This document shows positions 1 to 64,000 of a DNA stretch of 64,000 nt, one piece after another (position 1 is the first letter of the stretch; every line of letters starts with the position of its first letter). The position numbers were made by a program, and so were the translations under genes. The notes under the pieces were generated by a model. It had not been told where the DNA came from and made no database searches. It worked only from the letters and a program-made list of their open reading frames with translations. This stretch comes from Caenorhabditis elegans (Eukaryota; Nematoda; Chromadorea; Rhabditida; Rhabditidae): assembly GCF_000002985.6 (NCBI RefSeq), contig NC_003279.8, positions 3,596,001-3,660,000 on the forward strand. Reading direction: 5' to 3'.

Positions 1-3000
1 CGAGTTCTAATACTCTCCAATTGTTCTCCACGCATAAACCAAATATCCATACAAGTTTCTTTCGTTAAAATAATCTTCACATCATGTTTCACATGAATCC
101 TCTTTTTTCCTCTCGTCGGCATCGCAGTCGCTGTCGAATTTTGAAAATCGGGTGGATAGAAGAACGAATAAATAAGAAAACGTTGTTGTTCAGCCCATGG
201 ACCATAGGAGAGTACTGTATTGTTACCAAAACGCCATTCAGATGACCAGAGTGGAAGTTTTAAGGTTATGCTTTGCGGCTCATCGTCTGTTACGTAACCT
301 GCAAAATTTTTTAATTTATTTAAATTTTTTTTTTGAGCATTTGGGCAAAATTTTGGTCAAATTTCCGATTTTTCTGTTTTTTTGAAGACAATTTTCTAAT
401 TTTTCTCGAACGTTTTTTTTTTTGATATTTCAAAAAATCGAGAATTTTTCCCCGAAATATCGAGAAAATAAATATTTTTGAATTTTTTTAATCGAAAACT
501 TTTGTGAGAATCGTTGAAAATTTCTCGATTGTTTGAAATATCGAGAAAAATTAGAAAATGTTATTTAAAGTAACAGAAACTATCGAAAATTTTAAATTTC
601 GAAATTTCGATTAAAAAAAAAACGAAAAAATATTTCATTCTACGATATTTCGCTGGAAAATTCGATTTTTTTTCTGTTTTTTTTTTAATAATCGATTTTT
701 CGAATTGAAAAGCCTCGTTTTTTTTCGGCAAAAAAAAAACAGATTTTCGCGCACTTTTTGTCTAGTTTTAGCCAGTTTTAGAAGAAAGAGATTTTTTTTC
801 AGTTTTTAATTTTGCAAAAAATTTCGAACAATTGGCTTAAAAGATATTTGCTCTTCAACTCTGAAATTATACTAAAAATCATATAACTTAATATTAATTT
901 TAGCTTTTCGTCAAGTAAAGGAAAAAATTCTGAAAATGCGAAAAAATTGAGAAATCATTCATTTTCAGAAATTTTTCCTTGAAGAAAAGCTAAAATTAAT
1001 ATTAAATTATATGATTTTTAGTCTAATTTCAGAGTTGAAGCAAATATCTTTTAAGCCAGTTGTTCGAAATTTTTTGCAAAACTAAACACTGAAAAAAAAA
1101 ATTTATATTCGGTCACTTCTGTCTTTTTTAAAAATATTTTTTAAAACAGAATCCCCAAAAAATCTAAATTTTTTGAAATCTAGAGGATCCATGAAAAATC
1201 CTTTAAGATATTCAATTTTTCAGAGTTTCCAGAAAAATTTCGTTTTTTCCAATCGTTTTTCCAATTTTCAATTTCCATTTATTTCCATCTAATTCCAACC
1301 TAATAAATCCTGTTTATATACAAATTCCAACGACGCTGACTGTAACAATGGACATCCATCATTTCCCATTGTTCTCGGCGGATCTTTATCTTTTGCTGTG
1401 AAATCGAATTGCTCATTTTTGATAAGTGATACAGCGACATTTTCCGTTTCTCCTTCAAATGTGAGTAGAGCTCGATCGTTGGCCGATTCTGTTACACTCG
1501 TTTTGCCTCAAAATTATTTTTTTAAATAAATGTTTTTTACTCATTCGTTTGACGGTTTATAAAGGTCAAAATGTAGCTTTAAAATTTTTTAACCTGTTGA
1601 AAATCATTTTTTCGGGTCATTTTGCAATTTTTGTGGGTTTTCTTTATGTTTAGGATCTATTTTCAACTCTTAAAACACCTTTTTGCGAGAAAACTAAGGA
1701 TATCAAAAAAATTTCACGACTTTTTGGCTAATTTTGCACATTTTTCATAATTGAATTTTCAGAATTTTTTTTTTCAATTTTAATTCATCATTCGAGTTTT
1801 TTTTTTAATGTTTGCAGTAAAAAAAAAATGAAAATCGTTTTAAAAAATTCTGCGAAATTAAAACTACAGAACTCGTTAAAGGCGCACACCTTTTCGCATT
1901 TTACAAGAATTATTTTTCGTTTCGAGACCCAGTATCGTATCGTAGTTTCGGAGCAAAATTTCGGGCCTGTATAATAAAATTCGAATTTTGACTATTTACA
2001 GCTGGTGTGGTCGAATTTTTAATTGCATTATTAGACTTAAAATAGCCCGAAAACACCGAATTTCATAATGAAACTTTTTGAAAACTTCTCAAGAAAAGGT
2101 TATGACGGCTCAAAATATGGCCTAAAATTAGTTAAAATTTGAAATTTGACCGACTTGTCAAGCGGCTGGAAACTAATTTTTTTTTTGAAATCACCGTCAA
2201 ATTTTGAGTATTCACGTCAATTATCTTGGTTTTTCAACTCGATTTAGGTATTTTAAATACGATGGACCGCGAGATGTGGTTAAAAAAATTGAAAATCTCG
2301 CCGTCCATCGACTTTAAAATACCTAAATTGAGTTGAAAACGCAGGATAATTACATTGTATACTCAAAATTTGACGGTGATTTCAAAAAAGTTAGTTTCTA
2401 GCCGCTTGACAAGTAGGTCAAATTTCAAATTTTAACTAATTTTAGGCCATTTTTTGAGCCGCCATAACTTTTTTTTGAGAAATTTTCAGAACTTCTCATT
2501 ACGAAATTCGGTGTTTTCCGTACTCGTTAAAGGCGCACACCTTTTCGCATTTCAAGGAATTTTTCGTTTCGAGACCGGGTATCGTAGTTTTTTTTTAAAT
2601 TATTTTTTTAAAACCTCACTATTCAAATTCTCAAATCGTGTCCATAGAGCATAGGGTAGGAATTTATTTCCGACAAGAATGCATCCAGCAGACACTTCAA
2701 TATGTACAATACCCAATAGATTCCACATATTCTCCCATACAGACGACGGAGGTGATCTACAACTGAACATTGGCTTAGAAATATCTGCACGAAAATTCGA
2801 TAATATTACGTGTCAGGAGGCTTCGTCTGAGGCCGCCGTGCATCGTTCATATTCGTATTCTCGAAAAACCAATCAAATCTCCGAATTCTCGCGATTTCCG
2901 TGTATTTTGTCAGATTATTGTAGATATTAACGTGTAATCCGTTGAGCACAAGATGTAATCGGGAAGCTCGTTTTCTGGAATTTTATAGGATTTTTTTTAG

Positions 3001-4677
3001 CGAAAAATTGGATTTTTTTGCAAAAAAAAAATAAAATTTTTGAAAACAAAATTTGAGAAAGTTTTGGCATTTTTTGCAAATTTTTAACAAATAAATTCTG
3101 CCACTTTTGCGCCCGGTCTCGACACGACAAATTTTGGCTGAATGCGAAAAGGTGTGCGCCTTTAAAGATTACTGTAACTTCAATTTCGTGGAATTTTCAT
3201 AGATTTTTCATAGTTTTTCGATAAAAATTTATGATTTATTTTTAGAAAACATAAGAAATCGATAAAAATACATAAATTTCAACAAATCGTGAGAAAAACT
3301 ATTACGGAGACATCTACAGATGAGTTTTTCGCCATATCATACGAGAATGGGTCTCGCCACGCTGAAAATTGGCTACTGTAGCTTTATGGGCCGCTATTGA
3401 ATAATATTCATCAAACTAAATTGAAAATATTATGCATTATCGGACCATGAATCGACCCAAGCTACAGTAACTCGTTTTCAGCGTGGCGAGACCCATTAGC
3501 GTAAGATATGGCGAAAATTCTCACCTTTAGATGTCTTCGTAAATAGTTTTTTTCACGATTTTTTTGTTGTTGGTTTTTTCAAATTAATAATAATTGTAAT
3601 AACTAAAAAACTATAAAAAGTCGATAAAATTGAAATTACAGTACCCTTTATAGGCACACACCTTTCGGCATTTAGCCAAAATTTGTCGTGTCGAGGAACC
3701 GTAGTTTTTTCGAAAAAATCGACTTTTTCGTTGTAAAATCGCAAAATCTAGGGGAATAACGAACGTTGAAAGATTCAAATGTCGATGTTCCACAGATTTC
3801 CAATATTTGAATAATAAATGTCCATCGTTAACTTTGATCGTCATATCTCCATTATCATAAATTACGTTTCGAAACATTATTTTGCCGGCGTGCAAGCCTG
3901 AGATCGAAATACCACCGATTTTGAAATGGATTCCATTTTTTGATAATCGCAAATATCTGAAAAATGATTTTTTTTTTCGATTTTTACCGCCAGTTTTGTT
4001 GGATTTTTCTTTTATAGTGCCCAAATAAATTAATTTCGCAATAAAACTTCTTAAAAATTGCATCAAAAATATCTTAATATTTTATGGCGGTTCAAAATTT
4101 CAAAATTTTGGAAAAAAACCTGATTTTAGCAAAAATCTTTTTAGCTAAAATTTCGCAAGTTTTTCCGTTTCTCAGTGGCCGGAAATTAATTTTTATTCGA
4201 TTATTATACTCTTTGGATGCTTATCTCATGTTATTTCGTTGATTTAGGTATAATTAAAGCTTAAAATGTACCTAAATCAACGAATAACGAGAAATAAGCG
4301 ATCAAAGAGGAGAATAATCGAATAAAAATTAATTTCCGACCGCTGGGAAACGGAAAACTTGCGAAATTGGAGAGTTTTAGCTAAAATTAGCCAATTTTTT
4401 CAACTTTCGAAATTTTAAATCGCCATAAAAATTTATTGAGCAATTTCTAAGAAGTCTCCTTGCGAAATTAATCCATTTTCAAGCAAAAAACCTTCAGTTT
4501 TACTCACTTATCTATAACAAAAGTGAAAAAGAGTGCGCTGACTCGCGAGAAAAACAATACGACAAACGTGCTCCACGCCAGGAAAAGTGTGACGACAGAA
4601 GCCGTGACCCAGAATGAAACTCCTTTTAAATCGAGCTGAGCATCGTCGATTTTGATTTGAATATCGAAATCCGACAT
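1..4677 (-). CDS. lpd-3: LPD-3 / BLTP1 (KIAA1109, Csf1 family) bridge-like lipid transfer protein, N-terminal exons, partial
   Basis: Only the 5' part of a very large gene is present; it runs off the left edge. Exons read on the minus strand are 4677-4508, 3956-3765, 2974-2810, 2762-2620, 1488-1300 and 298-1, and all phases agree. Residues 1-56 start MSDFDIQIKIDDAQ and contain one N-terminal membrane helix (VTASVVTLFLAWSTFVVLFF). Next come blocks that match human KIAA1109 in order: HAGKIMFRNVIY, the LLFKYW block, RLHLVLNGLHVNIYN, the GIVHIEVSAGCILVGN block, and YGPWAEQQRF..FFYPPDF. Family knowledge: these rod-like proteins are anchored in the ER and move phospholipids at membrane contact sites. 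The third intron is only 47 nt (2809-2763); without it the frame breaks. Introns 1, 2, 4 and 5 carry hairpin or dispersed repeats. The family assignment is strong. The symbol also relies on the mis-12 neighbour, which I remember as adjacent in C. elegans. Confidence 0.88.
800..1101. repeat. Inverted repeat (hairpin MITE-like) in lpd-3 intron 5
   Basis: The left arm (from about 800: GCAAAAAATTTCGAACAATTG, then AAGATATTTGCTCTTCAACTC) recurs reverse-complemented to about 1101, with its centre near 948. The arms are about 140 nt and slightly diverged. No coding sequence is visible. The rest of intron 299-1299 is A/T-rich. Confidence 0.7.
1869..1945. repeat. Dispersed repeat 'AAAGGCGCACACC...GAGACCxxGTA', one of many copies
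   Basis: The core is CTCGTTAAAGGCGCACACC TTTTCGCATT followed by a TTTCGTTTCGAGACC block. Related copies, in either orientation, lie near 2522-2590, 3105-3170, 3640-3710, 5890-5940, 9905-9960, 10260-10300, 21655-21715, 51595-51655 and 63650-63715. It is non-coding and falls in introns and intergenic gaps. The family is abundant in C. elegans to my knowledge. Confidence 0.7.
2050..2518. repeat. Long hairpin repeat in lpd-3 intron 4, same family as 13521-14109
   Basis: AACACCGAATTTCATAATGAAAC at 2054 pairs with its reverse complement ending near 2518. The palindrome centre is near 2270 (GATGGACCGCGAGA ... TCGCCGTCCATC). Internal blocks such as TTTGACGGTGATTTC and CAAGCGGCTGGAAAC are shared with the hairpin in the upstream innexin gene, so the two are copies of one non-autonomous element. 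Confidence 0.8.
3298..3548. repeat. Inverted repeat in lpd-3 intron 2
   Basis: The left arm includes GGAGACATCTACAGATGAG and GGGTCTCGCCACGCTGAAAA. The right arm includes TTTTCAGCGTGGCGAGACCC and CACCTTTAGATGTCTTCGT. The centre is near 3425. It is a hairpin-forming non-coding element. Confidence 0.7.
4120..4395. repeat. Inverted repeat in lpd-3 intron 1
   Basis: TAGCTAAAATTTCGCAAGTTTTTCCG (left) pairs with CGGAAAACTTGCGAAATTGG..TAGCTAAAA (right). The centre near 4262 is TTGATTTAGGTATAATTAAAGC / TACCTAAATCAACG. The arms are about 120 nt. Confidence 0.75.
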
Positions 4678-5328
4678 TTTTTTTCGTTTTCGCCGCCGCC
4701 TAGAACCCGTAGTAGCCGACTGACATTAACTGAAAAATGAAAAACACATTTTTTTTTTTGGGAGAAAATGCGGAGAAAAATAGCAGAAAAACATTAAAAT
4801 TCGCGAAAAAATAATAAAATAACAACATTATCAGCATAAAAAATGAAAAATAAACAAAAATCAACACTGCTGAAAATGGGAGGAAAACGCGCCCCATCGC
4901 ACTTTTCCAATTGGCGGGGATTCAAATCAGTAATTTTACAAAAAGAGTCAGTTTAGATTGTTTTCCCAATGTTTTGAAGTGAAATTAAATGATAAAATAT
5001 AGACAATTATTTGTTTTATCTGAAAATCGATATTATTTTTGTTAAAACAATTGAAAAAGTGCGAAAATTAGTCAATTTTCAACTTTCACACAGGTTTTGT
5101 GCATTTTTTAAAGATTATTTTAAGAGCAAAAAGTGAATTTTAATGGAGATAAACAAAAATACTCAATAAATAAAACGTTAAATTTAAAAAATTTATCGAT
5201 TCAGTTCTCCGTGACCTTCTAAACTCAACAATTTTTCTGGAAAAACGTGTTCCACTTTCGGTTTTTCCCCAAATTTCAATGAAATTATTCAGTTCTTGTT
5301 ATTGAATTCTTCAAGAAGTGAGTGAAGT
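4678..5328. other. Divergent intergenic region between lpd-3 and the 5329 gene
   Basis: A 651-bp AT-rich gap. It should hold the promoters of both divergent genes. I see no clear TATA box, no repeat of note and no coding potential beyond chance frames. Confidence 0.6.
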
Positions 5329-6858
5329 ATGATCGATCGCAACATAATCAAGTGTGCACAAATCCTAGTCATCATTCAACTTGGCTTCATTGTTCCCGGA
5401 AATGGTAAATTTGAATTTAATTGCAAAATTCTTGAATTAAGGAGATTTGCGATCGCCTTCTTAATACGGTATTCAGTTTACTTTGCTTTCCATGTAAAAG
5501 CTTATTACATAGTCGTCAAAAAATGAGAAATTTCGCCAAGCAAGGTCTCGCAGCGTAGTTATATATTCGTCGTAGGACCTTGTGCGTCCAGTGTGGCTGA
5601 TTTTCGACTACGCACGTGGTGTCAGAGTGTCTTGATCTACGTAGATCTACAGAAAATGCGGGAGAAGAGACGCAGAGTTCTCAACTGATTTCGTATGGTC
5701 AAGAACGTGCTGAAGCCACATAATTTTGGGCATAAAAAATCCCGCATTTTTTGTAGATCAAACCGTAACGGGACAGCCTGGTACCGCGTGACTATGTACG
5801 TAATACAGTAATTTCCGGTACTTTGTTGCTGTGGTATTTTTATTGATTTTTAATCGAAAAAATCGTGTAAAATTTGATGAAAATGCTGCAGAGGAATTAC
5901 AGTACTCTTTCAACTTTTCGTTTCGAGACCGCGTACCGTAATTTTAGGGCAAAAATCGTAGAATTTCAAATTCCGGTGCCAACATTCCAAAACATTAATC
6001 AAGCTCTCTTTTAGCAAAAATGCAAGCCTTCTCGATTAATGTGACGGAATATTCAATGGCATATCGATTTAAGTGAGATTTTCTTCTTAGATTTTGTTGC
6101 TAGAAACTAAATTTAATTAATTAATTAAATAATTAAAATCTTTTTAGCATTTTGGCAATTGGAGGCATTTTCAACATGACAATTTCATTGTTCAATCTTA
6201 TCTTTGCCCTCTTCAATTTTTACCTAATCTTTGGAAGGGTAAGTGTTCAGAGCTAGAACCCATACAAAAATTCATGATTTTCAGTATGATTTGAGACTTC
6301 GTCAAATTGCTGAAAAACTGAAAATCGCGGTGGACGAGATGGCCGGAAGGGATTTGCACCCGAAGCTTAAAAGTTAGTATTCGCAAAAATTTGTTTGGGT
6401 CTCGCAGCGAAGTTCCGTCTATTTTTGGGGCGAGGCCGTGACCTCGAGAAGAAGCGATACAAGTTAGAGAAAAATTAACATTTCTCCAAATTTTCAGTGT
6501 CCCTCTCGCGTACAATTCCACGGGGAACTTCAATGCTTGATGACATTTGGAAGTTGCTCAAAGAGCCCAGTGCACTGTTTGATAATGCTAATGATCTACT
6601 CCCAGGACAGAAAGAAGAACGTATTGATAGAATGAATGAAAAGGTGAGCTGGATATGTTGGAGCCGGAAATTTAGAGATTTTCTTTTCAGAAAGAGGAAG
6701 ACGCAAAAACTCCGAAAAATTCGAAAAATTCGAAAACACCGAAGAAGGCCAAAATGCCGAAAAACGCCAAAACGCCAAGAACGCCAAAGTCTTCTGCGTC
6801 AAAAACGCCGAAAGCCAGTACAGTTAGTGGAAAGTTGGAAAAGAAGAAGAAGAAATAA
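5329..6858 (+). CDS. Unknown small membrane protein with Lys-rich C-terminal tail
   Basis: Six exons join in phase: 5329-5404, 6015-6072, 6148-6238, 6285-6372, 6498-6643, 6691-6858 (208 aa). I do not recognise the family. The N-terminus (about residues 7-24, IKCAQILVIIQLGFIVPG) is a possible signal peptide or anchor. A second strongly hydrophobic helix follows at about 45-72 (MTISLFNLIFALFNFYLIF). The middle part (YDLRLRQIAEKLKIAVDEM) is amphipathic. The last about 55 residues are almost only K, T, P, S, A and N, with repeated KTPK/KNAKTP units, and end in KLEKKKKK. The tail may be nuclear-localising or a flexible phospho-acceptor region; that is inference. The intron at 5405-6014 contains a hairpin repeat. 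Exon 2 is the least certain exon, but it is needed to keep the frame. Confidence 0.6.
5560..5800. repeat. Palindromic dispersed repeat, copies at 25650-25870 and 54355-54430
   Basis: It holds CACGTGGTGTCAGAGTGTC, ATGCGGGA, CTCAACTGATTTCG and, inverted, TCCCGCATTTTTTGTAGATC..CCGTAACGGGACAG. The same blocks occur in the large intron at 25650-25870. It is a non-coding hairpin repeat family. Confidence 0.7.
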
Positions 6859-6959
6859 GGAAATGTACTATGCTTTACACTTGTCGGAAATAAATTTTGG
6901 TTCTTTAATTTTTTTAAATTTTTTGAACAATTTTGGAGTTGGATAACTGCTGAATTACC

Positions 6960-7190
6960 GAATTGCCGATCTGATTAATTCCGGCAATTTGTCGGTTTGC
7001 CGGAAATGTTCAATTCCGACAATTTGCCGGTTTGCCGGAAAATTTTAATTCCAGCAATTTGCCGATTTGCCGGAAATTTCAAATCCGGCAATTTGCCGAT
7101 TTGCCGGAAATGTTCAATTCCGACAATTTTCCGGTTTGCCGGAAATTTCAAATCCGGCAATTTACCGATTTGCCGGAAAAATCGTTTCCC
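6960..7190. repeat. Minisatellite of CCGGCAATTTGCCGATTTGC units
   Basis: At least seven imperfect copies of a unit of about 20-36 bp (TTCCGGCAATTTGCCGATTTG and variants) lie in the 6859-7342 gap. The same unit recurs at 21890-21970 and 22375-22850. Each unit is partly self-complementary. Some frames stay open through the repeat, but the peptide is purely repeat-derived and was not called as a gene. Confidence 0.8.
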
Positions 7191-7342
7191 GTCCACCTCT
7201 GCTACAAGTGATACAACATTCCCTTTCTCTCTCTCTGTACCATCAAGTGACAATATAATGAAAAAATACCAGCAGCTGTGTGTTCGGGACCACCGCGTAC
7301 GCGCGCACTGTGACCCTAGACGATCGATAGAGTGGTCTCCAA

Positions 7343-8427
7343 ATGGCAGATGTACTCATTGCAGCTGTGCAGTATTTCTCATCAGTCTTGCCCCACCCGT
7401 TGCGCGGTGTTGTCTCTCTAGAAATGGCCTCCCGCCTCGAATGCTCAATTTGCTTCTTCGATTTTGGTAAGTATTTTTTTCTCTACTAGTCTAGTCTTTC
7501 TGCCATAATTCGCAGTTTTTTTTTCAAATTTCCAATTTTTCAGATGACTTCCAGCACCTGCCAAAACTATTGGAGAACTGCGGTCACACATTCTGCTACT
7601 CTTGCCTTTTTGATTGGCTCAAAAGCCAGGACACGTGTCCGATGTGCCGAGAAGCGGTAAATATGACGCAGGAGATCCCGACAAATGTGGAAATTCTAGC
7701 CGTTTTCGAGAAAAAGAAGGCGAATCCAGAATGCAATTGTGATGATGAGTCAAGGTAAGCTCTTATAAGAATAATCGATAATTTGATTCGAAAATTGTGT
7801 TTTAAAAGTTATGAAAATGAAAAAAAAGAAGAAAAACTACTTACAAATCGAAAAAGAAAGAAGTATGCGAAAAAATCTAAAGAAAATTCAATAAAATCTA
7901 CAGTAATCTTCAAGGTGCACATCGCAGTTGTTAATCTAAACAATTTCGCTGCGAGACCCTCGCTTGTAAATACGAGTGTGCGCCTTTAAAATCGTAGCTA
8001 GTAATAAAAATTAAAAGAATTAAAGATTTTTTCATGAAATCTCACAAAATTTTAAGAAAAAAAAAGGAACATCGCAGCTTAAAAAAAAACAAAAAATAAT
8101 TTTTTCTCAAAATTTAATTCCAGCGTCTACTACTGCCCGACATGCATGCTCCAAAACTATGCAAATTGGGAAGATCGCCGAGAAAGCGGAGAGCACACGT
8201 TCTGCTTCGGCTGTGCGTGCAATCATATGGATGAGCACGAGCACAAAATCAAGCAGCTCGGCATGGGCTCCGAGATCAGCCTGGAAATTGATAAAGACGA
8301 CGGGAAAACTTTGGATGACAAAAAATCGTGTATTTCGTCGAAAAAACGTGTTCTGTACTTCCTCTCGATCCTTGTAATTGCTGTGATTATTCTTTTTGTT
8401 CTGTGTATTTATTTCAAAATGATTTGA
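7343..8427 (+). CDS. RING-finger protein with C-terminal membrane anchor (probable E3 ubiquitin ligase)
   Basis: Three exons: 7343-7466, 7544-7754, 8124-8427 (212 aa). A second in-frame ATG at 7424 would give 185 aa; the upstream ATG is used because the frame is open and hydrophobic, but either could be right. A C3HC4 RING begins at CSICFFDFDD and continues CGHTFCYSCLFDWL and CPMC. A second Cys/His cluster follows (YYCPTC, CFGCACNHMDEHEH), resembling a degenerate B-box. The C-terminus is a single hydrophobic helix (VLYFLSILVIAVIILFVLCIYF), so the protein is probably tail-anchored with the RING in the cytosol. RING domains recruit E2 enzymes; the substrate is unknown. Nematodes carry many such RING/TM proteins, so no symbol is given. 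Confidence 0.8.
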
Positions 8428-8678
8428 TTTTGTGTTTCTAGACGATGAAATACGGGTCACAAAGATGTTCGGTGGAATGATTGTATGCTATTTTTCATGT
8501 ACCTTTTCACGATTTTTCTCAAAAATAAATTTATTTTTATATAGTTGTTTAAGTTGGTAAATGTGTAGCTTCATAAGCACTCAAATTTGAGCTCAAGAAA
8601 AAAATTAGCATAGGATTAAAAAAAAAGAAAATAAAGAGAAATCAAATATTTAAAATATCGATTTTCGAACAAATAAGG

Positions 8679-9694
8679 TTAAACTGGAGACATTCGTGTT
8701 GGGCTATCGGGGACAATTCTCTTCTGGCTTATAAGCTGCTCTTGGCTCTTCTCCATCACATGGAGCACTTCAATAGCATTGTTCACTGCTTCTAGCTCGT
8801 CATGTCGTTTTGCCAGTTTGATGCGGAGCTGAACATTTGGAATTTGAAGCTTTTATGTGAAAATTGGAAAGGTTAGATGCAAAAACTGGCGATTTTAGCA
8901 GGTTTCTAAAATTAAGCAATTTTTCTTGAATTTTTTGACGATTTTCAGTCTAGTCGCGGTCATTTTTACTCAACTTGCAGCCTTTTTCAGTCATTGTAGT
9001 CTATTTTGGACAGTTTTAAGCTATTTTCAGTATATTTTCCGCATTTTTAAGTCCATTTAGTAGTGAAGAAAAAAAAAATTCTGATAGGTTCCTCATTTAT
9101 TTTTATTTACCTGTCGAATTTTCTCCAATTTCTCGTCGAACTCCTTCTCGACCTGTTTCAGACTTTTGTGCTCCTTGGCCGACGCGATGAGCATTTTCTT
9201 CTGAAAAATGATTTTTTAAATAAATAATTTCCGAAAAAAGGCAATTCTTACGCATTCTGGAAGAGTCACAGAGGCGGGAATTCTGAAGATATTTGTGACG
9301 CAGAATCTCTGAAAAAAATTGGCATAAATTCAGATATTTAATCGAGAAATATGTCAAACCTTCATCATTTTGAATGCTTTCTCGTTAGTTTTGTCGCTGA
9401 ATGGGAAGGATAGCAAGCAGAGACGGTCTTTGTCGGTGAGCTGAAAATTAAATTTTTTAAAATTAAATTTCTTTTTTGAAAAAAAAACCTTTTTCAATGA
9501 GTTCTTAAACTCATTGCTGCAAACTTCTTCCCATGCGTCGACGTAAATATTGAAAACTGAAAGATTTCTGATTTTTCCGCAAAAAAACGTTCGAAAATTC
9601 AATAAAACTCACTGGAATCGCTGAACGAACCGGCCGAAAATCCGAAAAACGAGATTTGATTTTCATTAGAGATTCCCGACAATTCGCTCTCCAT
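8679..9694 (-). CDS. mis-12: MIS-12, KMN-network kinetochore protein
   Basis: Six exons on the minus strand: 9694-9613, 9556-9489, 9440-9360, 9308-9252, 9200-9111, 8828-8679, in phase (175 aa). It starts MESELSGISNENQISFFGFS and ends PTRMSPV. A helical block (YVDAWEEVCSNEFKNSLKK) precedes a C-terminal coiled coil (KEHKSLKQVEKEFDEKLEKI, then LAKRHDELEAVNNAIEVLHV). The length and the layout of a short head followed by coiled coil fit the Mis12 subunit. That complex links centromeric chromatin to Knl1 and Ndc80 and is needed for chromosome segregation. The assignment also leans on lpd-3 next door, which I recall as the mis-12 neighbour in C. elegans. Sequence similarity in this family is weak, so domain evidence alone would leave it as a coiled-coil protein. 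Confidence 0.72.
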
Positions 9695-10465
9695 TTTTAG
9701 TTTCTGAATTGAATTTTTAAAGAATAAATGTTCAGGATTAAATCAAGAAATGAGGGCGAAAAACTGTTTTTGAAGATTATTGGTTCGCGGGAGGTGAGGT
9801 GTGCATACACGCTCACGTCGCATTGCGGACATGGAACATGGATACATATTTATATTTATTATTAAACAGGCGTAAAAATTTTGCAATTTTCCTCCAAAAA
9901 TACTGTTTCTGGTCTCGAAACGACAATTATTTGTTGAATGAAACGGGTGTGCGCTTTTAAGGATTACTGTAATTTCAAACTTTTGTCGCTGCGGATATTT
10001 TATCGATTTTTCATGGTTTTCTGTGTGACAATAGTTTTGTTAGTTAAAAACTGGATGAAAATTATGAAAAATAAATAAAGAAAGTCTTTAAAAAATAAAA
10101 AATGACGGAAAATTATCCAAAAATTGGAATTTTCTCAAAATCAAAAGTCGAAAATTGTCGCTTTTTCCTTTTTTTTTTTAACTCTAAAAATCGGAAAAAA
10201 TTTATAAAATCAAAAAAGGCATATTTTTCGATTCTCTGGGAAATTCCTATCGCATTCAGCACAAAATTGTCGTGTCGAGACCTGGTACCGTATTTTCGGT
10301 GGAAAATCGCAGTTCCTGGGTAATCAATAGGAGGAATTAAAAAGTTAAAAAAAAAGTAATTTTGGCTGTAAACCAATAAATAAAACAACGAAACAAACCT
10401 AAATACCTATAAATTCCAAGTGCTTTATTCTAAAATTCGATCCTCTAAAAATCTCAAAAAATAAA
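9695..10465. other. Intergenic region with dispersed repeats
   Basis: It holds two copies of the GAGACC / GGTGTGCGC dispersed repeat (about 9905-9960 and 10255-10300). The remainder is A/T-rich. The part next to 9695 must contain the mis-12 promoter. The part near 10465 is the 3' flank of the Ku-like gene. No further gene is seen. Confidence 0.6.
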
Positions 10466-12279
10466 TCATTTATTATTATTATCATCTTCGAAGGGCGTGG
10501 GCGCTGTCAAAAGTCCCTGATCCGTTTGCCACGTGGAAGTGAACTTCATGAAGGCGTCTCGAGCATCCAAAGCGTCATATTCCCTGGCGAAAGCCTCAAA
10601 TTGTGCTCTTTTTTCTTCAACTGAAGAAGCGATCCGTTCGATTCGAGACAATCTTCGTTTCAGCTGCTTCCGTTCTATCGGTGCAATTTGCTCGTATGAG
10701 TCGTCGGGAAGCGGTCTAGAATGTTCACCTGACTGAAAAATTTGATTTTATTCTCAAACAAAAACCAGAAAAAGCTGACCTGATTTACAAATTTCAGGGT
10801 TTTCCAGAGACATTTTCCCAGAGATGCTTTGAGTTGAATCAGGGTGATTGATGTTTCATCGTTTTCTGAAATTGGATTTTACAGTTGGATTTTACAAATT
10901 TGCCAAAAAAAAAACAAATTTTGTAATGAGATTGCCAAAGAAAATCTCAAAATTTTTTTTTGAGTGGTTAAAAATTTCGAAAAAGTGGCTAATTTCAGCT
11001 AAAACTCCTAGTTTTGGCTGATTCGAAAATTCAAAATCGAATATTTTACCAAAAATTGGAGAAATTGTCCAATTTTTTCGAAATTTTAATCCCAAAAATC
11101 TTTTAAAAAGAGATTTTTCAGAGGTTCCATTACGAAATCCGTACTCCCAGAACGGACCACTCTCATACGCCACCATGATACAGAATCCACGAAGTTTCGG
11201 TTTTGAAGAGAACGAGAAAAGAGCAGTTTGAGGACGTTTCGTTTCGTTTAACAAGTACTGTGATAAGGAAAAAAGAATCTTATTTCCAAGTTTAGAATCT
11301 GTTGTAATGTCCATTTTCAGCTTATTTGATCGTTTGCTTCCCAGGAATCCCTGACGGCAGAGCTCGATTTCAGGCAAAAATCCGAGAAATGAAATAGAGT
11401 CGATCAGTGTTACATGGCTTCCTATTTTTTGTTTCTTGAATAGCTGCAAATTTGAAATAAATACTTGAATTTCAAAATTTCACTAAAAACACCTTAATCT
11501 TGAATTTATCGCTTCCAAATCTACAAATAATTTCCTTTTCGCTCATTTTTTGCCGTTTCTCCGCAATAATTTCTCGGTTCAGTTCTTTCAAATCAGCGGG
11601 ACACAATAAGAATCGTAGGTTTACACTAGATCGTTCAAAATTTGTAGCAACTTCCTTTGCAGCTTCATAATCGTCGTAAAGAGTTTTCAGTTCACCGATG
11701 ACGTAAACAGTAAGATTTGGTGGAAATTCGCGGTCGAGCAATGCCAGTTTCTAAAAAAAAAGGACGATATTACATTAAAATTATATATTAAATAACAAAC
11801 AATATTCAGGAACATCTCGACATCGATGAACCAGTGAAATTTCTTGATTTTATACTCTGTTTCGCAGCTTTTATTCATTTTTTCGATTTCCCGAATAGCA
11901 AATTCCGCATTCGCCTCGCCATTTGATTCAATTGTCTTTGAAATTGTTGAAAGTAGAGTTGAAATAGGCTCAAGCTTGCTATCAGAATTTCCACGCGTCA
12001 TGCTGACTCCGAGATCGGTGCTTTTAGCCACCGCCACGTCAACCTCACAACCAATCATTTGTTCGATATGCAGACGGATTATATTGCAGCAGGTAGACCA
12101 TCTGGATGCTGAAATTATTGAAATTTCCTGTGGGAATTTTAAATTTTAAATGATAGCTCACCAATATTTGCGACGTTTTCAGTTCCCTCGTCTATTGAAT
12201 CCATTTCAATTGGAGCAGGCCATAGGCTGCTCATACTATTGCTCATGCTCATAATAAACATTGAAAATTCTTCTTCCAT
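10466..12279 (-). CDS. Divergent, short Ku80-like protein (vWA-like plus Ku core)
   Basis: Six exons on the minus strand: 12279-12162, 12108-11801, 11750-11493, 11443-11134, 10865-10780, 10732-10466, in phase (448 aa). By eye the order of blocks follows Ku80. A vWA-like stretch (about residues 45-130) has GCEVDVAVAKSTDLGVSM, aligning to Ku80 'DEIALVLFGTD', and KKFHWFIDVEMFLN, aligning to 'RHIEIFTDL'. A later block, SFLGFLPEIELCRQGFLGSK, aligns to the Ku80 segment 'VLGFCKSSQVQRRFFMG'. The end is a basic and then acidic helical tail finishing FEDDNNNK. Ku binds DNA ends in non-homologous end joining. Full Ku80 is about 700 aa, so this one is short. C. elegans already has a Ku80 (cku-80) elsewhere as I recall, so this would be a paralogue. 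The exon at 11443-11134 uses a GTAATG donor chosen by phase. Confidence 0.6.
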
Positions 12280-12615
12280 TTTTAATCGGAAATGGGTTGA
12301 AATTGAATCTAAAGATCTAAATTGAATAAAAACTTTGTTTAAAAAATGAAAATTTGAATTTCGTCGTATGGGTACGGTAGACAAACCTGCACATCAAACT
12401 GCGAGCGCGCGAAATTTTTATTTGGAATTTAAAATTAATTTCCTGCAAATATCGTAATTTTTTCCACTATTTTCCATGTTTTTCTTGGATTTCTGAAGAT
12501 TAAAATAATTATTTCAGCTCAAAACAATCATCTAATCAAAAGGAGCGAAAATCTGAAAAAGCAGGAAAAGTAGGAAGCAATCCGGATTTTTACCAATTTA
12601 ATTTCCATTTTTCAG
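12280..12615. promoter_or_regulatory. Divergent promoter region between the Ku-like gene and the first innexin
   Basis: A 336-bp AT-rich spacer between two divergent ATGs. TTTTTCAG sits directly before the innexin ATG at 12616, the usual trans-splice or 5'-UTR acceptor. No TATA box is evident. Sharing of regulatory sequence is inference. Confidence 0.45.
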
Positions 12616-15600
12616 ATGGGCTTTTCGGCTATCGATAAGTTGATCCGGCCGTTTCTTCAACTTCACGAGTGGGATAACGGCGCCGAGCGGATTGTTCACA
12701 CGACAACCATCCAAATTTTGATATGCTTTGGATTTTTGGTGTCTTCCAATATGATGTTCGGCCAGCCGATCACTTGTCTGATGCTTCCAGAAACTCCAGA
12801 TTCATCTGCCAATTATTTTCACGATTTCTGCTTCTATCAGGACAAGCTGCGCATTCCTCCGCTTCACAAGTACAGTTTTTGGACAGTTTTTGGACATTAA
12901 TTGTTTAAATGGTGATTTTCAGCGCTGTGAAAAGATCAACGAGGCAAGGAACAATGAATATCAATAACATCATGCCTCAGGAAGTTGCTGTGACCTATTA
13001 TCAGTGGACCCCATTCATCATTTTTCTCCAAGTGGCCATGTGCCTCGTTCCGGCTTTAATGTGGAAATTTTTCGGGCTTCATTACTTTTACGGCCACGAC
13101 TTTGCTGCAATCGTTCGTTCTCTTGCGTCGAAGAAGAAGGACGACAAGATGGATTCCAGCAATTCCAATTATGAAGTTGACGCACGAGAGACCCTCCGCT
13201 GGCTTGAGCACAAGAAGCGCGAACGTTTCGGTATGCATACCACTATGATGATCTACGTGGCGATGAAATGGATGACATTCGCATCGTTACTTTTCCAGTT
13301 CAACTTGATGGCAAAAATCTACGCCTCCGGAGAGCTTTTGTGGGGTGTTCATGTGAGAAATTGGATGTTGTAGGATTTTTTTTGAAAGAAATATTGTTCA
13401 GATTTCCTATGAGCTGTTGAATGGAGCATACAAGAACGTTTACACCGGAGTTTTCCCACAAATCGTGGGATGTAATCCTCATAGAGCGGTAAGTGCAGAA
13501 TATCGCTCTTCTAAAACTATTAAAGGTGGTGTAGTCGAATTTTTTTATTGCCTTATTAGACTCAGAATTGTCTGAAAACACCGAATTTCATAATGAAACT
13601 TCTTGAAAACTTTTCAGGAAAAAGTTATGACGGCTCAAAAAATGGCCTAAAATTAGTTAAAATCGGAAATTTGCCTAACTTATCAATGTCGCAGCGGCTG
13701 GAAACAATTTTTTTTTGAAATCACCGTCAAATTTCGAGTACACAAGTTGATTACCTTGCGTTTTGAACTTGATTAAGATATTTAAAAATTGATGGACGGC
13801 GAGATTTTTAATTTTTTTGAATTAAAGCTCGCCGTCCATCGATTTTTAAATACCTTAAACAAGTTCAAGACGCAAGGTAATCAACTTTTATACCCGAAAT
13901 TTGACGGTGATTTCAAAAAAATTGTTTCCAGCCGCTGCGACATTGATAAGTTGATCAAATTTCCGATTTTAACTAATTTTAGGCCATTTTTTGAGCCGTC
14001 ATAACTTTTTTCTGAAAAGTTTTCAAGAAGTTTCATTATGAAATTCGGTGTTTTCAGACAATTCTGAGTCTAATGAGGCAATAAAAAAATTCGACCACAA
14101 CACCTTTAAAATCAAAATTTTTCAGCAATTGGGTGGAGTTGTGAACGAGTTCATCATGCGCTGCATTCTCCCACAGAACTTTGTGAATTCAAAAGTGTTC
14201 CTGTTCCTCTACTGGTGGTATATTCTAGCAATGCTTGTCAGTATCTACTCGGCCGTTCAGTTCACCGCGATGTTGTTCCTTCCGAAATATCAACGATACG
14301 CTACAAAATCCCTTCTCCCAACGGAAGAATTCTTCAACGAACATGCCGAGAAACCGACGAAAGGTTCACTGGAATTCTTTGTCGACTATATGGGAAACGA
14401 CGGCTATCTACTTCTCCAATGTGCCAGCGTTCCGTTGAGTGTCGTCAGAATTCGGTTCTTCTTGAACTCTCTGTATACGATTGTTGTTGAGAAGAAAAAA
14501 GAATACGAGGATCAGAAACCGATGGTCCCAAGAAAGCAGAAAACACCGATTGATCACATTCAATTCGACGGTCCTGATCGTTCTGGTACAAAGTGAGGGC
14601 GATATCAGAAATTGCGGACACTTTTTCGCTTTTTCTGTATTATGGGAACACAAAATTCTGAGAATGCGTATTGCACAACATATTTGACGCGCAAAATATC
14701 TCGAAGCGAAAACTACAGTAATTCTTTAAATGACTACTGTAGTGTCGATTTACGGGCTCGAAGAAAAACTAGTTAATATAGCCGGAAAATGCGAAAATGG
14801 ATTTTTTCATTGTTACATAATTTCAAACATGATTTGTAAATTTTTCAGTCATTTTTTACTAATCAAATGTTTTTTATGTTCAATTATTGATTTTTAGGCT
14901 AATATTTGAGTTTATTTCGTTTTAAAGTATGAAACAAAGAAACACCAATTAAATAATTAGTGTTTCTTCGTTTCATACTTTAAAACGTAACTTGTCGCAT
15001 TTCAGACAATTTTCTGAAAAGACAACTCGATGAAACTCACAAATTAGCCTAAAAATCAATAATTTAACATAAAAACATTTGATTAGTAAAAAATGACTGA
15101 AAAATTTACAAATCATGTTTGAAATTTTGAACAAAATGAAAAAAATTCCATTTTCGCATTTTCTGGCTATATTAACTGGCTTATCATCAAGCCCGTAAAT
15201 GGACACTACAGTAGTAATTTAAAGAATTACTGTAGTTTTCGCTACGAGATATTTTGCGCGTCAAATATGGTGCGCAATACGCATTCTCTGAATTTTGTGT
15301 TCCCGTAATATGATTAAGCAAGTTCGGCTCAAATTTTTTGCAATTTATCTATTTTCTCACTGAAATCTTGTCGTTTCGTAAATCGAAATTTACTTTGAAA
15401 GTGAGAAAAAAATTGAGCTGAAATTGCCTAATCCTACAGAAAAGCGAAAAATATTGCCCGAATTCACTACCAGAAAATTGTAATTTAAATCTGAAAATTT
15501 TCCAGAGGACCTTACAAAAATGGGAAGGCAATGATCATGAGCGACGGAGATTCCTACACGAAACAGCTTCTCTCACACTCCTCGGTAAATTGACAATTGC

Positions 15601-15703
15601 TTTTTTTAAATTTTAAAATACGTTTTTTCAGCCGTCATGCAGCCCAGCATCCTCGCAACGCTACTCCGCGGCTCCCGGGAAAAATCTCGAAGATTATGAA
15701 TAA
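12616..15703 (+). CDS. inx-22: Innexin (gap junction protein), upstream member of the inx-21/inx-22 pair
   Basis: Six exons: 12616-12869, 12923-13352, 13402-13488, 14126-14592, 15506-15584, 15632-15703 (462 aa). Innexin hallmarks are present. TM1 is followed by an extracellular loop with two cysteines (PITCLMLPE, HDFCFYQ). The YYQW motif lies at TM2 (VTYYQWTPFIIFLQV). The second loop also has paired cysteines (QIVGCNPHR, MRCILPQNF), followed by TM4 (KVFLFLYWWYILAMLVSIYSA). The C-terminus is cytoplasmic and Ser-rich. Innexins form intercellular channels; this pair is known for germline-soma coupling. I recall INX-22 as 462 aa, which decides the symbol, but which of inx-21/inx-22 is upstream was not verified. 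Introns 3 and 4 are largely hairpin repeats. The next innexin starts 239 nt after the stop, consistent with an operon. Confidence 0.85.
13521..14109. repeat. Long hairpin MITE in innexin intron 3
   Basis: Near-perfect palindrome. TAAAGGTGGTGTAGTCGAAT at the left pairs with ATTCGACCACAACACCTTTA at the right. The centre near 13818 is CGCCGTCCATCGATTT. Each arm is about 290 nt. The element nearly fills the intron 13489-14125. It is the same family as 2050-2518. Confidence 0.88.
14638..15311. repeat. Long hairpin MITE in innexin intron 4
   Basis: The left end, GGGAACACAAAATTCTGAGAATGCG, matches the reverse complement of the right end, CGCATTCTCTGAATTTTGTGTTCCC. Internal marks are GCGCAAAATATCTCG, AACTACAGTAATTCTTTAAATG and GGGCTCGA. 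The arms are about 330 nt. Further copies lie at 17791-18616 and 23889-24220. Confidence 0.88.
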
Positions 15704-15941
15704 CTATTCCCTCATTTGCACTACTTACACAATTCATGTTCTATAATTTCTCATTCAAATATTGCACTTTTCCTTCAATTACGTCTTATTTTTGAATTTT
15801 TCCGCTTCAATATATTATTTTCCTGTAAAAGTTGACCGAATTCCTGTCGAATCTGCGAGAGCTAGTTTCTCTGGAAATATGTTTTTTGGAAAATGCAATA
15901 TTTTAGAGCTCCATTTCAATTTATTCCAAATTCCAAACCAG

Positions 15942-18900
15942 ATGACAAAAGCAGCGGTAACCTCATTCACGGACCCGCTAAAACGCATTCGAGGACTGGA
16001 AAGTGGCACCGAGAAGTTGCTTCACAACACGACAATAGCGATTCTCGTGTTTCTTTTCATCCTACTCGCCTCAAAACCAATGTTCGGAAGCCCAATAGTA
16101 TGCCAGGTGCCGAAAGATTGGCCAAGTTCATCTGTCGACTATTTCACTGATATCTGCTATTATGGGCAACGAGAGAAAGTCGATATTCAGCATAGAATTA
16201 GCCGAGCAGGAGGGAGGGGTACTGTAACAGTTAATTTGACCACTGGAACTTCCGAATTTTATATGGTAAATTTCGGATTTTTTGGAGAATTTTAACAAAA
16301 AGAATTCGAAATTTCAGTGGGTCCCACTGGTTCCGATTCTTCTTGTCGCCCTTTGCCTACTTCCGGCTTTTTTTTGGAAATTCGTGGGATTGGATTGTTT
16401 CAATGGAATGGATATTGTTTCATTTTTGGAATTTTACGAACAAACTGATGATCCGGGTGAACGACTCGTTGAAATGGAGGGTTGGAGACGTAGAAAATTG
16501 GCTGCTCAATTGAATAAATGGATTATGGCGAAGAGGTGGAGATTCTTGGGAAGAAAAATTCGAATCGCAATTCTGCGGCACGCGATTTTGCAACTTCGCC
16601 GCGCGCGGTTTCATTTATTTTCGAATTTCTATGAATTGAAAGGCTAAATAAGCTAAATATATTATTTCGTAAGAAATCAAAAAATTGAGAGTTAATTTTT
16701 TGTTTTCAGCATTGAGAAAAATAAATTTGCAATTTCTTAGGCTTTTAAAAAATTGGGGAATATTATGGGGACGCAGAAAAATTCGCATTTTAAATTCAAG
16801 GTGCAATCACGCTCCACGGCTAGACGTTGGGTCTCGTTAGGTTTTGGCGGTAAAATCGGAAATTTGAACGTTTTCAAGCATTTTTCGATTTTTTTTTTGT
16901 CAAAACTGATGAAATAAAATTCATATAACATTTTTCAACGTCATTAATGAATTTTTAAAACATAATTTCAACATAAAAATCATGAAAAACAACAATTTTT
17001 ATACTTTTTAAAATATTTTTCGGTATATGTGACGTTGAAAAATGTTATCTTAATTTTATTTCATCAGTTTTGGCCTACAAAACATTAAAAACAATAGAAA
17101 AAACTCGAAAAATGCTTTAAAACTTTCGAATTTCCGATTTTACCGCCAAAACCTAACGAGACCCAACGTTTGGCGTTGCAGCGCGCTTGCAACTCGACCG
17201 CAATTTCTGCGTCCCCATAATATTCACCAGTATGTTTTTTTTGCAAGAAATTGCGAATTTATTTTTCTAAATGCTGAAGTAAAAAAATTAATTCTCAATT
17301 TTTTTGATTTCTTACGAAATAATATATTTAGCTTATTTAGTCTTTTAATTTATAGAAATTCGAAAATAAATGAAACCGCGCGGCGAAGTTGCAAAATCGC
17401 GTGCCACAGAATTGCGATTCGAATTTTTCTTCCAAAAAAATCGATAAATTCCCAATTTTTTTCAGAAATTTCTTCTGCGGTCTCTCACAAACAATGATCA
17501 TCTACGTCCTAATGAAATGGTTCCGAACTATTCTTTTCATTGCTCAATTCTGGATTATTGCCGACGTTTTTGGAGATGGAAATTTCTTTTGGGGCTATGC
17601 TGTGGGTTACTGTAGATTTCTCGGATTTTTTTGAATTAAAAAAAAATCTTTTCAGGATTTAGCCCGAATTGCTAATGGAGATTCGATAAATCCACTCAAA
17701 GGATCATTCACGTTAATTTCAGGATGTCGAGTTCAACGATTGGTGGGACGATTTTTCTTCAAAAATTGGAAAAATTACTTGGAAAACCTCCATTACAAAA
17801 TTAAAAATCCTGAGAATGCGTTTTGCGCAACATATTTGACGCGCAAAATATCTCGTAGCGAAAACTACAGTAATACGTTAAATGACTAATGTAGTGTCGA
17901 TTTACGGGCTCGAAGAAAGACCAGTTAATATAGCCGGAAAATGCTAACATGCAAATTTTTTTCATTGTTTCATTATTTCAAACATGATTTTATTTTTCAG
18001 ATATTTCTTACTACATTTTTTTAAAATAAAATGTTAGATTATTGCTTTTTAGGCCAATTTTTGAGCTACTTTCGGGTTTCTTTACAAAAAATTGTCTGCA
18101 ATGCGACTAATTGCGTTTTGAAGTATGAAACAAAGAAAAACCAATTAAATAAAAATTAAGTAATTGGGTTTTCTTTGTTTTATACTTTAAAACGTAATTT
18201 GTCGCATTTCTGACAGCTTTTTGTATAGAAAACCCGAAAGAAACTCAAAAATTGGCCTAAAAAGCAATAATTTAACATTTTATTTTAAAAAAATGTAGTA
18301 AGAAATATCTGAAAAATTTTCAAATCATGTTTGAAATAATGAAACAATGAAAAAAATCAATAATTTAACATTAAAAAAATATTTTTAGTAAAAAATGACT
18401 GAAAAATTTACAAATCATATTTGAAATTATGAAACAATGGAAAAAAAAAATCAATTTTCGCATTTACCGGCTATATTAACTGGTTTTTCATCGAGCCCGT
18501 AAATCGACACTACAGTACTCATTTAAAGAATTACTGTAGTTTACGCTACGAGATATTTTGCGCGTCAATTATGTTGTGCAATACGCACTCTCAGAAATTT
18601 GTGTTTCCGTGTAATTTTTCGATTTTTCGATGTTTTTCAGTGAAAATCGAAAAATTGAAAATCGAAATACAAAAATATTCGATTTTTCGATTTTCCGAAA
18701 AATCGGAAAAATATTCTGAAAAGTAACCATAAAATATGATTTTTTAAGTCTAATTTTGTTTATATTGATGAGAAAACACATAATATTTTCATTAAAAATT
18801 TTTTTTCGAAAAATTGAAAAATCGAAAAATTGAAAATTTTTCGTTTTTTGATTTTCTGAAAAATCGAAAAACGGGCACCCTTGTTTATGATGTCCGTGTA

Positions 18901-21900
18901 GTTCCCGAGGAGAAGTAAAAATTTTTTTAAAAAATTAAATTTTTTTTTCTCAATTTCAGGCGATGTCAATCGGATTCTATCGTAGTTACACAAATGCTCA
19001 TTCAGCTGTTGCTCGATGTATGCTCTCAGCGAACTTTCTGAACGCTAAGGCATTTCTCGTACTTTATTGGTGGTTTCTGCTTGTCTCGTTCATTTCACTG
19101 TGTTCTGCAATTCATTATACAATTATTCTACTCGTTCCACAGTATCGACGACACGAGTTCAAATCGATGATTCGAGTTCGTTGAATACTAAAAAACCATT
19201 TTTGCAAAAAATTAAAAACATCCTTTCAAAAAACATTTTCGCAAAAAAAAAATGTTCGCCAGGAAATAGATTTTTTTCAGAACGAAACAATTTTTATCAA
19301 GAAAACAAAAAAAAAACAATTTACCAAAAAAAAAAAACGAAAAAAATTATTCTTGCTAAAGAAAAATCCATTTTTACTTTTAAAAAAGCTTTAAAATTAT
19401 TTTTTTTGCAAGAGAAAACTGCGATTTTTGCCAAAAAACACCGAAAAAATGCCAAAAAAACTTAAAATCCACTTTTCCAAAAAAAAACCAAAAAAAGTTA
19501 TTTTTGCAAATTTTTTCCAAAATAAAAAAACCAATTTTCGTAAGAAACAATAATAAAGTCCATTTTTGTAAAAAAAAACCCCCAAAAACCATTTCTACCC
19601 AAAAAAAGCAAAAAAAAATCAATTTTTGCCTAAAAACACGAAAACATTTTTTTCTATAAAAACCTATATTGGAAACAATTTTTAGATTCAAAAAAGATTT
19701 CTGCCAAAAAACCATTTTTTTTTCAAAAAAAAAACCATTTCTGTAAAAAAATCCATTTTTATCAAAAAAAAAGCTAAAAAATTAATTTTTTGCAAAAAAA
19801 CAAAGATTTTGGTTTAAAAAAATTGTCAGAGAAACTATTTTTGCAAAAAAAAACCATTTTTTCAACAAAACAAAATAAATTTCTGTCAAAAAGTCCCAAA
19901 AATTGTCAAGAAAAAAATATTTAAACAAATTAAATCGATAATTTTTACACCCAGAATCCTTCAAAATTCGAGCTTCATCTACTCATTTTCCAGACTGAAG
20001 ATCATTTCATCGAACGATACGGTGAACCACATCCAAACCTACATCTCGGTAAAGAAGCTCCATTAGAATATCTCGTTGAACATCTCGGGTACTTTTTTTC
20101 TGAAAAAAAAATTTAAAAATGCAAAAAAAAAAAAAATTGCAGAAACGATGGATTCTTGGTAGTTGAAATGGTATATGATATGCTTCATCATTACGAATGT
20201 GATCGTTTTACTGAACATATATGGATGCATATAATTGTTCATAATGGAGAAGAAGATTTTGAAGATGATGAGATTGAGAACAAGAAAATCAAAATTGTTG
20301 ATGAAATGGAAATGGACGGAGCCGGAGATCGTAATAGTGGTGGAATGTTCGTTTTCTCGGCATTTTTCTGAGGCTCCACCGGAAAGGGGATCAATGAAAT
20401 AGGGATCTAAACATCATTTTATTCGGAGGAAATTTTTTTTCTCTAAAAATCACGCTAAACAACGCGCGTTGAGTTCCATCGGAGCATCGTTGTGAATTCG
20501 ATTTTTTTTTTGCAAACAAAAACAAAAAATCCAACAAAAAAAACGATTTTTTAAACAGATTTTGGGAAAAAGCGAAAAATACGTTTTCCGTACAATATTT
20601 TGAAAATTTGAATGTTTTAACCAATTTTAAATGCAATTTTTTGAAAAAAAAAAGAAGTAAAATTTGAACACTTTTGAATTTTCAGTTTATCTGTTTTTTT
20701 CGATAACAAAAACGAAAAATTTTTTGCCAAAAATACGAGAATACCGAATAAAATTTTTTTGAAAATAACATTCTTTATGGCCAAGTTCTTCAAGAAATTA
20801 TACAGTTTTTTTTTTGGAAAAATTGTAAAATTTAGACACTTATTAATGATTTTTTCGCATTTTTTTGTTGTTTTTTTGCTCATTTTTATTCAAAAAAAAA
20901 ATTTTCTTCGAAAACGAAAAACAAAAATAGCAAATAATTTAAGAAAATAATTTTTTTCTCACCAAAACACGAAATTTTTTAGTTTGAACCGAAAAATTTG
21001 AATATTTTTGCGATTTTTTGAAAAAAAGGAAAATTTAAACATTTAGGAATTTTTCGCATTTTTTTTTGTTTTTTTGCTCAATTAAAAAAAAAACGAAAAA
21101 CAATTTCTTTAAAATTTGAACTTGAATATTTAATCAAATTCCGAGTGTGATTCTTTGGAAAAATTGTAAAATTAAAAAAAATCATTTTTTCAAAAAAAAA
21201 AAAACGACAAAAAAACAAAACATTTTTTTCGAGAACGATGACTTTTTTGGCAGTCCCCTTTTAGTAGATCCCCTTTCCGTGGGGTCTCATTTTTTCCTGT
21301 TAAAAAATATATATATTCAGAGACAAAAAAGAGACCAACGACTGGTCATCGTCTGCTGGTACATCCAAGAATAAGGATTCCACTTCTAAAGTTTCTTTAA
21401 GCGCATCGGTACGATTATCATGAATATTGTGAATTCGAGAAAGCAGACCAATAAATGGGCGGAGTCACAAGGTGGTATAAACCACGCCCATATATTGGTT
21501 CTGTACTTTTTTCGGGTTACTTTTTTGAAAAAAAAAACGAAAAACTGAAAAATTTTCAATTTTGCTGTAAAAACACCCAAATATTTAACATTTTCCATCG
21601 TATTACCCTGACGCTAAATTTTGCGTTTTTTGGGACAAAACTACTGTACCCGGTCTGGGAGCGACCGTTTTTCTGGAAAGCACAAGTGTGTGCGCCTTTA
21701 AGGAGTACTGTAGTTCCCAATTATTTATTTCCCCCGGTTCCCGGAAAACTATGAAAAATCGATTAAAAACTCCGTAAGTTGGTAACTACAGTACTCCGTA
21801 AGATCGTGTCGAGACCGGATACCGTATTTTTGATGAAAAAATACTTAGCACATAGACAATACTTTTGAGACGGAGAATAATAATGGCGAAAATTGCCGAA

Positions 21901-22107
21901 TTTTTATTGTCGACAAATTCGACAAACCGGCAAATTTCCGGTTTTGCCGATTTGCCGGAAAAATCGTTTGCCGCCCACACCTGAACCACACTTCAAAAAA
22001 AGTTTCAATTTTTTTTTTCAAATTTTCAGCAGCCATCAATGATGATGTCCGAATCTGATGAGGAACCAATGATCAGTCCAGCCGTGTTCACTTCTTTATC
22101 TTCATAG
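15942..22107 (+). CDS. inx-21: Innexin (gap junction protein), downstream member of the inx-21/inx-22 pair
   Basis: Probable exons: 15942-16265, 16318-16535, 17466-17601, 17656-17742, 18960-19175, 19994-20088, 20143-20339, 21323-21408, 22030-22107 (about 478 aa). The start follows CCAAACCAG, a trans-splice-type acceptor. It has an innexin layout: TM1, a loop with paired Cys (SPIVCQVPKDW, FTDICYYG), and YMWVP in place of the usual YYQWV at TM2. Then come GLSQTMIIYVLMKWF, the second loop (SGCRVQRL, ARCMLSANF) and TM4 (AFLVLYWWFLLVSFISLCSA). The tail is acidic (EEDFEDDEIE), then Ser-rich (DWSSSAGTSKNK). The TM2 deviation is notable. The junction 20339/21323 is uncertain, because phase forces an unusual acceptor choice. 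Large introns are filled by repeats, so transcript data would be needed for the 3' exons. Confidence 0.78.
16548..17432. repeat. Very long hairpin MITE in the second innexin gene's intron 2
   Basis: TTCTTGGGAAGAAAAATTCGAATCGCAATTCTG...CTTCGCCGCGCGC (left) is repeated reverse-complemented at 17350-17432. The inner arms carry GGGTCTCGTTAGGTTTTGGCGGTAAAATCGG and its complement near 17130. The total is about 885 bp, centred near 16990. The left arm abuts the donor at 16536, so translating through it adds spurious basic residues. Confidence 0.88.
17791..18616. repeat. Long hairpin MITE in the second innexin gene's intron 4, same family as 14638-15311
   Basis: It shares GAGAATGCG, ATTTGACGCGCAAAATATCTCG, AACTACAGTAAT and GGGCTCGA blocks with 14638-15311. 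The right half contains a partial internal duplication (18290-18440). Confidence 0.85.
19176..19993. repeat. Low-complexity intron of 'CCATTTTTGCAAAAAA' units
   Basis: An 818-nt intron made of degenerate AAAAACCATTTTTGCAAAAA-like units on one strand. Several open frames on both strands here are compositional artefacts. The intron at 20340-21322 is similarly A/T low-complexity. Confidence 0.6.
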
Positions 22108-22374
22108 ACTACTGGCCCCACTTAATCAATTGTTTAGATTCATTAGATTCGTTATAGACGCATTTTCTCGATTATTTTACTATGTTTTACCTTCCGCTGT
22201 ACTTTTTTCTCTCTTTTGTTCTCATGTAACTGCCGTTTTTTGCTCTTGTTTTCCGTTTTTTTCACCAATTTCAATTGTTCTTTTAAAGTAGCTGTATTGA
22301 AAAATCGTTTAGATTTGATTACATTTCTTATAAGAGAGCATGGTCTGAGAGGGGGTGAGAGGCATTTGAATTTC

Positions 22375-22850
22375 GGCAAATTGCTGATTTACAGTTTGCC
22401 GAACATCAATTTGTCGGTAGTTTTCAGAGGGACTTTTTATAAGGCAAAAACACTTAAAACTGTGCCTTTTGTGCGATACCACTATTTGCCGAAAATTCTC
22501 GGCAATTGCCTTTTTCTCCGGCAAATTTGTCAAATCGGCAGTTGTCGTTTGTCCGGTAAACTCTGAAAATCGACAATTTTCCGGAAGTTTGAATTCCGGC
22601 AATTTTCAGATTTGCCGGAAATTCAAATTCTGGCAATTTGCCGATTTTTTTGCAATCTCGGCAAATCGGCAATTTTCAGGAAGTTTCAACTCATGCAATC
22701 TGCCGATTTGCCTGAAATTTCAATTCCGGCAATTTTCCGATTTGCCGGAAATTTCAATTTTGGCAATTTGCCGATTTGCCGAATAGGTTTGGCAATTGCC
22801 GCTTTTCCGGCAAAATCGGCAAATCGGCAATTTGCCGAGTTTCCTTATAA
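22375..22850. repeat. Minisatellite of CCGGCAATTTGCCGA units, intergenic
   Basis: About a dozen degenerate copies of the unit seen at 6960-7190 (for example CCGGCAATTTTCAGATTTGCC). It occupies most of the 840-bp gap between the innexin stop (22107) and the next gene (22948). A shorter run lies at 21890-21970 in the preceding intron. Confidence 0.8.
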
Positions 22851-22947
22851 AGTCGACGATCTTATGATAAATTAAAAGTGAAGAGGAAGAACATAAGGGA
22901 TACAAAGATCCCCCGAAAATGATTTATTACAAGTGGATCAATAAGTT

Positions 22948-23636
22948 CTAGGTTCTCTTTCTTTTTCTCGACTTCTTCGATCTCTTCGTTCTCGCTTTAC
23001 GCTCCTCTTTTTCCGCATTTTCCAGACTTTTTGGACTGAAGGCTTCCGAGATCCCGACAAACTCTCGACAGAAGTTCTGATCATATCTGTACAACGGTCG
23101 CTCTCCAATCCAGTATCGCAACGGAGGAATTCGGTTTCGTTTTGGGCGAGAGCAGGAGTCTGGAAGATAATTTTTATTCGAAAAGTGGTTTACATTGAAC
23201 AAAAACTTACGATCGACAAGCTTGGACTTTGCCAGGTTGGGATGAAGCTTCGACTTTTTCGATATTGGAGTTGATGCCATACTTGGGACAAAAACATCGT
23301 CGTCCTGAACTTCGACATCTCGTCCTGATCGATTTCTAGGGGATCCTTCCGATGACATTGCTGGACTGCGCATCGGATGCTCATCAGTAGAGTCTCGAAT
23401 CCCATTCATTACCGGGAATGCTTGAATCGCAGTGTTAGAGTTCCTAGTAGAGACTTGAGAAGGCTCGTCGAGGTAGCTGAGAGTTTCATCGATTCCCGCC
23501 TCGTGGAGCATCATCATTTCGGTCATACGCTGAAATTTAAGAATTATTGAGAGCTGGGAAAAGAAATTGAACTCACTCTTCCTGGTACGAGGGTGCTTCG
23601 AGGACGAGGAACTCTGCGTGTATACTGATCAGCCAT
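22948..23636 (-). CDS. Small basic protein with a CENP-C motif
   Basis: Three exons on the minus strand: 23636-23577, 23529-23211, 23159-22948 (196 aa). It starts MADQYTRRVPRPRSTLVPGR. The middle is Ser/Pro-rich and probably disordered, with NRSGRDVEVQDDDVFVPSM. Near residue 130 it has RPKRNRIPPLRYWIGERP, then LYRYDQ. This matches the CENP-C motif (R-x-S/T-x-R-x-x-x-x-P-x-x-Y/F-W-x-x-E) used by CENP-C to dock on the CENP-A nucleosome. The C-terminus is a bipartite basic tail (KEERKARTKRSKKSRKRKRT), a likely nuclear localisation signal. No cupin dimerisation domain is visible after the motif, unlike full CENP-C. I do not know a name for it. C. elegans CENP-C (hcp-4) is a different, larger gene. 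Confidence 0.72.
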
Positions 23637-23888
23637 TATTTTTTTTCTTCTATCGAATCTAGTGTTTAGTAATTCCGAAATAATTCAATTTTCGATTGAA
23701 TTATTTTTTTTTTGTTGGAATATTTTTAATTTGAGCAAAAACCAGAGCACCACGGGAAACAATTATTTTTGTAAATCAAGAATTAACTTGGTTATACAAT
23801 TTTGACAAAGGAAAAAATGGAGAAAACGTAATTTTCAACATTTTTCTTGTTCACAATATTTTTCTAACTGTTATAGTATTTGTGCTAT

Positions 23889-24220
23889 ATTACGGGAACA
23901 TTAAATTCTGAGAATGCGTATTACACAACATATTTAACGCGCAAAATATCTCGTAGCGAAAACTACAGTAATTCTTTAAATGACTACTGTAGCACTTGTG
24001 TCGATTTACGGAAATCATTCAATCGATATCAGGCAAAATAATACGAATGATCGAAGGAAAATTTGTCAATAATCGAAAATAAATCCATTTCGAAAATCGA
24101 GCCAGTAAATCGGCACAAGGGTTACAGTAGTCAGTACTGTAGTTTTCGCTATGAGATATTTTGCGCGTCAAATATGTTGTGCAATACGCATTCTCAGAGT
24201 TTTAGGTTTCAGTAATATCA
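23889..24220. repeat. Shorter hairpin MITE of the 14638-15311 family, intergenic
   Basis: ATTACGGGAACATTAAATTCTGAGAATGCG (left) pairs with CGCATTCTCAGAGTTTTAGGTTTCAGTAAT (right). Core blocks GCGCAAAATATCTCG and CTACAGTA are shared with the longer copies. It lies in the 945-bp gap between the CENP-C-motif gene and the MANSC-like gene. Confidence 0.82.
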
Positions 24221-24581
24221 ATGTTTTTCGATAAATTCACATTTTTATTCGGAAAAAATTAAAAGAAAATTTTAAAATTTTGTCATTAACTACAATGTTT
24301 CTTCTTTCTCTCAAAACAATGTGTCTGCCACGTCACAAAACATCATAGAGCTATCGTTTTTCAAAAATCCAGTTATCAGTGATATGCTCCAAACATGGGC
24401 GGTCTCTTGTTGGGTGGGAAAACAAATACGACCTCCTTGTCTCTCGATAGCCTCCCCCCATTTCATCATACATGTACATAACCCGCTCTCTTTCCTTCTT
24501 TCTCTCTTTCTTTGCTTGTCTCCGCCTTCTGGCTCACCTGTGTGCTCACTCTCTCCAGCTTTTCAAAGACTTCGCGTAGCC

Positions 24582-27500
24582 ATGCAACCATGCAAATCGT
24601 TTTTTCTAATTTTAAAGTTTCTCGTGTTATTGGTGACAAATATCGAAGGAATCGACGTTTTCTGTGGTCAACTAGAGATTTTCAATGAGCAACGGTTTGG
24701 ACAGGGTGCGATTACGGTATCCTCCCAAACGACGACTGACATGAAACAGTGTCTGGATGTTTGTTGCTCAATACCCAGTGAGTTTTGAACTTTTTGTTTT
24801 GTTGGAGAATTTGAACTCAGAGTCCCGTGCCTCATAATTTTGCAAGAATTTCAAATTTCGAGTTAGAGGCAATTTAGGAATTTGAAATTTGCGCGTAAAA
24901 TATGACGCATTAGGTCGGTCCACACAGCTAACCCTAGCCACTGGCTGTAAAAATGTCCTAATTTGTAATAACTCAATAATGAGCACACGCTAGGAGTCCA
25001 GAAGAATTTAGAAAAAATTGCGAAAGTTTGAATTGTTCTTATTAAAAATTGTGCTTTTGAATTGATCAAATGAGTTCTAAGCCAAATTTTTGAAGTTAAT
25101 TTGACAAATTTAAACCATTTAGGCCAAACAAATTTCTCTGCCAACTTTCTTTAAAAAAATTAAAAAAAAAAAAGATGAAACAATTTAATCCAATCAAGAA
25201 TTTCAACTTTTGAGTTAGTGACAATTTACGAGTTTTTAAATACCAAAAACTTAATTTATAAACTGTATTTTCTCAAAAACGGGTGGTGTAAAATTCGAGA
25301 AACATTTTTGGGAAAATTTGGAACATTCGTGAAATATCTGGGAACTTCTGGAAATTTTGAGAAACCTTCGAAAAATTCCAACAACTTTTAAAAGCTTTAA
25401 ACAAATTCGAGAAACTACTGGACAATTTCAAAAACCATTGGTAACTTTTAAAAAACTGAAAGCTATTTTTAAAGAAAAAATCAAAAAAAAGTCCATAGAT
25501 TTTAATTTCAGAAAATAGATTACAAAATTTTGTAGCTGAGCAGGTTTTAGGTTGAGGTGCTCGCCTACGTGGCGTACCAATAAAATTTGAGATCTCCGAT
25601 AATTTTAAAATATTTGAAATTGAAATACATACTATTTTTTGTATATTCCCGTTATCATACCTGAGCCACGTGGTGTCAGGCTGACCCATTACGGTTTGAT
25701 CTAGAAAAAATGCGGGAATTTTTCTCCCAAAAAACGTTACGTCAGCACGTTTTTAACCATGCGAAATCAGTTGAGAAGTTTGCGTCTAAAATCCAGAAAT
25801 TCCCGCAATTCTCGTAAATCTGCTTAGATCACACCGAAATGGGACACTCTGACACCACGTGCTGAGCGAGAAAATTTGCGCGTAAGATATAGTGTATTCC
25901 ATGAGTCTCCCTGTAATTTTTCAGAACATTTTTCTGACGTCATATTTTTTCTTAGCCACTCCGAAAGTATATATCTATTTTTCCTCTTTTCAATAATCCA
26001 CGGCCAAACAAAAAAAAACCGAAACTATCCGGTTTAAAGTATAATCCATGTTCCCATGTTTCGGGAAGGGATACTCGAAAACATAAATGTATCAGCAAAA
26101 GCGAGCCTTCCTCGAGTTGTTTGCCCAATTCGAACTACCAGTCGAATCGTTCCGTGCGCGGGAAATGCTCAGCAGCTTCTCCTCCGTATGTGTGTGTGTG
26201 TGCTCCGCGAGCACGGAGACAGTGTCGCGGTTAATCCGCGTGTCATACAATCGTTTGTTTTATCGTCGGCTAAACCGATTCTCTCGCGCCTATTTGAAAG
26301 CAGCTACCAATCCTGAATTTGAGCATTTGAGCATTCAAAACAAGAAGCTGTTCCCTTTCGGGACGGAAATAATAGAAGAGTAGCTGGGAGAGGAGGGGGG
26401 TAGTTGTCCTTTTATTTCCGTTTCTATGGAGATTGAAGCGCGATGCATTGAGACGAGAAGAGTGAAATAAGAAGACGGGTAAATATAAATAGAATGAATG
26501 TGTTTTTCTAGTAGGAAGAGATGATGGATACAGGGGAAGGGAGAGCATTTTTAGTTCGTTCTGGAAAAATATCACATTTTTTCTAGTGCACAGCCCGAGA
26601 AGCAGCGCCTGTTGGCAATTTTCTATCCTTGACTTTTGTGAAAGTTTTTTTTTCTTCAAAACGGCTGGTGAAAGGTTCTTGAAACATTTTCGGAAAATTT
26701 TCGGGTATTCGCAAAATATCTGGGAATTTGTGAACATTTTGAGAAACCGTTGAAGAATTTAAAAAAACTTCAAAAAGTTTTAAACAAATTCGAGAAACTA
26801 CTGGAAGTTTCAGAGACATTTAGAAAAATTCTAGAAACTCCTGAAAAATTTCAAAAACTTTTGGTAACTTTTAAAAAACTTGAGAATTTTCGGGAAAGGT
26901 CTGAAACTATGAAGAATCTAATCTACAGAACCATTTTTGTGAAAATTCGAGAAACTGGTAAAAAAATATGTGTTATTTTTGAAACGTACTGGAAAAATCT
27001 AGAATTTTTTTTTGGATAAATTTGTAATTTTTTGAAAATAAAACCACTGGAAAAAAACTGGACTTTTTTTGACATGATTTCCAAATTTCTGAAATTAAAA
27101 AAAAAGTTTTCAATTTTGCAAAACAATCAAAAAATTATTATTTGACACTTAAAAATATGTTTATTCCCGCAAAACTGCTAGAAATAGTCTCAGCCTTTCG
27201 ACAAAAAAAAATCCTTAAAACTTTTAATAATCTACCAATTAAACGTTACCTACATTCAAACCTACGTGCCTGCCTACTGTCAGTCGATGCACCATGTGTG
27301 CGCAAACATTCTTTTGCAAAACGGCTACTAGGACAGTTAATCTTAAAAATCTTTTACAAAAAAAACACAAGTTCTACCTGCTACTTCTAATCCCCAGAGT
27401 ACCGATAGTGCGCCACTCATGCTGCTCTGAGTAAATCTGGAGCCTTGTTTCAAGCTCAGTCGCGCAGCTTAAATTTAATTTTTAAGAGTTTTTCAACACG

Positions 27501-29087
27501 AGCTTTCAAGTGAAATATGCCTTGTTCAAAAGCCCGGTGGTGCATTCTGACCCTTCCTTAGTGACTCAACGATTACTCATATTCAATAATCAAAATCTTG
27601 AATTCCAGATTGCGACGGAGTAACATTCGAAGGAATAACCTCCACAGATTTCGACGATTCCAACTGTCTCCTGGTATCCTGTGAGCCCGAATGTCAATTC
27701 AATGGTCCTTCAACTCAACATTCATCAGGCGTTCTTTCAGTACTTATTCACCGTATTAGGGTAAGTCTTTTTTATTCTATTTTCATCAATTTATTTTTTC
27801 CGCTTCTTTCAAAACTACGTAGCCATTTCACACGTGAATTATTCAAGGGGGGGGGGGGGGTCGTGTGCATTTGCTTCGACGGCTCTCATGTAATGAGAAC
27901 TGGGAGAGGGGGGGGGGGGGGGGGTATTACATATTAGTTACCTCCCCTTCCATTTCTCCCCGGGGTAGGTTTTATTACTACTTATTTTACGAGAGGAGGT
28001 AGTAATCATTTTGGGGATTATATATTAGTGGCGGAAGGATAGATTTAAAAGAGGGATACAATAACAGATATACGGGTGAATGGAGAAGGTGCTTAATTGA
28101 ACGTAGCTAATATCCTGCTCTAAAGGTAGAAAGGGAAGTCTGTAGGAAAAAAGATTCTTCAGTGAAAATTACTGAAATAGAAGCTTTAGCCAAATTTCTG
28201 ATAGAAAATTCTTATTCCAAGATATATTAAAAAACTATCAACTGACAAAGTATTTATTAAAACATGCTTAACAATTTTGTAGTTTACAAAATTTTGATTA
28301 CTGTTATGAAAACCGAGATATAAGTGGTCAAAGTTGATGATTCCAAAAACGCAGCCGACATAGCTTATGTAAAAGTCTCCTGCGAAACGTCGGCTGCTTT
28401 ATTTTTTTAATATACAGAATATATATAGAAAATCATGTGCACTTCGAAGCAGCCGACATCTCCCGGGTAGGCCATTGTCGGAGCGGCCTGTAAGGTGTCG
28501 GCCGTTGCCACCACCACAACCTTAATGGATTCTATCTCGGTTGCTATTAGTTCTAGAAAAACAGTTTCAACTGTAAAATTAATCAAAGTTCTGTCTTCTA
28601 TAATTCTGCAACAGGAAATTTTCTATAGTAATAGAAGTAAAAAATATGCTTTCAAAAGAAATCCACTCGTGAAATGTCGGCTGCATTAACAACTGAAAAC
28701 GTGCAGTGGACATTTACAAAACTTTTACTCTTTTACTCTCAGTATTTTTATGAAGTTATCAAGACAATCTCACTACAAAAATATGTTGCCCATGCTGCTC
28801 AGCTTCCAAAAAAAATTTAAAATTTCCAATATTTCCAGAACGAAACAACAACGCCACCAACCCCATCAACAACAAAATCCTCGTACATCCCAGAAATCCG
28901 GGCGGCACTAACACCCTTCTGGGTCCTGGCTGTCGCAATCGGAGTCGCTGCAATTTGTGTCGGCCTAAATGTGACCCTGTGTGTCGCGTACTGTTGTTAC
29001 TGTAGACGAAAGAAACGAAGTCAAAAAGCACATATATCCACTGTAAAGGGTGGACCCACATTGCATGCTTTTAATCCTCAAGTTTGA
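24582..29087 (+). CDS. Type I membrane protein with a MANSC/PAN-like cysteine-rich ectodomain
   Basis: Three exons, 24582-24777, 27609-27760, 28839-29087 (198 aa), with introns of 2.8 and 1.1 kb. A signal peptide (FFLILKFLVLLVTNIEG) is followed by a compact Cys-rich ectodomain: DVFCGQ, MKQCLDVCCSIPNCDGVTF, CLLVSCEPECQF. The C-x3-CC-x3-C and late C-x3-C spacing resembles MANSC or PAN-type modules. Next are a Thr/Pro linker, one TM helix (FWVLAVAIGVAAICVGLNVTLCVAYCCYC), a stop-transfer KKRSQK, and a short cytoplasmic tail. The role is probably extracellular binding; the ligand is unknown. CTCTCTCCAG at 24550-24559 is a likely acceptor upstream of the ATG. The first intron contains two long diverged direct repeats, and the second contains poly-G tracts. 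Confidence 0.7.
25262..25465. repeat. Diverged direct repeat, partner at 26640-26900
   Basis: AAAACGG(G/C)TGGTG, AAATATCTGGGAA, TTTGAGAAACC and TTTAAACAAATTCGAGAAACTACTGG occur in the same order in both copies, about 1.4 kb apart in the same intron. It looks like an old segmental duplication or a dispersed repeat. Confidence 0.7.
27846..27924. repeat. Two poly-G tracts in an intron
   Basis: Uninterrupted G runs begin near 27847 and 27908, each well over ten G. Similar G or C runs occur at about 31141-31156 (C), 37190-37201 (G) and 50048-50065 (C). They can form G-quadruplexes. Confidence 0.85.
28328..28690. repeat. Copies of the GCAGCCGACAT...ATGTCGGCTGC hairpin repeat
   Basis: GCAGCCGACAT and its complement (A)TGTCGGCTGC delimit short hairpins near 28351-28396 and 28450-28685. 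Further copies lie at 31615-31680 and 31850-31915 in the following gap. The intervening sequence often reads CTCACG..GCC. Confidence 0.7.
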
Positions 29088-32000
29088 TTTTAGATAGTTT
29101 TTTTTTGTTGATGAGAAGTTAGCTGTGTGAGATTTGGAAATTTATGGCAAATTTATAAGGGAAAACTGAAAATTATTCCTTAAAAACTTCCACTATTTTG
29201 GAAAACATTTGGGTCCAACTCAAGTAAAATGTTTTTTTTGCAAATTCTGGAAGTTGTTAGGCTTCAGTGAATAACAACCTCGGTCTCAATGCATCACATT
29301 TGACGCGCAAGCTCAACATTTAAAATTTGCCCAAATTTGCCATAACTTCTCACTTCTCACCTGCATTTGTATACACCATAACTGATGCGCAAGCCCCTCT
29401 AATTATATATTTCCGGTGCTCAAAAGCTCATAATTGTCTGTAAATAGTCTCCATATGTTTCTGAACATGCGGGTAACTTGTTCTATTGTATATTTCCTTT
29501 TCCACTTACCTCATCTCTTGCCATTTCAATTTTGAACTACGCACCTTTAATAAAACATTTTTAAAACTAATTCTTGTTTGTTTGTTTGTTTTTGCTTCTG
29601 CCATTTAATTTTCAAAATGTGAAAAAGTGAAAGACCAAGTTGAAAAAAGAGACCCCGAGAAGCGCGGGGCGAAAAAGTGATTGAATTTCTGGGGTGCATC
29701 CCTTCCTTTCCGCCACGAAGAAATGCTTCCATTTCTCTCGTTTTCCAAAAAACGACGCCACGAAAAATCTCTTTTCCCATTTATTTTATCCCATATATAT
29801 ATTCTTTTTCTCCAATTCCTTGGAGGTTTGAAACATCGAAGAGACCGATAAACACTTGAACTTTTTAGAAAAGTTATAGGAAATGTAGTGCCTGCTGTAG
29901 GCACGCTGCCTGCCTTCAAGGTGATCTTTGCCTAGGCTTACGATTAGGCTTGAGCATAGGCTCAGGACTAGGCTTAGGATCAGGCTAAGGCTTAGGCTTA
30001 AGCTTAGGTTTAGGCTTGGGATTAGACTTAGGATTAGGCTCAGACTGCGGTCAAAAAATTTTTTTTTTAACGACGACACAGATTTCATAATTTAATTTTT
30101 TTCGTTCCCTCAAAATGTGCAAAAAAAAGCTTTACGAACACTCTTTTTCTTGACATTTTGAAATAAGTATTTCTCATTCTTTCCTCCTTCTCATCAACAA
30201 TTTATGAGCCCTATGTGTTTTTTGTTTTGTTTTGTTTCCCCTCAGGGCACAAAATGCGAGTATTTCTTTTAGTCTTGTATAGTTTTGAAATGCCGCATTT
30301 TTTTTCAATTTTGAATTGAAACATGACATGTCTGGGTACTTGACTTTTTAGGGTTTTTGAAATTTTTGAAAAATTGGCTCAAACTCTAGTGAGGTTTTAC
30401 TAGTGAGAAAATTATATTTCTATTTTATTTTCTGTTTAATTTTAAAAAAAGTCTATTTCCGTCAAATTCGAGCAACCGTTTTATTGCTACGTGGCCTAGA
30501 AAAAGCAAAACCTCGGCCACGATTTATTTGAGATTAAAAAAAAATCGATTTTTCTCTCATGAATCTTGCCGAAAATGGCCTTGAATTGGGGTTTTGTTGT
30601 TCCTACGAGCCCATTCAAAATTTCACTATTTAATTTCATGATGTGGCCGAGTTTTTGTAAACCGTTATGAAGAATGACTTCAATATCGTGGCAGGACCCA
30701 CAAAAATCTCGATTTGATCGCCTATTAAATTAGTGACACTTTCAACTAAAGCTGTCTATATTTCTGAGATTTTTAGATAGTATATACACTAAACCGTCCA
30801 AGTGGAACATTTTTCAAAACTAAACTTATAGACTTTTCTACTAGAAACCTCAGCCACTGATTTTTCTCCTCAATCAAATCGAGCTACAACCCTCGGAGCA
30901 CACTTTTTCTGCAAACTGATCCCCATTATCTTCCGGATTCTCATTCTCCTAGAGCTTCACGGGTATCAAATTCTCGACACCTCCTGATCTTCTTCAAAAG
31001 ATTCCTTTCATTTTTCGTCGCTTTTTTCTCCCCACCACCCATTCAGAATAATTGCAAGTGTATGTGCAGCATGTATTTATGTAAAAGGGAGAGAAGAAAA
31101 GAAGAAAATCTAGAAGAATTATCGAAAGCATTGCGGCGGCCCCCCCCCCCCCCCCCACATTCCCTACATCGAAGAATGTGTGCAGCCGAGCAGCTCGAGC
31201 AGCCAGTGGTCTTCCTACCCTCTACTCGAGAGAAGGCGCGCGACTCTATCGACTTTTTTGAGCAGGAGGAGGAGACTCTGTTGATACTTTCAACTTTTTC
31301 CACTTTTTTTTTCATTTTCGGCAGGTTTTTGGTTTTTTTTTATGGCGGCGTCCGGTTCTTAAACCGGAAGCTGTCTACTGCTTGGTCGAGCAGAAAACTT
31401 TTCGGAATTTTAGAATTTCCCTAGGCTTCCTGTTATTTGATTTTTTTAAAATTTCTCCACTAACTTCGAGGCCCTAAATCTTTGCTGTTTTAACTCTACA
31501 AAACATACACTAATTGAAAAAATATAGAAAATAAATTTTCACACAAATTCGTAGTTTTACTTTTTAGATAACTTTTAAATCCACAGAGATATGCGCTGTC
31601 AAAGTTGGTCAGCGACAGCGGCCGACATCTCACGACCGCGCCTTGGGCTTGTGTAAAACCTTTAGATGTCGGCTGCTTTATTTTTAGTGTACTTTTCCAA
31701 CAAAAATGCAAAAAACAACTTTTTGTCAAGTTCTAATTATTTGAAATAAATTTTGGAATTTCTTTGAAATTTTTTTTTTTCGAAAATTTGGAGTTAACGG
31801 CTTTTTAATACCTCCAACAGCCACCATAAGCAAAGAGTACGGTGGGCATCAACGCCCGACATCTCACGGGCCTCGCCCTATTGGGCTATCGTAGAGCCGT
31901 TAGATGTCGGCTGCTTCACTATTTTCACTTGTAGAGTGTTTTTTTTAGAATCTGAACACCTATTTCCCGCCATTATTTTTTTACAAATTTAGTTCTGCAA

Positions 32001-33470
32001 AACCAAAAACCCCTTGTTTTCTTCCCCTCACTTCAGTCGCTTCGATGTTTTCAATTTCAATTTCAAAGCGTCAGCCACGTCACTTTATAGTCTTATTTAG
32101 CCGTTTCTCTATGTTTTTTCCCTTTTGCTTCTTCCATTTATTTCCTTCTTTTTCAATTCACTATGCGCCGCCCGTCATTGGCTGACTTCTTCCCTCCACT
32201 GATTCAAATTCTCTGTTTTCCCTTTTCTCTTTTTGTAGCTGTCTTCTGATTTCAAAACGCGAATAACAGACGGTTGTACGAAAGAATTTCGAGCCGAATC
32301 ACAGGGTTGGTTTAATAACGGGGATTGAAGCGCGTGATTTACTAAAAATTCGGAGAAACCTGCGCGTAAGATATGGTGCATCTCCGACGGGGGGTTAGAG
32401 GAATAGTGCAAAAAACCAAATTGATGCACTATGTTTGGCGCGTACTGAAAAAATTTTTAAAGTTCGATTTTTTGCACCAAATATTTTTTAAAGCCAGGTT
32501 ATGCTCCGTAGAGCATATACCCACTTTTGCCAAAAACAAACTTAATCGTAAGATATGGTGCATCAAAAAAGTGAGCTCATAAAAAAGTTTGCTGACACCA
32601 AGACAGTGCACCCTGTTTGACGTGCTACCGAATATACTTGTTCACTTCTGATAACTCTAGAAGTGTATGTAAAATACGGTGTTTTACGGACGTAGGCTAG
32701 ACGAAAGTGTGCAGACACAATGCACCATGTTTCACTGCTGCGCACCTCTTGCCTGCCTACCGCTTATTTTTGTGCATTTTAGTCAACGCTAAAATCTATT
32801 CCATGTGCTCATCCTGATTTTAATATATTTTTTTTGAAAGTAGGCACGTTCAAGGCAGGAAGACGCTAATCAAGTAACTCTAAAATCTAAAATTAAGATT
32901 TTGACGCCCAAAAACAAAAATCAGCAAGTTTTTCACGCATAACCGCGCGCTTTCCTAAATTCTGTAAAAAATTCTTCGCTCATTAACTATGGCTCGGCAT
33001 GACTTTTTGGTTTTTCGTACGTCACTTTTCATAGGCTTTTTTTCGTCGAGACAAAAAATATTCATCTAACATATGTGAGAAAAGTAATATAGTTTCCCTT
33101 TCAATGAGCTCTCAATTTCCCCCCTATAAATATCCTATATGCTCGATTCATTGCTCCTTTTCTCATAATAGCTCAATTTCCTTGAGCTTAGATCTGTCAA
33201 CATTTTTTGCTTTTGAGCTCGCAAAACAAGCTACCAATTATTGCTCCGTTAACTCTGAAAATAATTTTTTGATTTAGAAACAAGCAGGCTTCATAAGGTC
33301 GCTTCGGTCGCTGTTAATTTAAAAAGTTATTTTTAAGACATCTTATTCTCTGAAATTTTTTCAAAATTCTGAAAAATCTTATTTTACATCAATCATTTTC
33401 CATTTATTTTTAAACCCTAATCTCAATTTTTTCCAGTAATAACCATCTTCATCTCCACCTCCCACCAACC
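29088..33470. other. Long intergenic region, no gene seen
   Basis: 4.4 kb between the MANSC-like gene and cah-6. It contains telomere-like repeats (29930-30050), a poly-C tract (about 31141-31156), GCAGCCGACAT hairpins (31615-31680, 31850-31915) and several 'GCGCGTAAGATATGGTGCATC' dispersed repeats (32360-32740). At the right end, CCCCTATAAATATCC (33121-33135) is a TATA-like element upstream of cah-6. TTTTTTCCAG ending at about 33437 is an acceptor before its ATG. Open frames here lack codon structure or homology that I can recognise. Confidence 0.6.
29930..30050. repeat. Degenerate interstitial telomere-like repeats (TTAGGC)n
   Basis: About 20 tandem hexamers of TTAGGC or one-base variants (TTAGGAT, TCAGGCT, TTGGGAT) run from CCTAGGCTTACG to ATTAGGCTCAG. 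TTAGGC is the nematode telomere unit. Flanking unique sequence on both sides shows that this is internal to the chromosome. Confidence 0.85.
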
Positions 33471-34730
33471 ATGGCATTCCTTAGTCAACTACAGGGTGGG
33501 TTTGCCCAACTCAAGCAAAAAGCCGAAGCGGCGGCTCCATCAATCGCTGACTCGTTGAATCAATTGAAAGAGGCTCCAAAGTTCATGGAGAGTGCCTTTA
33601 AAACTGGATTGAACAAGGTGAAGCTGGATTCATTGGGCAAGGTGCTCAATGTGCCATCGTTGGGAAGGACTCAGTCGCCGATTGATATCGTTCCGGTTAT
33701 CACTGCGTTTGGCGAGCATCTTCAGAATGCACACTTTGAGTAAGGAGAGATCTAAAACAGGGGTGTGCGGCAAATTCGCCAAATTTATTGCTTTTCTACT
33801 TTGTGTGTGTGCCCTCGTTATTTTTAGAAACATTGATTTTGAAGCTTTTGATATTTAAGCGGAATGTTTTTTTCAAAAAATAAAAGTTTCAAAATTCCAG
33901 AGTAACCTACGAATCGACCGGTGAATTCAAAGCAGTAAACGATGGCAATTCGATTTGGCTGATGCGTGAGGGTAACAGCAGTGAGCTGGCTATTTCATTC
34001 CTCCCAGAAGAGCAATATCATCTGGACGCTGTAAATTTTCATTGGGCAACTGAGCCGATGAACGGATCCGAGCACACAATTGGTGGGGTTGGGTACGCAG
34101 GAGAAATGCATCTTATTCATCGGAATACGCGATTCGCCACAATGGCCGATGCTCTCAAACAACCCAATGGGGTTATTGCGATCGCTGTTTTTCTGAATGT
34201 AAGTTTGAATGAGAAAGTTGTGACGTAAGACCTCTAAAATTCCAGGAATCCCACGACGACAACGCAGTGTTCAGTCCGTTGATCAATCTTCTACCACAAG
34301 TGATCTACAAAGGAAGTGAATGCAAACTCTGCTCATTCGACTTCCAAACATTCTTCCCGGTTGCCGAGAAGACGAAGGAATTTTGGATGTACGAAGGATC
34401 GGAGACAACTGATCCATTCCGAGAGACTGTCAACTGGATTGTCATCCGAGCGGCTCTTCCGATTAGTTCTCATCAGGTTAGTCAATGAGACTGGGAAACT
34501 TCTTATTTTGATTGTTTCCAGCTCGACAAGCTCCGCGAGGTCCGTGCCGGACGCTACGACGAAGAATTCTCTGATAAGGTCCCAATGAAGCCACTTCGTC
34601 CAATTCAGGTATAAACCTCCAAATCAGACTTTAGGCCAGAAAACTTATATTTCAGAACCCCTCCTCTCGTACAATCCAAAGTAGCTTTCGCTCAGTCGCC
34701 GGTGCTCCCGACCTCGGATTCCGACAGTGA
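33471..34730 (+). CDS. cah-6: Alpha-carbonic anhydrase family protein, zinc site incomplete
   Basis: Five exons: 33471-33739, 33901-34198, 34246-34476, 34522-34608, 34656-34730 (319 aa). Carbonic anhydrase blocks are clear: RTQSPIDIVP (substrate-fold start), NGSEHTIGG, YAGEMHLIHRN, and EGSETTDP with the conserved Thr pair. The catalytic zinc needs three His. In the family motif F-H-F-H-W-G the first His is replaced here by Asn (N135 in AVNFHWAT). The other two are present (H137, H160). So CO2 hydration is probably lost or strongly reduced, as in vertebrate carbonic-anhydrase-related proteins. There is no signal peptide. An extra N-terminal region of about 65 residues contains a helical, Lys/Ala-rich part (FAQLKQKAEAAAPS). 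The C-terminus is short and Arg/Ser-rich. The symbol comes from the remembered C. elegans gene order. Confidence 0.85.
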
Positions 34731-35284
34731 TATGGTACCTCAACCACCGCCAACCGGCTGTGATACTCGTCTTCTCGTTCAGTCATGCTTTCCGTATACT
34801 ATTTTTAAGACATAACCCATTCCGGAACTTTAAAGGCACATGCTTCAGCAAGATCTACATTTAGATAGAGCGTCATTATGTGCCTTTAAAGCCCCATTTT
34901 TCAGATTTGCAATACAATAATCCAAAAACGCAATAACTTCCCCCAGCATTCACATATTTTTGATTCACTTTTCACACACACTTTTCTCTCCAAAAGGTCT
35001 CACATATGCCAAGCGTCTTGATCTCTTTTTGAAAAAAAATGTTTAGATGTATAGTTGTAATAAATATTTGGTTAGATTGGGAAATTAAAAAAAAATTTCA
35101 TTCACAAATAATAATGATAACAAGAAAGAAAGTAATATAACATGAAAAACATTTGACAAGCCTGCCTCCCACGCCTGGTAGGCACGAAGAGTAGGCATAA
35201 AAGATGGTAACAAGAAAAAAACAAAGAAACAGTAAAGAAAACCTACTTTACGCAAGTTTTTCAAATAAATAATTCTTTAAAAAT
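34731..35284. other. Convergent 3' flanks of cah-6 and jmjc-1
   Basis: CTTTAAAGGCACAT (about 34832) and ATGTGCCTTTAAAG (about 34877) form a small hairpin just after cah-6. AATAAATATT near 35059 is a plausible polyadenylation signal. The rest is A/T-rich with nothing else recognised. Confidence 0.5.
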
Positions 35285-38200
35285 TCAATTCTTAACCAAA
35301 AGAACCCCAATCTGGAACAAAAGTTGGATGGCTGCCAAGTTCTCTTTTCTGCTCTTCGTCTTCGTCTCTCTCAACGAGAAGATCTCATACAGAGTTCTCC
35401 ATTCAGGATAAGAATTTGACAGGACCCTATACGCATCAATTCCACTAATCGGATATTCAACAATCTGCTCTGGACGTCCTTCGAAAAGTCGAGAATTGTT
35501 GATTCGATGACTAATGAAGCAGGCATCTTCACTCTCCATCAGCAGTCGTTGAGTGTGTCTTCGAATCAAACGAACTTTGGTTCGAGCAGTGAAATCGACG
35601 AGGTCATCTCCAAGAAGATTTGTTGATGAGCCAAGGACGCTGAGCTTCTTCTCCTCTAGAAAATGATAAAGTCAGTATTATTGTTTTTGCTGAATTAGGG
35701 TTTCGAGGGAGGGGGTCTCGATGAAATCTCACGATCCGAGTTATGACGGAACCAGGTAGATGAGTGCATCGTATCTTACGCGCAACTTTTTCTTGTCACG
35801 GGGAGCATATACACTAATTTCTACAGTAGTCGCAATTTTAAATTTAATTTATCCCAAAAACGGCTAGAATTTTTAAGTATGATGCACATGAAAAATTATC
35901 TACGGAAAATTTTTATCTACTGGAAATCACCATTGAACAGTAGAGCACACTTTCATGGTCGTATCGTTTGGCGGCCTGTAGGGTCAATGCATCATAACGT
36001 GCAAAAATCGCTGACACCTTTATGGTTATTACGAGAAAGCAAAGGAACCGAGCTGTGATGTCACCTGATTGGCGGGATCGATGCACTATGTTTTACGCGT
36101 ACGCCTAGCCTCTCATGTGCGAGATATCGCACTCTTTGCCCTTCCGGCATGACTCATGGCGGAAGGGCAAAGAGTGCGATATCTCGCACAGCTCAGGCCT
36201 ATCCTATATGAACACGTACTCGAATGAAGGCGGTTTGGCCAAAAATTAAACTTGCGCGTAAGGTATGATGTATTTCCGTGGCCCAGACATTATGTACGAA
36301 TAAAACAATTTTTGATAGAAGTTCATAACTTACGTTCAGTCAACCTCGGTGGCAATGCTTGCTTCATAAACTCTTTCGCCAGACTATCCACCGAACTTTC
36401 CAAAAGCTGATCTGCCACCAAGTTTCTCAACATGCTCATATGCCTGTCAACAACCATCTTGAACTTCTCGACAAAATGATCCTCTTGTGAATAGTCCAAA
36501 TCAATAACTCCTCCCATATCAAACAATCCAGTTGGCAATCCACGTCGCAACTTGTGACGTGTGTCAGTGAGTACTCCAATTGCTTCGGGCACTACTTTCT
36601 CCATCAAGTTGGCAAAACTCCATTGTCTTCCCGTAGAAACTGTCACATGAAGAGAATGAACTTTCGAATCGGTTCTTGCTTGATGAATGTAGCCTCTTGG
36701 AATATAAATCATATCTCCCTTCTCAATCCATCCCTCGAAAACTGGCTCTCGTCCTTTCATATCGTCTTCCGTGAAGTTGTCACTAGACTCAAGTGGAAGC
36801 TCCTCTTCAGCTGATTCTGGAGCCCAGACTCTCCAATATTTCCGTCCCTCAACTTGAAGAAGAAACGCGTCGATCTCATCCCAATGTGGGGCAAAACCAG
36901 AGCTTCCTGCTGGTGTAAGATAGGTATTTGCACCAACAAAGCATCCAAATTGCTCCTGAATCACTTCACACAGGTACCAGATACGATCATCGTAGGTTTG
37001 GGGGTTGACGAGTTGAACAGAGCACATGTTCTGAATTTGAAAAAGTATTGATAGTATTACTAACAAGGGATACGATATTGGTGCGGAAGAGGTACTGTAG
37101 GGTACGTTAGTGGTACTGTAGAGGTACTGTTTAAAGTAGCATGTGATCTTGGTACAACAGGGGTACTGTAGGGGTCGCTATTAGTGCAATGGGGGGGGGG
37201 GTGGTACTGTATGAAATAGGATATGTTCGTGGTACGGTAGGGGTGCGGTAGGGTTCGCTAGTCGTAATGTAGAGGTACTGTATAAAGTAGCATGTGTTCT
37301 TGGTACAAGAGGGGTACAAGAGGGGTACTGTAGGGTTTGCTATTAGTGCAATGGGGGGCTGGTACTGTATGAAGTAGGATGTGCTTTTGGTACTAGAGGG
37401 GTACTGTAGGGATCGCTAGTGCTGTGTTATTGTTTAAGTTTCTGATTTTCAGAAAAAAAACCCACATGAAGGTGCTGCTTAACAATTTGCGGGTAGGCAC
37501 GTCCTTGTCCATTCAACGTAGTTCTAACCCCATTTTTGTACTGTGCAATATTGATATTCCGTCCATACTCCAAATGGTTCTTCTCGAGAAGCTCGCCGAG
37601 TCGGGCAGTTGAGAAAAGGTTGCCAAAGTATGTCGGCTGCTTGCGACGCACCACAAGAACATTCGATTGGTAGAATTTGCTGATAATTATTCATTTTTCA
37701 GTTTCACTCAAAACTAGAAAAACTTACTCAAAGAAAGTCTGAACATCACACGGCGAAATCATAAATCCAAATGCTCGAGAAGAAGTGACCACGGAGTCTT
37801 CATCGGTAAAGGGGAACTTGTCAAAGTCCACGGCTGGGGCGTTACGGGTGAACTTGTCCTTGGAAATCACATGGGCTTCACGATCCTTTCCAGCAATGAA
37901 TCCCTCGTCATCAGAGTCTGCATCCATTTCTGAGACAACAGATTCTTCGTCAGAGACATCTTCTTCTTCTTCTTCTTGCTCATCAGCTTCTTCCTCCTCG
38001 TCCTCAAACTCTTCATCTTCAAACTCTTCATCCTCAATCTCCTCATCCTCCATGTCTTCCTCATCCTCCACTGATTCAAAATTAATATATCTCTCAATAT
38101 CCTTCGGATCAATCATCATTTCATCTTCATCAATATCAGTTTCATCTTCATCTTCCAGCTCTTCATCACTATCCAGTCCAATCATTTGCTCATCGTCACT

Positions 38201-40475
38201 TTCCACAACTTCTGTCTTCTTGAACGCAATTTCCCGTCCATTTGAGATCAGAGTCACCTTATTTTCATTATCAGGCTCTTCTACAAAGTATGTGGATCTT
38301 GTGGAAGTCTCATTTTGGACAAGTGCTGTGTCTGAAAATTAAGAATAATTAGACACTAGGTTTTTTGGAATTTAAAAAAAAACCAGTTTGCTGGTGTCCT
38401 CGAAATGATTTTAAAAATTATTAAAATTAGAATTTATCGCGGAATTTTTAAAGCCTTTTTCTGAAAAATTATAAAAATCTAATTTTTCAGAGAAAGTTTA
38501 AAAAATAAATTTTTTTTTTGAAAATTTGGGTTAATTTTTAGAACATTTTCAGAATACCAAATCCTAATTTAAAAAATGTCAGAAAATTTAAAAAAAAAGT
38601 AATTATGAATTTTCCGCCAAATACTTTGAACGTATGTAAGAGCAATGTTTTTGAACATTTTCAAATTAGTTTTAATGTTTTTGTAAAATTAAAATCACAA
38701 TTTCCAACCGATTTTTTCAAAATGAAAATGAAAATTTTTAATTGAAATTTTCTGAAATAGGAGAAATTTTTAATTATTTATTCAAGTAATTCAAAAAATC
38801 CAAATTTGGTGAAATTTTTTTAAAATTTACCTCATAATATATAAATTTAATTAGAATTTGAAATTCTTAAACTTTTTTTAAACATATCAAAAACTAAAGA
38901 AAATAACAAATATTTTTCAGAGTTAATTTATAGATAATTTCATGGGTCACAAAAAAAAAATCAACAAAATAGTCAACAATTGTACTAGAAAAACCAAAAA
39001 AAATAACATTTTTGTCAGGGGACGCTTCGCAACTGAAATCGGCAACTCAGAGATGATTTCGATGTCAGCTAGCTGCTGTCCCTGAACAAAAATCATTCAA
39101 AAAATTGATTTGGTAGCCTAGAAAAATGGAAAACCTCGGCCAACTTTTTTACATCAACTAAAAAACAATCCAAAAATTCCAATAAAATGGCCATTTTTAC
39201 CCGGTTAAAATCTTCTGGATTTGATTTTTAAGGGTGACCTAAAACATATAGCCATGGCTTTTTTGTCTTTACTTCCACGTTGTACTGCGTGACCTAGAAA
39301 AATTAAAATTCGGCCATAATTAAAACTGAGGGCTACGCGGCGACCTTGGCCGATTGAGATTTTCTCTGCCAACGATACCCGGTTTCAAATTCTAAGCATT
39401 TCTTACAACTCACGTTTATTCTGATTTTTCATCTTCTTATTCTTACTCTTCTCATCTTCCTTTTTCACCTCAACTTTTGGCTTCTTGTTCTCTAACTTTT
39501 GTGTTGTCACCTCCACATGTTTTCTCTTGGTTCCTCCATTTTGTTTCGGAACTGGCCCATGTGAAAGAACTCGATCGATATTCAATCCATCGTGAATTCT
39601 TTTCACTTTCTCCAGCTTGGCTGGATGCACAAATTTCGGCTCTTTTGAGGGCTCTTTGTAGTGGGAAACAGCTGAAAATGTCAATTGAATTTGACTGACC
39701 AAAGATATCTCTTTTTTTTTTGGATCAGAATGTTTTCAAAAAAAATTGGGGATTTTTCCAGAAAATCTGGAAACTAGGAGTTTAATTTTTTGTAAAATTA
39801 TATTTCCTAAAAAGACTTCATTAATCAATAATTGACTTTTTTGTTACGTACACCATTTAACTAACAGTAGCGTACACTTTTTTACATGGAAACTGAAATT
39901 TTTGACGAAAATCTACTCTTGGCTAAATATTTATATTTAGTTGAATTTTGCAGTTTTCCACGTGAAATACACAACCATTTACTAACCTAAAAGTATATTT
40001 TCTTGATGAAAAAGAATTAATCCAATGGCCAATGTAAATTTTCAATGAAAAAACATCGATTAGATTTAGGGAGTCAAAAATTGAAGAAAACATTTTCTAT
40101 CGATGCACCATGTCTATTCCTCACTTTGACAGCGCATATCTTGGCTATTTTTAAGATATCAAACAATGTTCAATTACAGAAATGTAGAAAAATATTCAAT
40201 AAAAACTTTTTCAGTTGACAGCTTTTCAATGAAATAAAAAGTTAGTGAGATATAAGTAATCAAAGTTAGTCAGTAGAATATTTGACAGAAAATTTCCTAA
40301 AATGTCTGCCGTTTTCTAGAATTTGAAAGTCATAGTCTTTAAAAAGCAATTTCGAAGACAAAATAAAAATACCTGCACTTTTAGCTTCACCGAGCTCAAT
40401 ACTGGACCATCTGTCGTTATGCTTAACTGCTGGTGCAGCAGCAGCCGACTTGTTTGAGTTTTTCTTTTTGCCCAT
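35285..40475 (-). CDS. jmjc-1: JmjC ribosomal oxygenase / histone demethylase, NO66 (RIOX1) family
   Basis: Six exons on the minus strand: 40475-40373, 39671-39414, 38331-37728, 37679-37466, 37030-36334, 35655-35285 (748 aa). The N-terminus is basic (MGKKKNSNKSAAAAP; a long Lys-rich part), fitting nucleolar targeting. A very acidic segment at about residues 165-240 is mostly E and D. The cupin/JmjC core follows. Iron ligands are H442 and D444 (GFAPHWDEID) and H509 (IPRGYIHQA). Further family marks are NTYLTPAGSSGF and YWRVWAP. The C-terminal winged-helix region carries FISHRINNSRLFEG. NO66 enzymes are 2-oxoglutarate/Fe(II) dioxygenases that hydroxylate ribosomal protein uL2 histidine and are also reported as H3K4/K36 demethylases. 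Introns 1-2 and 4-5 hold repeats, including a perfect hairpin at 36116-36190. Confidence 0.92.
36116..36190. repeat. Perfect 31-bp inverted repeat in jmjc-1 intron
   Basis: Arms 36116-36146 (TGTGCGAGATATCGCACTCT, then TTGCCCTTCCG) and 36160-36190 are exact reverse complements separated by 13 nt. The arm begins with a further small palindrome (TGCGAGATATCGCA). It would fold into a very stable hairpin in RNA or single-stranded DNA. Confidence 0.9.
37075..37420. repeat. Minisatellite with GGTACTGTAGGGGT units in jmjc-1 intron
   Basis: Imperfect repeats with a higher-order unit of about 70-87 bp. Each has a (AAAGTAGCATGTG.TCTTGGTAC) block at about 37133, 37213, 37284 and 37371, separated by GGGGTACTGTAGGGGTCGCTA. 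One unit contains a run of about 12 G. Confidence 0.8.
40090..40145. repeat. GATGCACCATGTCTAT repeat, copies at 41060, 41250 and in the 57240-57920 array
   Basis: The block ATCGATGCACCATGTCTATT...CACTTTGACAGCGCATATCTTGG is followed by AAGATAT. Copies recur in the gap 40476-41500 and in the collagen 5' intron. It is non-coding and dispersed. Confidence 0.7.
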
Positions 40476-41500
40476 TTCGCACTCTGAGAATTTCAAAATC
40501 TAGCAAATTTTAAAAATACAATTAAATGCCTATTTTTGAAATTAAATAAAATAAATAAATCCGGCAAAAAACAACAAAAATAAACAACTTTTTAGGCCTC
40601 AAATTTAAAGAAAAAAGAGTTCGCGCGGTGTACGTGAGTATCTACTGGTTTGACGGGAAAAGATGGGAAACCTAGGCCACGGCCATCGAGAGACAGTGGG
40701 GAGGAAGGAAACCCAGACATTCAAGAAGGGTGGCTAGGGGGTATGGACATATGGAATTGACTGTCTATATTATTGTTGTTTTAATAGGTTTTATCGATTT
40801 TTTCCAATGCCCTGGCTATTAGGTCAGCTGTCTTTCTATAAAATTGTTTTGAATTTGATTTATTTTAAATACTTATGTTAATAAAAAAAACATCTAGTTT
40901 TTAGATTTCTAACATTTTTTGGTAAATTGCCAAGTTTACGAAAATCTGATCTTTCTGAAAAATATTGAGCAGTTTTGTAGTATTTGTCCTGTTTATAAAA
41001 AAGGTAAAATCTTTAAAATATAGGATCTGATAAATCTTTTGGTGAGCTGTTTCTTCTCGATTCACCATGTCTATCATTCACTTTGACTGCCCATATCTTG
41101 GTTAATTTTTGGGATATAAAATTATTTTAATTTACACAAAACAGGAAAAGAAATACTAAATGTTTTTCAATTGACAATTTTTTGGTAAAATCAAATACAA
41201 CTGAGATATGAGAAGGCAAAGTTAAGATAATTTTTTTTCGATGCACCATATCCTTCTTGGCAGCTAGGAAATAGAAAAAACCTCATGTACATGTCTTATT
41301 CCTTATAACTTTCTAAAATTTTCAAAAATAGTTTGAAAATGAATATTTCCAGACCTAAATTTGTACCTTGCTTACGACCGTGAAACATCCGCATCTTTCC
41401 GTCTCTGCGTCGACATTTCTTCTTTTGGTTTTTTCTCTCCGTCTCAAACTTCTCAAGTTGTTTTTTTTTTTTTGGAATTTGAATTTCGAGTTTTAATAAA
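40476..41500. promoter_or_regulatory. Divergent promoter region, jmjc-1 / COMMD4
   Basis: About 1 kb between divergent ATGs. The jmjc-1-proximal 250 bp is GC-richer and includes GCGCGGTGTACGTGAG and GACGGGAAAAGATGGGAAACC. The middle holds copies of the GATGCACCATGT repeat (about 41060 and 41250). CTCTGCGTCGACATTTC near 41405 is close to the COMMD4 start. No TATA box is seen; promoter function is inference. Confidence 0.4.
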
Positions 41501-42768
41501 ATGGTAAGATTCTTTTACAGATTTATGTTTTCTAAACGAAATATTTATTTCAGAAATATCATTTTCTCGGAGACATGGAGTGCCCGTCGTGGCTTCTTGA
41601 GGAAATTTGCACGAACTTTTCGAATTTGGTGGGCCTAGATCTAGTTTTTGTGCGGATGAAATAAAAATTCTTTCAGACTGTGCTCAAATTCAAGGAGCTC
41701 TGCAATCGAGCATCACATTTGGTTCTCTGTGGACACGACAAGCCAATACTTTCGGATACTTCAGAAGGAATCAGTAAGCTAGTTTTTTGATTTTAAACGT
41801 TCAGCTGAAATGCTATGTGGCCACTAAATAAATATCGGTGGCCGAGTTTTTTAAAATTGGAATTATCATAAAATTTGCATTACCTAGCTTTTTGACTTTT
41901 CCCGGCCAGCTTCATCTCCAAAATTTGATTTTAATGTGTGCTCTGCCGACAAACAACCGACATCTCGCGATTTTGAAAACCACAGCAAAATGGCCGCGAA
42001 AAAAAAATCGGTGGCCGAGTTTTCTTTATTCTAATTTTTCACCCTACATAGTTTAAAAAAAAAACAATTTAGATAGAAAATTCCAAATTTCTACCCTTTC
42101 CAAAACTATTTTTCAGAAATTTTAAAAATAGGTGTGAATTTCAAATTTCAATTTTTCAAGAAATATGCACGCAAAAAAAATAATAACTGATTTTGAAAAA
42201 GGTTCAGGAAATTCTGCGATATCGAGTTTTTTCCAGAAAATTCACATTAAAAAGAATGGAAAAAAATTTCTCCGAGACCAAAATTTACCAATTTTCAGAT
42301 TCTGTTAATAATCACACGAATCTCGTTTTAATCGGAAACTGGCTTCTGCTAAAACCTGCTGGCTATGATTGCCCATCAACAGATCTTGAGAAAGAAGTCG
42401 TTCAACTCGGATTGCCACCAGAGCACGGAATTCAACTCCGTAAAGTCTACGAAAATTACAAATCAGAATTGAGGGAGAAAGTTTGCAGTTCTGTTTACAG
42501 AGGTATCGCTATATTAACGAGTTGCCCGTAAACTTTCAATTTTCTCCAGAGCCCCATGCAACCATCATCGACGCCTCCCCGTCCTCTATCACATTCCAAG
42601 CTGACACACAAATGTATGATGTTTCGATGAGTGGAAGCATGATGAACCAGCTTAAAAATGGTATAAAGACTTTTTTAAAGTTAAAAATTCATCCAATAAC
42701 TTGCAGATGTCGAAAATGCACTCTCAAAAATGAAAGACTTTGCCGAGACTCTTCCAATGACCAACTGA
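41501..42768 (+). CDS. COMM domain-containing protein 4
   Basis: Six exons: 41501-41503 (only the ATG), 41554-41628, 41677-41773, 42299-42502, 42550-42660, 42707-42768 (183 aa). The first exon is just the start codon before GTAAG; the next gives KYHFLGDMECPSWLLEEI, matching human COMMD4 'RFRFCGDLDCPDWVLAEI'. A helical HN region follows with LQQLGLP-like VVQLGLPPEHG. Then comes the C-terminal COMM domain: ITFQADTQMYDVSMSGSMMN and a last helix ending DFAETLPMTN. COMMD proteins form a decameric ring in the Commander complex, acting in endosomal recycling and ubiquitin-linked regulation. I recall the C. elegans locus as T28F2.2. The intron at 41774-42298 contains a ...GTGGCCGAGTTTT repeat. Confidence 0.88.
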
Positions 42769-42851
42769 AAAACTACGTTCCTCTTCTAAATTAATTGTAA
42801 ATAAATGTTTTAACTTTTAGTAAATTTCTCGCCCATTTCGACAAAAAAGCT

Positions 42852-42924
42852 TGCTCCCGGTGAGGCTCGAACTCACGACCTTCAGATTATGAGACTGACG
42901 CGCTGCCTACTGCGCTACGGAAGC
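42852..42924 (-). tRNA. tRNA-Met (elongator), anticodon CAU
   Basis: Reading the minus strand from 42924, the acceptor stem GCTTCCG pairs with CGGGAGC (one G-U) and A is the discriminator. The D arm has AGCGCAGTAGGCAGCGC. The anticodon loop is CTCATAA with CAT. The T arm is GGTCGTGAGTTCGAGCCTCACC. The length is 73 nt without intron or encoded CCA. The short T run needed to end pol III transcription is not obvious right after the gene (TTTTTTG lies at 42841-42848). Confidence 0.95.
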
Positions 42925-43045
42925 GGCATTTACCGGTCTCCACAGCGCCAACACAAATTTCATGTAGAGAGGAGGGTCGGTTAATCTGTTCCATTGATAA
43001 GGGGTAGAGATAAGAAACCTTTATGTTTACTTTGGCGTTCACAAG

Positions 43046-43380
43046 TAGGGCTAAAAAAACTGAGGTTTGGTGCGCGCTATGACAGCCAGAGTGCCGTGAG
43101 CCGGCGGCGACGGTATTTTGATTTGCGCCGCCACAGGCGTCGACGCAGAGCGGATTGCGAAGCGCCGGCGGCGGCGCGCGCTGCGTATGAATTTTCAACA
43201 TCTTTCAGCCTTTCAGCTCGAAAATTTTCATTGATATTTCATTTGATACTGAAACAATTCAACTTTCGGAATTAATTTCGGAAACTGTAAGATCAGACGC
43301 CGCCAGCGCAAGCGTATACCATTTTTCACCGTCGCAGAGGAACGCCGGCTCAGAAGAACACCGGCGGATTTCAAGCCCTA
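43046..43380. mobile_element. hAT-like MITE with 8-bp target site duplication
   Basis: The element begins TAGGGCTAAAAAAACTGAGG and ends ...GGATTTCAAGCCCTA, so the termini TAGGGCT/AGCCCTA are inverted. It is flanked on both sides by the same 8 bases, TTCACAAG (43038-43045 and 43381-43388). The interior is GC-rich (GCCGCCACAGGCGTCGACGC) with no transposase frame. TIRs starting TAGGG with 8-bp duplications are typical of hAT elements. Confidence 0.82.
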
Positions 43381-43725
43381 TTCACAAGTAGGCTACCCAT
43401 ATATGTTAAATCTTTTACACTTTATTCAGCCACTATCACTTTCGAATCGATGAAGCTACAGTAGATATTGTAAGAGAAATAATTCCGTATCTGGTACCGC
43501 GTTTGTATATTATGCCTTATTTTGATTTGCACTCTGTTTCCAAGTTTAAAAAAACCTTGGTGACCGCCTTGCACGTTGTTGGCATTTATTATTCTTTTGA
43601 AATGAAAGCTTCATTTCTTGGTTGCCCCATTCATAACTTTTCACAATATGCGGTATGCAAAACGAATATTTAACTTTATTTTGAAAAATAACAAGTTTTA
43701 TATAGTAATTATAGGTGATTGTTAT

Positions 43726-45347
43726 ATGAAAGTTAATAAAAAACAATCTGTTATTCCAGTTGTATTACTTTTAATTGTAATTTTTCAATGGATGGTTCCA
43801 GGTTATTATGACTATAATCAAATTTCGACGTTGGTTTATTGTGATAAGGTAATGTAAAATTCATAAAGAAAGTCATATTTGAATTTACAGAATCCCAGCG
43901 ATCAACATAGATATTTATTATTTCCAATGGTTACAATTGTTTTCGATGGAGGTTTAGGTAATAATTTTTTGGGAAAATACAAAAAATTATATTTATTCTA
44001 ATAGTATCAATAGTATTCCACTCCGCTATTTAAATTTACCTCGCAATATAGCAATTGTAGTTTGAAAAAAATAGTGAAGATTTAAGTAAAGTCGTTTAGG
44101 AAACCAACTCTTCGAAGTATTTTCACTGCTTGGACTTGCTCTGAAACTCAATCGAACTGCAATTTTCAATAGTGAGGACTGGATTCTTCACTCAAAATTA
44201 AATCTTCTCCGAGAACAAGTACCTCAAGTTGCCGAAAGAGTTATTTCTATTCCAATTGAGGTTTTAGTTTTAATTATGGAATTTCTAAAAATCTAAAAAC
44301 CAATAATTATTCAGATCCCTGAATCCAGTCGATTTATATACTCCCCAGCATGTTGTCATTTTCAATTTTCGCCCCTTCTTTCCTGTGAACAAAGCAAATA
44401 TCTTGTTATTGATGGACATTATTTTCAGGTTTTTTCTTTAAATATTTCCAGAGAATTTTTATATTTCTATTATTTTCAGAGTCACAAGTACTTCTCTTCT
44501 ATAGAGACTTCGATAAGAAAATGGTTGAATCCCCCACAAGAAGAAGAGAAGCTATTGAAAAAGATGATCAGGAGAAAAGATGAATTCCGATTCAAGTGAG
44601 GAATTTACCAAACGATGAACTAAAAGAGCTACCTTATCTATTCCAGAATCTGCGTCCACATCCGCCGCGGGGATTTTCTGACAGACTCCCAACACGCTGG
44701 AACTGCTTCAAACTTTACGATTCGTGCTGTAGACCACTTGTACACTCAGCGTAAGTTTCTCTTCATTGTTTGCCAGTTTCAAGGTAAACTTTCAGATCCC
44801 GGATTGGTATATCTGTTCAGTAATGACCCAGGTTGGGTTAGAGAGAAAATAGCTGCACATCTTGACTATCAGAGTGATGTTAAAGTAATGGAAACGTCAG
44901 AAGCAATCAAGGATTTATATTTTGCACAGATTCATTGTGATGCTGTGTTAATTACCGGTTAGTTGTTATAACAATGCACGTTGTAAAATTATGTAATTCG
45001 CTTCGGAAATTGTTAAATTCATTAACAAAATTTTTCTGTTTTTTGGCCAGTCGCCTAATTTTCCAGCTCCTTCCTCGACATTTGGCTGGTGGCTCGGATA
45101 TTTGTCAAAAAATCAATCAAGTGTGTATTACAGGGATATTCAGGAGACAGAGGATATGGTACGTTGCTCAAAAAGTAATGTTTGGCGTCATGGTGCATCG
45201 AACAACACTTTTGCGTTTTGATTCTTTCAAGTTCCTGTCAAAAAATCAATTTTCCAGGTCAAACACCAAATGGTGGAAGAGGATTTCTTCCCGTCCACGT
45301 GGAAGAAATTGGGGATGTCACAAAACGGGCTGATAATTTCAAAATAA
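43726..45347 (+). CDS. GT11-family (alpha-1,2-fucosyltransferase-like) type II membrane protein
   Basis: Nine exons: 43726-43848, 43891-43957, 44100-44260, 44315-44428, 44480-44595, 44647-44750, 44796-44957, 45067-45158, 45258-45347 (342 aa). A short cytosolic N-terminus and one signal-anchor (VIPVVLLLIVIFQWMVPGYY) place the catalytic domain in the Golgi lumen. GT11 marks: GGLGNQLFEVFSLLGLAL near the start of the domain; VHIRRGDF (residues 197-204), the GDP-fucose motif; and APSSTFGWWLGYLSKN, the third motif. The last exon gives EDFFPSTWKKLG, typical of nematode members of this expanded family. Reading through the last intron instead gives a shorter tail ending NNTFAF. The acceptor substrate is unknown. 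I recall the locus as T28F2.1. Confidence 0.85.
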
Positions 45348-45957
45348 AACTTAATTTCATCTTCTTTTCAAATAAAAATTGTTTCAAGAAAAATTTAAAT
45401 GAAAGCTCAGAAAATAATTTGAAATTGTGTAAAGCAGAATTATCGATTTTTCATTTCAAAAAAAATTGAAAAAATACTTTTTTTCAAAATTTAATCGTCT
45501 CTGCAATAGTTTTGCCAAACTTTTATATATTTCTCCCTGGAAAACATCGCTTTTTTACCAATATTCATCCGATGGTCTTGCCACGAAAAGGTCACGTGTG
45601 CCTTTAATATGGAGCTTCTGCGCCAAATTCTGCAATTCGAGGCTCTTCAAAGAAAAAAAATTATATATTTGAAAATTAAAATATTTAATAGATTACAATC
45701 AAAAAATAGAGGTATACATATAAAATACAAAAACATCATAAAAGAAAAAAAAAAAGGAAAAATAGTTTCTAGAAAAAAAACCGACTCGTACTTTTTGTGG
45801 GGGGTGTGATGTTCAAAAACTCGGAGCAATTCGAAGAAGATGCCATTTGTTGCGAAGAAAGAGAGAAAGAGATAGATAGAGATATTGAAAATGATCAAGA
45901 AAGGAATTCGAATCAGTGATTGTTCACAAGAAAACATACAATTGAATATACAGGCAC
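45348..45957. other. Convergent 3' flanks of the GT11 gene and ccb-1
   Basis: A/T-rich, with no gene seen. It includes AAAATAAAAC at the GT11 stop and the likely ccb-1 3' UTR (45660-45957). Confidence 0.5.
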
Positions 45958-48900
45958 CTAGTACCTGTACGTACCTCTTTCATATTGATGTGACATATCC
46001 ATATCGTCGTATTCATCAAATCCATGCCGATCATATGATGTTTGTCGTTGAGGTGCTGGTGGTGGAGCTGATTGCATTGGTTGTTGCTGTTGTGGTTGCT
46101 GCTGCATTCCACCGTAGGAACCAGTTGCCTGTTGTACACTTATACTTGGCATTCCTGGACGACCACTTTGCATTGGGGGTGCCAAGTACGGAGGATTCAT
46201 GGATCCCATTGGTCCACCCATTTGTGACATTGAGGCTATGGATTGTTGAGGTTGGAGTTGCGGTGGCAGTTGACCGGCGTTTCCTTGGAAACCCTGGAAA
46301 AAGTTTGGTTTTGAGGGGTAAATTGACAGTTTTGTTTCTAAAATCTCAGTGTTACGTCTCTCGAATCTAGCGGCGATAGGCAACCACAATTAGGCACGTA
46401 GCGTCACTAAAAATGGTATCAGCTTGGAGCAACGATGGGTCCCGCAGCGAACGGTAGCGTAACACAGTGATGGGTCTCAAAACGATGGGTCTCGTCACGA
46501 ATGGGGCTAACAGTTATGGTTCTCCTGAAAAGGGTCTCAAAGCTATCAGTCTCATTATTATGGGTCTCACAGCGATGGGTCTCGTAGCGATAGATCTCAC
46601 AGTTAAGGATCTTAAAGTTATTGCTCTCCCAGTAATGTGCGTACCCCCAAGCACAGTTTCGCAGCGACGTGCTTCAAAGAGGGTCTTACTGTGTTGGGTC
46701 TCGCTACTACACGTAAGTTTTACAAGAACGGGTCTTGTCACGATCTCATGTACCTTTCATAGAAACGATCATATTTTGGGTCTCCCACCCACATTTCACA
46801 CACCAAATCAGAAAAATTAGGTAGGAACCCTAAATTTCAATTTCCAAACAAAACCAACCTGCATCATCTGCGCCGGCGTGAACAACGTGCTCGGTCCTCG
46901 GTTTTCCATTGGATTTCTTTTTATTCTAGGCGGTGACCTGACTGGCGGATGTGTGGCTCTCCAGTAGGCTTCCATAAAATCTGCAAGATGCTCACACGCA
47001 TCTTCCAGTTGATTCTCGTCGAGCAGAACGTCGAAGAGCTCTGCTTGGCACTGGGCCAGCTTTTCTGCGGCCACCATTTGCACGTTCATATTCCGGGATT
47101 GCGATTTTCCACGCGATTTGATGAGTCGTTGAAGAACCTGGAAATAAAAAACATATTTAAAATCTTACTCTCAGAAAAAGAAACTCACTTTTGGACTAGA
47201 AATTTTGATATAAACATGAATTGGAGCAAGACTTGTCTTTGCTAATTGAGATGGATGATTGATAGTGTCACAATCAAGTACCACCAGTTGCATCGAACGA
47301 GCCAGCTCGAAAATTCTTTCGATTTCAGTTTGAATTTCCGCCAAACTGTTGCTAGTTCTCGAGTTTGCCCTTTCCATCATTGCTCGCTTATTCGGATTGT
47401 TGAGAAGACTTCGCTTTGCCAATGAGATGTCTGCAGTAACTCGGGTGATGATTATTCTGGAAAAAATGTTGGAGAAACTGCAGAAAAGCCAGGGTTGGAT
47501 GTCGTTCGCCAATTTTCTTGGCAAAGTATTTCGCACAGTAATTTCAAATTTTGCAACCTTCGCCAGATTCAGTTTTGCTGCAACTCTCTCAATTCCAAAA
47601 ATCGCTCAATTTTGGTTTCGAAACCGTGGGTGGTTGAAAAATTTAAGGGAGCCCTAGAAAGCCACGTGGATGTTTTTTCAATTTCTCGGTAGAGCGTGTT
47701 AACTTACGCCCCGGGACACCCCGCATGAATTTTTGAAAACGGTGCTTACCTCCCCTCAAATCGATGCTTCAAATAATCGAAAACAGCTTTCTGCATCATA
47801 TCAGTGACTTCATATCCTTTAAGAGATGGCCCAACTAGTACAACTGGCCTCATTGATGGTACAACATCATACGGTGGGACATTTTCTTGTTGCACTTTCT
47901 TGAATATTAACTTTTTCTTCTCTTTTGTTGGAGGCGTCGTAACGATATTTGTCATTTTCTTTGCATTATACTCATCGTCGTCTGAAAATTGGAAAATAAC
48001 TAATTAGCACTGTTACAGTAATATAGTAAGACCCCCAAGTGAGAACGGAAAATAACGGTTATGGTAATCGTCTTGCACTGCAACTTTTTCCTCACGAGGG
48101 ACGAGGAAAAGTGGTTTCTAGGCCATGGGCGAGGGGCCGACAAGTTTCAGCGGCCATTTATCTTGCTTTGTTTTCCGCCTGTTTTTTTTCGTTTGTCACA
48201 GCTTTTTCCCGTTTTTTCTTATTAAAACTGATAAATAAATATTTTTTGCAGATGCCAAAACGATTTCCAAGTAAAAAAAGTGTATTCAGTGGGCAAGCAG
48301 CGGTGAAAGTGGTCAATGTAATATGATGGATTACGGGAATACAAAACCTAAACTTTTTCTTAAACATGATACATATGCTGCTTAGATGCTGAAGCTACCT
48401 GAGTTTCATATCGAGACCGCTGAAAAAGTTTTGAGGTTTTCAAAATTCAACTTTTTGTGCGAAAATCTCGACTTTTTCACCGAAAAAGTTGAATTTTGGA
48501 AACCTCAAACCTTTTTCAGCGGTCTTGATGAAAATCAGGTAGCTTCAGCATCTAAGCAGCATATGTATCATGTTTAAGAAAAAGTTTAGGTTTTGTATTC
48601 CCGTAATCCATCATATTACATTGCCCACTTTCACCGCTGCTTGCCCACTGAATACATAATTTTTTCACTTGGAAATTGTTTTAGCATCTGCAAAAATATT
48701 TATATATCAGTTTTATTAAGAAAAAACGAAAAAAATCAGTGAAAAACGAAAGAAGACAGGCGGAAAACAATACAAGATAAATGACCGCTGAAACTTGTCG
48801 GCCCCTCGGTCATGGCCTAGAAACCACTTTTCCTCGTCCCTCGTGAGGAAAAAGTTGCAGTGTCTTGTGCTGTCCTCTTCCCTATCTCAAAATAACAAAA

Positions 48901-50881
48901 ACCCTACCAGGCGTCGGAGGAGTCGAACCCCGTGATCCACTTCTTGGCATCATGTTATCCAGTGCTCCGAGATTAGTTGCAGATGTCGATTGCTTGCTGT
49001 AATACATACACCCATTAAATCTTCATCACTCTCAATTTCAATCACTCACAATTTGCCCGACTTGGCCGTCTGTTGTCGCAAGGATTCGAGTTTGACTGGC
49101 GATGGGATGAAGCCTAGATCATGGCCTTCTTTCACCAATCTACCAATCCACCAATCGTTGTTGTATTTCTGAAAAAAGGAATTGAATCATGTAATATTAT
49201 ATAATATTAGAAGAGTTTGTCAATCAACTGAAAAAAAACCTAATTATTTTTTCCGTCGCGCGGAAATTCAGGGGAAGTACGACAATCTCACCTGCTTTAT
49301 TGTCGGCAGAAAAAAAAATACTATCTGCCTTGACGACACCCTAGTTTAAAAACACAAACACGTAGGCATGCGTGAGGCATAGACGCTCACTTACCTACAT
49401 ACGTGGTCATTTTTCAGACCTACTTCCTACTACGATCATGAAAAAACTCCCAAAACCAACCTCTTTAATATGCAGAAAATCCTTGACTTTAAACGAAACT
49501 GCACATCCGTGAACCGGCGAATCATCGTCCACACTTCCATCATATTCTACATTTGTACATACAGCGAATGCCACCGGTTTATACTGAAATTTTGGTTAAT
49601 ATTTCACAATTCGTTGAATTTCTTTTGCAGCGCTCCCCTGGGAGCACTTTTCAAAACTTCAAAAAGCTGGGTACCGGGTTTCTGTGAGTTTTGTGTTTTG
49701 ATGGGTGGTAGAGAGTTTTTTCTAAATCTTGCCTGCAGACCATGAAGGCGACCTACACCTACTTTTATTTAAGCTTATGCCTTATAAGGCGTATATGTCA
49801 AGAATTATGCGAACCTAGAAGTTTACAGGGCACATGCCACATGATTGGCAAAACAGCCTGGGAGGCAGGCATGACAATGTACCTGCCTTTCTTGGAGCCC
49901 TTATAAAGTTGTATGATTTTGTTTTCCGTGAAACATTAATAGTTTTGGAATTAAATATTAAATAGTTCCTTCCGAAACTTGCGCGTGAAATATGGTGCAT
50001 TGAATTCTCTGATCAATACTCAATAATGGTTCAAACCACATACTCAGACCCCCCCCCCCCCCCCCACCTCTTCACAAAATATTCCCACGGAAAAATAAAC
50101 AAAGTGTGCTCCTCTACAGAGCACCCACTAACCTTGGCTCTTTCCAATTGCAAAGCCGCCTGCCTCTCTGCGTCCCTGCGTAATGTTTCCCGGTTTCCGG
50201 CTTCAAGTTCCAGCTCATCGTGATGACTGAAATTCGAGTCGCCGCTTCCCTGAAATATGAACAATTAATATGTGAAGTTGGGAACTTTTGGGGGGAAAAT
50301 GGGAAATTGGGGGAAAATTAGTTTTTTTGTTTGAAATATATTTTTTAAAAATTAATAAATTGGTTTTACCTTTCAGTTATTTTCTTGAATACTGGTTTCA
50401 CGAAATCAAAAGTTTGTTCGTGAAATCTGATGCATCGATTAGGAATTCGCACTGCGTACTCTATACGGTAGACTTTCAGATTATTTTGATATTATTCATT
50501 CTATTTTGCAAGAAAATTGAATATTTAAAACATAAGTAGACCATGAAATTCGAAGGAAACTTTTTTTTTGATCAACGACTTTCAAAATGACAAAAAACTA
50601 ATTGTGAGATTTTTCCAATTTTCAAAAAAATCATATAAAATTAATAAATTTTTTTCGAATTTTTTAACGGTGATATTTCGTAATTGTAATGCTATAGACA
50701 TGATCTAAAGCAATTTCAAAAACGTATACTATAATATGTAAAATCTGACGCCCTGCTTATTAGCTGTTTTATCAGTGCGTCAGATTTCCGCGCATTTTTC
50801 GAAATTTTTTATAGACAATTTTTTAAATATATTTTTTTGCGTGCAAAAAAGTAAAGAACAAACCCTTCTGCGGAAAGCCAT
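45958..50881 (-). CDS. ccb-1: Voltage-gated calcium channel beta subunit
   Basis: Exons on the minus strand: 50881-50864 (tentative), 50249-50133, 49583-49461, 49168-49050, 48996-48908, 47981-47750, 47456-47189, 47137-46859, 46293-45958 (526 aa). The family match is very strong. The SH3-like part has [13 protein letters not shown] and [20 protein letters not shown]. The GK-like part has [58 protein letters not shown] and [18 protein letters not shown]. The channel-binding groove segment ends [20 protein letters not shown]. The C-terminus is Gln/Pro/Met-rich. CaV beta subunits bind the AID of alpha1 subunits, aid their surface delivery and tune gating in muscle and neurons. The 18-nt first exon (MAFRRR) is supported only by phase, a GTTTGT donor and fit to the 'RQGSADS' boundary of vertebrate homologues. 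Other 5' exons may exist further right. Confidence 0.92.
46400..46770. repeat. Minisatellite of GATGGGTCTCGCAGC units in ccb-1 intron
   Basis: About 18 degenerate copies of a 15-bp unit (GATGGGTCTCGTAGC, TATGGGTCTCACAGC and so on) run through the intron 46294-46858. A short related run is at 60930-60965 in the asic-1 intron. An open frame through it (46467-46820 +) is repeat-derived. Confidence 0.85.
48076..48862. repeat. Long hairpin element in ccb-1 intron
   Basis: CACTGCAACTTTTTCCTCACGAGGGACGAGG (left) and its reverse complement ending GTTGCAGTG at 48862. The arms are about 380 nt and highly similar, with the centre near 48470 (AATCTCGACTTTTTCACCG). It lies in the 47982-48907 intron. The right arm has small substitutions against the left. 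Confidence 0.88.
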
Positions 50882-53800
50882 CTAGCGGGGCGTCCAACTC
50901 TTCCGACGACGCAGTGTGACCTTGTCACTTTTGTCCCCTTCCTTTTTTTCTGTCAGCTTCTTCTCTCTTTTCTTCGTGTGTGTCCTCCTCCTTCTTCTCT
51001 ACTGACGACTACACACTTCAATGAGACTCGTCGTCCGTGTTGTTGTTTCTTTCAGATCTTCCCCCGGTTTTTTCACTGCAATTTTTTCATATAAATCAGC
51101 TCGAACAGCAACAACAAAAAAAGTGCACTTGGTTATTCATTGGGTGTGTAAAGAGAGAGCGGCCAAGCGTCAAATGTCAGTTTTTGGAAATTGAAGACGT
51201 TTCGAGCGGAGCCCCAGGCATAGAAAATGAATGACAAATCAAGGAGAGACAGGGAAATTGGGAACAAAACGAGAGAGGAAATTAAATTCTGAATTTGAAA
51301 TTTCCGTCGATGCACCATGTCTTACGCGCAATTTTTTCAATTTTTATATTTTATAGGATTCCTTTAAGGAATAATTTAAAAAATAAAATCCTTTAAAAAC
51401 CTTTTAAAAATCCGCAAATGCACAAAAAAATTCAGAAAAATTTAAGACAAAAAATGGGCTGAATTCTCTTGAAAAAAAATTACAAAACATTTTTTTCTGT
51501 CGAAAAATTTTAAAAAATTTCAGTGAGTTTTTCAATAAATAAATGTATTCTCAAAAAAATCAATAAAACATCAGGAAAGTTAAAGATTACAGTACTCCTT
51601 ATAGGCGCGCTCCTTAACAATAATGTTTCGTGTCAAGACCCAGTACCGTATTTTTGGCGCAACAATTGCAAAATATTGGTGATAATTAAGTTTTAATAGA
51701 AACTTCACTCAGTAAAACTATTTTTGGTTAAAAAAATCATTATTTTTTGTGGAAATATTTGATTTCTGAGGTTTGTGTATTGAGATCAATTGAACACGCG
51801 AGCCTGAATAAAACCCGAAAAAAATTATAGGAAATTGGATTCTTGATTGCTATTTGAGAGGTCATTAATCTCATTTCATTCTCAAAATTAAACGGGTATT
51901 TTAGAAAATGAGGAACAAGAAAAAAAAGGAAATCGATCGGCTCTTGCTTCATATTCTTGTGCAAAAAAATTTGAAAGAGAAAGGGGAAGCTAGAGAGAGA
52001 GAGAAAGAAGGAGAGAGAGGAAAACACTCGAAAAACAAAAAAGTGCCAAAAATTTATGAGCACCCAACCACCACCACAACCACTAGCAGGCAGAAGCTTT
52101 AGGAAAGAAAGAGTGAGAGTTAGAGAGAGTAAAGAGGCTCAGAGAAATTAGTGAAAGAGGAAAAAGAGGGTGTGTGGAGAGCGCGGCTCCTTCTTCTTCT
52201 TCTTCTTCTCCATCCACATGTATACTAGAGAGAGAAGGAGAGAAGAAGAGAGGTAGAGAAAGAAAGAGAGAGAGACGGACTCCCGATGGATAAAGGAGAG
52301 CTTGGGAAGAAGTAGAAGCGTTTTCATCAATGCAAAGTCAATAGAGGATGAGTGAGTGAGAGAGACAGAGGGAGGTGATATTGAGATACGCAGAGCAAGG
52401 TCAGAGGTGAAGCTCAGCAGGTAGAGCTTAGTTGCAAAGTGTGTGCCCCCTTAGCTATTGGGAGAATTATATATTCTGCGAGTTGAGATATTCAAAAATT
52501 TCAACTACGAAATTGTAGAGCACATTGTGCTAATTATTTTTGAAGTTGAAAATTGTTTCATTGCGTTGAAACTGACCTGCCAATCAAGTTTTAAAAAAAT
52601 TCATTAAATAAGTGAAAAAATTCATTAAATTAATTTTTCTCATTATTCAAAAAAATTTAACATGGCCCTAAAATCCCAAATTTCTTGATGAGGAGGCCTC
52701 CAAAAAAATCTTTAAAAATTTTTTAATTAATGTCTTAAATTTTGAAAAAAGACTGAAAGTTTAAAATTAAAAAAAAAAAAAATTTTGAAATCGTCACAAA
52801 CAAATTTTGAGCAATTTTGAAGAGGTCTCGCTACGAAATTTAATTTATTGAGAATATTTTTAGTCTATTGGAAATTAAGCAAATTAGTAAGCAAATTTGA
52901 AAAATCCCGACTGATTACATTTTGTTTCTTACATATGCAAGAACATTATTTTGAATTAAATACAATTTGAATTTCGCGCCTATTAAAAATGTATAAAAAT
53001 ATCTGCATAGAAGGCGACCTTACCTACTTTGTGCCTACATCTGTACCTACTCGCAAGTACCCTTGAAACTTTTTCATCAAAGCTGACTTATCACCAAAAC
53101 CTACACCTTCTTTTAAAAGCTTTATCAACACCTGAGTGCACGCTAAAATCCAGAAAATAGGCGGTATACAGGTGCGTTTGCCAAGTACCTGAAATTTGAA
53201 TTTTGGGTGAGAATTTTAAGATTTTTTCATGATGAAACGTGCAACTCACCCAAATTTATTTTTTCACCGGCCAACTCTTTTAATATTTATAAACCTTCAC
53301 TTCTCACGGCATCAATCTACGGCTTTTTCAACAAGAAAATCCCATTGAAAATTCGTACTCAGAATGAACTCAAAAATTCTCCAAAAAAAATGCAGGTGTC
53401 AAGAAAGGAGCGACAACTAGTGGGGTAGGAGGGCTCTCTCGCGTGCTTCACGCCATTTTTTCGCTTTTCGGCCCTCCTTTTTTTCGGTCGGACGCGGTGG
53501 CGGTGAAGGTGCCAATTTGATCGACATAATTGCATTTTCGGTGATGCTCTCTCTCTTTTTTCTGACACACAATAGAGAGACCGGTGGGAGGATATGTGAA
53601 TAAAAATGGAAATAAAGAACAGGAAGACGCTTGAAATTTAGGTTAATTGGGCTCACAATGAAGAGCTGGATAGATTTGAAGATTTTTAAATTAAATCGGA
53701 ATCGTAGATATTCCGGCAAGTGAAAGATTGGTTAGGAATTTCGCCAGAGTTAAAATTAAAATTGATCCGGAATTTAGGAAATGGGGTTTTCCTTGATTTA

Positions 53801-55295
53801 TTGTAAGGTCTCCGTGAGTTCAGTTACTTGGCACTACTAAAAAAGCGGTTTACAAAAAAATCAAAAATTCGTCATGGCAACGAATTCCTAGGCACAGAGG
53901 CAGGCCTAGGTTTTCCCGGAAGGTAGTTCAGTTCCCGTGTTTAAGGAACTCATTGAACGTCAGACAGATCGAATTTAGAACACGATTCAGAATAATCGAA
54001 TTTGCTGATTTTTGGCACAGAGCATTAAGAAACTTGTCTACGACTTTCTGAAAAGTCCAGTAGTGTCTACATAAATTATTGACACTTCAATCCAAGAGGT
54101 AGCCAGACCCTGACGAAGGCGGACAGCGAACAGAAGGTGAGAAGGGATAAGTGGTACGGGTTCAAAACAGTACAGAATTATACCGAAAAAGATGTAAGCT
54201 GGAATAAATAAGGGAAATATGTAGAGTATTTAGGGACATTTAGCTGAAGTCGGCATATGGACGTCGGTGAAATCATGAACATTCATATAGTTTCATACTG
54301 TTATAGAACATTTTGATCTACACACAATAAATGCGAAAATTGAAACGCAGATATTGAATCTTAAGAGTTTTAGGTCAAAAATTCCCGCATTTGTTGTAGG
54401 CCAAGCCGTTGTGGGGCATCGAGACACTACGTGAAGATCAGTCGTCGCAAATTTTGGCGGCAGGCCTCTTCCAAGCCAAAGTTAAAATAAAATGCCACAG
54501 CGGGCCTGAAATTGATTACGAATCGCCATTACAATGCAGGCACAGGTTGCCATATTCGCTAGAAGATGATTTGCAGGAATTTCCTGCAAATATCCACTAA
54601 CAAAGGAACCTACAAACTCAAAATACATTCTTTATTCATAATGATGCGTCGTCACGTTTACGCGTCAAAACCATCCTTCTTCTTCTTCTCCTCCTTCTTT
54701 TTTGTATATGTAACTCTCATTGCAAATTCAGTGCGCGGCGCCCGTTTTCTTCCCCCCGTCCCGCTTTTTTTGTCATCCTTCTACGCCTTTTCCGCACGGA
54801 ATGACTTGCCCGTACCAACAGCAAGAAAAAAACAAGGAGATGGAGAAGACGCGCAGACCCTTCCCGCCCGGCTTCTTCATTGTCAATGCGGCTCACACGA
54901 CGACTAGAGGGACGAAACATACACAGAGACGGGGGAGGACCCCCACAATACTAATGGAGTTAGGCACAAAAAAAGAAGAGATGTATTTCTCAAGAAAGAA
55001 GAAAACGACGAAGAAGGAGTTTTTTTTTCAGAAAATGAAACTATTTTAGTTCGGAAATTTCAAAAAGTGATTTCCAGAAACCTTCCAGGAAACGCCTGCC
55101 ACTACCTTTACACATCCATTATCGACTAATTGCTAGAGAAGCAGAAGCATGCAACATTAGTGCTGCACTCTAATGAATTGGCCAACAACCAAATAGAGCA
55201 AGCCCTTGAGAAAACAAAAAATATATATTGGGGAAGAAAATTATTTATTTTCTATATATATAAAGAGGGACAATCAAATAATAGTCGGGACCTCT
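50882..55295. other. Long region upstream of ccb-1, promoter and possible unseen 5' exons
   Basis: A 4.4-kb gap. 50900-51060 is pyrimidine-rich (CTTCTTCTCTCTTTTC), and 51960-52400 is rich in GAGAGA on the plus strand, i.e. CT-rich on the ccb-1 strand. Both are common near C. elegans promoters. A dispersed GAGACC/GGCGCGC repeat is at 51595-51655, and a palindromic repeat fragment at 54355-54430. I found no convincing coding exon. The frames at 53417-53719 and 54566-54907 have no donor sites or recognisable domain. Confidence 0.5.
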
Positions 55296-56599
55296 TTACG
55301 AACGAACGATGCGAAGTACACGGCGAACCTTCTTGCGGCGGTATCCTCCGGTTGGGGAGCCACCAGCGGCTGGAGCTGGTGGTGGGGCGGCTGCTGGAGC
55401 TGGAGCCGGTTCAGGGGCGGCAGCAGCGGCTGGAGCAGGTGGTGGTGCGGCTGCACCGGCAGCAGCTCCTCCTTGGTAACCTCCGGCTGGGGCAGCAGCA
55501 GCGGCTGGAGCTGGAGCCGGTTGAGGGGCGGCAGCAGCGGCTGGAGCTGCTTCAGGGGCAGCACCGGCACCTCCATCGTATCCTCCAGCAGGGGCTGCTG
55601 CAGCTGCATCTCCTCCTTCAGGATAAGCTCCGGCTCCCAAGGTTCTTGGTGGGCATGGACAATAGGCAGCATCTGGTCCTGGAGCTCCATCGGTTCCTGG
55701 TGCTCCAGCTGGTCCGTCTGGTCCAGCTTCTCCATCTTTTCCTGGTGGTCCTGGTGGTCCTGGTGTTCCGGCTGGTGATGGTTGAGCATACGCGTCCTCT
55801 CCTGCTGGTCCGGCTGGCCCAGGTGGTCCTGCTGGTCCTGGAGGTCCAGGTTGGTTGGTGCTGGTAGTTCCACCGGCTCCTGGCTGTCCGTCTGGTCCTG
55901 GAGCTCCAGGCTGTCCATCTGGTCCTGGTGGTCCTGCTGGACCAGCAGGTCCTGGTTCAGCATATCCAGCTCCTTCTCCGTCAGGTCCTGCGGCTCCAGC
56001 TGGTCCCGCTGGTCCAGCATTTCCATCTGGTCCTGGTGGTCCTGGTGGTCCGGCTGGGCATGTGATGCAGTTGCCTGCGGCTCCAGCGTAGGTGTCAGCA
56101 GAACCAGCCTCTCCAGCAGCTCCATCTTGTCCGGCCTCTCCCGGCTCACCATCAGCTCCGGCTTCTCCTGGAGGTCCTGGTGGTCCTGCCGGGCATCCGG
56201 ATGCTTGAGCAGCACACTGGCAACCGCCTCCTCCACCAGCTCCTTCAGCGTAGCCTTCTTTTGCTGGAGTAGCAGCAGCAGCGGCGTCTCCTCCGGCATA
56301 TTGTCTCTTGACACGTCCGAACAATCCTTCGAAGGCAAGTCTTTCAGTTGGTGATTCGACGCGACGAGCAACCATCATTTGAGACCAAGCATCGTTGGCT
56401 TTGTGCTGCAAACACTTTTTTACCTACATATCAAAAGCTCTCCCTGGCAAACCTTAAAAGCACTCATATCATCGACAAAGTCAGTCTCAAAGGATTGCAA
56501 ATCACCAATGATCGACACCATCGACACAATTGAACCAGCTACAAGGATTGCCGCGACCGCGGTTCCAGCCGACAACGCGTAGTACGTGCCGCTCGACAT
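55296..56599 (-). CDS. Cuticle collagen
   Basis: Two exons on the minus strand, 56599-56453 and 56405-55296 (418 aa). The N-terminal cuticle-collagen domain holds a signal-anchor ([20 protein letters not shown]) and the conserved ANDAWSQMM block. A subtilisin-like cleavage site RVKR is at residues 80-83. Cys-flanked Gly-X-Y blocks follow ([20 protein letters not shown], then [10 protein letters not shown]). The last Cys pair is YCPCPPRT. The C-terminal about 100 residues are Ala/Pro/Gly-rich non-triple-helical repeats ([17 protein letters not shown]). The product assembles in the extracellular cuticle as trimers. The TATAAAAA at 56744-56737 lies upstream, and a 5'-UTR intron seems to run from a GAG|GTTCGT donor near 56668 to TTTCAG at 56603. 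The protein is about 100 residues longer than most cuticle collagens. Which col number it is was not determined. Confidence 0.92.
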
Positions 56600-57996
56600 T
56601 GTCTGAAACTGGTTATTTTAATATACACTGGAACCGCTAGAGATTTCTAATTTTTAATGAATACGAACCTCTTTTGAAAGTTGAGAACTAGAGACGGTCG
56701 AGTTTGAATCAAGTGCCGATTCATCGTCACTTCCGCTTTTTATACGAATTCAATTTATCTCCTCATATAACTTTTACCGCTGGAAAAACATCCGATAACG
56801 GTTCTTGAACACAATAACAAATATACAGAGTGAGTGTGCTAATAGAGAGACGCAGAACGTTTCGGAGATGGTAAACGCAACCAGTTTCTTTTCACAGATG
56901 CCATCGCAAAACATCTGTGTTTTTTGTTGTTTTTGACTGCTGACATGGAAGAAATGCCACTTTCACTAATCAGGAACTATTGAATAATGTATAATTAAAA
57001 TGCTTACAATCATAAACATTTGATTAAGAGAACAATGATGAGAGGGGTATAAAAGGAAGGAAAAGTTTCAGAGACACATCACATTCAGCCACCACAGCTG
57101 ATAACGACGTCTATTAAGGTAAGAATTTTATTTGCTTTATAAATTTTTTGTAGGAAAGTTCCAAGAAAACTATTATATTTTAACATTTTACATATTTCAT
57201 GCCTTTTAATTTTGTAACCAAACTAAAGACAATAAAAAACATGCCGAAGTTGAGTGAGGTAGTCGATGCACCATGTCCATTATCAAACTTTGACGGCTTT
57301 TATCTCGGTTAATTTCGAAGATATTAAAATTTGTTCAACTACAAAACTTTCGGAAAATGGTTAATAAACATTTTGTCAGTAGACAATTTTTGTGAAAACC
57401 TTAAACAACCAGGATATCGATGCACCATGTGCCTCCATTAACTTTTTCAGCGTATATCTCGACTCATTTGAAAGATATAAAAATTTCAACAACGAAACTA
57501 AGAAAAAAAAATTCATAAACAATTTGTCAATTGATAACTTTGTGATAAAAATTAAAACAGCCGATACATTAACTGTCCAAGTTGAGTGGGATCGTCGGTG
57601 CACCATGTCACTCAACTTTGACAGCTTATATCTCGGCTTATTTCAAAGATATTCAAAATTTTTTTAACTATAAAATTGTGCTGAAGAGGATTTAAACATT
57701 ATGCCAGTTGAGAGTTTTTTGATAAAAACTAAGACAGTCGAGATATGAGCTATAAAAGTTGTATGGGGTTTTCTCATCGATGCACCATGTGTCCTCATGA
57801 ACTCTGACAGCGTATATCTCGATTCATTTTAAAGATATCGAAATGTTTTTACTAAAAAATTGTAGAAAATAAATATTTAAACATTTTGATAGTTGACAAT
57901 TTTTGACAAAACCTAAAATAACTGAAATATAAACTGCCAAAATTAAAAAAAAAATGTATGCATTTTTCTGTTTTTTCTAACAAATTTATTTTTCAG
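56600..57996. promoter_or_regulatory. Shared divergent collagen promoter region and 5'-UTR intron of the plus-strand collagen
   Basis: TATAAAAA on the minus strand (56744-56737) and TATAAAAGG on the plus strand (57048-57056) serve the two head-to-head collagens. For the plus-strand gene, a non-coding exon ends CTATTAAG at 57118, before GTAAGA. An 878-nt intron ends TTTTTCAG at 57996, right before the ATG. GATAAC occurs near both promoters (56793 and 57099), compatible with hypodermal GATA factor control (inference). Confidence 0.7.
57240..57920. repeat. Four-copy tandem array of a ~165-bp unit in the collagen 5' intron
   Basis: The block TCGATGCACCATGT, followed by CTTTGACAGCxTATATCTCGG, AAAGATAT and CAGTTGACAATTTTT, repeats at about 57266, 57417, 57594 and 57777. 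The same unit occurs singly at 40100, 41060 and 41250. Periods vary from about 150 to 183 nt. Confidence 0.82.
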
Positions 57997-59265
57997 ATGT
58001 CGTCGAGCGCTTCATTCTACGCGCTCACCGGGGTTACCGGAGTCGCAGCAGTCATCGTCGCCGGTGTCGTCTTCTCTTATCTCTCGATCCTTGGAGACAT
58101 CAACCAATTTGAATCAGACTTTTCCAGTGATATGTCTGTATTCAAAACTAAGGCGAATGATGCTTGGTCTCAGATGATGGCTTCCAGAAGAATCGAATCT
58201 CCATCAGAGAAAGTTGCCTTCGAAGGACTTTTCCGTGCTAAGAGACAATACGCAACTGCTGCTGGAGGTGGAGGTGGATATGCTGCTGGAGGCGGAGGAG
58301 GCGGTGGAGGCGGCGGAGGCGGAGGAGGATGCCATTGTGCTGCTCAAGCATCCGGATGCCCAGCCGGACCACCAGGACCCCCAGGAGAGGCCGGAACTGA
58401 TGGAGAACCAGGTCAAGCTGGACAAGATGGACAACCTGGTCAAGCTGGACAAGCCGATTCTGGAAGTTCTGGACAAGCTTGCATCACTTGCCCAGCCGGG
58501 CCACCAGGACCACCAGGACCAGATGGAAATGCTGGACCAGCTGGAGCACCAGGAGTACCAGGACCTGATGGAGATGCCGGATCACCACCACCACCAGGAC
58601 CACCAGGACCACCAGGACCACCAGGAAACGACGGACAGCCAGGAGCACCAGGACAGGATGGTCAACCAGGAGCACCAGGAACCAATACAGTCAACTCACC
58701 AGGAGGACCAGGTCCAGCTGGACCACCGGGACCACCAGGACCACCAGGACAAGATGGATCCGGCGGAGCTGCTCAACCAGGACCTCCAGGACCACCAGGA
58801 CCACCAGGAAACGATGGACAACCAGGAGGTCCAGGACAACCAGGAGGACCAGGACAAGACGGAGGACCAGGAACCGATGCTGCCTATTGCCCATGCCCAC
58901 CACGTACTCCAGCAGGAGGAGGTGGAGGTGGTGACTTCCCAGCCGGAGGTGGAGGTGGAGGTTATTCTACAGGAGGTGGAGGAGGAAGAGCAGATTCTGG
59001 AGGAGCTGCTGGAGGAGCCGGAGGAGCCGGAGGGTACTCTGGAGGCGGCGGAGGCGGAGGTGGAGGCGCCGCAGCTGGCGGAGGATACAATGCCGGAGGC
59101 GGAGGCGGAGGAGCTCCACAAGCTGCTCCAGCTCCACAAGCAGCTCCAGCTCCTGCAGCCCCTGCTGGAGGTGGATACAACGCCGGAGGTGGTGGAGGAG
59201 CCGGTGGCGGCGGAGGATACGCCGGAGGTGCCGGTGCTGGAAGCTACAGACGTCGATTCCAGTAA
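57997..59265 (+). CDS. Cuticle collagen, paralogue of the divergent neighbour
   Basis: A single coding exon (422 aa). The ATG at 57997 follows the acceptor directly; an in-frame ATG at 57958 lies inside the intron and was rejected. The N-terminal domain has a signal-anchor ([20 protein letters not shown]) and [14 protein letters not shown], shared with the neighbour. RAKR (80-83) is the processing site. Gly-X-Y blocks are bounded by [20 protein letters not shown] and YCPCPPRT. Unlike its neighbour, it has a poly-Gly stretch right after the cleavage site and a long Gly-rich, Tyr-containing C-terminal region ([19 protein letters not shown]) ending SYRRRFQ. Such Gly/Tyr-rich tails may allow di-tyrosine cross-linking (inference). 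AAAATAAACG at 59305-59314 is the likely poly(A) signal. Confidence 0.93.
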
Positions 59266-59631
59266 TCCCATTTGTGTTATGACGAAAGTTATAAGAAAAT
59301 CATATGAAAATAAACGATTCATTAGAAAACAATTTGTATTTTTCACTTTGTACCGCAGCTAGAGTTTCACAGCTTTACAGATCTAGCCTATATTTTATAT
59401 TTTTTGGTATTCGGTATTCCGTACTTCTATGTACGGAAGACTTTTCTACGTTAGAGATACGATGTGAAGTATAAAATGGAAACCTGAAAATCTTAGTAGC
59501 ATAAGAACAGGTATTAAGAGAGTGTTTGCCACAAACCCAAAAAAACATACAACACATTAAAAACGTTTTCATTAGAAAACAGATACCGGTATCTACATAC
59601 ACATATGTATATTTAATTCTCATCTCTCTAC
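59266..59631. other. Convergent 3' flanks of the collagen and asic-1
   Basis: 366 bp, A/T-rich, with a poly(A)-type signal near 59307. An inverted pair, AAACGATTCATTAGAAAACA and AACGTTTTCATTAGAAAACAG, is partly repeated. No gene is seen. Confidence 0.5.
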
Positions 59632-62600
59632 TTATGCTTCATGTATCACAGCTGGCGCTGTTTCTGATCTACTCCGCCGACTTCGAAACATTGATGCAGC
59701 CCTTCCACGTGTTATTTGATCCTTGATATCTTTCAGATCAAACGGCAAAATTGTTGGCTGTTTGTAGTCTTTGTGCTCCTTGAGCGCAGAGTTTTGTCTT
59801 GTAACTGATGCTAGTCTCCGCTCGATGTCTGGCTCGTTTTCCCATGCGAGTTTACAAACGTTCAACTGTTCCGATGTTACTCTGTGCATTGATAATCCTT
59901 TAATCTTTTCTCTGAAATTCGTAAAAACATTATTTTATCCTAATTTAACTAGCTATCCCACCTCAAATGACTCATATCTTTTCCAGATTTTCGATGCCTA
60001 AACAACTTGAATCCAGTGACAACATCTTCCAGCTCTTTCTCATGCATTTCCTCATTTTTCTTCTTCGAATACATATAATCTCTTCGCTTTCTCGAAAATC
60101 CGATCCATCCGATCTTTGATAAAAATAGGAAGAGTTCGATAATAGTAAACACGGACATTCCCATGAACATTCCCATATTACCACCGATATCGGAGAGCAG
60201 TTCGGTGAGTGACATTCCACGCTTTTGAATGTATTCTGTGTAGGACATGTCACGGAAGAAGACGTTCACAACTTGGAAGTTTAATCTGAAATTCGAAAAA
60301 GTTGGTGAGCAAATTAGTAGAAAGACTGATATTCTGTTTCTGTGGATTCAACATTTGATTCCATGAATATTTTTCCTTTTAAAATGCTCACTTCATATGC
60401 GGAATCGTCCAAGTCTCTTGCTTTCCTTGCTTCGTCAACCACATCAGTGCACCTCTAGACAATCCTTTTCCATATGAATTAAATGAATGATACACTTGAC
60501 TTTTACACTCAACTTTACATTCTTCACAAGTTGGCATCTCAATGTTAAAGCTCTGATTCACTACTTTCTTCATCTTGGTGTCCATGCAGATGAATGTCTC
60601 GTAGGGAGTACAGTCGTTGAATCCTGAAATGAAAATTATTTAGGTGTCGGGTTTTTGTGATGCCTTAAAAATTGTGCATATGTATGCCAAACACATTAGC
60701 AATTTGTTTAATTTTTCCAATTTTCCATTAAAGCCGATTAATACAAAATTCCCTTTTTTTCTTACCATTGTGACTGTTTTTTTTTTCAAAAAATTATATA
60801 GAAATATAGAAAAACCAGCCGCTGACCGCGCCTCTGGCGCGGCCATCGACTGGGAGAGTTTTGACTCTTTGAAGTGAATTTTTCGAATTTATTTTATCAA
60901 AAAAACATTGGCGCAATTATGTCCCGAAAGATCTCATCACGATGGGTCCCATAGCGATGGTTTTCAAGAACTATATAGAATTTTTCATTCACGAAACTTT
61001 TTTTTTCTCGAAACTTTCCAGATGATTCTAGAACATTCCGGAATTTTCCAGAAAATTTCAGAAGGTTCTAAAACATTCCAGAAGGTTCTTGAACTGTCCA
61101 GAAAGATCTGAAATCAATTTTTCCCAAACTACAGTAATCCTACAGTATTCCTACAGTACCTCTACAGTAATACTACAGTACCCCGACCATATCCCACCAC
61201 TAACCTAAAACCATTATCCCTTCAAAAGACGAAAAGTCAATTTTTCCCAAACTACAGTAATCCTACAGTAACCCTACAGTACCTCTACAGTAATACTACA
61301 GTACCCTGACCATATCCCACCACTAACCTAAAACCATTATCCCTCCATAAGCCATAACTTTGCACACTACAAAGACTACATAGACTACAAACTATGGACA
61401 GACGGACAGTATTTTTTTATATATAAGTAATGATGTTTTTTACTGTCTGAAAAATTATCAGCTTTAATTAAAAAATTTTAAAGTTGCTCAAAAACTGGCT
61501 TTGAGAAACTTTTCAAAACTTTTAATCAAAACAAAATTTATTTTCAAAAAGTGCAAATATTTGTCTATATTTCTAAATTTAAAAATCTCAAAAAAAAAAC
61601 TTCGACACAACAACAAAAAATGTTGTAAATCTTGCCAATACATTCAAAATTAGAAAGTAAAGCATGGTATTTAATTTATAGCAATCTTAGTTTTTCTAGA
61701 ATAAAAGAAATAAACTAACTATTCAAATGATTGTATATAGAAGGGGAACATCCACACAAATTTTGAAAGTATTGAGCCTTGCACATCGTCGAGCACATTG
61801 CAGAAGTGTACGGAAAACTGTAGTCATATCCACGTGGCCAACTATCCGAGCAATTTCCCCACGCATTTGATGACAAAAGGATATATTTCGAACTTGATAG
61901 TGCCGAGTATACAACACTATCCGGTGAAACAGCAATTCCCTCTGATGCTAGAAATGGTATCTCTTCTGACGAATGTATATAGAACCTGAATCCATTTTCA
62001 AATGCACTAGAAAATACTGGTGTCACTCCATCAGTTTCAGAGTCGAATTGTTCTTCTAGGTGAGAATCTAGAATTATTTGCAGGCCTGCAGCGATTCCTG
62101 GTTCTGTTTGCATTTTCATCCACGATTTATCGCTTCCTTGTAAGTTTAAAGTGAAGCATTTTCCAAGGTCAGAAAATATTGGAGTAGCGTATTTACAACA
62201 ATCAAAGCGACGACCACCGAAGGAGCACATTTTGAACATATCTCCACAGGAGAAGCTGCAATTTTTCAAAATATATTTCATGGTATGTATGTACTTTTTC
62301 TATTTAAGTTAGTTATATTTAGTTGAAATGTTCTCATTCAATTTAAAAAAAATTTGCAACTTTGTATTTTAAAAATTGTATAAAAATTCTTAAGTTACCT
62401 AAATTAATCATAGATTTTAATAGAAACTGTAGAAATTTGACCCAAATATTTATATTTTCTAAACAGAAAAACATTACAATGTGTCATTCATAGTATTAAA
62501 AAAAATTACGCGGTTTAGAAATATACGATTATCTAAAAAACTAAATTGGATTTTCATGACAGTTATATTTTTAACAAACAGAGCAGTATTTTTTAATTGT

Positions 62601-64000
62601 AACCAAGAAGCTGTACCGGAATATTCTCGTTTTTCGTTGCAAAAAATATTTTATTATGTGTCACTTATTGTAATTTGAAAATTTTACGCGGTTTAGATAT
62701 GCTCGATTATTTTTAAAAAAAGTAAGCTAGGTTTTGATACCAGTTATATTTTTTAACAAAAAGAACAGTGTTTTTTGATGATTGTAACCTAAATATATCG
62801 AATCTATATCGGAGTATTTTCGTTTTTTGTGAGATAAAAAAATAATTTATTAATTTCTAAATTTTTTTAAAAATTGGCGATAAAAAGAATAAACTTTCCC
62901 CAAGAAGTAGAAAAAAAGTTGAGGAAATGCCTTACCCTGCATCCATGAAGAAATTGTCAGCAGTGAAGTTAGGATGAGATGAGACATAATGCTTAAAAAC
63001 ATTATCACCAGAATGTAATGATGCAGCATCAGCTCTTCCATATAAAGTCATTGCATCACTATTAAACATCATTAAATAGTCCAATAAATCATCGGATAGA
63101 TCTTTTGTACTGTTGAGTGCTGAAGAAATAATCATTGATCACTTTGCAGGTGAGTTTATTTGTTTCATGTGGAGAGGGTTTATTTAACCTACCTTCGACA
63201 GTAGTTCGTTTTATCGGGTTGAAACTGCATACGGTGACACGCGGAAACTGCATTCCTCCTTCACTGAGCAGAAATGATACCTGCGGGAATAAGAGATCTT
63301 TGATATTCGAGAAAATTTATTTAGAAACTGGAAAATTGGTAGATAGGTACATCTTCATGCCTAGCTAGAGTAAGCCTCCAGTTTTCTGAACTTTTGAAAT
63401 CTATTGATGTTGAAAAATAATAACCTTCATAAAAGATCAAGGAGACCCTTTTTTGCAAAAATTTTTTTGATTCCTTTTTTTTTCAAATTAAAATATAAAT
63501 TTGCGTTGAATTGGTTTTAAAAGTTCCAAACAAAATTATGAAAACCAGCTACAGTAACCCCGGTTCAAAGACTCATACCTATTTTTTTTGTCGAAGAAAA
63601 AATGTACATATTACTGCTGTTGTGGGGCAATTGTTTGTTGCAAAATACGGTTCCCGGTCTCAACACGAATAATAATTTCCAGCGAAAAGAAGTGTGCGCC
63701 TTTAAAGAGTACGGCACTTTTACACTCCCGGATTAAAAAAAATCGATACTTTATTGATTCGTCTCTTAAAATATTTTTCCGAAAGCAATACGTTTAAAAA
63801 AATGTTTAAAAAATTAGAAAATTAGATGTCGCATTTTTTTCAATTTTCAAATAAAAAATTCCATTTATTTTGTTTTAAAAGGTTTTCAAATAAATTTCTC
63901 ATTGGAAAAAAGGTAAAACTCACTTGAGATACTGTAGGTTTAGAAATGTACATACTAATAAGAGAAGTGACTTGTGTCAGCAACATAATCATTGAAGATA
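59632..64000 (-). CDS. asic-1: DEG/ENaC (ASIC-like) sodium channel subunit, 5' end beyond window
   Basis: Seven exons on the minus strand: 64000-63924 (partial), 63280-63193, 63119-62936, 62255-61720, 60623-60392, 60285-59962, 59911-59632; phases agree. From the N-side: the end of TM1 (LTQVTSLISMY), KPTVSQVSFL and the FPRVTVCSFNP motif after it. The large Cys-rich ectodomain follows (FSCGDMFKMCSFGGRRFDCC, KCFTLNLQG, YTSAMCSTMCKAQ, CGCSPSIY, PTCEECKVECKSQVYHS). Then come pre-M2 and M2 (MSLTELLSDIGGNMGMFMGM, then SVFTIIELFLFL). G-M-S at the start of this segment may be the G-x-S-type filter region. The cytoplasmic tail is Arg/Lys-rich and ends SETAPAVIHEA. These trimeric, amiloride-type channels pass Na+ and respond to protons, peptides or force. 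I recall ASIC-1 as ZK770.1. Confidence 0.9.
61114..61345. repeat. Two-copy tandem duplication of a 123-bp unit in asic-1 intron
   Basis: TCAATTTTTCCCAAACTACAG starts both copies, at 61114 and 61237. Within each copy, CTACAGTA recurs 5-6 times (CTACAGTAATCCTACAGT), and each ends ACCTAAAACCATTATCCCT. The copies differ by only a few bases (TATTCC/TAACCC, CCCCGAC/CCCTGAC), so the duplication is recent. Confidence 0.9.

Follow-up and report, generated by a model that had tools for sequence, protein, structure and literature searches.

According to a review of the field, CENP-C bridges CENP-A nucleosomes and the Mis12 complex by means of its contacts with the nucleosome and a stretch of some 45 residues at its N-terminus (PMC9252888). 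In the CENP-C motif, basic residues contact the acidic patch, and a pair of aromatics contacts the hydrophobic tail of CENP-A (PMC5371998). For Caenorhabditis elegans, the same review takes HCP-4, the CENP-C of this worm, to be the sole linker and describes the search for novel inner-kinetochore components as having failed (PMC9252888); a putative Mis12 region of CENP-C is drawn in one paper on the worm (PMC11634037), and another places an STP sequence at residues 162-164 of HCP-4, where T163 docks PLK-1 (PMC10156168). Duplicates of hcp-4 have been described in the genus: a survey that used the C. elegans HCP-4 as its tBLASTn query, with a limit of E ≤ 0.1, covered 32 Caenorhabditis species and lists seven of them, in C. 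latens, C. remanei, C. sp54 (two), C. afra, C. sp44 and C. kamaaina, with C. elegans not named in that list (PMC9577544). The survey also describes HCP-3L8 of C. afra, an hcp-4/hcp-3 fusion that lacks the CENP-C motif and has the N-terminal part joined to a paralogue of CENP-A (PMC9577544).

Here we describe a small C. elegans gene in the left part of chromosome I, in a stretch of 64,000 nucleotides (NC_003279.8, positions 3,596,001 to 3,660,000, hereafter the window, to which the coordinates below refer), which, to judge from its sequence, is a truncated paralogue of hcp-4 that has kept both ends of the protein and lost its repeat-rich middle. The initial annotation of this DNA had read the product as a second protein with a CENP-C motif in a holocentric animal, which is supported, and had suggested for it a role as a germline- or meiosis-specific centromere reader or as a competitor for CENP-A nucleosomes, either of which would be possible; the N-terminus and the introns mark it as a paralogue of HCP-4, an origin which that annotation had missed.

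Gene structure and relationship to hcp-4

The gene lies on the minus strand at 22948..23636 and runs from ATG to stop in three exons, which are separated by two GT...AG introns of 47 and 51 bases; splicing gives 196 codons plus the stop codon, and an AATAAA polyadenylation signal (22923..22928, minus strand) starts 20 bases past the stop codon. Exon 1 (23577..23636, minus strand) encodes residues 1-20, MADQYTRRVPRPRSTLVPGR, and ends in phase 0 after PGR, at the same residue as exon 1 of hcp-4 (MNRKPRTRSTIVPGR). The first 26 codons of exon 2 (23529-23452 of an exon that spans 23211..23529, minus strand) correspond to the rest of the HCP-4 N-terminal box (RMTEMMMLHEAGIDETLSYLDEPSQV), and the remainder of this exon, residues 47-126, is without detectable homology to HCP-4. 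Exon 3 (22948..23159, minus strand) is entered in phase 1, as is the last hcp-4 exon, and carries the CENP-C motif and a basic tail. The protein has a pI of 10.1, and its tail, residues 166-196 (22951..23043, minus strand), contains 14 lysines or arginines in 31 residues, so that its description as "very basic" in the initial annotation was accurate; a nuclear localisation signal or a DNA contact in this tail would be possible. Against Pfam, no family was matched by the 196-aa protein at E ≤ 10, and a dimerisation domain is not visible in it. A single STP tripeptide at residues 106-108 (23266..23274, minus strand) is a possible Polo-box (PLK-1) docking site by comparison with the STP of HCP-4, with which it does not align, and is not significant by itself because 0.31 S[ST]P sequences are expected from the composition of the protein.

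The hcp-4 locus itself (C1:3862935-3865937, minus strand) lies about 243 kb away on the same contig and the same strand, and could be spliced to an 866-aa model with its STP at residues 162-164; since this agrees with the published position, we took the model as the right comparator. The best conserved part of the 196-aa protein is its N-terminal end, a box at residues 8-46 (23452..23615, minus strand, with intron 1 inside), which is identical to HCP-4 residues 3-43 at 24 of 41 positions (blastp E 1e-10), a score that was reached by none of 5000 shuffles. On the two sides of the intron, the box reads MNRKPRTRSTIVPGR and KMITEIVALREAGLDDTRPSYLEEP in HCP-4 and RVPRPRSTLVPGR and RMTEMMMLHEAGIDETLSYLDEP in the 196-aa protein, and the intron interrupts both genes at the identical residue and in phase 0. 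Towards the other end, residues 131-164 match HCP-4 residues 771-805, collinear with the N-terminal match, with 12 of 35 residues identical (E 1e-5; none of 5000 shuffles). The last intron is in phase 1 in both genes and lies 4 residues before Arg131 of the 196-aa protein and 11 before Arg771 of HCP-4. For the middle region, residues 47-126, homology to HCP-4 was not detected and was rejected, as its score was equalled in 134 of 1000 shuffles. The N-terminus and the intron positions that the two genes have in common make the protein a paralogue of HCP-4/CENP-C, beyond a motif-bearing orphan, and on these comparisons we regard its homology to CENP-C as good as certain.

The two proteins thus share the N-terminal box, the position and phase of intron 1, the phase of the last intron, the CENP-C motif and a C..(L/F).G(V/I) segment that follows it, but they differ greatly in length, 866 against 196 residues, and about 700 middle residues of HCP-4, with its repeats and the STP at 162-164, have no counterpart in the smaller protein. 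The repeats are imperfect and occupy residues 214-370 of HCP-4, where we count nine LQ(K/R/G)(T/N) units and four EKN(Q/H)SS units, and none of either kind was seen in the paralogue. HCP-4 also has an acidic end, in contrast to the basic tail of the 196-aa protein. The initial annotation had stressed that a cupin domain was missing, which stands, since the Pfam search of the protein was empty; it is not distinctive, though, as HCP-4 likewise has no cupin match. A six-frame search of the worm genome for the cupin family PF11699 gave no match, and against Pfam HCP-4 had three matches at E ≤ 10, all under the cut-off and none of them CENP-C, so that the cupin is no criterion for a worm protein.

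Searches of the genome recover the relationship from some starting points only. The C-terminal 107 residues of HCP-4 retrieved the 196-aa gene (E 0.014, 29% identity), the N-terminal 153 residues, whose conserved box is split by the intron, did not retrieve it, and the exon-2 box of the 196-aa protein did not retrieve HCP-4; a gene of this kind could in this way escape notice. At the DNA level, the gene matched its own locus only. With the motif peptide, at least two places were found at E ≤ 10, its own locus and hcp-4 (C1:3863166-3863225, E 0.49); such genome-wide counts are lower bounds and further copies of this kind may exist. Orthologues were sought in prokaryote genomes (36 pattern matches, no relatives), in viral contigs (two pattern matches, no relatives) and in plasmids (no match), and their absence from all three is what a nematode gene would lead one to expect. 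In the open-licence literature, nothing was found on an hcp-4/CENP-C paralogue in C. elegans, Y47G6A.25 did not appear, and Y47G6A never occurred together with the kinetochore; we take the region of the window to be this cosmid.

Several other features lie around the gene. Directly downstream, at 22567-22781, is an imperfect tandem or palindromic array with a unit of about 34 bases, ATTTGCCGGAAATTTCAATTCCGGCAATTTGCCG, in 6.2 copies. On the opposite strand, 24582-29084 (plus) opens with an ATG at 24582, followed by a signal-peptide-like stretch and cysteines, and has by eye a membrane-spanning-like ORF near 29 kb; these ORFs may belong to one single-pass membrane protein. The initial annotation had also placed mis-12 about 13 kb away, probably in the region 10469-12393 (minus strand), where four ORF pieces matched no Pfam family; the Mis12 family of Pfam had no match across the worm genome either, so the mis-12 label lacks confirmation by Pfam. 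An innexin ORF was found near 12.6 kb by Pfam and a similar one, by eye, near 15.9 kb, and the two are consistent with inx-21 and inx-22, which a published list gives as Y47G6A.1 and.2 (PMC3920094).

The CENP-C motif and its contact residues

The motif of the 196-aa protein, RPKRNRIPPLRYWIGERP, occupies residues 131-148 (23095..23148, minus strand). The R.R pair and the tryptophan are the key contact residues of a CENP-C motif, and here R.R, Tyr-Trp and GER are all retained; across the 196-aa protein, HCP-4 and one vertebrate CENP-C, nine columns are invariant. HCP-4 retains the R.R pair and the tryptophan, but has SW instead of YW and GEQ instead of GER. The 196-aa protein thus contains both elements by which the motif is described, basic residues and, after them, two aromatics.

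Comparison with proteins of known structure points in the same direction. When the whole protein was searched with phmmer against 177,635 distinct PDB sequences, three matches were obtained at E ≤ 10 and all three are CENP-C (E 0.093, 0.17 and 1.2). A 29-aa motif peptide gave six matches, of which four are CENP-C (best E 0.0064), and the exon-3 peptide likewise gave four CENP-C chains among six. The motif proposed by the initial annotation is confirmed. The other two matches of the motif peptide are the PR protein P14A and a 'Myb-like domain-containing protein' (7y7i_K, E 1.4). The C-terminus of HCP-4 in the same test gave seven matches, five of them CENP-C or Mif2 (best E 0.0041), so the motif of the 196-aa protein matches about as well as the one in HCP-4, the accepted CENP-C of the worm (E 0.0064 against 0.0041). 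The individual E-values are weak, as expected for a motif of 20 residues, yet consistent.

The vertebrate CENP-C chains matched (7bxt_K, 7by0_K, 4x23_V and 7xhn_C) have the motif with R.R, YW and GER, as in the 196-aa protein, and in 7by0_K and 7xhn_C the alignment extends past it, whereas the worm protein is much shorter, has no cupin match and does not display a second motif-like central region. KNL2/M18BP1 proteins with a CENP-C-like motif form a second class of motif-bearing proteins, and the weak match to 7y7i_K, which we take to be a KNL2, belongs here. SANTA and SANT (Myb-like) domains define KNL2/M18BP1; neither was found by Pfam in the 196-aa protein at E ≤ 10, and its N-terminus, unlike theirs, is HCP-4-like. 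A KNL2-type protein was rejected on account of this N-terminus and the absence of any Pfam domain, and KNL-2 of C. elegans is itself reported to have no CENP-C motif (PMC8259991).

For the partner of the motif, 87 histone-family matches in the genome yielded two CENP-A ORFs, ending in RRLCLRHL and RRLCLPNL. We assign these to HCP-3 and CPAR-1, by their position. Both tails are, by their sequence, hydrophobic and of the kind that the aromatics of CENP-C contact in the published description of the motif (PMC5371998). The tails differ slightly from each other, and two CENP-C motifs, one with SW and the other with YW, could read them in different ways.

Age and constraint of the copy

We compared the copy with hcp-4 over 69 aligned codons, in which 36 of the 69 residues are identical, an identity that is flattered as the codons were picked as alignable blocks. 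Synonymous differences are saturated (pS 0.89, against a pN of 0.35), and at the fourfold sites of shared residues 12 of 14 differ. For a rough yardstick, the CENP-A paralogues HCP-3 and CPAR-1 have a pS of 0.34 over 78 codons, which orders the events only approximately, as genes and regions differ. A young degenerate copy was rejected, as the synonymous sites are saturated.

Neutral simulations, which ignore indels, gave at a pS of 0.70 a mean identity of 20% and a maximum of 36% in 300 runs. The scores of the whole ends of a neutral copy were then simulated at six distances, with 200 runs at each. With d at its maximum of 1.0 per lineage (fourfold difference 0.69), none of the 200 runs attained the N-terminal score and one attained the C-terminal score; at d 0.8 (fourfold difference 0.65) the counts were 0 and 16, at d 0.6 (0.59) they were 1 and 119, and at d 0.4 they rose to 102 and 199, respectively. 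A neutral frame of 196 codons was open in none of 200 runs at d 0.4 and beyond. Since the synonymous change between the two genes equals or exceeds that at the largest simulated distance, the gene is an old copy under constraint, and this constraint is well supported for the N-terminal end and somewhat less so for the motif end.

A possible second linker and its alternatives

As the 196-aa protein is little more than the two ends of CENP-C, the simplest reading is that of a miniature linker, and we hold it with moderate confidence. The C-terminal motif would dock on CENP-A nucleosomes, with HCP-3 and/or CPAR-1, its basic residues on the acidic patch of H2A-H2B and its Tyr-Trp on the hydrophobic CENP-A tail, whereas the conserved N-terminal box would, from its position in the protein, contact the Mis12 complex, and the protein would then act as an additional linker of minimal size in certain cells, for which the germline is the obvious place to look. 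The STP at residues 106-108 could dock PLK-1 as T163 of HCP-4 does. A profile built from the two N-termini gave ten unrelated matches in the PDB (best E 0.38), with no CENP-C or Mis12-complex chain among them, so it is the position of the box and its likeness to HCP-4 that suggest the putative Mis12 binding. In vertebrates, the CENP-C motif alone is described as insufficient for kinetochore targeting (PMC5371998), which counts against a linker.

The same two ends could serve an opposite purpose, if the protein occupied CENP-A nucleosomes, Mis12 heads or both without forming a productive kinetochore, and thereby limited the sites of HCP-4 at a particular stage. A small, very basic protein that lacks the middle of HCP-4, and with it the region around T163 where PLK-1 docks, would suit such a competitor or buffer, but a pure nucleosome competitor would have no need of the N-terminal box that is kept besides the motif, and constraint has stronger support at this end than at the motif end; we consider this explanation unlikely, if worth keeping in mind. 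Quite improbable, in our judgement, is a chromatin protein that has departed from the kinetochore, with a motif that binds acidic patches generally, on H3 as well as CENP-A nucleosomes, and an N-terminal box that serves something else. The strong basic tail and a box that cannot be recognised by its sequence as a known Mis12 binder would both be in line with this, but the YW pair, the aromatics typical of a contact with the CENP-A tail, is kept where HCP-4 has SW.

The two remaining explanations deny the gene a function or its ancestry. A decaying, non-functional fragment of hcp-4 would be truncated, as this copy is, duplicates of centromeric proteins in Caenorhabditis are said to be short-lived (PMC9577544), and neutral copies simulated at d 0.4 per lineage or below often retain scores as high as those observed. 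However, the frame is open, the splice sites are clean and the AATAAA is present, both ends are conserved despite a synonymous change that exceeds these smaller distances, the N-terminal score never arose in the neutral runs at the largest distance, and the 32-species survey reports purifying selection on most kinetochore duplicates (PMC9577544), all of which leaves decay very improbable. That an unrelated basic protein resembles the CENP-C motif by chance might be argued from the single PDB E-values, none better than 0.0064, and from the empty Pfam search, but this reading was rejected and we give it next to no weight, given the independent N-terminal homology to HCP-4 and the common intron positions.

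The miniature linker could be carried further, to meiosis. CENP-A and HCP-4 are reported to be dispensable for meiotic segregation in a review that calls the factor retaining the outer kinetochore unknown (PMC9252888), and it is conceivable that the worm has two CENP-C-type linkers, of which the miniature one is ancient, dedicated to the germline or meiosis, and helps to retain the outer kinetochore when HCP-4 and CENP-A are dispensable. We regard this as doubtful, and have marked it down because a meiotic dependence on HCP-4 and MEL-28 (Hattersley et al. 2022, as cited in PMC10156168), if the two are sufficient, leaves small room for a third receptor. A meiotic receptor with a CENP-C motif would also need to function without CENP-A.

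If a second linker is indeed present, a worm thought to have one CENP-C gains a candidate second link between centromere and segregation. This could alter the reading of depletion experiments, as the 196-aa gene, which alone is matched by its own DNA in the genome, is probably untouched by hcp-4 RNAi, and the meiotic question could be tested by one gene deletion. The protein would be a natural minimal linker, consisting of an N-terminal box and a nucleosome motif with nearly all else gone. Like HCP-3L8 of C. afra, it combines the first hcp-4 exons with a piece predicted to place it on CENP-A chromatin, although it keeps the CENP-C motif where the fusion has a CENP-A paralogue (PMC9577544), and the two together suggest that the N-terminal exons of hcp-4 are a portable module.
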